A stretch of 39,787 nt of DNA, taken from Oscillospiraceae bacterium. Lineage in GTDB: Bacteria > Bacillota > Clostridia > Oscillospirales > Oscillospiraceae. The position numbers were made by a program, and so were the translations under genes. Under the pieces are notes generated by a model. The model had not been told where the DNA came from. It made no database searches and saw only the letters and a program-made list of their open reading frames with translations. Of this stretch, positions 1 to 39,787 are shown piece after piece (position 1 is the stretch's first letter; each line of letters opens with the position of its first letter). Location of the stretch: assembly GCA_021203885.1 (NCBI GenBank), contig JAJQAH010000077.1, positions 1 to 39,787 on the forward strand. The letters are read 5' to 3'.

Positions 1-2
1 TG

Positions 3-59
3 GACCTCCCGTGGGAGCGTACCGACAGGGTGGAGCAGCTGAGGGCCTGTCTCAGATGA
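3..59 (+). CDS. C-terminal tail of an unidentified CDS entering from the left edge (...DLPWERTDRVEQLRACLR*)
   Basis: Open frame from the window edge to TGA at 57-59; too short to assign a family. Confidence 0.35.
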   Translation, partial: DLPWERTDRVEQLRACLR

Positions 60-96
60 ACTGCCGTGGCGGACTGCGTTTCGTCCAAAATTTGTC

Positions 97-125
97 TTGT
101 ATTTAATGGCAAGGCCGTGTATACT
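97..125 (+). promoter_or_regulatory. Sigma-A-type promoter for the hydrogenase-maturation operon
   Basis: TTGTAT (97-102), 17-nt spacer, TATACT (120-125); predicted TSS about 132. Confidence 0.6.
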
Positions 126-131
126 AAAGAT

Positions 132-292
132 ACTTCCAGATGCTGACCGGAAGGGTTGACTCCCGACCGGAAAGCGGAAAACGAACTTCTGACACCGAAG
201 CGGATGCTGAGGTGGAAGGCACGAAAGATTGAAAGCCTTTCCATCCGGCCCGCCGTGGTTCGGAGGGAGAGGTATTTTTTTAGGAGGGATTT
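132..292 (+). promoter_or_regulatory. Structured 5' leader, candidate transcription-attenuating riboswitch
   Basis: P1 CTTCCA 133-138/TGGAAG 213-218; antiterminator TGGAAGGC 213-220/GCCTTTCCA 235-243; terminator CCTTTCC-A-TCCG 236-247/CGGA-G-GGAGAGG 261-272 followed by TATTTTTTT 273-281; RBS AGGAGGG 282-288. Confidence 0.6.
236..281 (+). terminator. Intrinsic terminator inside the hyd leader
   Basis: 11 pairs (one G-U, one A/G mismatch) followed by TATTTTTTT. Confidence 0.6.
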
Positions 293-541
293 ATGATGGA
301 TGAATGTGTCGCTTTGCTGGGTATCGTCGTGGAGGAAAGTGATTCCGTGGAGCAGCTGAATCAGCTGCTGCATGAGTTTTCCCAATATATCCTCGGCCGG
401 ATGGGGATCCCCTGTCAGGACAGGGGACTGAACCTGATCAGCGTCGCCGTGGCCGCGCCGGCGGATACGGTCTCGACCCTTTCGGGCAGACTGGGCCAGA
501 TCCCCGGCGTGACTTCCAAGGTCATTTACGCCAAGAAATAA
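293..541 (+). CDS. TM1266-type iron-only hydrogenase system regulator
   Basis: 82-aa ACT-like protein directly upstream of hydG; RBS AGGAGGG. Confidence 0.8.
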   Translation: MMDECVALLGIVVEESDSVEQLNQLLHEFSQYILGRMGIPCQDRGLNLISVAVAAPADTVSTLSGRLGQIPGVTSKVIYAKK

Positions 542-608
542 GAAAAAACGTGTACCCGGGCGGCGGCTGCCCGGGGAAACATTCCTGAGAAAGAAGGTAC
601 CGACTGAA

Positions 609-2027
609 ATGTACGATCCCAAATCCATGCACGCGGAGGACTTTATCAATCATGAGGAGATCATGGAGAGCCTCCGCTATGCGGACGAAAACAAGAACAA
701 CGGAGAACTGATCGACGAGATCCTGGACAAGGCCCGGGAGAGAAAGGGCCTGAGTCACCGGGACGCTTCCGTCCTGCTGGCATGCGAGCTGGAGGACAGG
801 AACCAGCAGATCTTCGAGCTGGCGGAGCAGATCAAAAAGGACTTCTACGGGAACCGGATCGTCCTGTTCGCACCGCTGTATCTGTCCAACTACTGTGTCA
901 ACGGCTGCCTGTACTGTCCCTATCACGCCAAGAACAAGAACATTGCGAGGAAGAAACTGACCCAGGACGAGGTCCGGGACGAGGTCATCGCCCTGCAGGA
1001 TATGGGGCACAAGCGGCTGGCCATCGAGGCCGGGGAAGATCCGGTCAACAATCCCATCGAGTATATCCTGGACTGCATCGAGACCATCTACTCCATCCAG
1101 CACAAGAACGGCGCCATCCGCCGGGTCAACGTGAATATCGCCGCCACGACCCCCGAGGAGTATAAGATGCTGAAGGAGGCGGGGATCGGCACCTATATCC
1201 TTTTCCAGGAGACCTATAATAAGGAGAGCTATCAGAAGCTGCATCCAACCGGGCCCAAGAGCAACTATGACTACCACACCGAGGCCCACGACCGGGCCAT
1301 GGCCGCCGGGATCGACGACGTGGGCCTGGGCGTCCTGTTCGGGCTGGAGCTGTACCGGTACGAGTTTGCAGGACTGCTGATGCACGCGGAGCATCTGGAG
1401 GCCGTCTTCGGAGTGGGACCCCATACCATCTCGGTGCCCCGGGTCTGTCCGGCGGACGATATCGATCCGAGCGACTTCGACAACGGGATCAGCGATGATA
1501 TCTTTGCCAAGATCGTGGCCTGCATCCGTGTGGCTGTGCCCTATACGGGTATGATCGTCTCCACCAGGGAGAGCCAGAAGAGCCGGGAGCGTGTGCTCCA
1601 TCTGGGCATCTCCCAGATCTCCGGCGGCTCCCGCACCAGCGTGGGCGGCTATGTCCGACAGGAGACGCCGGAGGAGAACTCCGCGCAGTTCGACGTATCT
1701 GACCAGAGGAGCCTGGACGAGGTGGTCAGATGGCTGATGGACATGGAGTATATCCCCTCCTTCTGCACGGCCTGCTACCGGGCGGGACGTACGGGCGACC
1801 GGTTCATGTCCCTGTGCAAGGCCGGCCAGATCCAGAACTGCTGCCACCCCAACGCCCTGATGACGCTGAAGGAGTATCTGGTCGATTACGCCGAGCCCGA
1901 CACCCGGAAAGTGGGCGAGGACCTGATCCTGCGTGAGCTGGACAATATCCCCAGCGAGAAAGTGCGGGGGATCGTCCAGGAGCGGCTGGGACTGATCGAG
2001 CAGGGCGAGCGGGATTTCCGCTTTTAA
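609..2027 (+). CDS. hydG: [FeFe] hydrogenase H-cluster radical SAM maturase HydG
   Basis: 472 aa with radical SAM motif CVNGCLYCPYH and C-terminal cysteines CTACYRAGRTG/CC. Confidence 0.95.
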   Translation: MYDPKSMHAEDFINHEEIMESLRYADENKNNGELIDEILDKARERKGLSHRDASVLLACELEDRNQQIFELAEQIKKDFYGNRIVLFAPLYLSNYCVNGCLYCPYHAKNKNIARKKLTQDEVRDEVIALQDMGHKRLAIEAGEDPVNNPIEYILDCIETIYSIQHKNGAIRRVNVNIAATTPEEYKMLKEAGIGTYILFQETYNKESYQKLHPTGPKSNYDYHTEAHDRAMAAGIDDVGLGVLFGLELYRYEFAGLLMHAEHLEAVFGVGPHTISVPRVCPADDIDPSDFDNGISDDIFAKIVACIRVAVPYTGMIVSTRESQKSRERVLHLGISQISGGSRTSVGGYVRQETPEENSAQFDVSDQRSLDEVVRWLMDMEYIPSFCTACYRAGRTGDRFMSLCKAGQIQNCCHPNALMTLKEYLVDYAEPDTRKVGEDLILRELDNIPSEKVRGIVQERLGLIEQGERDFRF

Positions 2028-2031
2028 AATT

Positions 2032-3240
2032 ATGGCAGCGGATATGAACGCTACCCCGTCGGCCAACCGGCTGCAGATCGCTTTTTTCGGACGGCGGAAC
2101 GCGGGCAAATCCAGCGTTGTGAATGCGTTTACCGGGCAGAACCTGGCAATCGTCAGCTCCGTGCGGGGAACGACCACGGATCCGGTGACCAAGGCCATGG
2201 AGCTGCTGCCCATGGGGCCGGTGGTTATTATCGACACGCCCGGTATCGACGACGAGGGCGAGCTGGGACAGCTGCGGGTGGAACGCACCCGGCGGGTGCT
2301 GGACCGGGCCGACCTGGCCATTCTCGTAGTGGACGGCACGCTGGGAAAGTGTCCCGCGGAAGAGGCGCTGATCGAGCAGTTCAAGGCCCGGGATATCCCC
2401 TGGCTGGAGGCCTGGAACAAGGCGGATCTGGTGGAGGACCGTGGCGAACTGCCGGAGAATGCGCTGTGGGTCAGCGCGCTGACCGGAGACGGAATTTATG
2501 AACTGAAGGAGCGGGCCGCGCGTATCGCCGAGCAGGCGGGCCCGGAGCCCAAGCTGATCGGGGACCTGATCAGCCCCGGGGACCGGGTCATGCTGGTGGT
2601 GCCCGTGGATTCGGCAGCACCCAAAGGCCGGCTGATCCTGCCGCAGCAGCAGGTCATCCGGGATGTGCTGGATCACGGCGCCGTCGCCGTGACCGCCAGG
2701 GAGAGCGAGCTGGCGGAGGCACTGGCGCAGCTGAAGGAACCGCCCCGCATCGTGGTCACGGACAGCCAGGCGTTTCAGGAGGTGTCCCGCATCGTGCCGG
2801 AGGAGATCCCGCTGACCTCCTTTTCCATCCTGATGGCGAGATACAAGGGGAACCTGGCCGGTGCGGTCTCCGGCGTAGCGGCGCTGGATGAGATCCGGGA
2901 CGGGGACGGGATCCTGATCTCGGAAGGATGTACACACCACAGACAGTGCGACGACATCGGCACGGTGAAGATGCCCAGATGGATCTGCGAATATACAGGC
3001 GCCGAGCCGGAATTTCAGTGGACGTCGGGCGGCGAGTTCCCGGAGGATCTCAGCCCGTACCGGCTGGTCGTCCACTGCGGCGGCTGCATGCTCAATCAGA
3101 GGGAGATGCAGAGCCGTGCCCGGCGCGCGGCCGAGCAGGGCGTTCCCTTTACGAATTACGGGCTGGTCATTGCCCAGGTCACGGGGATCCTCCGGCGTTC
3201 CCTGGAACCGCTGCCCGGATATCTCTCCATCCTGGACTGA
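2032..3240 (+). CDS. hydF: [FeFe] hydrogenase H-cluster maturation GTPase HydF
   Basis: GRRNAGKSS P-loop, DTPG motif, C-terminal CTHHRQCDDIG and CGGC cluster ligands. Confidence 0.95.
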   Translation: MAADMNATPSANRLQIAFFGRRNAGKSSVVNAFTGQNLAIVSSVRGTTTDPVTKAMELLPMGPVVIIDTPGIDDEGELGQLRVERTRRVLDRADLAILVVDGTLGKCPAEEALIEQFKARDIPWLEAWNKADLVEDRGELPENALWVSALTGDGIYELKERAARIAEQAGPEPKLIGDLISPGDRVMLVVPVDSAAPKGRLILPQQQVIRDVLDHGAVAVTARESELAEALAQLKEPPRIVVTDSQAFQEVSRIVPEEIPLTSFSILMARYKGNLAGAVSGVAALDEIRDGDGILISEGCTHHRQCDDIGTVKMPRWICEYTGAEPEFQWTSGGEFPEDLSPYRLVVHCGGCMLNQREMQSRARRAAEQGVPFTNYGLVIAQVTGILRRSLEPLPGYLSILD

Positions 3241-3257
3241 AAATCCGCTTTATGCGC

Positions 3258-3306
3258 GGGATCCCGGAGCCGTCCTTTGAAGGGACGGCCCCGGGGTCCC
3301 GTTTTT
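3258..3306 (+). terminator. Intrinsic terminator after hydF
   Basis: GGGATCCCGGAGCCGTCC...GGGACGGCCCCGGGGTCCC then GTTTTTCT. Confidence 0.75.
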
Positions 3307-3324
3307 CTACGCGGGGCGCCATTC

Positions 3325-3353
3325 TTGCTTTTTTCCCGGCGGGACAGTATAAT
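3325..3353 (+). promoter_or_regulatory. Sigma-A-type promoter for MATE gene
   Basis: TTGCTT, 17 nt, TATAAT. Confidence 0.6.
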
Positions 3354-3391
3354 ATTTGCCGTGAGGGACAACCTCCGGAGGGGATGAAAAA

Positions 3392-4762
3392 GTGGACCAG
3401 AGAGCGATAGACAGCAAAGACTACTCCGTCGGGAGCATTCCCAAGGCCATCCTCAGCCTGGCCGGTCCGCTGATGGTCGCTCAGCTGGTCAACGTCCTGT
3501 ACAGCATCGTGGACCGGATCTTCCTGGGCCAGCTGCCGGAGATCGGGAGCCTGGCTCTGGCCGGCCTGGGGCTGACGATGCCGATCATTTCCATTATTAC
3601 GGCCTGTGCCAACCTGTGCGGCACCGGCGGAGGCCCGCTGTGCTCCATCCACCGGGGCGAGGGAGAACTGCGCAAGGCGGAGCAGGTGATCGGCAACTGC
3701 TTTACGCTGCTGCTGATCATCGGTGCCTCGATCATCATCCTGGGATACATTTTTAAGGAACCGCTCCTCTATCTGTTCGGGGCCAGCACCGATACGTATC
3801 CCTATGCCAATGAGTATCTCAGCTGGTATCTGCCCGGTACGCTGTTCGTCATGATCAGTCTGGGCATGAATCCCATGATCAATGCCCAGGGTTTCGGCCG
3901 GACGGGCATGCTGACCGTGGCGCTGGGCGCCGGGATCAACCTGGTCCTGGACCCGCTGTTTATCTATGCCTTCGGTTTCGGCATCCGGGGAGCGGCCACC
4001 GCCACCGTGATCGCCCAGGCCTGCTCGGCGGCCTGGGTGCTGAAGTTCCTGACCGGCAAAAAGGCCATTCTCCACCTGCGGCTGAAAGATCTGCGGCTGG
4101 AGGCCAAACGGGTCGGGAAGATCATCTCCCTGGGCCTGGCCGGTTTTTTCATGAACCTGACCAACAGCCTCGTGCAGGTGGTCTGCAACCGGACGCTTCA
4201 GGCATACGGCGGGGATCTGTATGTCAGTATCATGACGATCGTCAATTCCATCCGGGAAGTTTTCTTCATGATGCTGCACGGCCTGAATAACGGGGCCCAG
4301 CCGGTCATCGGATACAATTACGGCGCGAAGAAATACGACCGGGTGCGAAGAGCCATTTTATTCTCTGTTATCAGTGTGCTGGTCTTCTCCATTGTGATCT
4401 GGGCGATCCTGATGATCTTCCCGGGGCCGCTGATCCAGCTGTTCAGCGGGGACGAGGAGATCCTGGCCGCTGGGGTCCCGGCCATGATGGTGTATTTCGG
4501 TCTGTTCCCGTTTCAGGCACTGCAGAATGCGGGCCAGACGACTTTTGTCAGCTTGGGGAAATCCAAAAGGGCGGTCTTTTTCTCCCTGCTGCGCAAGGCG
4601 TTTATCAACGCGCCCCTGACCGTTTTGCTGCCCATGCTGGGCCTGGGCGCCATGGGCGTTTTCATCGCCGAGTCCAGCTCCCAGCTGATAGGCGGACTTG
4701 CCTGCTTTATCACGATGTATCTGACAGTCTACCGGCCGCTGAAGAAGGGCCGGCCCATATAG
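3392..4762 (+). CDS. MATE family efflux transporter
   Basis: 456-aa polytopic protein with MATE-like N-terminus; GTG start after GGAGGGG. Confidence 0.9.
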   Translation: MDQRAIDSKDYSVGSIPKAILSLAGPLMVAQLVNVLYSIVDRIFLGQLPEIGSLALAGLGLTMPIISIITACANLCGTGGGPLCSIHRGEGELRKAEQVIGNCFTLLLIIGASIIILGYIFKEPLLYLFGASTDTYPYANEYLSWYLPGTLFVMISLGMNPMINAQGFGRTGMLTVALGAGINLVLDPLFIYAFGFGIRGAATATVIAQACSAAWVLKFLTGKKAILHLRLKDLRLEAKRVGKIISLGLAGFFMNLTNSLVQVVCNRTLQAYGGDLYVSIMTIVNSIREVFFMMLHGLNNGAQPVIGYNYGAKKYDRVRRAILFSVISVLVFSIVIWAILMIFPGPLIQLFSGDEEILAAGVPAMMVYFGLFPFQALQNAGQTTFVSLGKSKRAVFFSLLRKAFINAPLTVLLPMLGLGAMGVFIAESSSQLIGGLACFITMYLTVYRPLKKGRPI

Positions 4763-4868
4763 GAAAACCGCGGACCCGTTCCGCGAACGATCCTCAAATC
4801 TCAAAGACAAGGAGAGCGCACCCGGCCCGCTGCCTGACGGCGGCGGATGCCCGTGCCGGATTAGGATT

Positions 4869-7529
4869 ATGAAAATGATGGTCATTGACGGAAACTCCAT
4901 CGTCAACCGCTCTTTTTACGGAATCCGGATGCTGAACACCCGGGACGGGCGGCCCACCAACGCCGTCTACGGTTTTCTGACGACTCTGCTGAAAATGCTG
5001 GATGAGGAACAGCCCGACGGTGTATGCTGCACTTTCGATATGCAGGCGCCCACGTTCCGCCATCAGGCGTATGCGGATTATAAGGGAAAACGGAAAGCCA
5101 TGCCCGATGAGCTTGCCCAGCAGCTGCCGGTCCTGAAGCAGGTCCTGGAGGCCATGAAAGTCCCATACTACCAGCTGGAAGGCTGGGAAGCCGACGACCT
5201 GATCGCCACCATCGCCCGCCGCTGTACGGAGAAAGGATGGGAGACGGTCGTCGTCACCGGGGACAGGGACACCCTGCAGCTGATCAGCGATACGACCACA
5301 GTCGATCTGGTCACGACCCGCGGCGGACAGACCACGACCAAACGCATGACACCGGACGCGTTCCGGGAGGAGTACGGATTCGACCCGATCCACATGATCG
5401 ACCTGAAGGCGCTGATGGGCGACAGCAGCGACAACATCCCGGGAGTCAGCGGGATCGGGGAAAAGACCGCGACGGACCTGGTGCGCCGGTACGGGAGTAT
5501 AGATAAGATCTACGCCGATTTGGACGCGGTGGAGGCCAAGCCCGCCGTGCTCAAAAAACTCGAGGCCGGGGAGAAGGACGCCCGGATGTCCTATGACCTG
5601 GCCACGATCCGGGATGACGCGCCCATCCAGTTCGAGCCGGAGGATGCCAGACGGCAGCCCCCGGATGAGAAGGAGCTGTACCGGCAGCTGGTCGATCTGG
5701 AGTTTTTAAAACTGATCGACCGCCTGGGTCTGAAAGCACCCGGCGGAGATGCCCCCGCCGGCGACGGGGAGACCCTGCACCGGTGCGACGGGGAGATCGT
5801 CTCCGATGAGAAACGCAGCGACCAGCTGCTGGATCTCTTTTCCGGGCTGGAAGCCGTCTGCTTCGTGGCTCTGAACGACCTCAGCGGCGTGGCGGTCCAG
5901 TGGAACGAGGGGGAGGACAGCCGCGCGGCCGTGTTTTTCTCCCACCGGCTGGGCGACGGTTACGACCGGTTCCTCCGCCGTTTCTTTTCCGCCGAAATAT
6001 CTAAAGTGAATCATGACAACAAGACCACCATGACCCGTCTGCTGGACGAGGGACTGTCGACGGACGGGTTCGTGTTCGACACGGCCGTGGCCGCATATCT
6101 GCTCGCTCCCACGGACGGCAGCTATCAGCTGGAGCGGCTGGCCGTCTCCTATTTCCATGTGGAGACGAAGAGCGACGCGGTCTACCAGACCGGGGGCGTC
6201 TTTTCCTCTCTCGGGGAGGACCGGGCGGCCCTGGATACCTGGCTGGAGCATACGGCGCTGGTGGAGGCGCTTCACCGGACGCTGGCGCCCCGCCTGAAGG
6301 AGCTGGATCTGGAGCGGGTCTTTGAGCAGGCGGATCTTCCGCTGTGCCCGGTGCTGTCCGGCATGGAACACGAGGGATTTCTGGTGGACCGGCAGGCGCT
6401 GGACGCGTTCGGGAAGCAGATGACGGAACGTATCGCGCAGAAAGAGAAGGAGATCTACCGGCTCGCCGGTGAGGAATTCAACATCAACTCCACCCAGCAG
6501 CTGGGCCGGATCCTGTTTGAGAAGCTGGGGCTTCCGGCGGCCAAAAAGACCAAGCACGGATACTCCACCAGCGTGGATGTGCTGGAAAAGCTTGTGGACA
6601 AACATCCCATCATACAGCAGGTGCTGGATTACCGGCAGTATACCAAGCTGAACTCCACTTACGTGGACGGGCTCTCCAAAGACATCGGGCCCGACGGCCG
6701 GATCCACACCACGTTCCAGAATACGGTCACGGCCACCGGCCGGCTGTCCTCCGCGGACCCGAACCTGCAGAACATTCCGGTCCGGACGGAACTGGGCGGG
6801 GAGCTGCGCTATATGTTCATCGCCCGGCCCGGCTGGGTGCTGGTGGATGCCGACTACTCCCAGATCGAGCTGCGGCTGCTGGCCCATATCTCCGGAGACC
6901 GGGAGATGCAGGCGGATTTTCAGCGGAACGAGGATATCCACACGGCCACGGCGGCCGCCGTGTTCGGCGTGGACCCGGACCAGGTGACCGGCGAGCTGCG
7001 CCGGCGGGCCAAGGTGATCAACTTCGGTATCATCTACGGGATCTCCGCATTCTCGCTGGCCCAGGACATGGGCGTGACCCGCAAGCAGGCCGGGGAGTAT
7101 ATGGACCGGTATTTCGCCCGCTTTCCCGGCGTGGCCGCCTATATGAAGGACGTGGTGGAGAAGGCCAAAAAAGACGGATATGTGACCACGCTTCTGGGTC
7201 GCCGCCGCTGGCTGCCCGAACTGAACTCCTCCAATTTCCACACGCGCTCCTTCGGGGAGCGGGTCGCGCTGAATATGCCCATACAGGGCACCGCGGCCGA
7301 TATCATCAAGATGGCCATGATCCGGGTCGACCGGGCCCTGACCCGCGGGGGGCTTCAGGGCCGTCTGGTGCTGCAGGTCCACGATGAGCTGATCGTGGAA
7401 TGCCCGGAGGAGGAACAGGAGAAGATCGAAGCGCTGCTGGTGGACGAGATGGAACAGGTCGTCAGCCTGTCGGTGCCGCTGGCCGCCCAGGCCGGCGCGG
7501 GCAAGAGCTGGGGAGACGCGAAGCCGTGA
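4869..7529 (+). CDS. polA: DNA polymerase I
   Basis: 5' nuclease domain (MVIDGNSIVNRSFYG), polymerase motifs DYSQIELRLLAH and QVHDELIVE. Confidence 0.97.
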   Translation: MKMMVIDGNSIVNRSFYGIRMLNTRDGRPTNAVYGFLTTLLKMLDEEQPDGVCCTFDMQAPTFRHQAYADYKGKRKAMPDELAQQLPVLKQVLEAMKVPYYQLEGWEADDLIATIARRCTEKGWETVVVTGDRDTLQLISDTTTVDLVTTRGGQTTTKRMTPDAFREEYGFDPIHMIDLKALMGDSSDNIPGVSGIGEKTATDLVRRYGSIDKIYADLDAVEAKPAVLKKLEAGEKDARMSYDLATIRDDAPIQFEPEDARRQPPDEKELYRQLVDLEFLKLIDRLGLKAPGGDAPAGDGETLHRCDGEIVSDEKRSDQLLDLFSGLEAVCFVALNDLSGVAVQWNEGEDSRAAVFFSHRLGDGYDRFLRRFFSAEISKVNHDNKTTMTRLLDEGLSTDGFVFDTAVAAYLLAPTDGSYQLERLAVSYFHVETKSDAVYQTGGVFSSLGEDRAALDTWLEHTALVEALHRTLAPRLKELDLERVFEQADLPLCPVLSGMEHEGFLVDRQALDAFGKQMTERIAQKEKEIYRLAGEEFNINSTQQLGRILFEKLGLPAAKKTKHGYSTSVDVLEKLVDKHPIIQQVLDYRQYTKLNSTYVDGLSKDIGPDGRIHTTFQNTVTATGRLSSADPNLQNIPVRTELGGELRYMFIARPGWVLVDADYSQIELRLLAHISGDREMQADFQRNEDIHTATAAAVFGVDPDQVTGELRRRAKVINFGIIYGISAFSLAQDMGVTRKQAGEYMDRYFARFPGVAAYMKDVVEKAKKDGYVTTLLGRRRWLPELNSSNFHTRSFGERVALNMPIQGTAADIIKMAMIRVDRALTRGGLQGRLVLQVHDELIVECPEEEQEKIEALLVDEMEQVVSLSVPLAAQAGAGKSWGDAKP

Positions 7530-7984
7530 GGATCGTGCTGATGGACAGGACGAGCCTGCCCGGCGTGGCCGCTCTGGAGCGGCAGTGCTTTTCCGACCCG
7601 TGGAGCACGCAGATGCTGGAGGAGGAACTGTATAATCCCTGTGCCTGCTTTATCGTGGCGGTGGATGAGAATGACAACGTCCTGGGATACGCCGGCCTCC
7701 ATGTGGCCGCCGATGAGGGCTATATCGACAACATCGCGGTCACGGCGGATCACCGGAAAGAGGGGATCGGAACGGCCCTGCTGAACACCTTTATGGCGTT
7801 CGGCCGTGAGCATCTGAGATTTCTGACGCTGGAGGTGCGGGCGTCCAACGAGGAAGCCATCTCCTTTTACCGCTCCCGGGGATTCCGGGAGGTGGGAAGA
7901 AGGGAGAATTATTACCGGAACCCGCAGGAGGACGCTCTTCTGATGACCGTCTTCTTTTCTGAGGAAGGGGAAGAAGAAACTTGA
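7526..7984 (+). CDS. rimI: Ribosomal-protein-alanine N-acetyltransferase, RimI-like GNAT
   Basis: GTG start overlapping the polA stop (GTGA); GNAT motif DHRKEGIGTALL; upstream of tsaD. Confidence 0.88.
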   Translation: MRIVLMDRTSLPGVAALERQCFSDPWSTQMLEEELYNPCACFIVAVDENDNVLGYAGLHVAADEGYIDNIAVTADHRKEGIGTALLNTFMAFGREHLRFLTLEVRASNEEAISFYRSRGFREVGRRENYYRNPQEDALLMTVFFSEEGEEET

Positions 7985-9006
7985 ACATACTGGCCTTTGA
8001 ATCATCCTGCGACGAGACCGCCGCCGCCGTGGTCCGGGACGGTCGGGAGATCCTGTCCTCGGCCGTCGCGTCCCAGGCGGAGATGCACGCCTTATACGGG
8101 GGCGTGGTGCCCGAGATCGCTTCCCGGAGCCATATCGAGAATATCGTGCCCATGGCGGACAGCGCCTTGGCGGAGGCCGGACTCGGAAAGGAAGACGTGG
8201 ATGCCGTGGCGGTCACCTGCGGCCCGGGCCTGATCGGGGCGCTGCTGGTGGGCGTCAACTTCGCAAAATCCGCCGCGTTCGCCCTGAAGGTGCCGCTGGT
8301 GCCCGTGCATCACGTCCGCGGCCACATCGCCGCCAACTATCTGACCCATCCGGACCTGGAGCCGCCGTTTTTGTGCCTGTGCGTCTCCGGCGGGACCACC
8401 GCCATCGTGTACGTGAAGACCTATACGGAGATGGAGACGCTGGGATCCACCCGGGACGATGCCGCGGGAGAGTGCTTCGACAAGACGGCGCGGGTGCTGG
8501 GGATCGGATACCCCGGCGGGGCGCCCATGGATGCGCTGGCCCGGCAGGGCCGGGAGGACCGGTACGATTTTCCGAGAGCCAGCATCCGGGAACACCCTCT
8601 GGACATGTCCTTCTCCGGGCTGAAGACCGCGGCTTTGAACCTGATCAACCGGACATCGCAGAAAGGGGAGGAGCTGGACCTGCCCGATTTCGCGGCCAGC
8701 TTTTCCGCCGCCGTGTCCGACAGCCTGGTACCCCGGGTCATGGAGGCAGTGTCGGACACGGGATGCCGCCGGGTGGCCGCCGCCGGCGGGGTCGCGGCCA
8801 ACACCATGCTCCGGCGGGACCTGGAGAAAGCCTGTGCCGCCGGCGGCTGCCGGCTGTGGCTGCCGGAGATCGCCCTGTGCGGCGATAACGCCGCCATGAT
8901 CGGATCCCAGGGCTACTACGAGCTGCTCGCCGGACACACCGCGGGAATGGACCTGAACGCCAGTGCCTCTCTCCCAATAGAGGATCCCTGGCATCCGGAG
9001 TCGTGA
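7981..9006 (+). CDS. tsaD: tRNA N6-threonylcarbamoyladenosine transferase TsaD
   Basis: ESSCDETAAAVV, HVRGHIAAN and GGVAAN motifs; TTG start overlapping the rimI stop. Confidence 0.95.
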   Translation: MNILAFESSCDETAAAVVRDGREILSSAVASQAEMHALYGGVVPEIASRSHIENIVPMADSALAEAGLGKEDVDAVAVTCGPGLIGALLVGVNFAKSAAFALKVPLVPVHHVRGHIAANYLTHPDLEPPFLCLCVSGGTTAIVYVKTYTEMETLGSTRDDAAGECFDKTARVLGIGYPGGAPMDALARQGREDRYDFPRASIREHPLDMSFSGLKTAALNLINRTSQKGEELDLPDFAASFSAAVSDSLVPRVMEAVSDTGCRRVAAAGGVAANTMLRRDLEKACAAGGCRLWLPEIALCGDNAAMIGSQGYYELLAGHTAGMDLNASASLPIEDPWHPES

Positions 9007-9252
9007 TCCAGCCCCCTTTTTTGGGAGGGAAAACCGGCCCGTTATGTAAACAAAAATACCATTCACATCCTAAAGCAAAATTGCGATTGCGGGTTGTGGA
9101 AAGTTTTGTGGAAAAGTCAAAAATGCTCTTATTTTTCAGTACATTGAGGCCGGTGTAAAAGGCTGTTGAAAGTGTGTAAAACTCTCTGTAATTTCATTTT
9201 TTAGCAATCAATTATGTGAAACGAAAACGAAGAAAAAACGGCTGCTTTTTCT

Positions 9253-9292
9253 GCCTGAATCCGCGAAGATTCAGGCTTTTTATTTTTTGGGG
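9253..9292 (+). terminator. Intrinsic terminator
   Basis: GCCTGAATC-CGCGAA-GATTCAGGC followed by TTTTTATTTTTT. Confidence 0.85.
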
Positions 9293-9424
9293 GAAAAGGG
9301 CGGTACGGCCGGGATATTACTATGAGTAATCAAAACCGCGTATTCCACTGAGGGACAAGGGACACTTCTGTATTTCCGGGGAGGACACCGGCAGGAAAAA
9401 TTTTCGATTTTGGAAAAATTTCTG

Positions 9425-9452
9425 TTGACAATTAAAATTTTCGGTGTATAAT
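9425..9452 (+). promoter_or_regulatory. Promoter of the marR-MATE operon
   Basis: TTGACA, 16 nt, TATAAT. Confidence 0.75.
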
Positions 9453-9455
9453 TTA

Positions 9456-9477
9456 TTTAGTTGGGTATGCAACTAAA
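9456..9477. promoter_or_regulatory. Candidate MarR operator
   Basis: Perfect inverted repeat TTTAGTTG-GGTATG-CAACTAAA just after the -10. Confidence 0.7.
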
Positions 9478-9512
9478 CGTCCGCCGGAGCGGACGGGGAA
9501 AGGAGAGCCGCT

Positions 9513-9971
9513 GTGAATCAGAATCTCGGACGTGTCATTATGCCGATCTCCCGGGCCATTACGCAGGAGATCGCCGCCGTATTAAAGCCGTTTAATCTGA
9601 CCCCCGGGGAGCGCCCCTTCTATCTGAGCCTCGCGGAGCGGGACGGGATCACGCAGGAGATGCTGACCGCCGAGATCCGGGTCGATAAATCGACGACCGC
9701 CAGGATGCTCCAGTCTCTCGAGAGAAAGGGATTCGTGGAGCGCCGCTGCAACCCGGAGGATAAGCGCAGCAAGCTGATCTATATGACGAAAAAGGGCCGG
9801 GACATATACGATGACGTGCTTTCCGCCCTGACGGCTTATAACCGGCAGTTCGAGCACCTTCTGGGCCGGGAGGAGTATGAATCGGTCTTCTTTACCCTGC
9901 TGAAAGTGGACGAATATCTGGAGGACCGGCGCAAAAAAGGCCGGGACCCGGGGAGAGATCCGGCGGACTGA
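9513..9971 (+). CDS. MarR family transcriptional regulator
   Basis: Winged-helix motif DKSTTARMLQSLERKGFVERRCNPEDKRSKLIYMTKKG. Confidence 0.9.
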   Translation: MNQNLGRVIMPISRAITQEIAAVLKPFNLTPGERPFYLSLAERDGITQEMLTAEIRVDKSTTARMLQSLERKGFVERRCNPEDKRSKLIYMTKKGRDIYDDVLSALTAYNRQFEHLLGREEYESVFFTLLKVDEYLEDRRKKGRDPGRDPAD

Positions 9972-10015
9972 AGGAGCAGAACCTATCAACATTATTGGTT
10001 TTTTGAGAGAGGAAG

Positions 10016-11425
10016 TTGACTTTTTTGGAAAAAACGGAAAAGAAACAGCATTTTCGAGATATGACCCAGGGCCCGGAATGGAAATGCATCCTGATGTTCG
10101 CCCTGCCGATCATGCTGTCTCAGTTCCTGCAGCAGCTGTATTCCACCGTGGACGGGATCGTCGTCGGCAACTACGGCTCCGCCGGAGGCCTGGCGGCGAT
10201 CGGAAACTGCGCGATCATCGGGAACGTGTTTATCTCGATAGCCGTCGGCATGGGCAACGGCAGCGGGATCCTGGTCTCGCAGCTGTTCGGAGCGAAAAAA
10301 CATGAGGATATGCGCAGGGCGGCCTCCACGGCGATCTTCATCCTGACCGTACTGGGTGTGTTCTGTGCCCTGCTGGTCTTCGCCGGGGCGGAGCTGATCG
10401 TACGCGGGATCATGGGCGTCGACGACAGTGCCGTGGCGGACTGCGCCATCGATTATCTGCGCATCTACGCGGTCGGTCTGATCTTTACATTTATCTATAA
10501 TATCGTGGCCGCGATCCTGCGGTCCGTCGGGGACAGCCGGGCCGTGCTGTATTTCCTGCTTGTCTCCGCCCTTCTGAACATCGCCCTGGATCTGGTGTTC
10601 GTCGCGGCACTGAAAATGGATGTGGTGGGCGCCGCGTGGGCGACGGTCATTTCCCAGTTCGCCTGCGCGCTGGTCAGTATCTGGTACATGTATCACAATT
10701 ATGAGTTTTTCCGGTTCAAACTGAGGGAGATCCGGCCCAGATCGGCCGAAGTGCGTCTGTGCCTGAGAATGGCGCTTCCCAGCACCCTGCAGCAGCTGGT
10801 GGTCTCCTGCGGCTATCTGCTGCTCCAGCGGCTGATCAACTCCTTCGGGACGATCACCATGAGCGCCTGGACCGTCGGACACCGATACGACCAGTACTGC
10901 GCCATCCCTGTCCTGGGCACCATGCAGGCGTGTGCCAGCTTTGCCGGCCAGAACTCGGGCGCCAACCGGTACGACCGGGTCAGGCGGGGCCTGTTCTCGG
11001 GGGTTTTGATGAGTCTGGCCATGGTGATCGTGCTGGGCACGATCCTGTATCTGTTCGCGGAGCCCCTGTCCGCCCTGTTCGGGCTGTCCGGCGAGGCGCT
11101 GAGCGAGGCGGTGGAGTGCCTGCACTTCCTGCCCTTCGCCTATCTGATCTTCGCCGTGTATATCCCCTTCAACGGCACCTACCAGGGGTGCGGGAAACCG
11201 GGGATCTCGGCCATCTCGTCCCTGCTGGCGCTGTTCCTTCGGGTCAGCGCGTCCTACACGCTCGTATATCTGTTCGCCGCCTCCTACGCAGTGGTCTGGC
11301 AGACGTACGTGCTGGGCTGGGGGGCCTCCCTGATCTTCGTGCTGATCTACTATTTCAGAGGAAACTGGAGGTCCGGCCGGATCGTCAAGGACGAGCCCGC
11401 GCCCGAGCAGGACAGCGGAGGGTAG
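10016..11425 (+). CDS. MATE family efflux transporter
   Basis: 469-aa polytopic MATE-like protein downstream of marR; TTG start is the ORF-caller's choice. Confidence 0.9.
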   Translation: MTFLEKTEKKQHFRDMTQGPEWKCILMFALPIMLSQFLQQLYSTVDGIVVGNYGSAGGLAAIGNCAIIGNVFISIAVGMGNGSGILVSQLFGAKKHEDMRRAASTAIFILTVLGVFCALLVFAGAELIVRGIMGVDDSAVADCAIDYLRIYAVGLIFTFIYNIVAAILRSVGDSRAVLYFLLVSALLNIALDLVFVAALKMDVVGAAWATVISQFACALVSIWYMYHNYEFFRFKLREIRPRSAEVRLCLRMALPSTLQQLVVSCGYLLLQRLINSFGTITMSAWTVGHRYDQYCAIPVLGTMQACASFAGQNSGANRYDRVRRGLFSGVLMSLAMVIVLGTILYLFAEPLSALFGLSGEALSEAVECLHFLPFAYLIFAVYIPFNGTYQGCGKPGISAISSLLALFLRVSASYTLVYLFAASYAVVWQTYVLGWGASLIFVLIYYFRGNWRSGRIVKDEPAPEQDSGG

Positions 11426-11441
11426 GTACAGAAGAAGAGAA

Positions 11442-11471
11442 AAAAAGATCCGCCTGAAGGCGGATCTTTTT
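11442..11471. terminator. Bidirectional terminator between MATE and gtrA
   Basis: AAAAAGATCCGCC-TGAA-GGCGGATCTTTTT between convergent genes. Confidence 0.9.
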
Positions 11472-11920
11472 CATTCCCCGGAATTTTCTGTCTGTTCCCG
11501 CGCGCGCCGCTTTTTTCGAAACACGAACAGCTTGCTGATAATATAGTTCAGCACGATCACGATGACCTGCGCGGCGATCTTGACCAGCATGCTGTTGTAG
11601 CCCATGCGGGTGATGAAAATATACAAAATCAGCTCTTCCACGATCAGGGTGAAGACGCGCCCCCCGAAAAACCTGAGGATCTCGAGGATCACGTTTCTGG
11701 CGCCGTAGGCCCGGGACTGAAAGACCCAGATCCTGTTCGTGATATAGGCAAACGTCACGGCGAAGATCCAGGAGATCACGTTGGCGATCAGCTCGTTTAA
11801 CTGAAAGCCCACATTGAACAGAGCGTAGGTCAGGACGCTGACAAGGAAAGTCAGCACGCCGAAGACCAGATACATGATGATCTCTCTGTATTTTTCAAAG
11901 AGCTGTTTGATCCGTTGCAT
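11471..11920 (-). CDS. GtrA family protein
   Basis: 149 aa with four predicted TM segments and GtrA-type pattern YLVFGVLTFLVSVLTYALF...TNRIWVFQ. Confidence 0.88.
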   Translation of the reverse strand: MQRIKQLFEKYREIIMYLVFGVLTFLVSVLTYALFNVGFQLNELIANVISWIFAVTFAYITNRIWVFQSRAYGARNVILEILRFFGGRVFTLIVEELILYIFITRMGYNSMLVKIAAQVIVIVLNYIISKLFVFRKKRRAREQTENSGE

Positions 11921-12070
11921 TTTCGCACCTGAAATTCAAAAAATTCAGAGGCCCGACAGGGACCCGCCGGGCGCTGATCAGAAAGGGACGGGCTCAGCCG
12001 TCCGGCAAAAGGGAAACACGGGAGCCCGGGCAGCCGTGCCCGCAGGCCCCCGTGCAGGGACGCCGCGGGG

Positions 12071-12277
12071 TCAGGCCGGTTCGATCGAGACGACCGTGTA
12101 GCCGATGCCGTGGATGGCGTCCCGGATCGCGTCGTCGGATACATCGCCGGAGACGACGGCGGTGTTGCTGTTCAGGTCCACGGTGGCCGTGGCACCGGGC
12201 AGCTCGTTCAGCGCGTCGGAGACGTGCTGCGCGCAGCGATCGCACATCATGCCCTCGATTACGACTTTCTTGTCCAT
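12071..12277 (-). CDS. Predicted internal in-frame product: 68-aa CopZ-like copper chaperone
   Basis: AAAGGAGG (12292-12285) 7 nt upstream of an in-frame ATG (12277-12275) opening the HMA domain. Confidence 0.5.
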   Translation of the reverse strand: MDKKVVIEGMMCDRCAQHVSDALNELPGATATVDLNSNTAVVSGDVSDDAIRDAIHGIGYTVVSIEPA

Positions 12278-14623
12278 CAGCGCTCCTCCTTTCTCCGGGC
12301 TCTCTTTCTGCCCGGAAACTTCCGTATTTTCCGCTTCGGGTTTTTCCCCTTTGAAAAGCCGCAGCCGCAGCGCGTTGGAAACCACGCAGATGGAGGACAG
12401 GCACATGGCCGCCGCCGCGAACATGGGGCTCAGCTGCCAGCCCAGCAGCGGATAGAAGACGCCCGCCGCCAGGGGGATACAGAGAATGTTATAGAAAAAG
12501 GCCCAGAACAGGTTCTGGCGGATGATCCGCATCACGGCTCTGGACAGCCGCACGGCTGTCACCGCGTCGTTCAGATCGCCTTTCATCAGGATCACGTCTG
12601 CCGACTCAATGGCGATATCCGAGCCGGCTGCGACGGCTATGCCCACATCGGCCCGCACCAGAGCGGGCGAGTCGTTGATGCCGTCGCCGATCATGGCCAC
12701 TTTGTGGCCCTCCTGCTGTGCCTGCCGAACCTGGGATTCCTTGTCGGCGGGCAGCACCTCGGCCGCCACCTGGGAAATGCCCACCTGGCGGGCGATGTAC
12801 CCGGCCGTGCGCCGGTTGTCTCCGGTCAGCATGATCACGTTCAGACCCAGTTCCCGCAGCCGCCGGACGGCCCGGATGCTGCCGGGCTTGACCGTGTCCG
12901 CCACCGCAATGATGCCGAGGGGCACGCCGTCCGCGGCGAAGTACAGCGGGGTCTTGCCCTGATCCGCCAGAGCCCGGCCCCGTTCGGCCAGATCCGACAG
13001 ATCCGCGCCCGCATCCTCCAGCATGGTCCTGCTGCCGCCCAGAAGGGACTTCCCGTCCAGGACGCCGGACACGCCCAGACCGTGGAGAGCCTGAAACTGT
13101 CCGGCTCTCGTGTATCGGATGTCCTGCTGGCCGGCGTACTCCGTGACGGCCCGGCCGAGAGGATGCTCGGACAGGGACTCCAGTGAGGCGGCCGCCGCCA
13201 GAAGATCCCGCTCGTTTGTGCCGGCGCACGGGATCACGTCGGTGACCCGGGGTTTTCCCTCGGTGACGGTGCCCGTCTTGTCCAGCACCACGGTATCGAC
13301 ACTCTGGAGAGTCTCCAGCGCCTCGGCGGATTTAAACAGCACGCCGTACTCCGCACCCCGGCCCGTTCCGGCCATGATGGCCACCGGCGTGGCCAGGCCC
13401 AGTGCGCAGGGGCAGGAGATCACCAGCACGGCGACGCCGGAAGTCAGGGCCATTTCCGCGCTGTGGCCGGTCAGCAGCCACACGGCCGCCGTAACGACGG
13501 CGATACCGATGACGATGGGCACGAACACGCCCGCGACCCGGTCCGCCAGTTTGGCGATGGGCGCCTTGGACGCGGCGGCTTCCTCCACCAGGGTGATCAT
13601 CTGATCCAGGGTGGTGTCCCCGCTGACGCGGGTGGCCCGCATGGTGAAAGAGCCCGACTTGTTGACAGAGGCCGACAGGACCTGGTCTCCGGGTCCCTTT
13701 TCCGCAGGCAGGGACTCGCCGGTCAGGGCGGATTCATCCACCGCCGAACTTCCTTCCGTGACCACCCCGTCCACGGGCACGGCCTGGCCGGGGCGCACCA
13801 GCAGGAGATCCCCGACGGCGACCTGTTCCACGGGGACGGTGACCGGACGGTCGTCCCGCAGCACGGTGGCCGTTTTCGGTGTCAGGTCGATGAGACGGGC
13901 AATGGCCTCGCCGGTCTTGCCCTTGGACCGGGTCTCCAGGTATTTGCCCAGTGTGATCAGGGTCAGGATCATGCCGGCCGATTCGAAGTACAGATCGTTG
14001 GACCATCGGGTGACGCGCTCCGCGGCGTCCGCGGCGCCGGCTGCCATCTGCCCCAGTCCGGAGGAGATCTGGAACAGGGCGACGATGCCGTAGATCACGG
14101 CGGCGGCGGAACCCATGGCGATCAGCGTGTCCATGTTGGGCCCGCCTTTGAACAGGGCCCGGAACCCCGTGCGGTAATATTTCTGATTGATGACCATGAT
14201 GGGCACGGTCAGCAGGAACTGGATCAGAGCCACGGAAAGGACGTTCTGCTCCTCGTGAAACCAGTGGGGGAGCGGCCAGCCCATCATGTGGCCCATGGCC
14301 AGATAAAAGAGGGGAACGAGAAAGCACAGGGAGGAGATAAAGCGCGCCCGCATGTTCCGGAGCTCGGCGTCCGCGGACACATAGGCCGGCACGTCTTTCG
14401 TTTTCGCTCCGGTGTCCGGCAGGGACGCGCCGTACCCCGCACTTTCCACGGCGCTGATGATCTCCCCGGCCGTCACTTCATTCTCGTTGTACTCCACCTG
14501 CATGGACCCGCCCAGCAGGTCCACCGTCACATTCGTGACGCCGGGCAGCTTGCTGACCGCTTTCTCCACATGGGAGGAACAGGCGGAACAGGACATGCCC
14601 GTGACGATAAATTTCTGTTTCAT
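12071..14623 (-). CDS. copA: Copper-translocating P-type ATPase with N- and C-terminal HMA domains
   Basis: GMSCSACSSHV, SCPCALGLATP (CPC), DKTGTVTEG, GDGINDSPAL, C-terminal GMMCDRCAQHV; start at MKQKF chosen over the GTG at 14653. Confidence 0.95.
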   Translation of the reverse strand: MKQKFIVTGMSCSACSSHVEKAVSKLPGVTNVTVDLLGGSMQVEYNENEVTAGEIISAVESAGYGASLPDTGAKTKDVPAYVSADAELRNMRARFISSLCFLVPLFYLAMGHMMGWPLPHWFHEEQNVLSVALIQFLLTVPIMVINQKYYRTGFRALFKGGPNMDTLIAMGSAAAVIYGIVALFQISSGLGQMAAGAADAAERVTRWSNDLYFESAGMILTLITLGKYLETRSKGKTGEAIARLIDLTPKTATVLRDDRPVTVPVEQVAVGDLLLVRPGQAVPVDGVVTEGSSAVDESALTGESLPAEKGPGDQVLSASVNKSGSFTMRATRVSGDTTLDQMITLVEEAAASKAPIAKLADRVAGVFVPIVIGIAVVTAAVWLLTGHSAEMALTSGVAVLVISCPCALGLATPVAIMAGTGRGAEYGVLFKSAEALETLQSVDTVVLDKTGTVTEGKPRVTDVIPCAGTNERDLLAAAASLESLSEHPLGRAVTEYAGQQDIRYTRAGQFQALHGLGVSGVLDGKSLLGGSRTMLEDAGADLSDLAERGRALADQGKTPLYFAADGVPLGIIAVADTVKPGSIRAVRRLRELGLNVIMLTGDNRRTAGYIARQVGISQVAAEVLPADKESQVRQAQQEGHKVAMIGDGINDSPALVRADVGIAVAAGSDIAIESADVILMKGDLNDAVTAVRLSRAVMRIIRQNLFWAFFYNILCIPLAAGVFYPLLGWQLSPMFAAAAMCLSSICVVSNALRLRLFKGEKPEAENTEVSGQKESPEKGGALMDKKVVIEGMMCDRCAQHVSDALNELPGATATVDLNSNTAVVSGDVSDDAIRDAIHGIGYTVVSIEPA

Positions 14624-14660
14624 AATTCCAGCAGCCCGCGGGCTTCTCCGCACCCCGCTT

Positions 14661-14921
14661 TCAGAGCAGTTTGCTGAGCAGTCCGGTCAGCTCGTCGATC
14701 TTTTCCGCCCGCTCCTCCGGCGTCTGCGCCTCGTTGACGCAGTGCTTCAGATGAGCGGTCAGGACCTCCCGGTTGGTCCGGTTTAAAACGGCGGTCGTGG
14801 CCAGAAGCTGCTGGGATATATCGATGCAGTACCGGTCCTCCTCGACCATCCGGATGATGCCGTCCACCTGTCCGCGGGCCGTCTTCAGCAGCCGCAGGAC
14901 GGTCTCACTGTCGGCCATCAT
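14661..14921 (-). CDS. csoR: CsoR family copper-sensing repressor
   Basis: 86-aa protein with RGQVDGIIRMVEEDRYC and HLKHC (Cys-His-Cys copper-site pattern); upstream of copA. Confidence 0.92.
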   Translation of the reverse strand: MMADSETVLRLLKTARGQVDGIIRMVEEDRYCIDISQQLLATTAVLNRTNREVLTAHLKHCVNEAQTPEERAEKIDELTGLLSKLL

Positions 14922-14941
14922 ATTCCATCCCTCCAGACACT

Positions 14942-14956
14942 CCCCCCCCGGGGGGG
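14942..14956. promoter_or_regulatory. Candidate CsoR operator
   Basis: GC-only palindrome CCCCCCCC-GGGGGGG between promoter and csoR start. Confidence 0.7.
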
Positions 14957-14968
14957 TATTATGCTCAT

Positions 14969-14997
14969 ATTTTACAGTACGAAGAGTGTCTTGTCAA
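14969..14997 (-). promoter_or_regulatory. csoR-copA promoter
   Basis: Minus strand TTGACA, 17 nt, TAAAAT. Confidence 0.75.
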
Positions 14998-15126
14998 GAG
15001 CGGCGGGTCCGAATGCGGGGACAGCCGGAATCTACATGACAGTATAATCGATATCGGGACGGATGTCCATACCAAAAACCGCACCATGCACGGCGGGTCC
15101 GGATTTCCTGTATTTTCCTGTTTTTC

Positions 15127-15155
15127 TTGCAAGTGCAGCCGGAAACCAGTATAAT
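15127..15155 (+). promoter_or_regulatory. thiI promoter
   Basis: TTGCAA, 17 nt, TATAAT. Confidence 0.65.
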
Positions 15156-15229
15156 ATTCAGAGAAAGGATGCCCCGCATTTTGCGGGGCTTTGTGCGGAA
15201 CGGAAAGACCGGACGGGGAGAGAACGGCA

Positions 15230-16420
15230 GTGAATGAGATCATTTTACTCAAACTGGGGGAGATCGTGCTGAAAGGCGATAACCGCCACGTCTTTGAGGA
15301 AAAGCTGGTGAGCAATATACGCAGACGGCTGAAGGACCTGGGCGATTTCCGGGTGTACACGCGGCAGTCCATCGCCTATGTGGAGCCCGGAGACGGTCCG
15401 TGCGACATGGCCGGAGCATGGGAGGCCATGAAGAAGACCTTCGGCGTGGTCGATCTCAATCTGGCCCTGGAATGCGAAAAAGATCCGGACGCCATCGTAC
15501 GCGCCGCCTGCGAGTACCTGGGGGACAGGCTCCGGAAGGCGAAGACCTTCAAAGTGGAGTCCAAAAGATCGGATAAATCCTTTCCCATGAACTCCATTGA
15601 ACTCTCCCAGTATGTGGGGGGAGAGCTGCATGATCTCTTTCCCCATCTGAAAGCCGATATGCATAAGCCGGAGCTGACCGTCACTGTGGAGATCCGGGAC
15701 TTCTCCGCGTATGTGCACGGGGACCCGGAACCGGGCGCCGGCGGCCTGCCCGTGGGGACGGGCGGCCGGGGCGTCAGTCTGCTGTCCGGCGGGATCGATT
15801 CCCCCGTGGCCGGCTGGATGATGGCGAAACGGGGACTGGCCCTGGATATGGTGCACTTTGAGAGCCCGCCGTACACCTCCCCGCAGGCCAGGGAAAAGGT
15901 GCTGGATCTGGCCTCGCTGCTGGCGCCCTGGGTGGGCGGCCACGCGGTGCATATCGTGCCTTTTACGCATATACAGGAGGAGATCCGCCGGGCGTGCCCG
16001 GAGGAGCTGTTTACGGTCATTATGCGCCGGTTCATGATGCGCGTCGCCCAACGCGTGGCCGAACGGACCAGGGCCGGCGCCCTCGTGACGGGCGAGAGCC
16101 TGGGCCAGGTGGCGAGCCAGACCATGGAGGCCATGACATGCACGCAGGCGGTGACGCCCCTGCCGGTTCTGCGCCCGCTGATCGGCATGGACAAAGAGGA
16201 GGTCGTGCGTCTGGCCAGAAAGATCGGGACGTACGACACGTCTATCCAGCCCTACGAGGACTGCTGCACCGTGTTCACCCCGAAGCATCCGAGGATCCGG
16301 CCGGGCATGGAGGAAGTGAAGCGCGCGGAAGAAGCGCTGGCTGTGGATGAACTGACGGAAGAGGCATACCGGGGGATCGAGCGGGTCATGATTCCGGTGT
16401 CCGGGGACAGGAGGCGTTGA
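15230..16420 (+). CDS. thiI: tRNA 4-thiouridine synthase / sulfurtransferase ThiI
   Basis: LLSGGIDSPVAGW PP-loop, GESLGQVASQTMEAM; GTG start (VNEIILLKLGEIVLKG). Confidence 0.93.
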   Translation: MNEIILLKLGEIVLKGDNRHVFEEKLVSNIRRRLKDLGDFRVYTRQSIAYVEPGDGPCDMAGAWEAMKKTFGVVDLNLALECEKDPDAIVRAACEYLGDRLRKAKTFKVESKRSDKSFPMNSIELSQYVGGELHDLFPHLKADMHKPELTVTVEIRDFSAYVHGDPEPGAGGLPVGTGGRGVSLLSGGIDSPVAGWMMAKRGLALDMVHFESPPYTSPQAREKVLDLASLLAPWVGGHAVHIVPFTHIQEEIRRACPEELFTVIMRRFMMRVAQRVAERTRAGALVTGESLGQVASQTMEAMTCTQAVTPLPVLRPLIGMDKEEVVRLARKIGTYDTSIQPYEDCCTVFTPKHPRIRPGMEEVKRAEEALAVDELTEEAYRGIERVMIPVSGDRRR

Positions 16421-16423
16421 CCC

Positions 16424-17731
16424 TTGTGGAATGATGATCCGAAAATCGATGAGGGGCGCGAAAACGGGGGACTCGACGTCGAGATCCTGTCGGTGGGGAC
16501 CGAGTTGCTGCTGGGCGGCACGGCGAATATCGACGCCATGCTGCTGTCCAGACGGCTCAGCGAGCTGGGCCTGAACGTGCGGTATCACACGGTGGTGGGC
16601 GACAATCCCGTGCGCCTGAAGCGCGCCGTGGAGCTGGCCCGGTTGCGCTCCGATATCCTGATCACGACCGGCGGCCTGGGGCCCACCTGCGATGATCTGA
16701 CGAAGCAGACGGTGGCGGCCGCCTTCAACAAAAAACTGGTCCTGCAGCAGAGCGTGGTCGATTCCATCCGGGAGCGGTTCCGGCAGATGGGCCGGGAGAT
16801 GCCCGAAAACAATCTGCAGCAGGCCATGCTGCCGGAAAACTGCACGATCCTGCCGAACGAGTGCGGCACGGCGCCGGGCTGTGCATTCGAGAGCGGCGGT
16901 GTGCATGTGATCATGCTCCCCGGGCCCCCGAGGGAGTGCACCGCCATGTTCGACGGCAGCGCCGTCAAATACCTGTCGCTTCTGCAGCAGGGGGTCATCC
17001 TGTCCAGTACGGTCAGGATCTTCGGGATCACGGAGTCCCGGCTGGATGAGATACTGCGGGAAGACATGGACAGTATGGAGAACCCGACCATGGCCCCGTA
17101 TATCAAGGAAAACGACTGTGAACTGCGGGTGACGGCGAAGGCGGAGACGCGGGAGCGGGCGGAAGAGATGATCGGTCCCGTGATCGAGAAACTCCGGCTG
17201 CAGCTGGGCGATCTGATCTACGGCGTGGACGTATCTTCTCTGGAGCAGGTGGCGCTGGACGGGCTGCGGGAGCGGGGGCTGACCCTGGGCACGGCGGAAT
17301 CGTGCACGGGCGGCCTGATCGCGAAGCGGATGACCGACCTGCCGGGCTCCTCGGACGTTTTCCGGGGCGGCGTGGTCAGTTACTGCAACGAGATCAAGGA
17401 GTCGGTACTGAACGTGCCGGAGGATGTGCTGGCGGAGTACGGCGCCGTATCCCTTCAGACGGCCAGGGAAATGGCCGAGGGGGCGCGCAGGGTCCTGCAC
17501 TGCGACCTGGCCGTATCCGCCACCGGCGTGGCCGGGCCCGGGCCGGACCGGGAAGGAAACGAGGCGGGACTGGTCTATATCGGACTGGCGGCGGAGGAAG
17601 GCTGCTTCGTGCGCCGGGTCAGCCTGGGCGATACCGGCCGGGAGCGGGTGCGCAACCTGGCGGCCAGCCACGCTTTTGACATGGTGCGCCGCTGGCTGAA
17701 CGGCCTGCCGCTGGAGGACCCGTCCCGGTAG
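16424..17731 (+). CDS. cinA: CinA family nicotinamide-nucleotide amidohydrolase / competence-damage protein
   Basis: SVGTELLLG, TGGLGPTCDDLT, C-terminal TAESCTGGLIAKRMTD; exact start uncertain. Confidence 0.92.
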   Translation: MWNDDPKIDEGRENGGLDVEILSVGTELLLGGTANIDAMLLSRRLSELGLNVRYHTVVGDNPVRLKRAVELARLRSDILITTGGLGPTCDDLTKQTVAAAFNKKLVLQQSVVDSIRERFRQMGREMPENNLQQAMLPENCTILPNECGTAPGCAFESGGVHVIMLPGPPRECTAMFDGSAVKYLSLLQQGVILSSTVRIFGITESRLDEILREDMDSMENPTMAPYIKENDCELRVTAKAETRERAEEMIGPVIEKLRLQLGDLIYGVDVSSLEQVALDGLRERGLTLGTAESCTGGLIAKRMTDLPGSSDVFRGGVVSYCNEIKESVLNVPEDVLAEYGAVSLQTAREMAEGARRVLHCDLAVSATGVAGPGPDREGNEAGLVYIGLAAEEGCFVRRVSLGDTGRERVRNLAASHAFDMVRRWLNGLPLEDPSR

Positions 17732-17737
17732 CGGTCC

Positions 17738-17766
17738 TTGACTTTTTTTCATCTGCTTTGTAAAAT
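17738..17766 (+). promoter_or_regulatory. proS promoter
   Basis: TTGACT, 17 nt, TAAAAT. Confidence 0.65.
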
Positions 17767-17821
17767 GAACGGGTGTAAATACCCGGCGCCCGGCAGCGGG
17801 ACCGGAAAGGAATGACTGAAA

Positions 17822-19261
17822 ATGGCGAACGAAAAGAAACAGGTGGAACAGATCACCGATATGGACGAGGATTTCGGCAGATGGTACACCGACGTATGCA
17901 CCAAGGCGGAACTGATCGACTACAGCAGCGTCAAGGGAATGTTTGTCCTGCGTCCGCTGGGGTACGCCATCTGGGAGAATATCCAGAAGATCCTGGACGA
18001 GGAATTTAAACGCCTGGGGCATGAGAACGTGTATATGCCCATGCTGATACCGGAATCCCTCCTGCAGAAGGAGAAGGACCATGTGGAGGGCTTCGCGCCG
18101 GAGTGCGCATGGGTGACCATGGGCGGCGACGAGGAACTGGAGGAGAGACTGTGCATCCGCCCGACCTCGGAGACCCTGTTCTGCGAGCATTACCAGCACG
18201 TGATCCAGTCCCACCGGGATCTGCCCAAGCTGTATAACCAGTGGTGCTCCGTCCTGCGCTGGGAGAAGACGTCCAGGCCTTTTCTCCGCCACCGGGAGTT
18301 CCTCTGGCAGGAGGGGCACACCATGCACGCCACCGCGGAGGAGGCCAGGGAGGAGACCCTGCGGATGCTCAACGTATACGCCGACTTCCTCGAAAACTCA
18401 CTGGCCATCCCGGTCATCAAGGGCCGGAAGACCGACAAGGAAAAATTCAACGGCGCGGAGGAGACCTACACCGTGGAGTGCATGATGTACGATAAAAAAG
18501 CCCTGCAGGGCGGCACGTCCCACTATTTCGGGGACGGGTTTGCCAAAGCGTACGACATCGCCTACACCGGCAAGGACAACCAGCTGCACAATCCGTTCCA
18601 GACATCGTGGGGGGTATCCACCCGACTGATCGGCGGGATCATCATGACCCACGGGGACAACAGGGGACTGAACCTGCCGCCCCGTATCGCGCCCGTGCAG
18701 GTCATCGTGATCCCTGTGGCCCAGCATAAACCCGGCGTGCTGGAAGCTGCCCGGGAACTGACGGACCGGCTCCGGAATGCCGGATTCCGGGTCCGGATCG
18801 ACGAGTCCGACCACGCGCCGGGCTGGAAGTTCGCCGAGCATGAGATGAAAGGGGTCCCCGTCCGGGTGGAGTACGGGCCCAAAGACATCGAGCAGAACCA
18901 GTGCGTCCTGGTGCGCCGGGATACGGGGGAGAAGACCGCGGTGCCGCTGGACGGACTGGAGGAAGCCGTCAGCCGGCTCCTGGACGATATCCATGAAAAC
19001 CTGTACAGGAGAGCGAAAGCCAATCTGGATGAAAATACCTGCCCCTGCACCGATCTGGAACAGGTCCGGGAACAGATGGAGAAACAGGGGGGCTTCGCGA
19101 AGACCATGTGGTGCGGGGACGAGGCCTGTGAGCTGAAGATGAAGGAGGTCGCGGGCGTCACGTCCCGCTGCATCCCCTTTGAGCAGGAACATCTGGGAGA
19201 TACCTGCGCCGTATGCGGCCGCCCGGCCAGCACCATGGTGATCTGGGGCGTATCCTACTGA
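17822..19261 (+). CDS. proS: Prolyl-tRNA synthetase, archaeal/eukaryal (type 3) form
   Basis: [28 protein letters not shown], cysteine-containing C-terminus. Confidence 0.95.
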
Positions 19262-19321
19262 CGGAGAAGACCGATCCGTTCCGGCCCGCGGGCGGGAACA
19301 GATCAGAAGAGAGGAAATTTT

Positions 19322-19861
19322 ATGGATCAGACCGGATTCATCCACGATGACATCGATATAAAAGTCCTGGTTCTCTATCTTACGGGCCGCCTGGAATACC
19401 CGGTCGATATGAACGAGCTGACCGAACTGAGCATGTGCGACAACGGGGTTCGGTACTTCGAGCTGGCGCAGGCGGTCGGGGAGATGGTGGAGTCTGGGCA
19501 CCTGAAAATGGACCAGGGCCTGTACACCATCACGGAGACCGGCCGGCGGGATATGGAGATCTGCCAGGATCAGCTGGCCTACTCCCTCCGGCAGAAATGC
19601 GACCGCAATCTGGCCGCGATGAACGTCCGGCTGCGGGAGGAAGCCCAGACCGGGGCGAGGGTGCTGCCCCAGCCGGACGGCAGTTTCATCGTCCGGATCC
19701 GGCTGACTGAGAAGGATTCCGTGCTGCTGTATCTGGAGCTGAACTGCGCCGTGCAGGAGGACGCGGACCGGATTGCCGCGTCCTTTAAAAAGAATCCCCA
19801 TCAGGCCTACCGCGACATCCTGACTACACTTCTGAAAGGGGAAAAGGAAGATAATGAGTGA
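19322..19861 (+). CDS. DUF4364 family protein
   Basis: 179 aa with winged-helix-like N-terminus (DIKVLVLYLTGRLEYPVDMNELTE). Confidence 0.8.
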   Translation: MDQTGFIHDDIDIKVLVLYLTGRLEYPVDMNELTELSMCDNGVRYFELAQAVGEMVESGHLKMDQGLYTITETGRRDMEICQDQLAYSLRQKCDRNLAAMNVRLREEAQTGARVLPQPDGSFIVRIRLTEKDSVLLYLELNCAVQEDADRIAASFKKNPHQAYRDILTTLLKGEKEDNE

Positions 19862-20789
19862 GCCCGAGCTGTTCGGAATACCGCTCCACATGCTGTTCCT
19901 GTACTTTATCGTCTATTCATTCCTGGGATGGTGCATGGAGACGGTATTCTGCTCCATAAGAGCAAAAAAACTGGTCCCGCGCGGCTTTCTGGCGGGCCCG
20001 CTGTGTCCCATCTACGGCGTGGGCGTGCTGATGATGATCTGCTTTTTCGAGCCCATCAAAAAATGGCCGGTCCTTTTTTTCGTCGTGGCCGTTATCGTCA
20101 TGTCCGCGTGGGAATATTTCGTCTCCTGGCTGCTGGAAGTCACCACACACGTAAAATACTGGGACTACAGCAAGCACAAATTTAATCTGCACGGGCGGAT
20201 CTGCCTGCAGATCAGCCTGACCTGGGGCATCCTTTCCTTCGCGGTCGTATATCTGGTCCATCCGCTGATCTCCGACCTCGTCATGAAGGTGCCGTCGAAT
20301 ATCCGGCTTATCCTGTCCGCCGTTTTTGCGGCTGCCCTGCTGGTCGACCTGGTCTTTACGGTCCGCAGGCTGGCTCTCATCGGCAAGCTGACGAGAGAGC
20401 TGGAGGCAGCCGGCAAGAAGCTGGAAAAAGCCGGCGAGCGCACGGAGGCGACCGTGAAAAAGTTCGGGGAGAAAGAAGAGGAGAAGCACACGGAGCATAA
20501 AGAAGAGAGAGAGGAAATGCGCGAGGAGCACAGGGAAGCGAGAGAAGAAAAGAAAGAAGAAAAACAAGCCGAAAAAGACGGGAAGCTGGCCCGGAAACAG
20601 GCCGAGTACGACGCGCTGGTGGAGCGCACCGAACAAGTATCCCGCCGGTACCTGAGGCAGTACAGCAACCTCTCCTCCAGGCAGGCGCAGGAAGGCATGG
20701 AAGACGTGCGCGCGCTCCATAAAAAGAAAAACGAGGAACGGCACCGGGAGAAAGAGCAGAAGAAGAGAAGCAGAAAGAAATCCTCCTGA
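19854..20789 (+). CDS. CmpB-like (PF06541-type) membrane protein with long charged coiled-coil tail
   Basis: YSFLGWCMETVFCSI and PRGFLAGPLCPIYGVG pattern; about 130-residue K/E/R-rich C-terminus; overlaps the DUF4364 stop. Confidence 0.8.
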   Translation: MSEPELFGIPLHMLFLYFIVYSFLGWCMETVFCSIRAKKLVPRGFLAGPLCPIYGVGVLMMICFFEPIKKWPVLFFVVAVIVMSAWEYFVSWLLEVTTHVKYWDYSKHKFNLHGRICLQISLTWGILSFAVVYLVHPLISDLVMKVPSNIRLILSAVFAAALLVDLVFTVRRLALIGKLTRELEAAGKKLEKAGERTEATVKKFGEKEEEKHTEHKEEREEMREEHREAREEKKEEKQAEKDGKLARKQAEYDALVERTEQVSRRYLRQYSNLSSRQAQEGMEDVRALHKKKNEERHREKEQKKRSRKKSS

Positions 20790-20804
20790 CACCGTTAAGA
20801 GCAA

Positions 20805-20838
20805 AAAAATTCCGGGACCTTTTGGCCCCGGAATTTTT
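20805..20838. terminator. Bidirectional terminator
   Basis: AAAAATTCCGGG...CCCGGAATTTTT between convergent genes. Confidence 0.88.
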
Positions 20839-20862
20839 CTTTCCCGTTTTTCGGCTGCCCCC

Positions 20863-21930
20863 TCAGGTGACGATCTCGGTCCACCCGAAGGGATCCGGGA
20901 TCTTGCCCCACTGGATCCCGGTCAGCGTATCGTAGAGGCGCTGGGTCAGCGGCCCGGTTTTCCCCTGGTTCAGCAGGGCTTTGCGGCCGTTCCAGTCCAT
21001 TTCCCCGATGGGGGAGATAACGGCGGCGGTGCCGGAGCCCCAGGCTTCCTCCAGATGCCCGGTGTCCGCGGCGTCGAACAGTTCCTGGGCGGAGATCAGC
21101 CGTTCCTCCACCGGAATGTCCCAGCTCTCCAGCAGCTCGATGCAGGAGCGGCGGGTGATGCCCGGAAGCACCGAGCCGGACAGCATGGGTGTGACCACCT
21201 TGTCGTCCAGTTTGAACAGCACGTTCATGGACCCCACTTCTTCGATGTATTTGCGCTCCACGCCGTCCAGCCACAGGACCTGGGTGAAGCCTTTCTCCTC
21301 CGCCCGCTCGCTGGCCCGGATGGAGGCCGCGTAGTTGCCTCCGCATTTGGTGAATCCGGTCCCGCCCCGGACGGCGCGCACGTCCTCGTTTTCCACGAAG
21401 ATCCGCACCGGGTCGATCCCGGAGGCGTAATAGGCACCTACGGGGCTGCAGATGATGCAGAAGATATACCGGAGCGCGGCGTGAACGCCCAGGCAGGGCT
21501 CGGTGGCGATGATGAAGGGACGGATATAAAGGGAGGTGTCCGGCGCGGACGGGACCCAGTCCTTCTCCTCCCGCACGATCGCCTTCACGGCCTCGACGAA
21601 ATTCTCCACCGAGACGGGAGGGATGCACATGCGCTCGCAGGAGTTGATCATGCGCTTTCCGTTCTCCTCCGGCCGGAAGAGCTGGATCTGGCCGTCCGGC
21701 CGGCGGTAGGCCTTCAGCCCCTCGAAGACCTCCTGGGCATAGTGCAGTACCATGGCGGACGGGTCCAGCATCAGGGGACCGTAGGGGACGATCCTGGGAT
21801 CATGCCAGCCCCGGCCGGCCTCGTAGTTCATCAGGAACATGTGGTCCGTGAAGACCTTACCGAATTCCAGTGTGTCCGGATCCGGTTTCTGTTTTAATCT
21901 TTCCGCTCTCGTTATGGTGATCGTTTCCAA
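20863..21930 (-). CDS. ilvE: Branched-chain amino acid aminotransferase
   Basis: 355 aa, fold-type IV PLP aminotransferase with QEVFEGLKAYRRPDG, FTKCGGNYAAS and PGITRRS. Confidence 0.93.
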   Translation of the reverse strand: METITITRAERLKQKPDPDTLEFGKVFTDHMFLMNYEAGRGWHDPRIVPYGPLMLDPSAMVLHYAQEVFEGLKAYRRPDGQIQLFRPEENGKRMINSCERMCIPPVSVENFVEAVKAIVREEKDWVPSAPDTSLYIRPFIIATEPCLGVHAALRYIFCIICSPVGAYYASGIDPVRIFVENEDVRAVRGGTGFTKCGGNYAASIRASERAEEKGFTQVLWLDGVERKYIEEVGSMNVLFKLDDKVVTPMLSGSVLPGITRRSCIELLESWDIPVEERLISAQELFDAADTGHLEEAWGSGTAAVISPIGEMDWNGRKALLNQGKTGPLTQRLYDTLTGIQWGKIPDPFGWTEIVT

Positions 21931-22060
21931 AAAGACCCCTCGCTTTCCTCACCGACCCGGACGGCTTCCGGCCGGAAAGACCGTGCGGCCCGGGGCGTTT
22001 TCTCATTGGTATTATTATAGCAGTCCTTTTCCAGTGATACAAGAGGAAATGTCGCCCGCC

Positions 22061-22089
22061 TTGCCAGATTTCGGAAATTGTGGTAAAGT
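22061..22089 (+). promoter_or_regulatory. Promoter of DEAD-box helicase gene
   Basis: TTGCCA, 17 nt, TAAAGT. Confidence 0.5.
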
Positions 22090-22119
22090 ATTTGGGAATA
22101 TTGAAAAGAGGGAAGATTT

Positions 22120-23295
22120 ATGGAAATCAACGGTGAGACTGTCGCGGAGGAGTTTCGGTTCGACGAGATGAACCTGTCCGAGCCGATCATGAAGGCACTG
22201 GAGAAAAAAGGATTCACATATGCCACGCCGGTCCAGGGCGGGACGATCCCCTATTTCATGGACTGGAAGGACGTGATCGCCAAGGCTCCGACCGGGACGG
22301 GCAAGACGCTCGCTTTCGGGATCCCCATGGTGGAGCATATCGACACGGAGAGCACGGAGATCCAGGGCCTGATCCTGGCCCCCACCCGGGAACTGGCGAT
22401 GCAGATCCGGGACGATCTGCGGGAACTGTGCCAGTTTACGGAGGGTGTGCGTGTCGTCTGCCTGTACGGCGGCGCGCCCATTGAGAAGCAGACGGCGGCG
22501 CTGAAAAAACATCCCCAGATCGTGGTGGCCACGCCGGGCCGCCTGATGGACCATATGAAACGCCGCACCGTCCGGCTGGACAAGGTGGAGACCGTGGTGC
22601 TGGACGAGGCGGATCGGATGCTGGATATGGGATTCGTCAGGGACGTGACCCACATCCTGGACCGGATCCGGAACCGGCGCAATATGGGTATGTTTTCCGC
22701 CACCATCTCCAGGGAGGTCATGGATATATCCTGGGTGTACCAGAGAGACCCGGTGGAGATCACGGTACGGGCCGACGAGGAGAACCGGCCCGACATCAAG
22801 CAGTACTGCATCAAGCTCAGTGACCGGAGCGAAAAGCTGGATGCCATAGAAAGGATCATGAAGGCCGAGAATTACGACCGCTGCCTGATCTTCTGCAACA
22901 CCAAAAACATGACCGACCGGCTGGCGGGTCTTTTAAAAATGCGGGGATTTTCCGCCGCCTGTATCCACGGAGATATGCAGCAGCGCGTCCGGGAGCAGAC
23001 CCTGCAGGATTTCCGTGACGGGAAGATCAAAGCTCTCGTGGCCACGGACGTGGCTTCCCGGGGTCTGGATATCGACGACGTGGACGCGGTGTTCAATTAT
23101 GACGTGCCCGACGAGATGGAATATTACATCCACCGGATCGGACGTACCGGACGGGCCAAGCGCCACGGGGTCAGTTACGCCCTGGTGGCATCGGTCACGG
23201 AGGGCCTGAGACTGGACGAGATCATGAAGGTGAACGGGATGGAGATCGAGTGGCTCCAGTTTGACGAGGACGGCTGCCTCGTCCCCGTGGACTGA
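22120..23295 (+). CDS. DEAD-box ATP-dependent RNA helicase
   Basis: APTGTGKT, PTRELA, DEAD, SAT and HRIGRTGR motifs. Confidence 0.95.
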   Translation: MEINGETVAEEFRFDEMNLSEPIMKALEKKGFTYATPVQGGTIPYFMDWKDVIAKAPTGTGKTLAFGIPMVEHIDTESTEIQGLILAPTRELAMQIRDDLRELCQFTEGVRVVCLYGGAPIEKQTAALKKHPQIVVATPGRLMDHMKRRTVRLDKVETVVLDEADRMLDMGFVRDVTHILDRIRNRRNMGMFSATISREVMDISWVYQRDPVEITVRADEENRPDIKQYCIKLSDRSEKLDAIERIMKAENYDRCLIFCNTKNMTDRLAGLLKMRGFSAACIHGDMQQRVREQTLQDFRDGKIKALVATDVASRGLDIDDVDAVFNYDVPDEMEYYIHRIGRTGRAKRHGVSYALVASVTEGLRLDEIMKVNGMEIEWLQFDEDGCLVPVD

Positions 23296-23379
23296 CCGGA
23301 AGACCGCCTCCGGATCTTTTCCGGACCGCCGTTTTCCCGCTGTTCACACAAAGTTTAAAATTAAAAGCGCCGCTTTTTC

Positions 23380-23408
23380 TTGTAAAGAGCGGCGAAAAAT
23401 GTTATAAT
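23380..23408 (+). promoter_or_regulatory. Promoter of the MarR-MarR-citrate synthase operon
   Basis: TTGTAA, 17 nt, TATAAT, overlapping an inverted repeat CGCCGCTTTTT/AAAGAGCGGCG. Confidence 0.6.
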
Positions 23409-23477
23409 TTCGTTAACCCCGTTAGATATTTAAAGAAGAATTCCAACGTTTTTTCAGGCTTTGGGAGGGGTTCTGAA

Positions 23478-23972
23478 TTGACAAAAGAAGAAACGGCTGC
23501 GGCCCTTCTGCAGGAATGGAACGAGCTGCACCAGAATCAGATGTTCCAAAATCTGGCCGTACCCGAGCAGGGAATACAGCTGGCGCTGGACTTTCTGGGC
23601 GAGAGAGCCGGAGAGGAGACATCCTCCGGTGACCTGGCCCGGGCGCTGCGGGTCAGTTCGGCCCGCGCGGCGGCTCTGCTGAACAAGCTTGAGGACAGGG
23701 GCCTGATCACCAGGGAGCCCTGCCCGGAAGACGGACGCAAGACGAATATCCGGCTGACGCCCAAAGGGGAGGAGGCCGAGGCCCGGATCCATGCCCAGGT
23801 GCAAAAATGGATGGAGCAGCTGGTGGAGGATGTCGGAGCCGACAATCTGAGGATGTATCTGAAACTTTCCGAGATGATCAAGGAATCCGTCAGACAGCAT
23901 CTTCAGCAGCAGGACTCCGCCGACGGGGCGGAGATCCGAAGCAATTACTTAACGAAATCTTTGGAGGTGTAA
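23478..23972 (+). CDS. MarR-like winged-helix transcriptional regulator
   Basis: LARALRVSSARAAALLNKLEDRGLITREPCPEDGRKTNIRLTPKG. Confidence 0.85.
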   Translation: MTKEETAAALLQEWNELHQNQMFQNLAVPEQGIQLALDFLGERAGEETSSGDLARALRVSSARAAALLNKLEDRGLITREPCPEDGRKTNIRLTPKGEEAEARIHAQVQKWMEQLVEDVGADNLRMYLKLSEMIKESVRQHLQQQDSADGAEIRSNYLTKSLEV

Positions 23973-23975
23973 ACC

Positions 23976-24476
23976 ATGCCGAGACAAAGTGAGATCGTTC
24001 CCCTGGCTTACGAACTGGTCTACCGCAGGTATTCCATGAACAGGGACAGGAGCAGCGACCTGTTCGACGAACTGACGAGACCGGAATATATCGCGCTGCA
24101 CAACATAGCCGGCGACATGACCGAGGAGGCCGCGTGTGAGAACAAGGTCTATCTCAGCGATCTGGCGGAACGGATGGAGGCCACGATACAGGCGGTCTCT
24201 TCTCTGGCCTCAAAAATGAAAAGCCAGGGATATGTGAAGTGGTCCCATGACGGGGCGGGGGAGGAAGGCACCTATGTGATCATCACCCCATCCGGCTACA
24301 AGGCCATGAAAGATCAGGAAAACCGGATGAAAAAACATTACGCCAAGGTGATCCGGAAATTCGGAAAAGAACGGCTGACCGCTCTTCTGAAGGAAATGAA
24401 AGAACTGGACGAGGTCATGGAACAGGTCGGCGAGGAGGAAGGAGTCAAACCCAATGACAATGAGTTACCTGAATGA
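23976..24476 (+). CDS. Second MarR-like winged-helix regulator
   Basis: YLSDLAERMEATIQAVSSLASKMKSQGYVKWSHDGAGEEGTYVIITPSGYKAM. Confidence 0.7.
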   Translation: MPRQSEIVPLAYELVYRRYSMNRDRSSDLFDELTRPEYIALHNIAGDMTEEAACENKVYLSDLAERMEATIQAVSSLASKMKSQGYVKWSHDGAGEEGTYVIITPSGYKAMKDQENRMKKHYAKVIRKFGKERLTALLKEMKELDEVMEQVGEEEGVKPNDNELPE

Positions 24477-25785
24477 TTACAGCGAGGAGAAAGAAGCTGT
24501 AGTCAGGAAAAACAATGCCATAGCACCCCGCCTGTATGATGAATACGGCGTCAAAAAGGGACTGCGGGACGAGCGCGGGAATGGTGTTCTGACGGGACTG
24601 ACCAATATATCCAAGATCGTTTCCAACACCACCGTGGACGGGAAATCGGTCGCCTGCGACGGTCAGCTGTGGTACCGGGGCTATCGGGTGGAGACTCTGA
24701 TCAACTCTCTGGGGCCGGAGGAGATGGGATACGAAAAGATCGCCTACCTGCTTCTGATGGGCGAGATGCCGAGTGACGAGGATCTGCGGGCCTTTACCGA
24801 TATCCTCAGCGAAAGCCGCACGCTGCCCTCCAACTTTACCAGAGACGTCATTATGAAGGCGCCCAGCCGGGACATCATGAATACGATGACCCGCAGTATC
24901 CTGACGCTGGCCTGTTACGATCCAAAGGCACTGGATACCAGCGTGTCCAATTCCCTTCTCCAGTGCATAGGCCTGATCAGCGCCTTTCCTCTTCTGGCCA
25001 TCTACGGATACCATGCCTACAACTACTCGGAAAACATGGAGAGCATGCTGATCCACCGTCCGGATCCGGCGCTGTCCACCGCGGAGAACCTTCTGCGCAT
25101 GCTCCGGCCGGACTGCAAGTATACGACCACCGAAGCCAAGGTGCTGGATACGGCTCTGATCCTCCATATGGAACACGGCGGCGGCAACAACTCGTCTTTC
25201 ACCACCCGCGTGGTCACGTCGGCCGGTTCGGACACGTATTCCACCATCGCGGCGGCCATGTGCTCCCTGAAAGGGCCCAAGCACGGCGGTGCCAATATCA
25301 AGGTCATGAACATGATGGCCGACATACGGAAAAATGTCTCCGACTGGGACGACCCGGAAGAGGTGTCTGCCTACCTGGCCAAGATCCTGAACAAGGAGGC
25401 TTTTGACCACTCCGGCCTGATATACGGCATGGGCCACGCCATCTACTCCCTGTCCGACCCCCGTGAGGTCATCCTGAAACAGTATGTGCAGGAGCTGGCC
25501 GCCGAAAAGGGCCGTGAGAAAGACATGCAGCTGTATCAGAACGTGGAGACCGAGGCGGGCAAGCTGATCGCCCAGAACCGCCACATCTATAAAGGCGTCT
25601 GCCCCAACGTGGATTTCTACAGCGGATTCGTCTATGACATGCTGGGCATACCGGAGGAACTGTACACCGCCATGTTCGCCGTGGCCAGGATCGTCGGCTG
25701 GAGCGCCCACCGGATCGAGGAACTGGTCTGTATGGACAAGATCATACGCCCCGCCTATATGAGCATTATGGAAGAGATCGGCTGA
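24454..25785 (+). CDS. Citrate synthase / 2-methylcitrate synthase family
   Basis: HMEHGGGNNSSFTTRVVTSAG, KGPKHGGAN and GMGHAIYSLSDPR; starts inside the upstream ORF (23-bp overlap). Confidence 0.92.
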   Translation: MTMSYLNDYSEEKEAVVRKNNAIAPRLYDEYGVKKGLRDERGNGVLTGLTNISKIVSNTTVDGKSVACDGQLWYRGYRVETLINSLGPEEMGYEKIAYLLLMGEMPSDEDLRAFTDILSESRTLPSNFTRDVIMKAPSRDIMNTMTRSILTLACYDPKALDTSVSNSLLQCIGLISAFPLLAIYGYHAYNYSENMESMLIHRPDPALSTAENLLRMLRPDCKYTTTEAKVLDTALILHMEHGGGNNSSFTTRVVTSAGSDTYSTIAAAMCSLKGPKHGGANIKVMNMMADIRKNVSDWDDPEEVSAYLAKILNKEAFDHSGLIYGMGHAIYSLSDPREVILKQYVQELAAEKGREKDMQLYQNVETEAGKLIAQNRHIYKGVCPNVDFYSGFVYDMLGIPEELYTAMFAVARIVGWSAHRIEELVCMDKIIRPAYMSIMEEIG

Positions 25786-25811
25786 GCCGGCCCTCAGGTT
25801 AAGCCTTTTGT

Positions 25812-25877
25812 GGCAGCTGTTTTCCGGAAATTGTGGTCCTGGAACACGGCTGCCGCTTTTTTTCTTATTTTTTTGGC
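25812..25877 (+). terminator. Terminator after citrate synthase
   Basis: GGCAGCTGTTTTCC...GGAACACGGCTGCC then CTTTTTTTCTTATTTTTTT. Confidence 0.8.
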
Positions 25878-25906
25878 AAAAAAACGCGGTTTTTGGGAAA
25901 AAGCAC

Positions 25907-25936
25907 TTGACCTTGGAACTGTTCCAAGGTTTAAAA
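25907..25936 (+). promoter_or_regulatory. Promoter with embedded operator upstream of 3-hydroxyacyl-CoA dehydrogenase
   Basis: TTGACC (25907-25912), TTTAAA/TTAAAA about 25930-25936, perfect inverted repeat CCTTGGAA-CTG-TTCCAAGG (25911-25929) filling the spacer. Confidence 0.65.
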
Positions 25937-26025
25937 TTGTTTTCAAGGTGAGTGCTGAATGCACCCACGATATCCGTCAATTTTCAGTTTAGAGAAGACA
26001 CATCAAATTAACAGGAGGAGAAGTA

Positions 26026-26988
26026 ATGAAAACGGCAGATGAAGTGAAGAACATTACGGTATTGGGTGCAGGCACGATGGGCCCCGGCATCGCGCAGAAT
26101 TATGCGATGAGCGGATGCGAGGTCACCATGTGGACGCGGAGCGAGGCTACGAAAGAAAGGGCACTGAATGCACTGCGGAAGGGAATCGAAACCTTCATTG
26201 AGCAGGGGATCATGCCGGCGGGTTCGGAAGATGAAATTTTCAACCGGGTCCATTTTGCCATGACCGTTCCGGAGGCGATCGAGGGCGCGGATTATATTCA
26301 GGAATCCATCGTGGAGAACGCGGACGCCAAAAAGGAGCTGTACGAGCAGCTGGCGGAGATCGTTCCCCCCGAGGTGATCATCGTATCCAACACGTCCGCT
26401 CTGAATATTTTTGAGATCGTGCCGGAGAAGCTGCTGCCCCAGATGGGCATCGCCCACTGGTATGCGCCCCCCACGATCATGCCCCTGGTGGAACTCGTGA
26501 AGAGCGACCAGGCGCCCGACCAGCTGATCGACACCACGAAGGAGATGCTGATCAGGTGCCACAAGAGACCCGTCGTGATGAAGAAGTTCATCCAGGGATA
26601 TATCGTCAACCGTCTGCAGCAGTGCATTCAGGGCGAATGCTTTAAGCTGATCGACGAGGGCTACTGTGACGCGGAGGCCATCGACGAGGCCTGCAAGACC
26701 TCCTTTATCCCGCGCGCCATGGTGCTGGGGATCTGCAAGCGGATCGATTTCGGCGGCATCGATATGACGGCCAATAATATCAAAAATCACAGCTATGAAT
26801 TCCCGAAGTTCGATGCCATGCCCGAGTGTCTGCAGGAGCGTCTGGACAAGGGCGAACTGGGCGTCAAGACCGGCAAGGGATTTTACGACTACACCGGCAA
26901 GGATGTCGCCGAGATGATGGAGCACCGTGACGAGCAGCTGTTTGAGGCCTTCGCGCTGGAAGAGAAATTCTCCAAGAATCCGGTTTAA
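26026..26988 (+). CDS. 3-hydroxyacyl-CoA dehydrogenase family protein
   Basis: Rossmann ITVLGAGTMGPGIAQN, SNTSAL, HWYAPP and GVKTGKGFYDY motifs. Confidence 0.9.
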   Translation: MKTADEVKNITVLGAGTMGPGIAQNYAMSGCEVTMWTRSEATKERALNALRKGIETFIEQGIMPAGSEDEIFNRVHFAMTVPEAIEGADYIQESIVENADAKKELYEQLAEIVPPEVIIVSNTSALNIFEIVPEKLLPQMGIAHWYAPPTIMPLVELVKSDQAPDQLIDTTKEMLIRCHKRPVVMKKFIQGYIVNRLQQCIQGECFKLIDEGYCDAEAIDEACKTSFIPRAMVLGICKRIDFGGIDMTANNIKNHSYEFPKFDAMPECLQERLDKGELGVKTGKGFYDYTGKDVAEMMEHRDEQLFEAFALEEKFSKNPV

Positions 26989-27010
26989 TATTATTACAAA
27001 ATCAATCTAA

Positions 27011-27047
27011 AAAATCGTACCGGCTGATCGGAAGCCGGTACGATTTT
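27011..27047 (+). terminator. Terminator after 3-hydroxyacyl-CoA dehydrogenase
   Basis: 15-bp perfect stem AAAATCGTACCGGCT/AGCCGGTACGATTTT followed by TTT. Confidence 0.9.
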
Positions 27048-27051
27048 TTTC

Positions 27052-27090
27052 AAAAAAATGCGGGGCCCGCGTGATTGGACACGGGCCCCG
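27052..27090 (-). terminator. Terminator of the tRNA cluster
   Basis: Minus strand CGGGGCCCGTGTCCAATCACGCGGGCCCCG followed by CATTTTTTTG. Confidence 0.8.
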
Positions 27091-27097
27091 TCTGAGA

Positions 27098-27171
27098 TGG
27101 AGGCGCCACCCAGATTTGAACTGGGGGTGGAGCTTTTGCAGAGCTCTGCCTTACCACTTGGCCATGGCGCC
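27098..27171 (-). tRNA. tRNA-Cys (GCA)
   Basis: Cloverleaf GGCGCCATGGCC...CTGCAAA...TGGCGCCTCCA with encoded CCA. Confidence 0.95.
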
Positions 27172-27177
27172 GAATGA

Positions 27178-27202
27178 AAAGCACAGTCACAGACTGTGCT
27201 TT
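27178..27202. terminator. Hairpin between tRNA-Cys and tRNA-Gly (processing or terminator-like)
   Basis: AAAGCACAGTC-ACA-GACTGTGCTTT perfect inverted repeat. Confidence 0.6.
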
Positions 27203-27212
27203 CAGTTTATAT

Positions 27213-27288
27213 TGGAGCGGGTGACGAGACTTGAACTCGCTACCTCCACCTTGGCAAGGTGGCGCTCTACCGGATGAGCTACACCCGC
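27213..27288 (-). tRNA. tRNA-Gly (GCC)
   Basis: GCGGGTGTAGCTC...TTGCCAA...CACCCGCTCCA cloverleaf. Confidence 0.95.
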
Positions 27289-27320
27289 GGATATTCCCCG
27301 CGATCCGGGACCGGGGGAAA

Positions 27321-27396
<76 letters not shown>

Positions 27397-27481
27397 AAAT
27401 GGCGGCACGGAAGCCATGCAGCCTCCTGCCTCCCGGCGGAACAGATCCGGGGTTTCGTCTCAAACGGACTGTCCCGCTGTA

Positions 27482-27557
27482 TGGTGGGAATAACAGGGCT
27501 CGAACCTGTGACATCATGCTTGTAAGGCATGCGCTCTCCCAGCTGAGCTATACTCCC
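27482..27557 (-). tRNA. tRNA-Val (TAC)
   Basis: GGGAGTATAGCTC...CTTACAA...TATTCCCACCA cloverleaf. Confidence 0.95.
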
Positions 27558-27620
27558 CTGACCGTTCCCCGGTCGCCTGATGACCGGCTCAGTCGCGCTA
27601 TCCCCCGGACGACAGAAGAT

Positions 27621-27649
27621 ATTATACAGAAAGTTCGGGTGATTGTCAA
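27621..27649 (-). promoter_or_regulatory. Strong promoter of the tRNA cluster
   Basis: Minus strand TTGACA, 17 nt, TATAAT (full consensus). Confidence 0.85.
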
Positions 27650-27707
27650 CCGGAAAACATCGCGGATCGGAAATTGCCGCCGGAATGCCGGACGGCGGGC
27701 TCGGAGC

Positions 27708-29192
27708 TTACCTTCCGTAGCGGGCCGTCAGGTCCCCGATGCGGCCCGCCAGATTATAAGTCAGAGCATCCGGCCGGATCCGCCAGCGCCAGTTCCCGCC
27801 GGAAGTGCCCGGAATATTGGTCCGGGATTCGGCGCCCGTGCCCAGATAGTCCTGAAAAGGGGCAATGAACAGATCCGCCACGGAACCCATTCCGCCTCTG
27901 AGGATCCCCCATTCATAGCCCTCCTGCTCGTTCAGCCCGAGGTAGCGGCGGCAGAAGTCCAGCGTCTCCCTCGGCGTCTCCTCGATCCACTGGGAAAGAG
28001 GGGGGGTGTCGTGGGTGCCGGTGTAGCAGACACAGTTATGGGGATAGAAATGGGGCAGATAGATACTCGGATACCCCGGATCGAAGGCAAATTCCAGGAC
28101 TTTCATACCGGGGAACCCGGACATGTCCAAAAGTTTCCGGACATCGCTGGTCAGAAGACCGAGGTCCTCCGCAATAAAGATCTTGTCCGGGAAGTTTTTC
28201 TGCAGGGCGCGGATAAATTTGATCCCCGGTCCCTGGATCCATTTTCCGTTTTTGGCGTCCTCGGAACCGAAGGGTACGGACCAGTAACTCTCGAATCCGC
28301 GGAAGTGGTCCAGGCGTACGGCGTCGAACAGATGAAAGGCGCCGTCCAGACGCCGGATCCACCAGCCGAAATCATCATCTTCCAGCCGGTCCCAGCGGAA
28401 CAGGGGGTTGCCCCACAGCTGGCCGCCGTCCGAGAAGTGGTCCGGGGGGACGCCGCCGACCTCGGTCGGGGTCCCCTGCCGGTCCAGCTGGAACCACCGG
28501 GGATTTGCCCACACGTCGGCGGAATCCGGGGCCACGTAGATGGGCAGATCCCCGATGATGCCCACCTCATGGTCCGTTGCGTACGCATGCAGAGATTCCC
28601 ACTGGCGGAAGAATAAAAACTGAATGTAGACAAAAAGATCCACGTCGCTTTTCAGGGTATCCCGCCAGCGTTCGCAGGCTTCCGGCTTGTGAAGACGGAT
28701 ATCCTCTTCGGGCCAGAGCCACCACGGATCCATGCCGAAATGACGCTTCAGGGCCATGAAGAGGGCGTAATCGGGCAGCCATCCGGCGTTTTCGGCCCGG
28801 AAGGTGTCCACTTCCGCGGCGTCCCGGGCCAGACCGCGGCCGGCGGCCGTCTCGAGCAGCTGGAACCGCTGGCTGTAAATTTTCCCGTAGTCGATATGGT
28901 CCGGGTCGGAGCCCCAGTCGGGGGCCTCGGCCTCTTCCTGCGTCAGCAGTCCGTCCCGGATCAGGTCATCCGGGTCCACAAAGTAGGGGTTCCCCGCGAA
29001 TGTGGAGAAACTCTGATAGGGCGAGTCGCAGTAACCGGTGGGACCCACCGGCAGGATCTGCCACCAGTGCTGTCCCGACTGGTGGAGAAAATCCACCCAG
29101 TACCTGGCGCCCTGTCCCAGGCTTCCGATCCCGTAGCGGGACGGCAGGCTGAAGACGGGAAGTAATATACCGCTGCTTCTTTTCCACTCCAA
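27708..29192 (-). CDS. malQ: 4-alpha-glucanotransferase (amylomaltase)
   Basis: GH77 features: SYGIGSLG-like start, FVDPDDL, RLDHFRGFESYW, AEDLG and TGTHDT. Confidence 0.94.
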   Translation of the reverse strand: MEWKRSSGILLPVFSLPSRYGIGSLGQGARYWVDFLHQSGQHWWQILPVGPTGYCDSPYQSFSTFAGNPYFVDPDDLIRDGLLTQEEAEAPDWGSDPDHIDYGKIYSQRFQLLETAAGRGLARDAAEVDTFRAENAGWLPDYALFMALKRHFGMDPWWLWPEEDIRLHKPEACERWRDTLKSDVDLFVYIQFLFFRQWESLHAYATDHEVGIIGDLPIYVAPDSADVWANPRWFQLDRQGTPTEVGGVPPDHFSDGGQLWGNPLFRWDRLEDDDFGWWIRRLDGAFHLFDAVRLDHFRGFESYWSVPFGSEDAKNGKWIQGPGIKFIRALQKNFPDKIFIAEDLGLLTSDVRKLLDMSGFPGMKVLEFAFDPGYPSIYLPHFYPHNCVCYTGTHDTPPLSQWIEETPRETLDFCRRYLGLNEQEGYEWGILRGGMGSVADLFIAPFQDYLGTGAESRTNIPGTSGGNWRWRIRPDALTYNLAGRIGDLTARYGR

Positions 29193-29219
29193 AGCGTAAA
29201 CCCTCAGCGCGTCCGCGGG

Positions 29220-31844
29220 TCAGCGGGGAAATTTGATCTGCGCCTGGGCAGCCGCCAGACGGGCGATGGGTACGCGGTAGGGGGAGCAGGAGACGTAATC
29301 CAGGCCGGCCTTGTGGAAGAATTCGATGGAGACGGGATCGCCCCCGTGCTCGCCGCAGATGCCCAGATGGAGATCCCCGTTCGTCTCCCGTCCGAGTTTG
29401 ACGGCGGTCTGCACCAGGCGGCCGGTTCCGTCCGCATCAAAGTGGGCGAACGGATCGCTGTCCAGGATCTTCTTGTCCAGATAGACGGGCAGGAATTTGG
29501 CCGCGTCGTCCCGGCTGAAGCCAAAGGTCATCTGAGTCAGGTCGTTCGTGCCGAAACTGAAGAAATCCGCGTATTCGGCGATCTCGTCGGCCGTGACGGC
29601 CGCACGGGGCAGCTCGATCATCGTGCCCACATGATACTTCAGGTCCAGGCCGCTTTCGGCGATAATGTCGTCGGCCACCGAGCTGATCAGATCACGCATA
29701 TATTTGATCTCGGCCTGGGTGCCCACAAGCGGCACCATGATTTCCGGACAGATGGAGATGCCCTGTTCTTTGGACACGTTGACGGCGGCCTCGATGATGG
29801 CCCGCGTCTGCATCTCGCCGATCTCCGGGAAGAGGATGGGCAGCCGGCAGCCCCGGAGGCCCATCATGGGATTGACTTCCTGCAGGGAGATCACGGTCCC
29901 TTTCAGCTCGCTGAAAGGCAGGCCCATATCCTCCGCCAGCGCGGCGATCTCCTCGTCCTCCTTGGGCAGGAACTCGTGCAGAGGCGGATCCAGCAGCCGG
30001 ATGGTCACCGGCCGCTCGCCCATGACCTGGTAGATCCCCTCAAAATCCGCACGCTGCATGGGAAGCAGCTTGTCCAGCGCTTTTCTGCGCTGCTCCGGGT
30101 TCTTGGAGACGATCATCTCCCGCATGGCCATGATCCTGTCCTCCGCGAAGAACATATGTTCCGTACGGGTCAGGCCGATGCCCTGGGCGCCGAAGTTCAG
30201 GGCCGTTTTGGCGTCTTTCGGGGTGTCCGCGTTGGCGCGGACCTGAAGGCTGCGCACCTCGTCGGCCCAGCCCATGATCGTCCCGAAATCGCCGGACGTG
30301 CTGGCGTCCACCGTGGGGATCTGTCCCAGATAGATATTGCCGGTGGAGCCGTCCAGAGAGATGAACTCGCCGCGGTTGACTCTCTTTCCGCCCAGGGTGA
30401 TATACCCGTCGTTCTCATGCACCACCAGATCCCCGCAGCCGGCGACACAGCAGGCGCCCATTCCGCGGGCCACGACGGCCGCGTGGCTGGTCATGCCGCC
30501 CCGGGCGGTCAGGATGCCCTCGGCGGAAGCCATGCCCTCTATGTCCTCGGGGCTGGTCTCCAGACGGACCAGGATGACCGGGCCGTCCTTGCACTTTTCC
30601 TTGACCTCGTCCGCGGTGAACACCACGCCGCCGCAGGCGGCACCGGGCGAAGCGGCCAGGCCGGAAGCGACAGGCTCTGTCTTCTCCAGCGCCTCCGGAT
30701 CAAAGCGGGGATGGAGAAGCGTGTCCAGCTGGTTGGGCTCGATCTTCAGAAGAGCCTCCTCCTTGGTGCACATGCCCTCATTGACCATGTCCACGGCAAT
30801 CTTGAAGGCGGCCTGGGCGGTCCGCTTGCCGTTCCGGGTCTGGAGCATATACAGCTTGCCGTGCTCGATGGTGAACTCCATATCCTGCATATCCTTATAA
30901 TGCTTCTCCAGCGTCTCCGTGATCTGCACGAACTGGTCGTAGACGGCGGGATTGATCTCTTTCAGCTGGTCGATGGGCTGCGGCGTCCGGATCCCGGCCA
31001 CCACGTCCTCGCCCTGGGCGTCCATCAGGAACTCGCCGTACAGCTTTTTTTCTCCGGTGGCGGGATTGCGGGTAAACGCCACGCCCGTGCCGGAGTCGCT
31101 CCCCATGTTTCCGAACACCATCTCCATCACGTTGACGGCGGTGCCCCAGGAGTAGGGAATGTCGTTCATGCGGCGGTATACGTTGGCGCGGGGATTGTCC
31201 CAGGAACGGAAGACGGCCTTGACGGCTTCCATCAGCTGCTCGCTGGGGTCCTGCGGGAAATCCTCTCCCTTGGCGTTGCGGTAATACTCCTTGAATTCCT
31301 CCACCAGCTCCTTCATATCGTTTGCGTCCAGTTCGGAATCCAGTTTCACACCCCGCTGTTCTTTCTTCTTGTCGATCAGTTCCTCATAGTTGGATTTCGG
31401 CAGTTCCATGACCACGTCGGAAAACATCTGGATCAGACGGCGGTATGCGTCATACACGAACCGCTCGTTCCCGGTCAGCCGGATCATGGCCTCCGCCACC
31501 TGGTCGTTCAGGCCCAGGTTCAGGATCGTATCCATCATGCCCGGCATGGAGACCCGGGCGCCGCTGCGGACCGACAGCAGCAGGGGGGAGTCCGAGCCGC
31601 CCAGCTTCTTCCCGGTCTGCTCTTCCAGTTCGACCAGACTGGCCAGGATCTGCTCCTCGATCTCCGGGGCGATGGTGCGGTCATCTTCATAATAACGGGT
31701 ACAGGCCTCCGTAGTGATCGTGAACCCCTTGGGGACGGGCAGGCCGATCCGGGTCATCTCCGCCAGATTGGCGCCCTTTCCGCCCAGCAGCTCGCGCATG
31801 TCTTCATTTCCTTCCGAGAACATATACGTATACTTCACGCTCAT
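29220..31844 (-). CDS. ppdK: Pyruvate, phosphate dikinase
   Basis: GGKGANLAEM start, GGMTSHAAVVARGMG phospho-His region, GTNDLTQMTFGFSRDD, CGEHGGDP. Confidence 0.97.
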   Translation of the reverse strand: MSVKYTYMFSEGNEDMRELLGGKGANLAEMTRIGLPVPKGFTITTEACTRYYEDDRTIAPEIEEQILASLVELEEQTGKKLGGSDSPLLLSVRSGARVSMPGMMDTILNLGLNDQVAEAMIRLTGNERFVYDAYRRLIQMFSDVVMELPKSNYEELIDKKKEQRGVKLDSELDANDMKELVEEFKEYYRNAKGEDFPQDPSEQLMEAVKAVFRSWDNPRANVYRRMNDIPYSWGTAVNVMEMVFGNMGSDSGTGVAFTRNPATGEKKLYGEFLMDAQGEDVVAGIRTPQPIDQLKEINPAVYDQFVQITETLEKHYKDMQDMEFTIEHGKLYMLQTRNGKRTAQAAFKIAVDMVNEGMCTKEEALLKIEPNQLDTLLHPRFDPEALEKTEPVASGLAASPGAACGGVVFTADEVKEKCKDGPVILVRLETSPEDIEGMASAEGILTARGGMTSHAAVVARGMGACCVAGCGDLVVHENDGYITLGGKRVNRGEFISLDGSTGNIYLGQIPTVDASTSGDFGTIMGWADEVRSLQVRANADTPKDAKTALNFGAQGIGLTRTEHMFFAEDRIMAMREMIVSKNPEQRRKALDKLLPMQRADFEGIYQVMGERPVTIRLLDPPLHEFLPKEDEEIAALAEDMGLPFSELKGTVISLQEVNPMMGLRGCRLPILFPEIGEMQTRAIIEAAVNVSKEQGISICPEIMVPLVGTQAEIKYMRDLISSVADDIIAESGLDLKYHVGTMIELPRAAVTADEIAEYADFFSFGTNDLTQMTFGFSRDDAAKFLPVYLDKKILDSDPFAHFDADGTGRLVQTAVKLGRETNGDLHLGICGEHGGDPVSIEFFHKAGLDYVSCSPYRVPIARLAAAQAQIKFPR

Positions 31845-31971
31845 GATCTTTTCCGCCTTTCCCGCCCGGTAAGCGGGCAGGCGGAATTCACCTTCTTTCT
31901 AAATCATTTCCAAACAAAACCGCAGCGGGAAAGCCGGATTCCCGGCCAGAGAGTTCTTTCCCGCTCCGGAT
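31845..31971 (-). promoter_or_regulatory. Structured ppdK 5' leader with competing helices
   Basis: Minus strand: AGCGGGAAAG (31965-31956), CTTTCCCGCT (31933-31924), GCGGGAAAG (31865-31857); local hairpin TTCCGCC/GGCGGAA directly before the ATG. Confidence 0.55.
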
Positions 31972-31977
31972 AGTTTT

Positions 31978-32006
31978 ATCTTACAATCCTGATCGTTCCC
32001 TGTCAA
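31978..32006 (-). promoter_or_regulatory. ppdK promoter
   Basis: Minus strand TTGACA, 17 nt, TAAGAT. Confidence 0.7.
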
Positions 32007-32039
32007 GGGATTCGGGCCGAAATCCCAAGAAAAACCGCC

Positions 32040-33239
32040 TCACAGGGCCCGGAAGATCAGGCAGGAATTCTGGCCGCCGAAGCCGAAGGAATCGGACATG
32101 GCCGCATTGACCTCCGCCTCGGCGGGCTCCGCCGCCAGGTTCAGATCGAAGGCGGGCTCCTTCAGGCCCAGAGTGGGCGGGATCCGGCCGGTCCGGATCG
32201 CCTGGATACAGGCGACGGCCTCGGTCACGCCCCCGGCGCCCATCATGTGGCCGGTGGCGCCCTTCGTGGAGCTGATCAGCGGCTGCCGGTCCCCGAATAC
32301 GGCCCGGAGGGCTTCCGCCTCCGCGCTGTCGCCGTCCTTCGTGCCGGTGCCGTGGGCGTTGATATAGTCCAGTTCCTCCGGCGCCATGCCGGCGCTGTCC
32401 AGGGCCAGTTCCATGCAGCGTTTCTCGCCGTCCGGCAGGGGTGCCGTGGCGTGGTGGGCGTCGCAGGTGCCGGCCCAGCCGGCCAGCTCGGCGTACATCT
32501 CGGCGCCCCGCTCCGCGGCCGATTCCTCCCGTTCCAGGAGCAGCGCGCCGCCGCCCTCGCCGATGACGAAGCCGCTGCGGTCCGCATCAAAGGGCCTGCA
32601 GGCCAGCGCCGGGTCGTCGTTCCGGCGGGACAGAGCACCGGTATTGGCCAGGGAGTAGATCACCAGCGGGCACAGAATGGATTCGGCGCCCACGGCCAGG
32701 ACGGCGTCGGCCTGGCCGGCTTTCAGCATATTCGCGGCGGCGCTGACCGCATCCCCGCCGGACGCGCAGGCGGTGGACAGGGTCAGGCTGGGCCCTCTGA
32801 TATCGTGGGCGATGGCGATCTGGGCGGCCGCCATATTTCCCAGGATCCGGGGCACGAACCGGGGCCCCACGTTCTTGTGCACGGCCCGGGTCAGCATCTC
32901 CTGGGTCGCCGCGGTGGTGGCGATGCCGGCCATGGCGGTGCCCACGGTGATGCCCCGCCGCTCCGGAGAGGCCGGAAAGCCGCCTGCCAGCGCCTGGGCC
33001 GCGGCCGCGTATGCGTACTGGGTAAAGACGTCGGACTGGCGGATCAGGGCGGGGGACATCCACACGGCCGGGTCGAACTGGCTGACCTGCGCGGCCAGAC
33101 GAACGGCGAGACCGGAGGCGTCGAAGCGGGTGATCGGCCCGATGCCGCCCTGCCCGGCGATCAGGCTGCTCCAGTAGTCCTCCACGCCCACGCCCACCGG
33201 CGTGACCGCGCCCATTCCGGTAACGACGATCCTGCTCAT
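32040..33239 (-). CDS. Beta-ketoacyl-[ACP] synthase II-like (FabF family)
   Basis: STACASGGDAV (active Cys), NAHGTGTKDGDSAEA (His), KGATGHMMGAGG (Lys/His), SFGFGGQN. Confidence 0.92.
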   Translation of the reverse strand: MSRIVVTGMGAVTPVGVGVEDYWSSLIAGQGGIGPITRFDASGLAVRLAAQVSQFDPAVWMSPALIRQSDVFTQYAYAAAAQALAGGFPASPERRGITVGTAMAGIATTAATQEMLTRAVHKNVGPRFVPRILGNMAAAQIAIAHDIRGPSLTLSTACASGGDAVSAAANMLKAGQADAVLAVGAESILCPLVIYSLANTGALSRRNDDPALACRPFDADRSGFVIGEGGGALLLEREESAAERGAEMYAELAGWAGTCDAHHATAPLPDGEKRCMELALDSAGMAPEELDYINAHGTGTKDGDSAEAEALRAVFGDRQPLISSTKGATGHMMGAGGVTEAVACIQAIRTGRIPPTLGLKEPAFDLNLAAEPAEAEVNAAMSDSFGFGGQNSCLIFRAL

Positions 33240-33289
33240 AGAAAGCCCTCCGTTCCGCGGCCCCGGAAAGGGACAGCGGCGTATAATCC

Positions 33290-33318
33290 TTTACAACCGT
33301 AAAAATTCATGCTATGAT
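33290..33318 (+). promoter_or_regulatory. Promoter reading toward the LysR gene
   Basis: TTTACA, 17 nt, TATGAT. Confidence 0.5.
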
Positions 33319-33353
33319 GTTAAAAACGCATTAATCCGTCTCTGACGGCCGAA

Positions 33354-33380
33354 AATGTTCTTTCATCATTATAGAACATT
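33354..33380. promoter_or_regulatory. Candidate LysR-type regulator box
   Basis: AATGTTCT-N11-AGAACATT perfect inverted repeat in the divergent intergenic region. Confidence 0.65.
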
Positions 33381-33440
33381 CCACCGCCAAAAGCAAAAAA
33401 TTTCGCGGGGACGGAGCAGGAGAGGAGGAGACCGGCCGCC

Positions 33441-34337
33441 GTGGATCTCAATCAGCTGATCAGTTTCGTTACCGTGGCGCAGACCCTGAATTTCACCAGC
33501 GCGGCCAAACGCAACGGTGTGCCCCAGTCCACGGTCAGCCGCCAGATCGACAGCCTGGAGGAGCAGCTGGGGGCCCAGCTGTTTTACCGCACCCGGCGGC
33601 AGGTCCGGCTGACGGAGGAGGGCCGGATCTTCCTGCCCTACGCCCGGGAGACGCTGGCGCAGATGGAGGAGGGCATGGAGGCCGTGCGCAGGAGCCATGA
33701 AGGCGAGGAGGGCCGCCTGTCCTTGGCCGCGGTCAGCGCCGCCGGTCCTTTTCTGACCGAATGCCTGGGCGACTTCGCCCGGCAGTGCCCCAATATCGCG
33801 GTGGACCTGCGGCCCGCCTCGGCCGGGGACGGCCTGCCGGTGGCCAATACGGATCCCGTGGATTTCCACTTCCTTCCCAGGGAGATGGCAGAGGGGCAGG
33901 AGGAGTACGAGCTGCTGACCGTCTGCACGGACGATCTGGTGCTGGCCGTATCGCGGGAAAATCCAGTGGTCCGGGACGGCTTATCCTCCGAGACGCTCCA
34001 AAAAGAGAAATTTCTCCTGATCTCCGAGAAGGAGGACCCCATCCTGTATATGCAGGCCATGGACCTGTGCCAGTCCATGCGGTTCACGCCCGCCGTGACC
34101 GGCTGCTACGACAGTGTGGAAGCTTTACAGATCGGGGTGGCGGCCGGCCTGGGCGTGACCATCCTGCCGTCCCGCCTCGCCGCGGAGATGGAGGGGGGCG
34201 GCCTTGCCGTCCTGCCGTTCCCGGACGGGAGCCGGAGCATGACCTATGTGGCCGCCTGGAAGAAGAATCTGCTGAATCCGGCCGCGCGTCTGTTTCTGGA
34301 TATTCTCCGGCAGCGGGCCGGAAGTGAGGAGGGGTAA
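33441..34337 (+). CDS. LysR family transcriptional regulator
   Basis: N-terminal HTH MDLNQLISFVTVAQTLNFTSAAKRNGVPQSTVSRQIDSLEEQLG. Confidence 0.93.
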   Translation: MDLNQLISFVTVAQTLNFTSAAKRNGVPQSTVSRQIDSLEEQLGAQLFYRTRRQVRLTEEGRIFLPYARETLAQMEEGMEAVRRSHEGEEGRLSLAAVSAAGPFLTECLGDFARQCPNIAVDLRPASAGDGLPVANTDPVDFHFLPREMAEGQEEYELLTVCTDDLVLAVSRENPVVRDGLSSETLQKEKFLLISEKEDPILYMQAMDLCQSMRFTPAVTGCYDSVEALQIGVAAGLGVTILPSRLAAEMEGGGLAVLPFPDGSRSMTYVAAWKKNLLNPAARLFLDILRQRAGSEEG

Positions 34338-34342
34338 CAGGC

Positions 34343-34834
34343 ATGGCAGTCAGCATCCGGGAATACCGGGAGTCCGACACGGCGGACGCCGCGGAGATCT
34401 GGAACGCCGTCGTGGAGGAAGGCGCGGCTTTCCCCCAGACTGAGCCCCTGGATCAGCGGAGCGGCAGGGAATTTTTCCTCAGCCAGTCCCGGACGGGCAT
34501 CGCCTTCGACGACGAGACGGGAGAGATCCTGGGGCTCTATATCCTGCACCCGAACAACGTGGGGCGGTGCGGCCATATCTGCAACGCCAGCTACGCGGTC
34601 CGGGAGGACTGCCGGGGCCGGCATATCGGGGAACAGCTGGTGACGGACAGTATGGAGCGGGGGAAAGAACTGGGGTTCCGGATCCTGCAGTTTAACGCGG
34701 TGGTCAAGAGCAACACCCCGGCGCTCCGCCTCTATCAAAAACTGGGCTTTACGCAGCTCGGGACGATCCCGGGGGGCTTCCGGATGAAAGACGGCAGCTA
34801 CGCGGATATCGTGCCCCATTACCACGAGCTCTGA
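34343..34834 (+). CDS. GNAT family N-acetyltransferase
   Basis: SYAVREDCRGRHIGEQLV acetyl-CoA motif and FNAVVKSNTPALRLYQKLGF. Confidence 0.9.
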   Translation: MAVSIREYRESDTADAAEIWNAVVEEGAAFPQTEPLDQRSGREFFLSQSRTGIAFDDETGEILGLYILHPNNVGRCGHICNASYAVREDCRGRHIGEQLVTDSMERGKELGFRILQFNAVVKSNTPALRLYQKLGFTQLGTIPGGFRMKDGSYADIVPHYHEL

Positions 34835-34836
34835 CC

Positions 34837-35613
34837 ATGGGACAGAAGAAACGGATCGCGCTGATCACGGGCGCCTCCAGCGGACTGGGCGCGGAATTCG
34901 TCAGGCAGATGGATGAAGAGGAAGACCTGGACGAGATGTGGGTGATCGCCAGACGCCGGGAGCGGCTGGAGAAACTGGAATCCTCCGTCCGCACGCCTCT
35001 CCGGATCCTGCCGCTGGATCTGGCCCAGCGGGAATCCATGGACCGGCTGTCGGAGGAGCTGGAGCGCGAGCAGCCGGTGGTATCCATATTGATCAACGCA
35101 GCCGGTCTGGGTAAGATCGGAAGCTGGAAGGATATCCGGCGGCGGGACTGCGACAATATGGTCGACATAAACTGCCGGGCCGCCGTGGACGTGACGCAGA
35201 TTGCCCTTTCTTATATGGACCGGGGAAGCCGGATCCTGGAGATCTGCTCCACCGCCGCGTTTCAGCCCCTTCCGTATCTGAACGTGTACGCCGCCACCAA
35301 GGCGTTCCTGTACAGCTATACCAGGGCGCTGAGGGTGGAGCTGAAAAAGACCGGGATCTCGGTGACGGCCGTATGTCCATACTGGATCGGGGACACGGAA
35401 TTCATCGCGACGGCGCAGAAGACGGAGGGCAGCGGCTCGATCCGTCATTTTCCGTTCGCCTCCAGGGCATCCGATGTCGCGGCCTCCGCGCTGCGGGCCG
35501 GCAGGAGAAACGCCGCCGTCTGCACGCCGGGGCCGGTCGCCACCGGTCAGCGGGTCATCGCCAAGATCCTGCCGAGATCGCTGATGATGCGGCTGTGGTC
35601 GCTGATCCGCTGA
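34837..35613 (+). CDS. SDR family NAD(P)-dependent oxidoreductase
   Basis: ALITGASSGLGAEF, NAAG and YAATKAF. Confidence 0.9.
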   Translation: MGQKKRIALITGASSGLGAEFVRQMDEEEDLDEMWVIARRRERLEKLESSVRTPLRILPLDLAQRESMDRLSEELEREQPVVSILINAAGLGKIGSWKDIRRRDCDNMVDINCRAAVDVTQIALSYMDRGSRILEICSTAAFQPLPYLNVYAATKAFLYSYTRALRVELKKTGISVTAVCPYWIGDTEFIATAQKTEGSGSIRHFPFASRASDVAASALRAGRRNAAVCTPGPVATGQRVIAKILPRSLMMRLWSLIR

Positions 35614-35642
35614 AAAGACCGCCAGGAAAAGAGGTTTTATAA

Positions 35643-36770
35643 ATGGACAGGATCAAAAAGAATTTCGGGTTCGGCATGATGCGCCTTCCCATGAAGGGGG
35701 ATCAGATCGACTTCGATCAGACCAGCGCCATGGTGGACGTGTTCCTGCAGGACGGATTCAACTACTTCGATACCGCCCACGGCTATCTGGACGAACAGAG
35801 CGAGGTGGCGGTCCGGAAATGCCTGACCGACCGCTACCCCCGGGAGGACTATGTCCTGACGAACAAGCTGACCGGCATGTATTTTAAAAAGCAGGAGGAT
35901 ATACGTCCCCTGTTTCAAAAGCAGCTGGAGATCTGCGGGGTGGATTACTTCGATTTCTACCTGATGCACGCGCAGGTGGCCAATAATTATCCCCATTTCA
36001 GGGAATGCCGGGCCTACGAGACGGCGTTCGAGTTAAAGGAAGAAGGAAAAGTCCGGCATGTGGGTCTCTCTTTCCACGATACGCCGGAGCTTCTGGAGCA
36101 GATCCTGGCGGATTACCCGCAGGTGGAAGTCGTGCAGATCCAGCTGAACTATCTGGACTATGACGACCCAGCCGTGCAGAGCGGCGAGCTCTATGAGATC
36201 TGCAAAAGACACGGGAAGCCGGTCATCGTCATGGAGCCGGTGAAGGGCGGACACCTGGCCGACGTGCCGGAGGCCGCCCGGGAGATCCTGGACGGCCTGC
36301 ACGGGGGCAGCCCGGCCGGCTACGCCATCCGATACGCCGCCGGATTCGAGGACGTGTTCATGGTGATATCCGGGATGAGCTCGCTGGAGCAGATGGAGGA
36401 GAACGCCGGCGTTATGCGGGATTTCCGGCCGCTGGATCAGGAGGAGAGCGAGGCCGTGGAAAAGGTGCGGGAGATCATCCGCGCCGAGGATCTGATCCCC
36501 TGTACGGCCTGCCGTTACTGTGTCGCGGGCTGCCCGCAGGGCATCGATATCCCGGAGCTGTTTTCCCTGATGAACAAGAAGCAGCTCTATCACGACTGGA
36601 ACGCGGACTATTACTATCACCAGGTGCATACGTCGGAGGGCCGGAAAGCTTCCGACTGTGTCAAATGCGGAAGGTGCGAGAAGGCCTGTCCGCAGCATCT
36701 GCCGATCCGGTCCCTGCTGGAGGAAGTGGCGGAGGAATTTGAGACCGGAGAGGTGGAAACGGGGGATTAA
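35643..36770 (+). CDS. Aldo/keto reductase with C-terminal 4Fe-4S ferredoxin domain
   Basis: FDTAHGYLDE, KEEGKVRHVGLSFHD; C-terminal CTACRYCVAGCPQ and CVKCGRCEKACPQ. Confidence 0.92.
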   Translation: MDRIKKNFGFGMMRLPMKGDQIDFDQTSAMVDVFLQDGFNYFDTAHGYLDEQSEVAVRKCLTDRYPREDYVLTNKLTGMYFKKQEDIRPLFQKQLEICGVDYFDFYLMHAQVANNYPHFRECRAYETAFELKEEGKVRHVGLSFHDTPELLEQILADYPQVEVVQIQLNYLDYDDPAVQSGELYEICKRHGKPVIVMEPVKGGHLADVPEAAREILDGLHGGSPAGYAIRYAAGFEDVFMVISGMSSLEQMEENAGVMRDFRPLDQEESEAVEKVREIIRAEDLIPCTACRYCVAGCPQGIDIPELFSLMNKKQLYHDWNADYYYHQVHTSEGRKASDCVKCGRCEKACPQHLPIRSLLEEVAEEFETGEVETGD

Positions 36771-36774
36771 TCGG

Positions 36775-37350
36775 ATGAGTGAAAAAGGAAAGACGAACGT
36801 CAGGAACCTCGTTCTGGCGGCCATGTTCCTGGCCATCGGGATCGTGCTCCCGTTCATCACGGGGCAGATCCAGCAGATCGGGAATATGCTGCTGCCGATG
36901 CACATCCCGGTGCTGCTGTGCGGCCTGATCTGCGGCTGGCAGTACGGTCTGAGTGTGGGACTGATCGTACCCCTGCTGCGCTGTGTCCTTTTCGGGATGC
37001 CCGTTTTTTATCCCAATGCCATCGCCATGGCGTTCGAGCTGGCGACCTACGGGTTCGTGATCGGATTTTTGTACGGACACTCCCGCTGGAAATGCGTCGT
37101 CGCCCTGTACCGCAGCCTTCTGATCGCCATGGTGGCGGGCCGTCTCGTCTGGGGCGCCGCCGAGGTGGTCCTGCTGGGCGTCACCGGCAGCGCTTTCACC
37201 TGGGAGGCTTTCATCTCCGGCGCGCTTCTGACCGCCATACCGGGGATCATCATACAGCTGATCCTGATCCCCGCCATTATGCTGGCCCTGGACCGGACGG
37301 GACTGGTCCGGTTCACGAAGAAAAAGAAGACGGATGAGCAGACCGGCTGA
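36775..37350 (+). CDS. ECF transporter S component, substrate unassigned
   Basis: Small polytopic protein, LVLAAMFLAIGIVLPFITGQI and LLPMHIPVLLCGLICGW pattern; start at MSEKGKTNVR. Confidence 0.8.
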   Translation: MSEKGKTNVRNLVLAAMFLAIGIVLPFITGQIQQIGNMLLPMHIPVLLCGLICGWQYGLSVGLIVPLLRCVLFGMPVFYPNAIAMAFELATYGFVIGFLYGHSRWKCVVALYRSLLIAMVAGRLVWGAAEVVLLGVTGSAFTWEAFISGALLTAIPGIIIQLILIPAIMLALDRTGLVRFTKKKKTDEQTG

Positions 37351-37918
37351 AGAGGGCATCCCCGAAGAGACCACGCCGCTGCTGGAGGAGCTGGCCGGCC
37401 GGGACGGACCGGCGGTCATCGCCATAGACGGACGGTGCGCGGCGGGGAAGACCACGCTGGCGGAGCGCCTCGCGCGGGAGGCCGGATGCGCCGTTTTCCA
37501 CATGGACGATTTTTTCCTGCCGGTTTCTCTGCAGACCCCGGAACGCCTGGCGCAGCCCGGGGGCAATATGGACCTGGAGCGCTTTCTGAGCGAGGTGCTG
37601 CGACCGCTCCGCGCGGGAAAAGAAGTGACTTATCGTCCCTACGACTGCGCAGAAGACCGGTTCGGGGACGCCGTGACCGTCCCCGCCGGGGATCTCAGCA
37701 TCGTGGAGGGCGCCTACAGCTGCCATCCGTCCCTGTGCCGGCTGTATGACAGGCGGATCTTCCTCAGCGTGGGAAAGGAGGAGCAGATCCGCCGGATCCG
37801 GCAGCGGAACGGGGAAGAGGGACTGGCGGTCTACCTGCAGAAGTGGATTCCCATGGAGGAGCGGTACTTCCTGCAGTGCGATACGAAAAACCGGTGCGAT
37901 CTGTGCATCGATGTATAA
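37334..37918 (+). CDS. Uridine kinase-like P-loop kinase
   Basis: Walker A IDGRCAAGKTT and HMDDFFLP; overlaps the ECF S gene by 17 bp. Confidence 0.8.
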   Translation: MSRPAEEGIPEETTPLLEELAGRDGPAVIAIDGRCAAGKTTLAERLAREAGCAVFHMDDFFLPVSLQTPERLAQPGGNMDLERFLSEVLRPLRAGKEVTYRPYDCAEDRFGDAVTVPAGDLSIVEGAYSCHPSLCRLYDRRIFLSVGKEEQIRRIRQRNGEEGLAVYLQKWIPMEERYFLQCDTKNRCDLCIDV

Positions 37919-37932
37919 ATCCAGACGAAAAA

Positions 37933-37976
37933 AAGCGGCTTATATCTCCGCCCCTTCGGCGGGATATAAGCCGCTT
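37933..37976. terminator. Bidirectional terminator between kinase and cysS
   Basis: AAGCGGCTTATAT...ATATAAGCCGCTT with inner CCGCC/GGCGG; convergent genes. Confidence 0.88.
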
Positions 37977-37995
37977 GTTTGATTTTCGGCAGTCG

Positions 37996-39444
37996 CTAGG
38001 ATATCCGGCTCCAGACGGCGCCCTCCCGGGTGTCCTTGACCTGGACGCCCATATCTTTCAGCTGGTCGCGGAGCCGGTCGGCCAGCTCGTAGTCTTTGGC
38101 GGCCTTGGCCTGGCACCGCTGCAGCACCAGCGCGTCGATCTCCGGATCCCCCTCCCCGGTAATGACGAAGCCGTCCCCGCTCCGGCCGGAGGTGACGGAC
38201 GCCTGCCGCTCCCGCAGGGCGGCCGCGCGTTCCAGAAGGGAAAGGGAGAGGACCTGGTCGTAACTGTCCAGAACGGCCAGCTTGGTGGCGTCGTCCGCGC
38301 CGGACTTCAGGACATCGTAGACCAGTGTGATGCCCATGGAGGTGTTCAGGTCGTTCCCGACCCGCTCGATGAATTTCTCTTTATACTCCGCGACGGTATC
38401 TTCGTCCGCCTGCCCGCCCGGGGTCAGAGCGGCGATGCGGGCCAGCAGTTTCTGGTACGCCTGGGACGCGTTGTCCAGATTCTCCCAGGAGAACTCCAGA
38501 CTCTTGCGGTAGTGGGACTGGAGGCAGAAGAAACGGAAGGCCAGCGGGTCGTATCCCTTTTCCTCCAGCAGGGACAGCGTCAGAAACTCCCCGCTGGACT
38601 TGCTCATCTTGTCCCCGTTCGTGTTCAGATGATGCACGTGCATCCAGCAGCCGCACCAGGGGTGGCCCAGATAGGCCTCCGACTGGGCGATCTCGTTGGT
38701 GTGGTGGGGAAAGGCGTTGTCGATCCCGCCGCAGTGCAGGTCCAGATATTCCCCGCAGTATTTCATGCTGATGCAGGAGCACTCGATGTGCCAGCCGGGA
38801 TAGCCCGTGCCCCAGGGGGAGTCCCACTTCAGCGCCTGGTCCTCGAATTTGGATTTTGTGAACCACAGGACGAAATCGTTCGGATTGCGCTTGTTGGCGT
38901 CGGCCTCCACGCTGTCCCGCACGCCAACGGCCAGCGCGTCCTCGTCGTGCCGGGAGAAGACATAGTAATTTTCCAGCTTGGATGTGTCGAAATAGACGTT
39001 GCCGCCGGCGACGTACGCGTACCCGGTGTCAATCAGGCGGGAGATGACCCGGATATACTCGTCGATCATGCCCGTGGCGGGCTGCACCACGTCCGGCCTG
39101 CGGATATTCAGCTTCCTGCAGTCGTCGAAAAAGGCGTCCGTATAGAAGCGGGCGATCTCCATGACGGACTTGTGCTCCCGCTTCGCCCCCTTCAGCATCT
39201 TATCCTCCCCGGTGTCGGCGTCGGAGGCCAGGTGTCCCACGTCGGTGATATTCATGACATGGTACACCTGATAGCCTTCATAGCGGAGGAATTTATCCAG
39301 CACGTCCTCCATGATATAGGTCCGCAGATTGCCGATGTGGGCGTAATGGTATACGGTGGGCCCGCAGGTGTACATGGTGATCCGGCCCTCCTGCCGGGGT
39401 GTAAGGGGCGCCTTTTTCCGGGTGGCGGAATTATACAGGATCAT
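37996..39444 (-). CDS. cysS: Cysteinyl-tRNA synthetase
   Basis: TCGPTVYHYAHIGN (HIGH), GYPGWHIECSCIS, KMSKSSGEF (KMSKS). Confidence 0.97.
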   Translation of the reverse strand: MILYNSATRKKAPLTPRQEGRITMYTCGPTVYHYAHIGNLRTYIMEDVLDKFLRYEGYQVYHVMNITDVGHLASDADTGEDKMLKGAKREHKSVMEIARFYTDAFFDDCRKLNIRRPDVVQPATGMIDEYIRVISRLIDTGYAYVAGGNVYFDTSKLENYYVFSRHDEDALAVGVRDSVEADANKRNPNDFVLWFTKSKFEDQALKWDSPWGTGYPGWHIECSCISMKYCGEYLDLHCGGIDNAFPHHTNEIAQSEAYLGHPWCGCWMHVHHLNTNGDKMSKSSGEFLTLSLLEEKGYDPLAFRFFCLQSHYRKSLEFSWENLDNASQAYQKLLARIAALTPGGQADEDTVAEYKEKFIERVGNDLNTSMGITLVYDVLKSGADDATKLAVLDSYDQVLSLSLLERAAALRERQASVTSGRSGDGFVITGEGDPEIDALVLQRCQAKAAKDYELADRLRDQLKDMGVQVKDTREGAVWSRIS

Positions 39445-39787
39445 GAACGATCACTCTCCTTTCCGCCGTCCTCGGGCAGACGGCGTTCCAGTTCTTCCAC
39501 GCGGTCCTGGAGGGCCTGCAGCTCCTTCATGACCGGGTCGGGGATATGGATCTGGTCCACCTGGGAGGCGTAATCCACCCGCTCCCCGGAGATACGGACC
39601 ACCCGTGCGGGGACGCCCACGGCGGTGGCGTTTGCGGGCACCTCGTCCAGTACGACGGCGTTGGCCGCGATGCGCGCGTTGTCGCCCACGTGGAAAGGCC
39701 CCAGAACTTTGGCACCGGTGGAGACCAGGACATTATTCCCAAGCGTGGGATGGCGCTTGCCGTGCTCCTTTCCGGTGCCGCCCAGGG
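39441..39787 (-). CDS. cysE: Serine O-acetyltransferase (5' part outside window)
   Basis: Left-handed beta-helix hexapeptides: GTGKEHGKRHPTLGNNVLVSTGAKVLGPFHVGDNARIAANAVVLDEVPANATAVGVPARVV; 4-bp overlap with cysS. Confidence 0.92.
   Translation of the reverse strand, partial: LGGTGKEHGKRHPTLGNNVLVSTGAKVLGPFHVGDNARIAANAVVLDEVPANATAVGVPARVVRISGERVDYASQVDQIHIPDPVMKELQALQDRVEELERRLPEDGGKESDRS

Follow-up and report, generated by a model that had tools for sequence, protein, structure and literature searches.

An internal start site within a clostridial copper-pump gene, predicted to yield a free CopZ-type chaperone

THE copA LOCUS

The window, by which we mean the whole 39,787-nt stretch of DNA analysed, carries on its minus strand a copper-pump gene, copA, and directly upstream on the same strand a gene for a metal-sensing repressor of the CsoR family. 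The features of the gene pair are as follows.

12071..14623, minus strand: copA, open reading frame; Pfam E1-E2_ATPase, Hydrolase and two HMA domains; NCBIfam copper-translocating ATPase TIGR01511
14432..14611, minus strand: N-terminal HMA of CopA; PF00403, E 3.8e-19
14661..14921, minus strand: CsoR/RcnR-family metal-sensing repressor gene; PF02583, E 1.3e-26
14942..14997, minus strand: promoter-like site TTGACA-17-TAAAAT, then the GC palindrome CCCCCCCGGGGGGGG; read from the sequence

The copA product is a Cu(I) P1B-type ATPase of 850 aa, counted from the ATG at 14623, which is likely to be the start rather than the GTG at 14653 given in the list of open reading frames; the stop codon is a TGA at 12073..12071. 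Its translation scores 583 bits against TIGR01511 (cutoff 397) and contains the CPC membrane motif (SCPCALG) expected of this ATPase type. Pfam resolves the layout into an N-terminal HMA, the ATPase core and a C-terminal HMA. For the repressor the top NCBIfam match is RicR, below cutoff. The palindrome (14942-14957, minus strand) lies a short way downstream from the csoR-copA −10 box and is a candidate CsoR operator.

THE INTERNAL START SITE AND ITS PREDICTED PRODUCT

Near its 3′ end copA contains a second set of start signals, in frame with the first.

12278..12349, minus strand: hydrophilic linker GEKPEAENTEVSGQKESPEKGGAL, hypervariable, with the Shine-Dalgarno (SD) inside; from ortholog comparison
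12285..12292, minus strand: internal SD AAAGGAGG, 7 nt before ATG; duplex energy −11.6 kcal/mol; kept in orthologs
12275..12277, minus strand: internal start codon ATG; 208 of 224 orthologs have ATG here, and two others have GTG and an SD
12071..12277, minus strand: internal in-frame ORF, 68-aa HMA/CopZ-like; from sequence, HMA match, AlphaFold and PDB fold match

A preliminary description, made from the window alone, had proposed that an SD ending 7 nt before an in-frame ATG in copA opens a complete 68-aa HMA domain, set off from the ATPase core by a hydrophilic linker. Each part of this structure was recovered. The minus-strand frame reads GAG AAA GGA GGA GCG CTG ATG GAC AAG AAA, so that AAAGGAGG and the ATG can be read directly, with a 7-nt spacer at 12284..12278; Pfam HMA covers residues 7-61 of the 68-codon ORF (E 1.9e-15), which shares its stop codon with copA; and the linker is present, hydrophilic and variable among orthologs. 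The 39.8-kb window has a single AAAGGAGG N4-10 ATG, against 0.20 expected by chance, so that the single instance by itself is weak evidence; it is comparison with relatives that places the site far beyond chance.

AlphaFold models the 68-aa product with a pLDDT of 94 and with the complete fold order E-H-E-E-H-E, beginning at residue 2. The top PDB fold match of this model is a free CopZ chaperone, 6ff2 (TM 0.87, rmsd 0.9), and the domain carries the CxxC of CopZ as MCDRC. The product scores 56.4 bits against NCBIfam NF047957 (cutoff 85) and 42.4 bits against NF033794 (cutoff 95), which places it outside those curated CopZ subfamilies. Fold, family and the split relatives described below together suggest that it is a CopZ-type copper chaperone.

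In the mechanism that we propose, some ribosomes on the csoR-copA mRNA would begin at the internal AAAGGAGG-N7-ATG and give the free 68-aa chaperone, while those that start upstream would produce the entire pump, which carries this HMA tethered at its C-terminal end. Pump and cytosolic chaperone would thereby both come from a single copper-induced transcript, with no stop codon between them, and the free chaperone would deliver copper to the N-terminal HMA of CopA and to the membrane entry platform. We infer the actual initiation, the protein abundance, the copper induction and the delivery of copper to CopA. The SD at copA's own ATG (14623) is far weaker than the internal one, with a duplex energy of −2.6 against −11.6 kcal/mol, so the chaperone could exceed the pump in amount.

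Internal initiation might also be real and yet give an HMA that serves mainly as a pump-bound subunit or regulator, rather than as a roaming chaperone. Phage two-polypeptide endolysins do make extra subunits by internal in-frame starts (PMC9430671), but in the split relatives of copA the same domain is a separate CopZ-like gene, and the closest structural match here is a free CopZ; we think a mainly bound role unlikely.

CONSERVATION OF THE START CODON AND SHINE-DALGARNO

We collected copA genes from 60 relatives, 301 family genomes, 249 phylum genomes and 80 genome-contig loci, among which 224 distinct genes carry a C-terminal HMA and form the survey set. The preliminary description had named loss of the SD/ATG pair, in orthologs that keep this HMA, as the outcome that would speak against it. 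The survey found the opposite: an in-frame ATG stands at the HMA start in 208 of the 224 fused genes and is preceded in 196 of those 208 by an SD of 5 nt or longer. As a mean across 152 genus-level groups, SDs of this length reach a rate of 0.934. The position of the ATG varies by no more than one codon in 197 of the 208 orthologs that bear it. As background, among 2319 internal Met codons of copA (first gene set), SDs of at least 5 nt precede 7.4% and those of at least 6 nt 1.6%. When only loci from whole-genome searches are counted, ATG is found in 136 of 145 and the SD in 130.

The two signals behave as a unit. HMAs with a start codon have an SD in 203 of 215 cases and those without in 2 of 18 (p 2e-15), so that loss of the one goes with loss of the other. 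About nine fused orthologs have lost both, and the free product would thus be dispensable in some lineages. Two orthologs (L050 and L244) have GTG in place of ATG, each with a strong SD. Five genes (L022, L080, L255, L274 and L275) have two or three C-terminal HMAs, and in these the first copy lacks a start while a later copy has ATG and SD. As a control, the second HMA (HMA2) of tandem N-terminal arrays has ATG in 0 of 18 cases. The internal SD stands at a spacing similar to that of copA's own SD. Around the internal ATG the mRNA is unstructured: the median MFE there is −1.9 kcal/mol, whereas other parts of the linker give −8.3 and the start of copA itself −3.3.

SELECTION ON NUCLEOTIDES RATHER THAN PEPTIDE

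The comparative test put forward for internal initiation was whether orthologs with the C-terminal HMA conserve the SD in excess at synonymous positions, and this excess is strong. When codons are resampled according to the usage of each gene and the peptide is left unchanged, pooled synonymous shuffling predicts 51.2 ± 4.9 SDs of at least 6 nt, where 172 are observed (z 24.5); the SD frequency at other linker codons is 2.7%. Applied to single genes the shuffling test is weak, as the peptide itself largely encodes the SD: p-values within the SD window have a median of 0.31, and the gene studied here gives 0.096. Pooled tests and tests free of ascertainment were therefore used in place of single-gene p-values.

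Orthologs encode the SD in all three codon phases (97/90/9), and according to phase the peptide differs, for example K-G-E, K-E-E or R-R. Codon choice was counted with no selection on the SD. Of 76 Gly residues at codon −4, 75 are encoded by GGA (14 expected). Lys is AAA in 65 of 66 cases where it precedes Gly (24.5 expected), and AAG in 69 of 80 where it precedes Glu or Asp (about 45 expected). These opposite Lys synonyms preserve AAAGGAG in the one phase or AAGGAGG in the other. The shuffling and codon counts take each gene as a separate case, although the genes are not independent; the tree and the genus-level figures allow for this in part. A further GGA count, 96 of 97, was discarded because it was biased through selecting on the SD.

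These results bear on the idea that a preference for K/G/E-rich peptide produces the SD-like sequence incidentally, or that this sequence is a ribosome pause site that aids folding of the last domain. The linkers are Lys/Glu-rich, and SD-induced ribosome pausing has been proposed in the literature. Yet the same nucleotides are reached from different peptides in three phases, with Lys codons that are opposite by phase; ATG or GTG is kept at start-like spacing and lost together with the SD; two orthologs start with GTG; and in tandem C-terminal HMAs it is the later copy that has the ATG and SD. We regard both versions of this idea as very improbable.

The internal SD and start codon of copA are thus conserved beyond the constraint of the peptide, as in a gene with an internal in-frame start. 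The sequence comparisons show nucleotide-level selection on these start signals in well over a hundred genera, most of them gut Clostridia. They support the earlier reading that pump and chaperone may come from one gene by internal initiation, and we hold it very likely that a selected internal start gives both full-length CopA and free CopZ.

LINKER DIVERGENCE AND ORIGIN OF THE FUSED GENE

The linker varies among orthologs from 5 to 73 aa, with a median of 28. For gene pairs at 60-75% body identity, nucleotide identity is 0.33 in the linker, which is near chance, and 0.54 in the SD zone, and 75% of these pairs keep an SD of at least 6 nt in both genes.

In split relatives (L131, L130, L169 and L173, also L117 and L127) a separate HMA ORF, itself preceded by a similar SD, begins shortly past the copA stop. 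In one of them (L131) the HMA ATG overlaps the copA stop as ATGA, with AAGGAGG within the last codons of copA. Such split copA-copZ neighbours make it likely that the arrangement studied here arose by fusion of copA and copZ through stop loss, with the start retained. On the tree, at least seven changes between fused and split forms are needed, and 21 for presence of the start.

It is extremely unlikely that the start signals are only a functionless remnant of that fusion, lingering from the old copZ after the stop codon was lost: such neighbours do make fusion the likely origin, but the linker outside the SD has gone to near-chance identity while the SD zone is less diverged, synonymous choice preserves the SD, start codon and SD are lost jointly, and the signal stands at about 93% averaged over the 152 genus-level groups.

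We also looked for other CopZ candidates. Strong separate small HMA ORFs, defined as at least 50 bits and at most 150 aa, are rare among fused relatives with the start (2 of 33) and commoner among split ones (6 of 15); a further 35 fused genomes included one with such an ORF. This contrast is supportive and no more, since small HMA-like ORFs with weaker scores turn up often elsewhere in fused genomes. As the window's genome is also 71% complete, any claim that there is no other CopZ holds only in part. Lack of another copZ was accordingly dropped as proof of the internal start, since its support is partial only.

COMPARISON WITH KNOWN SYSTEMS

Escherichia coli copA, in the work of Meydan (2017) and Drees (2017) as cited in PMC7558416 and PMC9548414, makes the chaperone CopA(Z) from its N-terminal HMA by programmed frameshifting. 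The analogy that the preliminary description drew with this system stands as to function, in that one copper-pump gene gives a pump and, here by prediction, a free HMA chaperone. It fails as to both gene end and mechanism: in E. coli, on those accounts, a frameshift leads to termination after the N-terminal HMA, whereas here in-frame initiation at an SD and ATG would release the C-terminal one.

The 68-aa HMA with its CxxC is like the CopZ/Atx1 chaperones (PDB 6ff2, 2qif and 1k0v), but it is nested in copA with a common stop and no separate gene is annotated for it. Split copA-copZ relatives share the gene order, and their HMA ORF is preceded by a similar SD; they differ in the stop codon between pump and chaperone, so their pump is without a C-terminal HMA. 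Internal in-frame starts also give phage two-polypeptide endolysins their C-terminal domain as a second protein (PMC9430671) and produce Cas11b from within cas8b (PMC11899642). The principle is the same as that proposed for copA, while the proteins and functions are unrelated. Archaeoglobus CopA likewise has a C-terminal copper site on a Cu-ATPase, but that site is described as regulatory (review PMC7558416). In our literature searches, which covered open-access papers, we found no description of a CopZ produced from the C-terminus of CopA.

IMPLICATIONS

It is probable that many Clostridia and some Spirochaetota use a selected internal start, independent of the frameshifting in E. coli, to have both a tethered and a free chaperone in each cell. 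In-frame internal initiation would then be a second evolutionary route to pump and chaperone from one gene, and many CopA genes annotated as one protein, such as that of Ruminococcus albus 7, would each hide a missed second protein. It would also help explain why an obvious copZ is absent from many gut Clostridia. With the same HMA both tethered and free in a cell, the role of the metal-binding domains of CopA could be tested with single synonymous mutants.

Among the orthologs, Ruminococcus albus 7 pRUMAL02 (L276) and Subdoligranulum variabile (L278) are named carriers of SD and ATG; the R. albus 7 copA, whose internal signals read AAGGAGG-8-ATG, follows a metal-sensing repressor gene and is annotated as a single CDS. 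In Roseburia 831b (L277), where public annotation also gives a single CDS, there is only a weak SD. The fused copA genes of Paludibacter (Bacteroidota; L039 and L040, two sequences only) retain the in-frame ATG with the SD absent, which fits the fact that Bacteroidota as a phylum do not rely on SDs.
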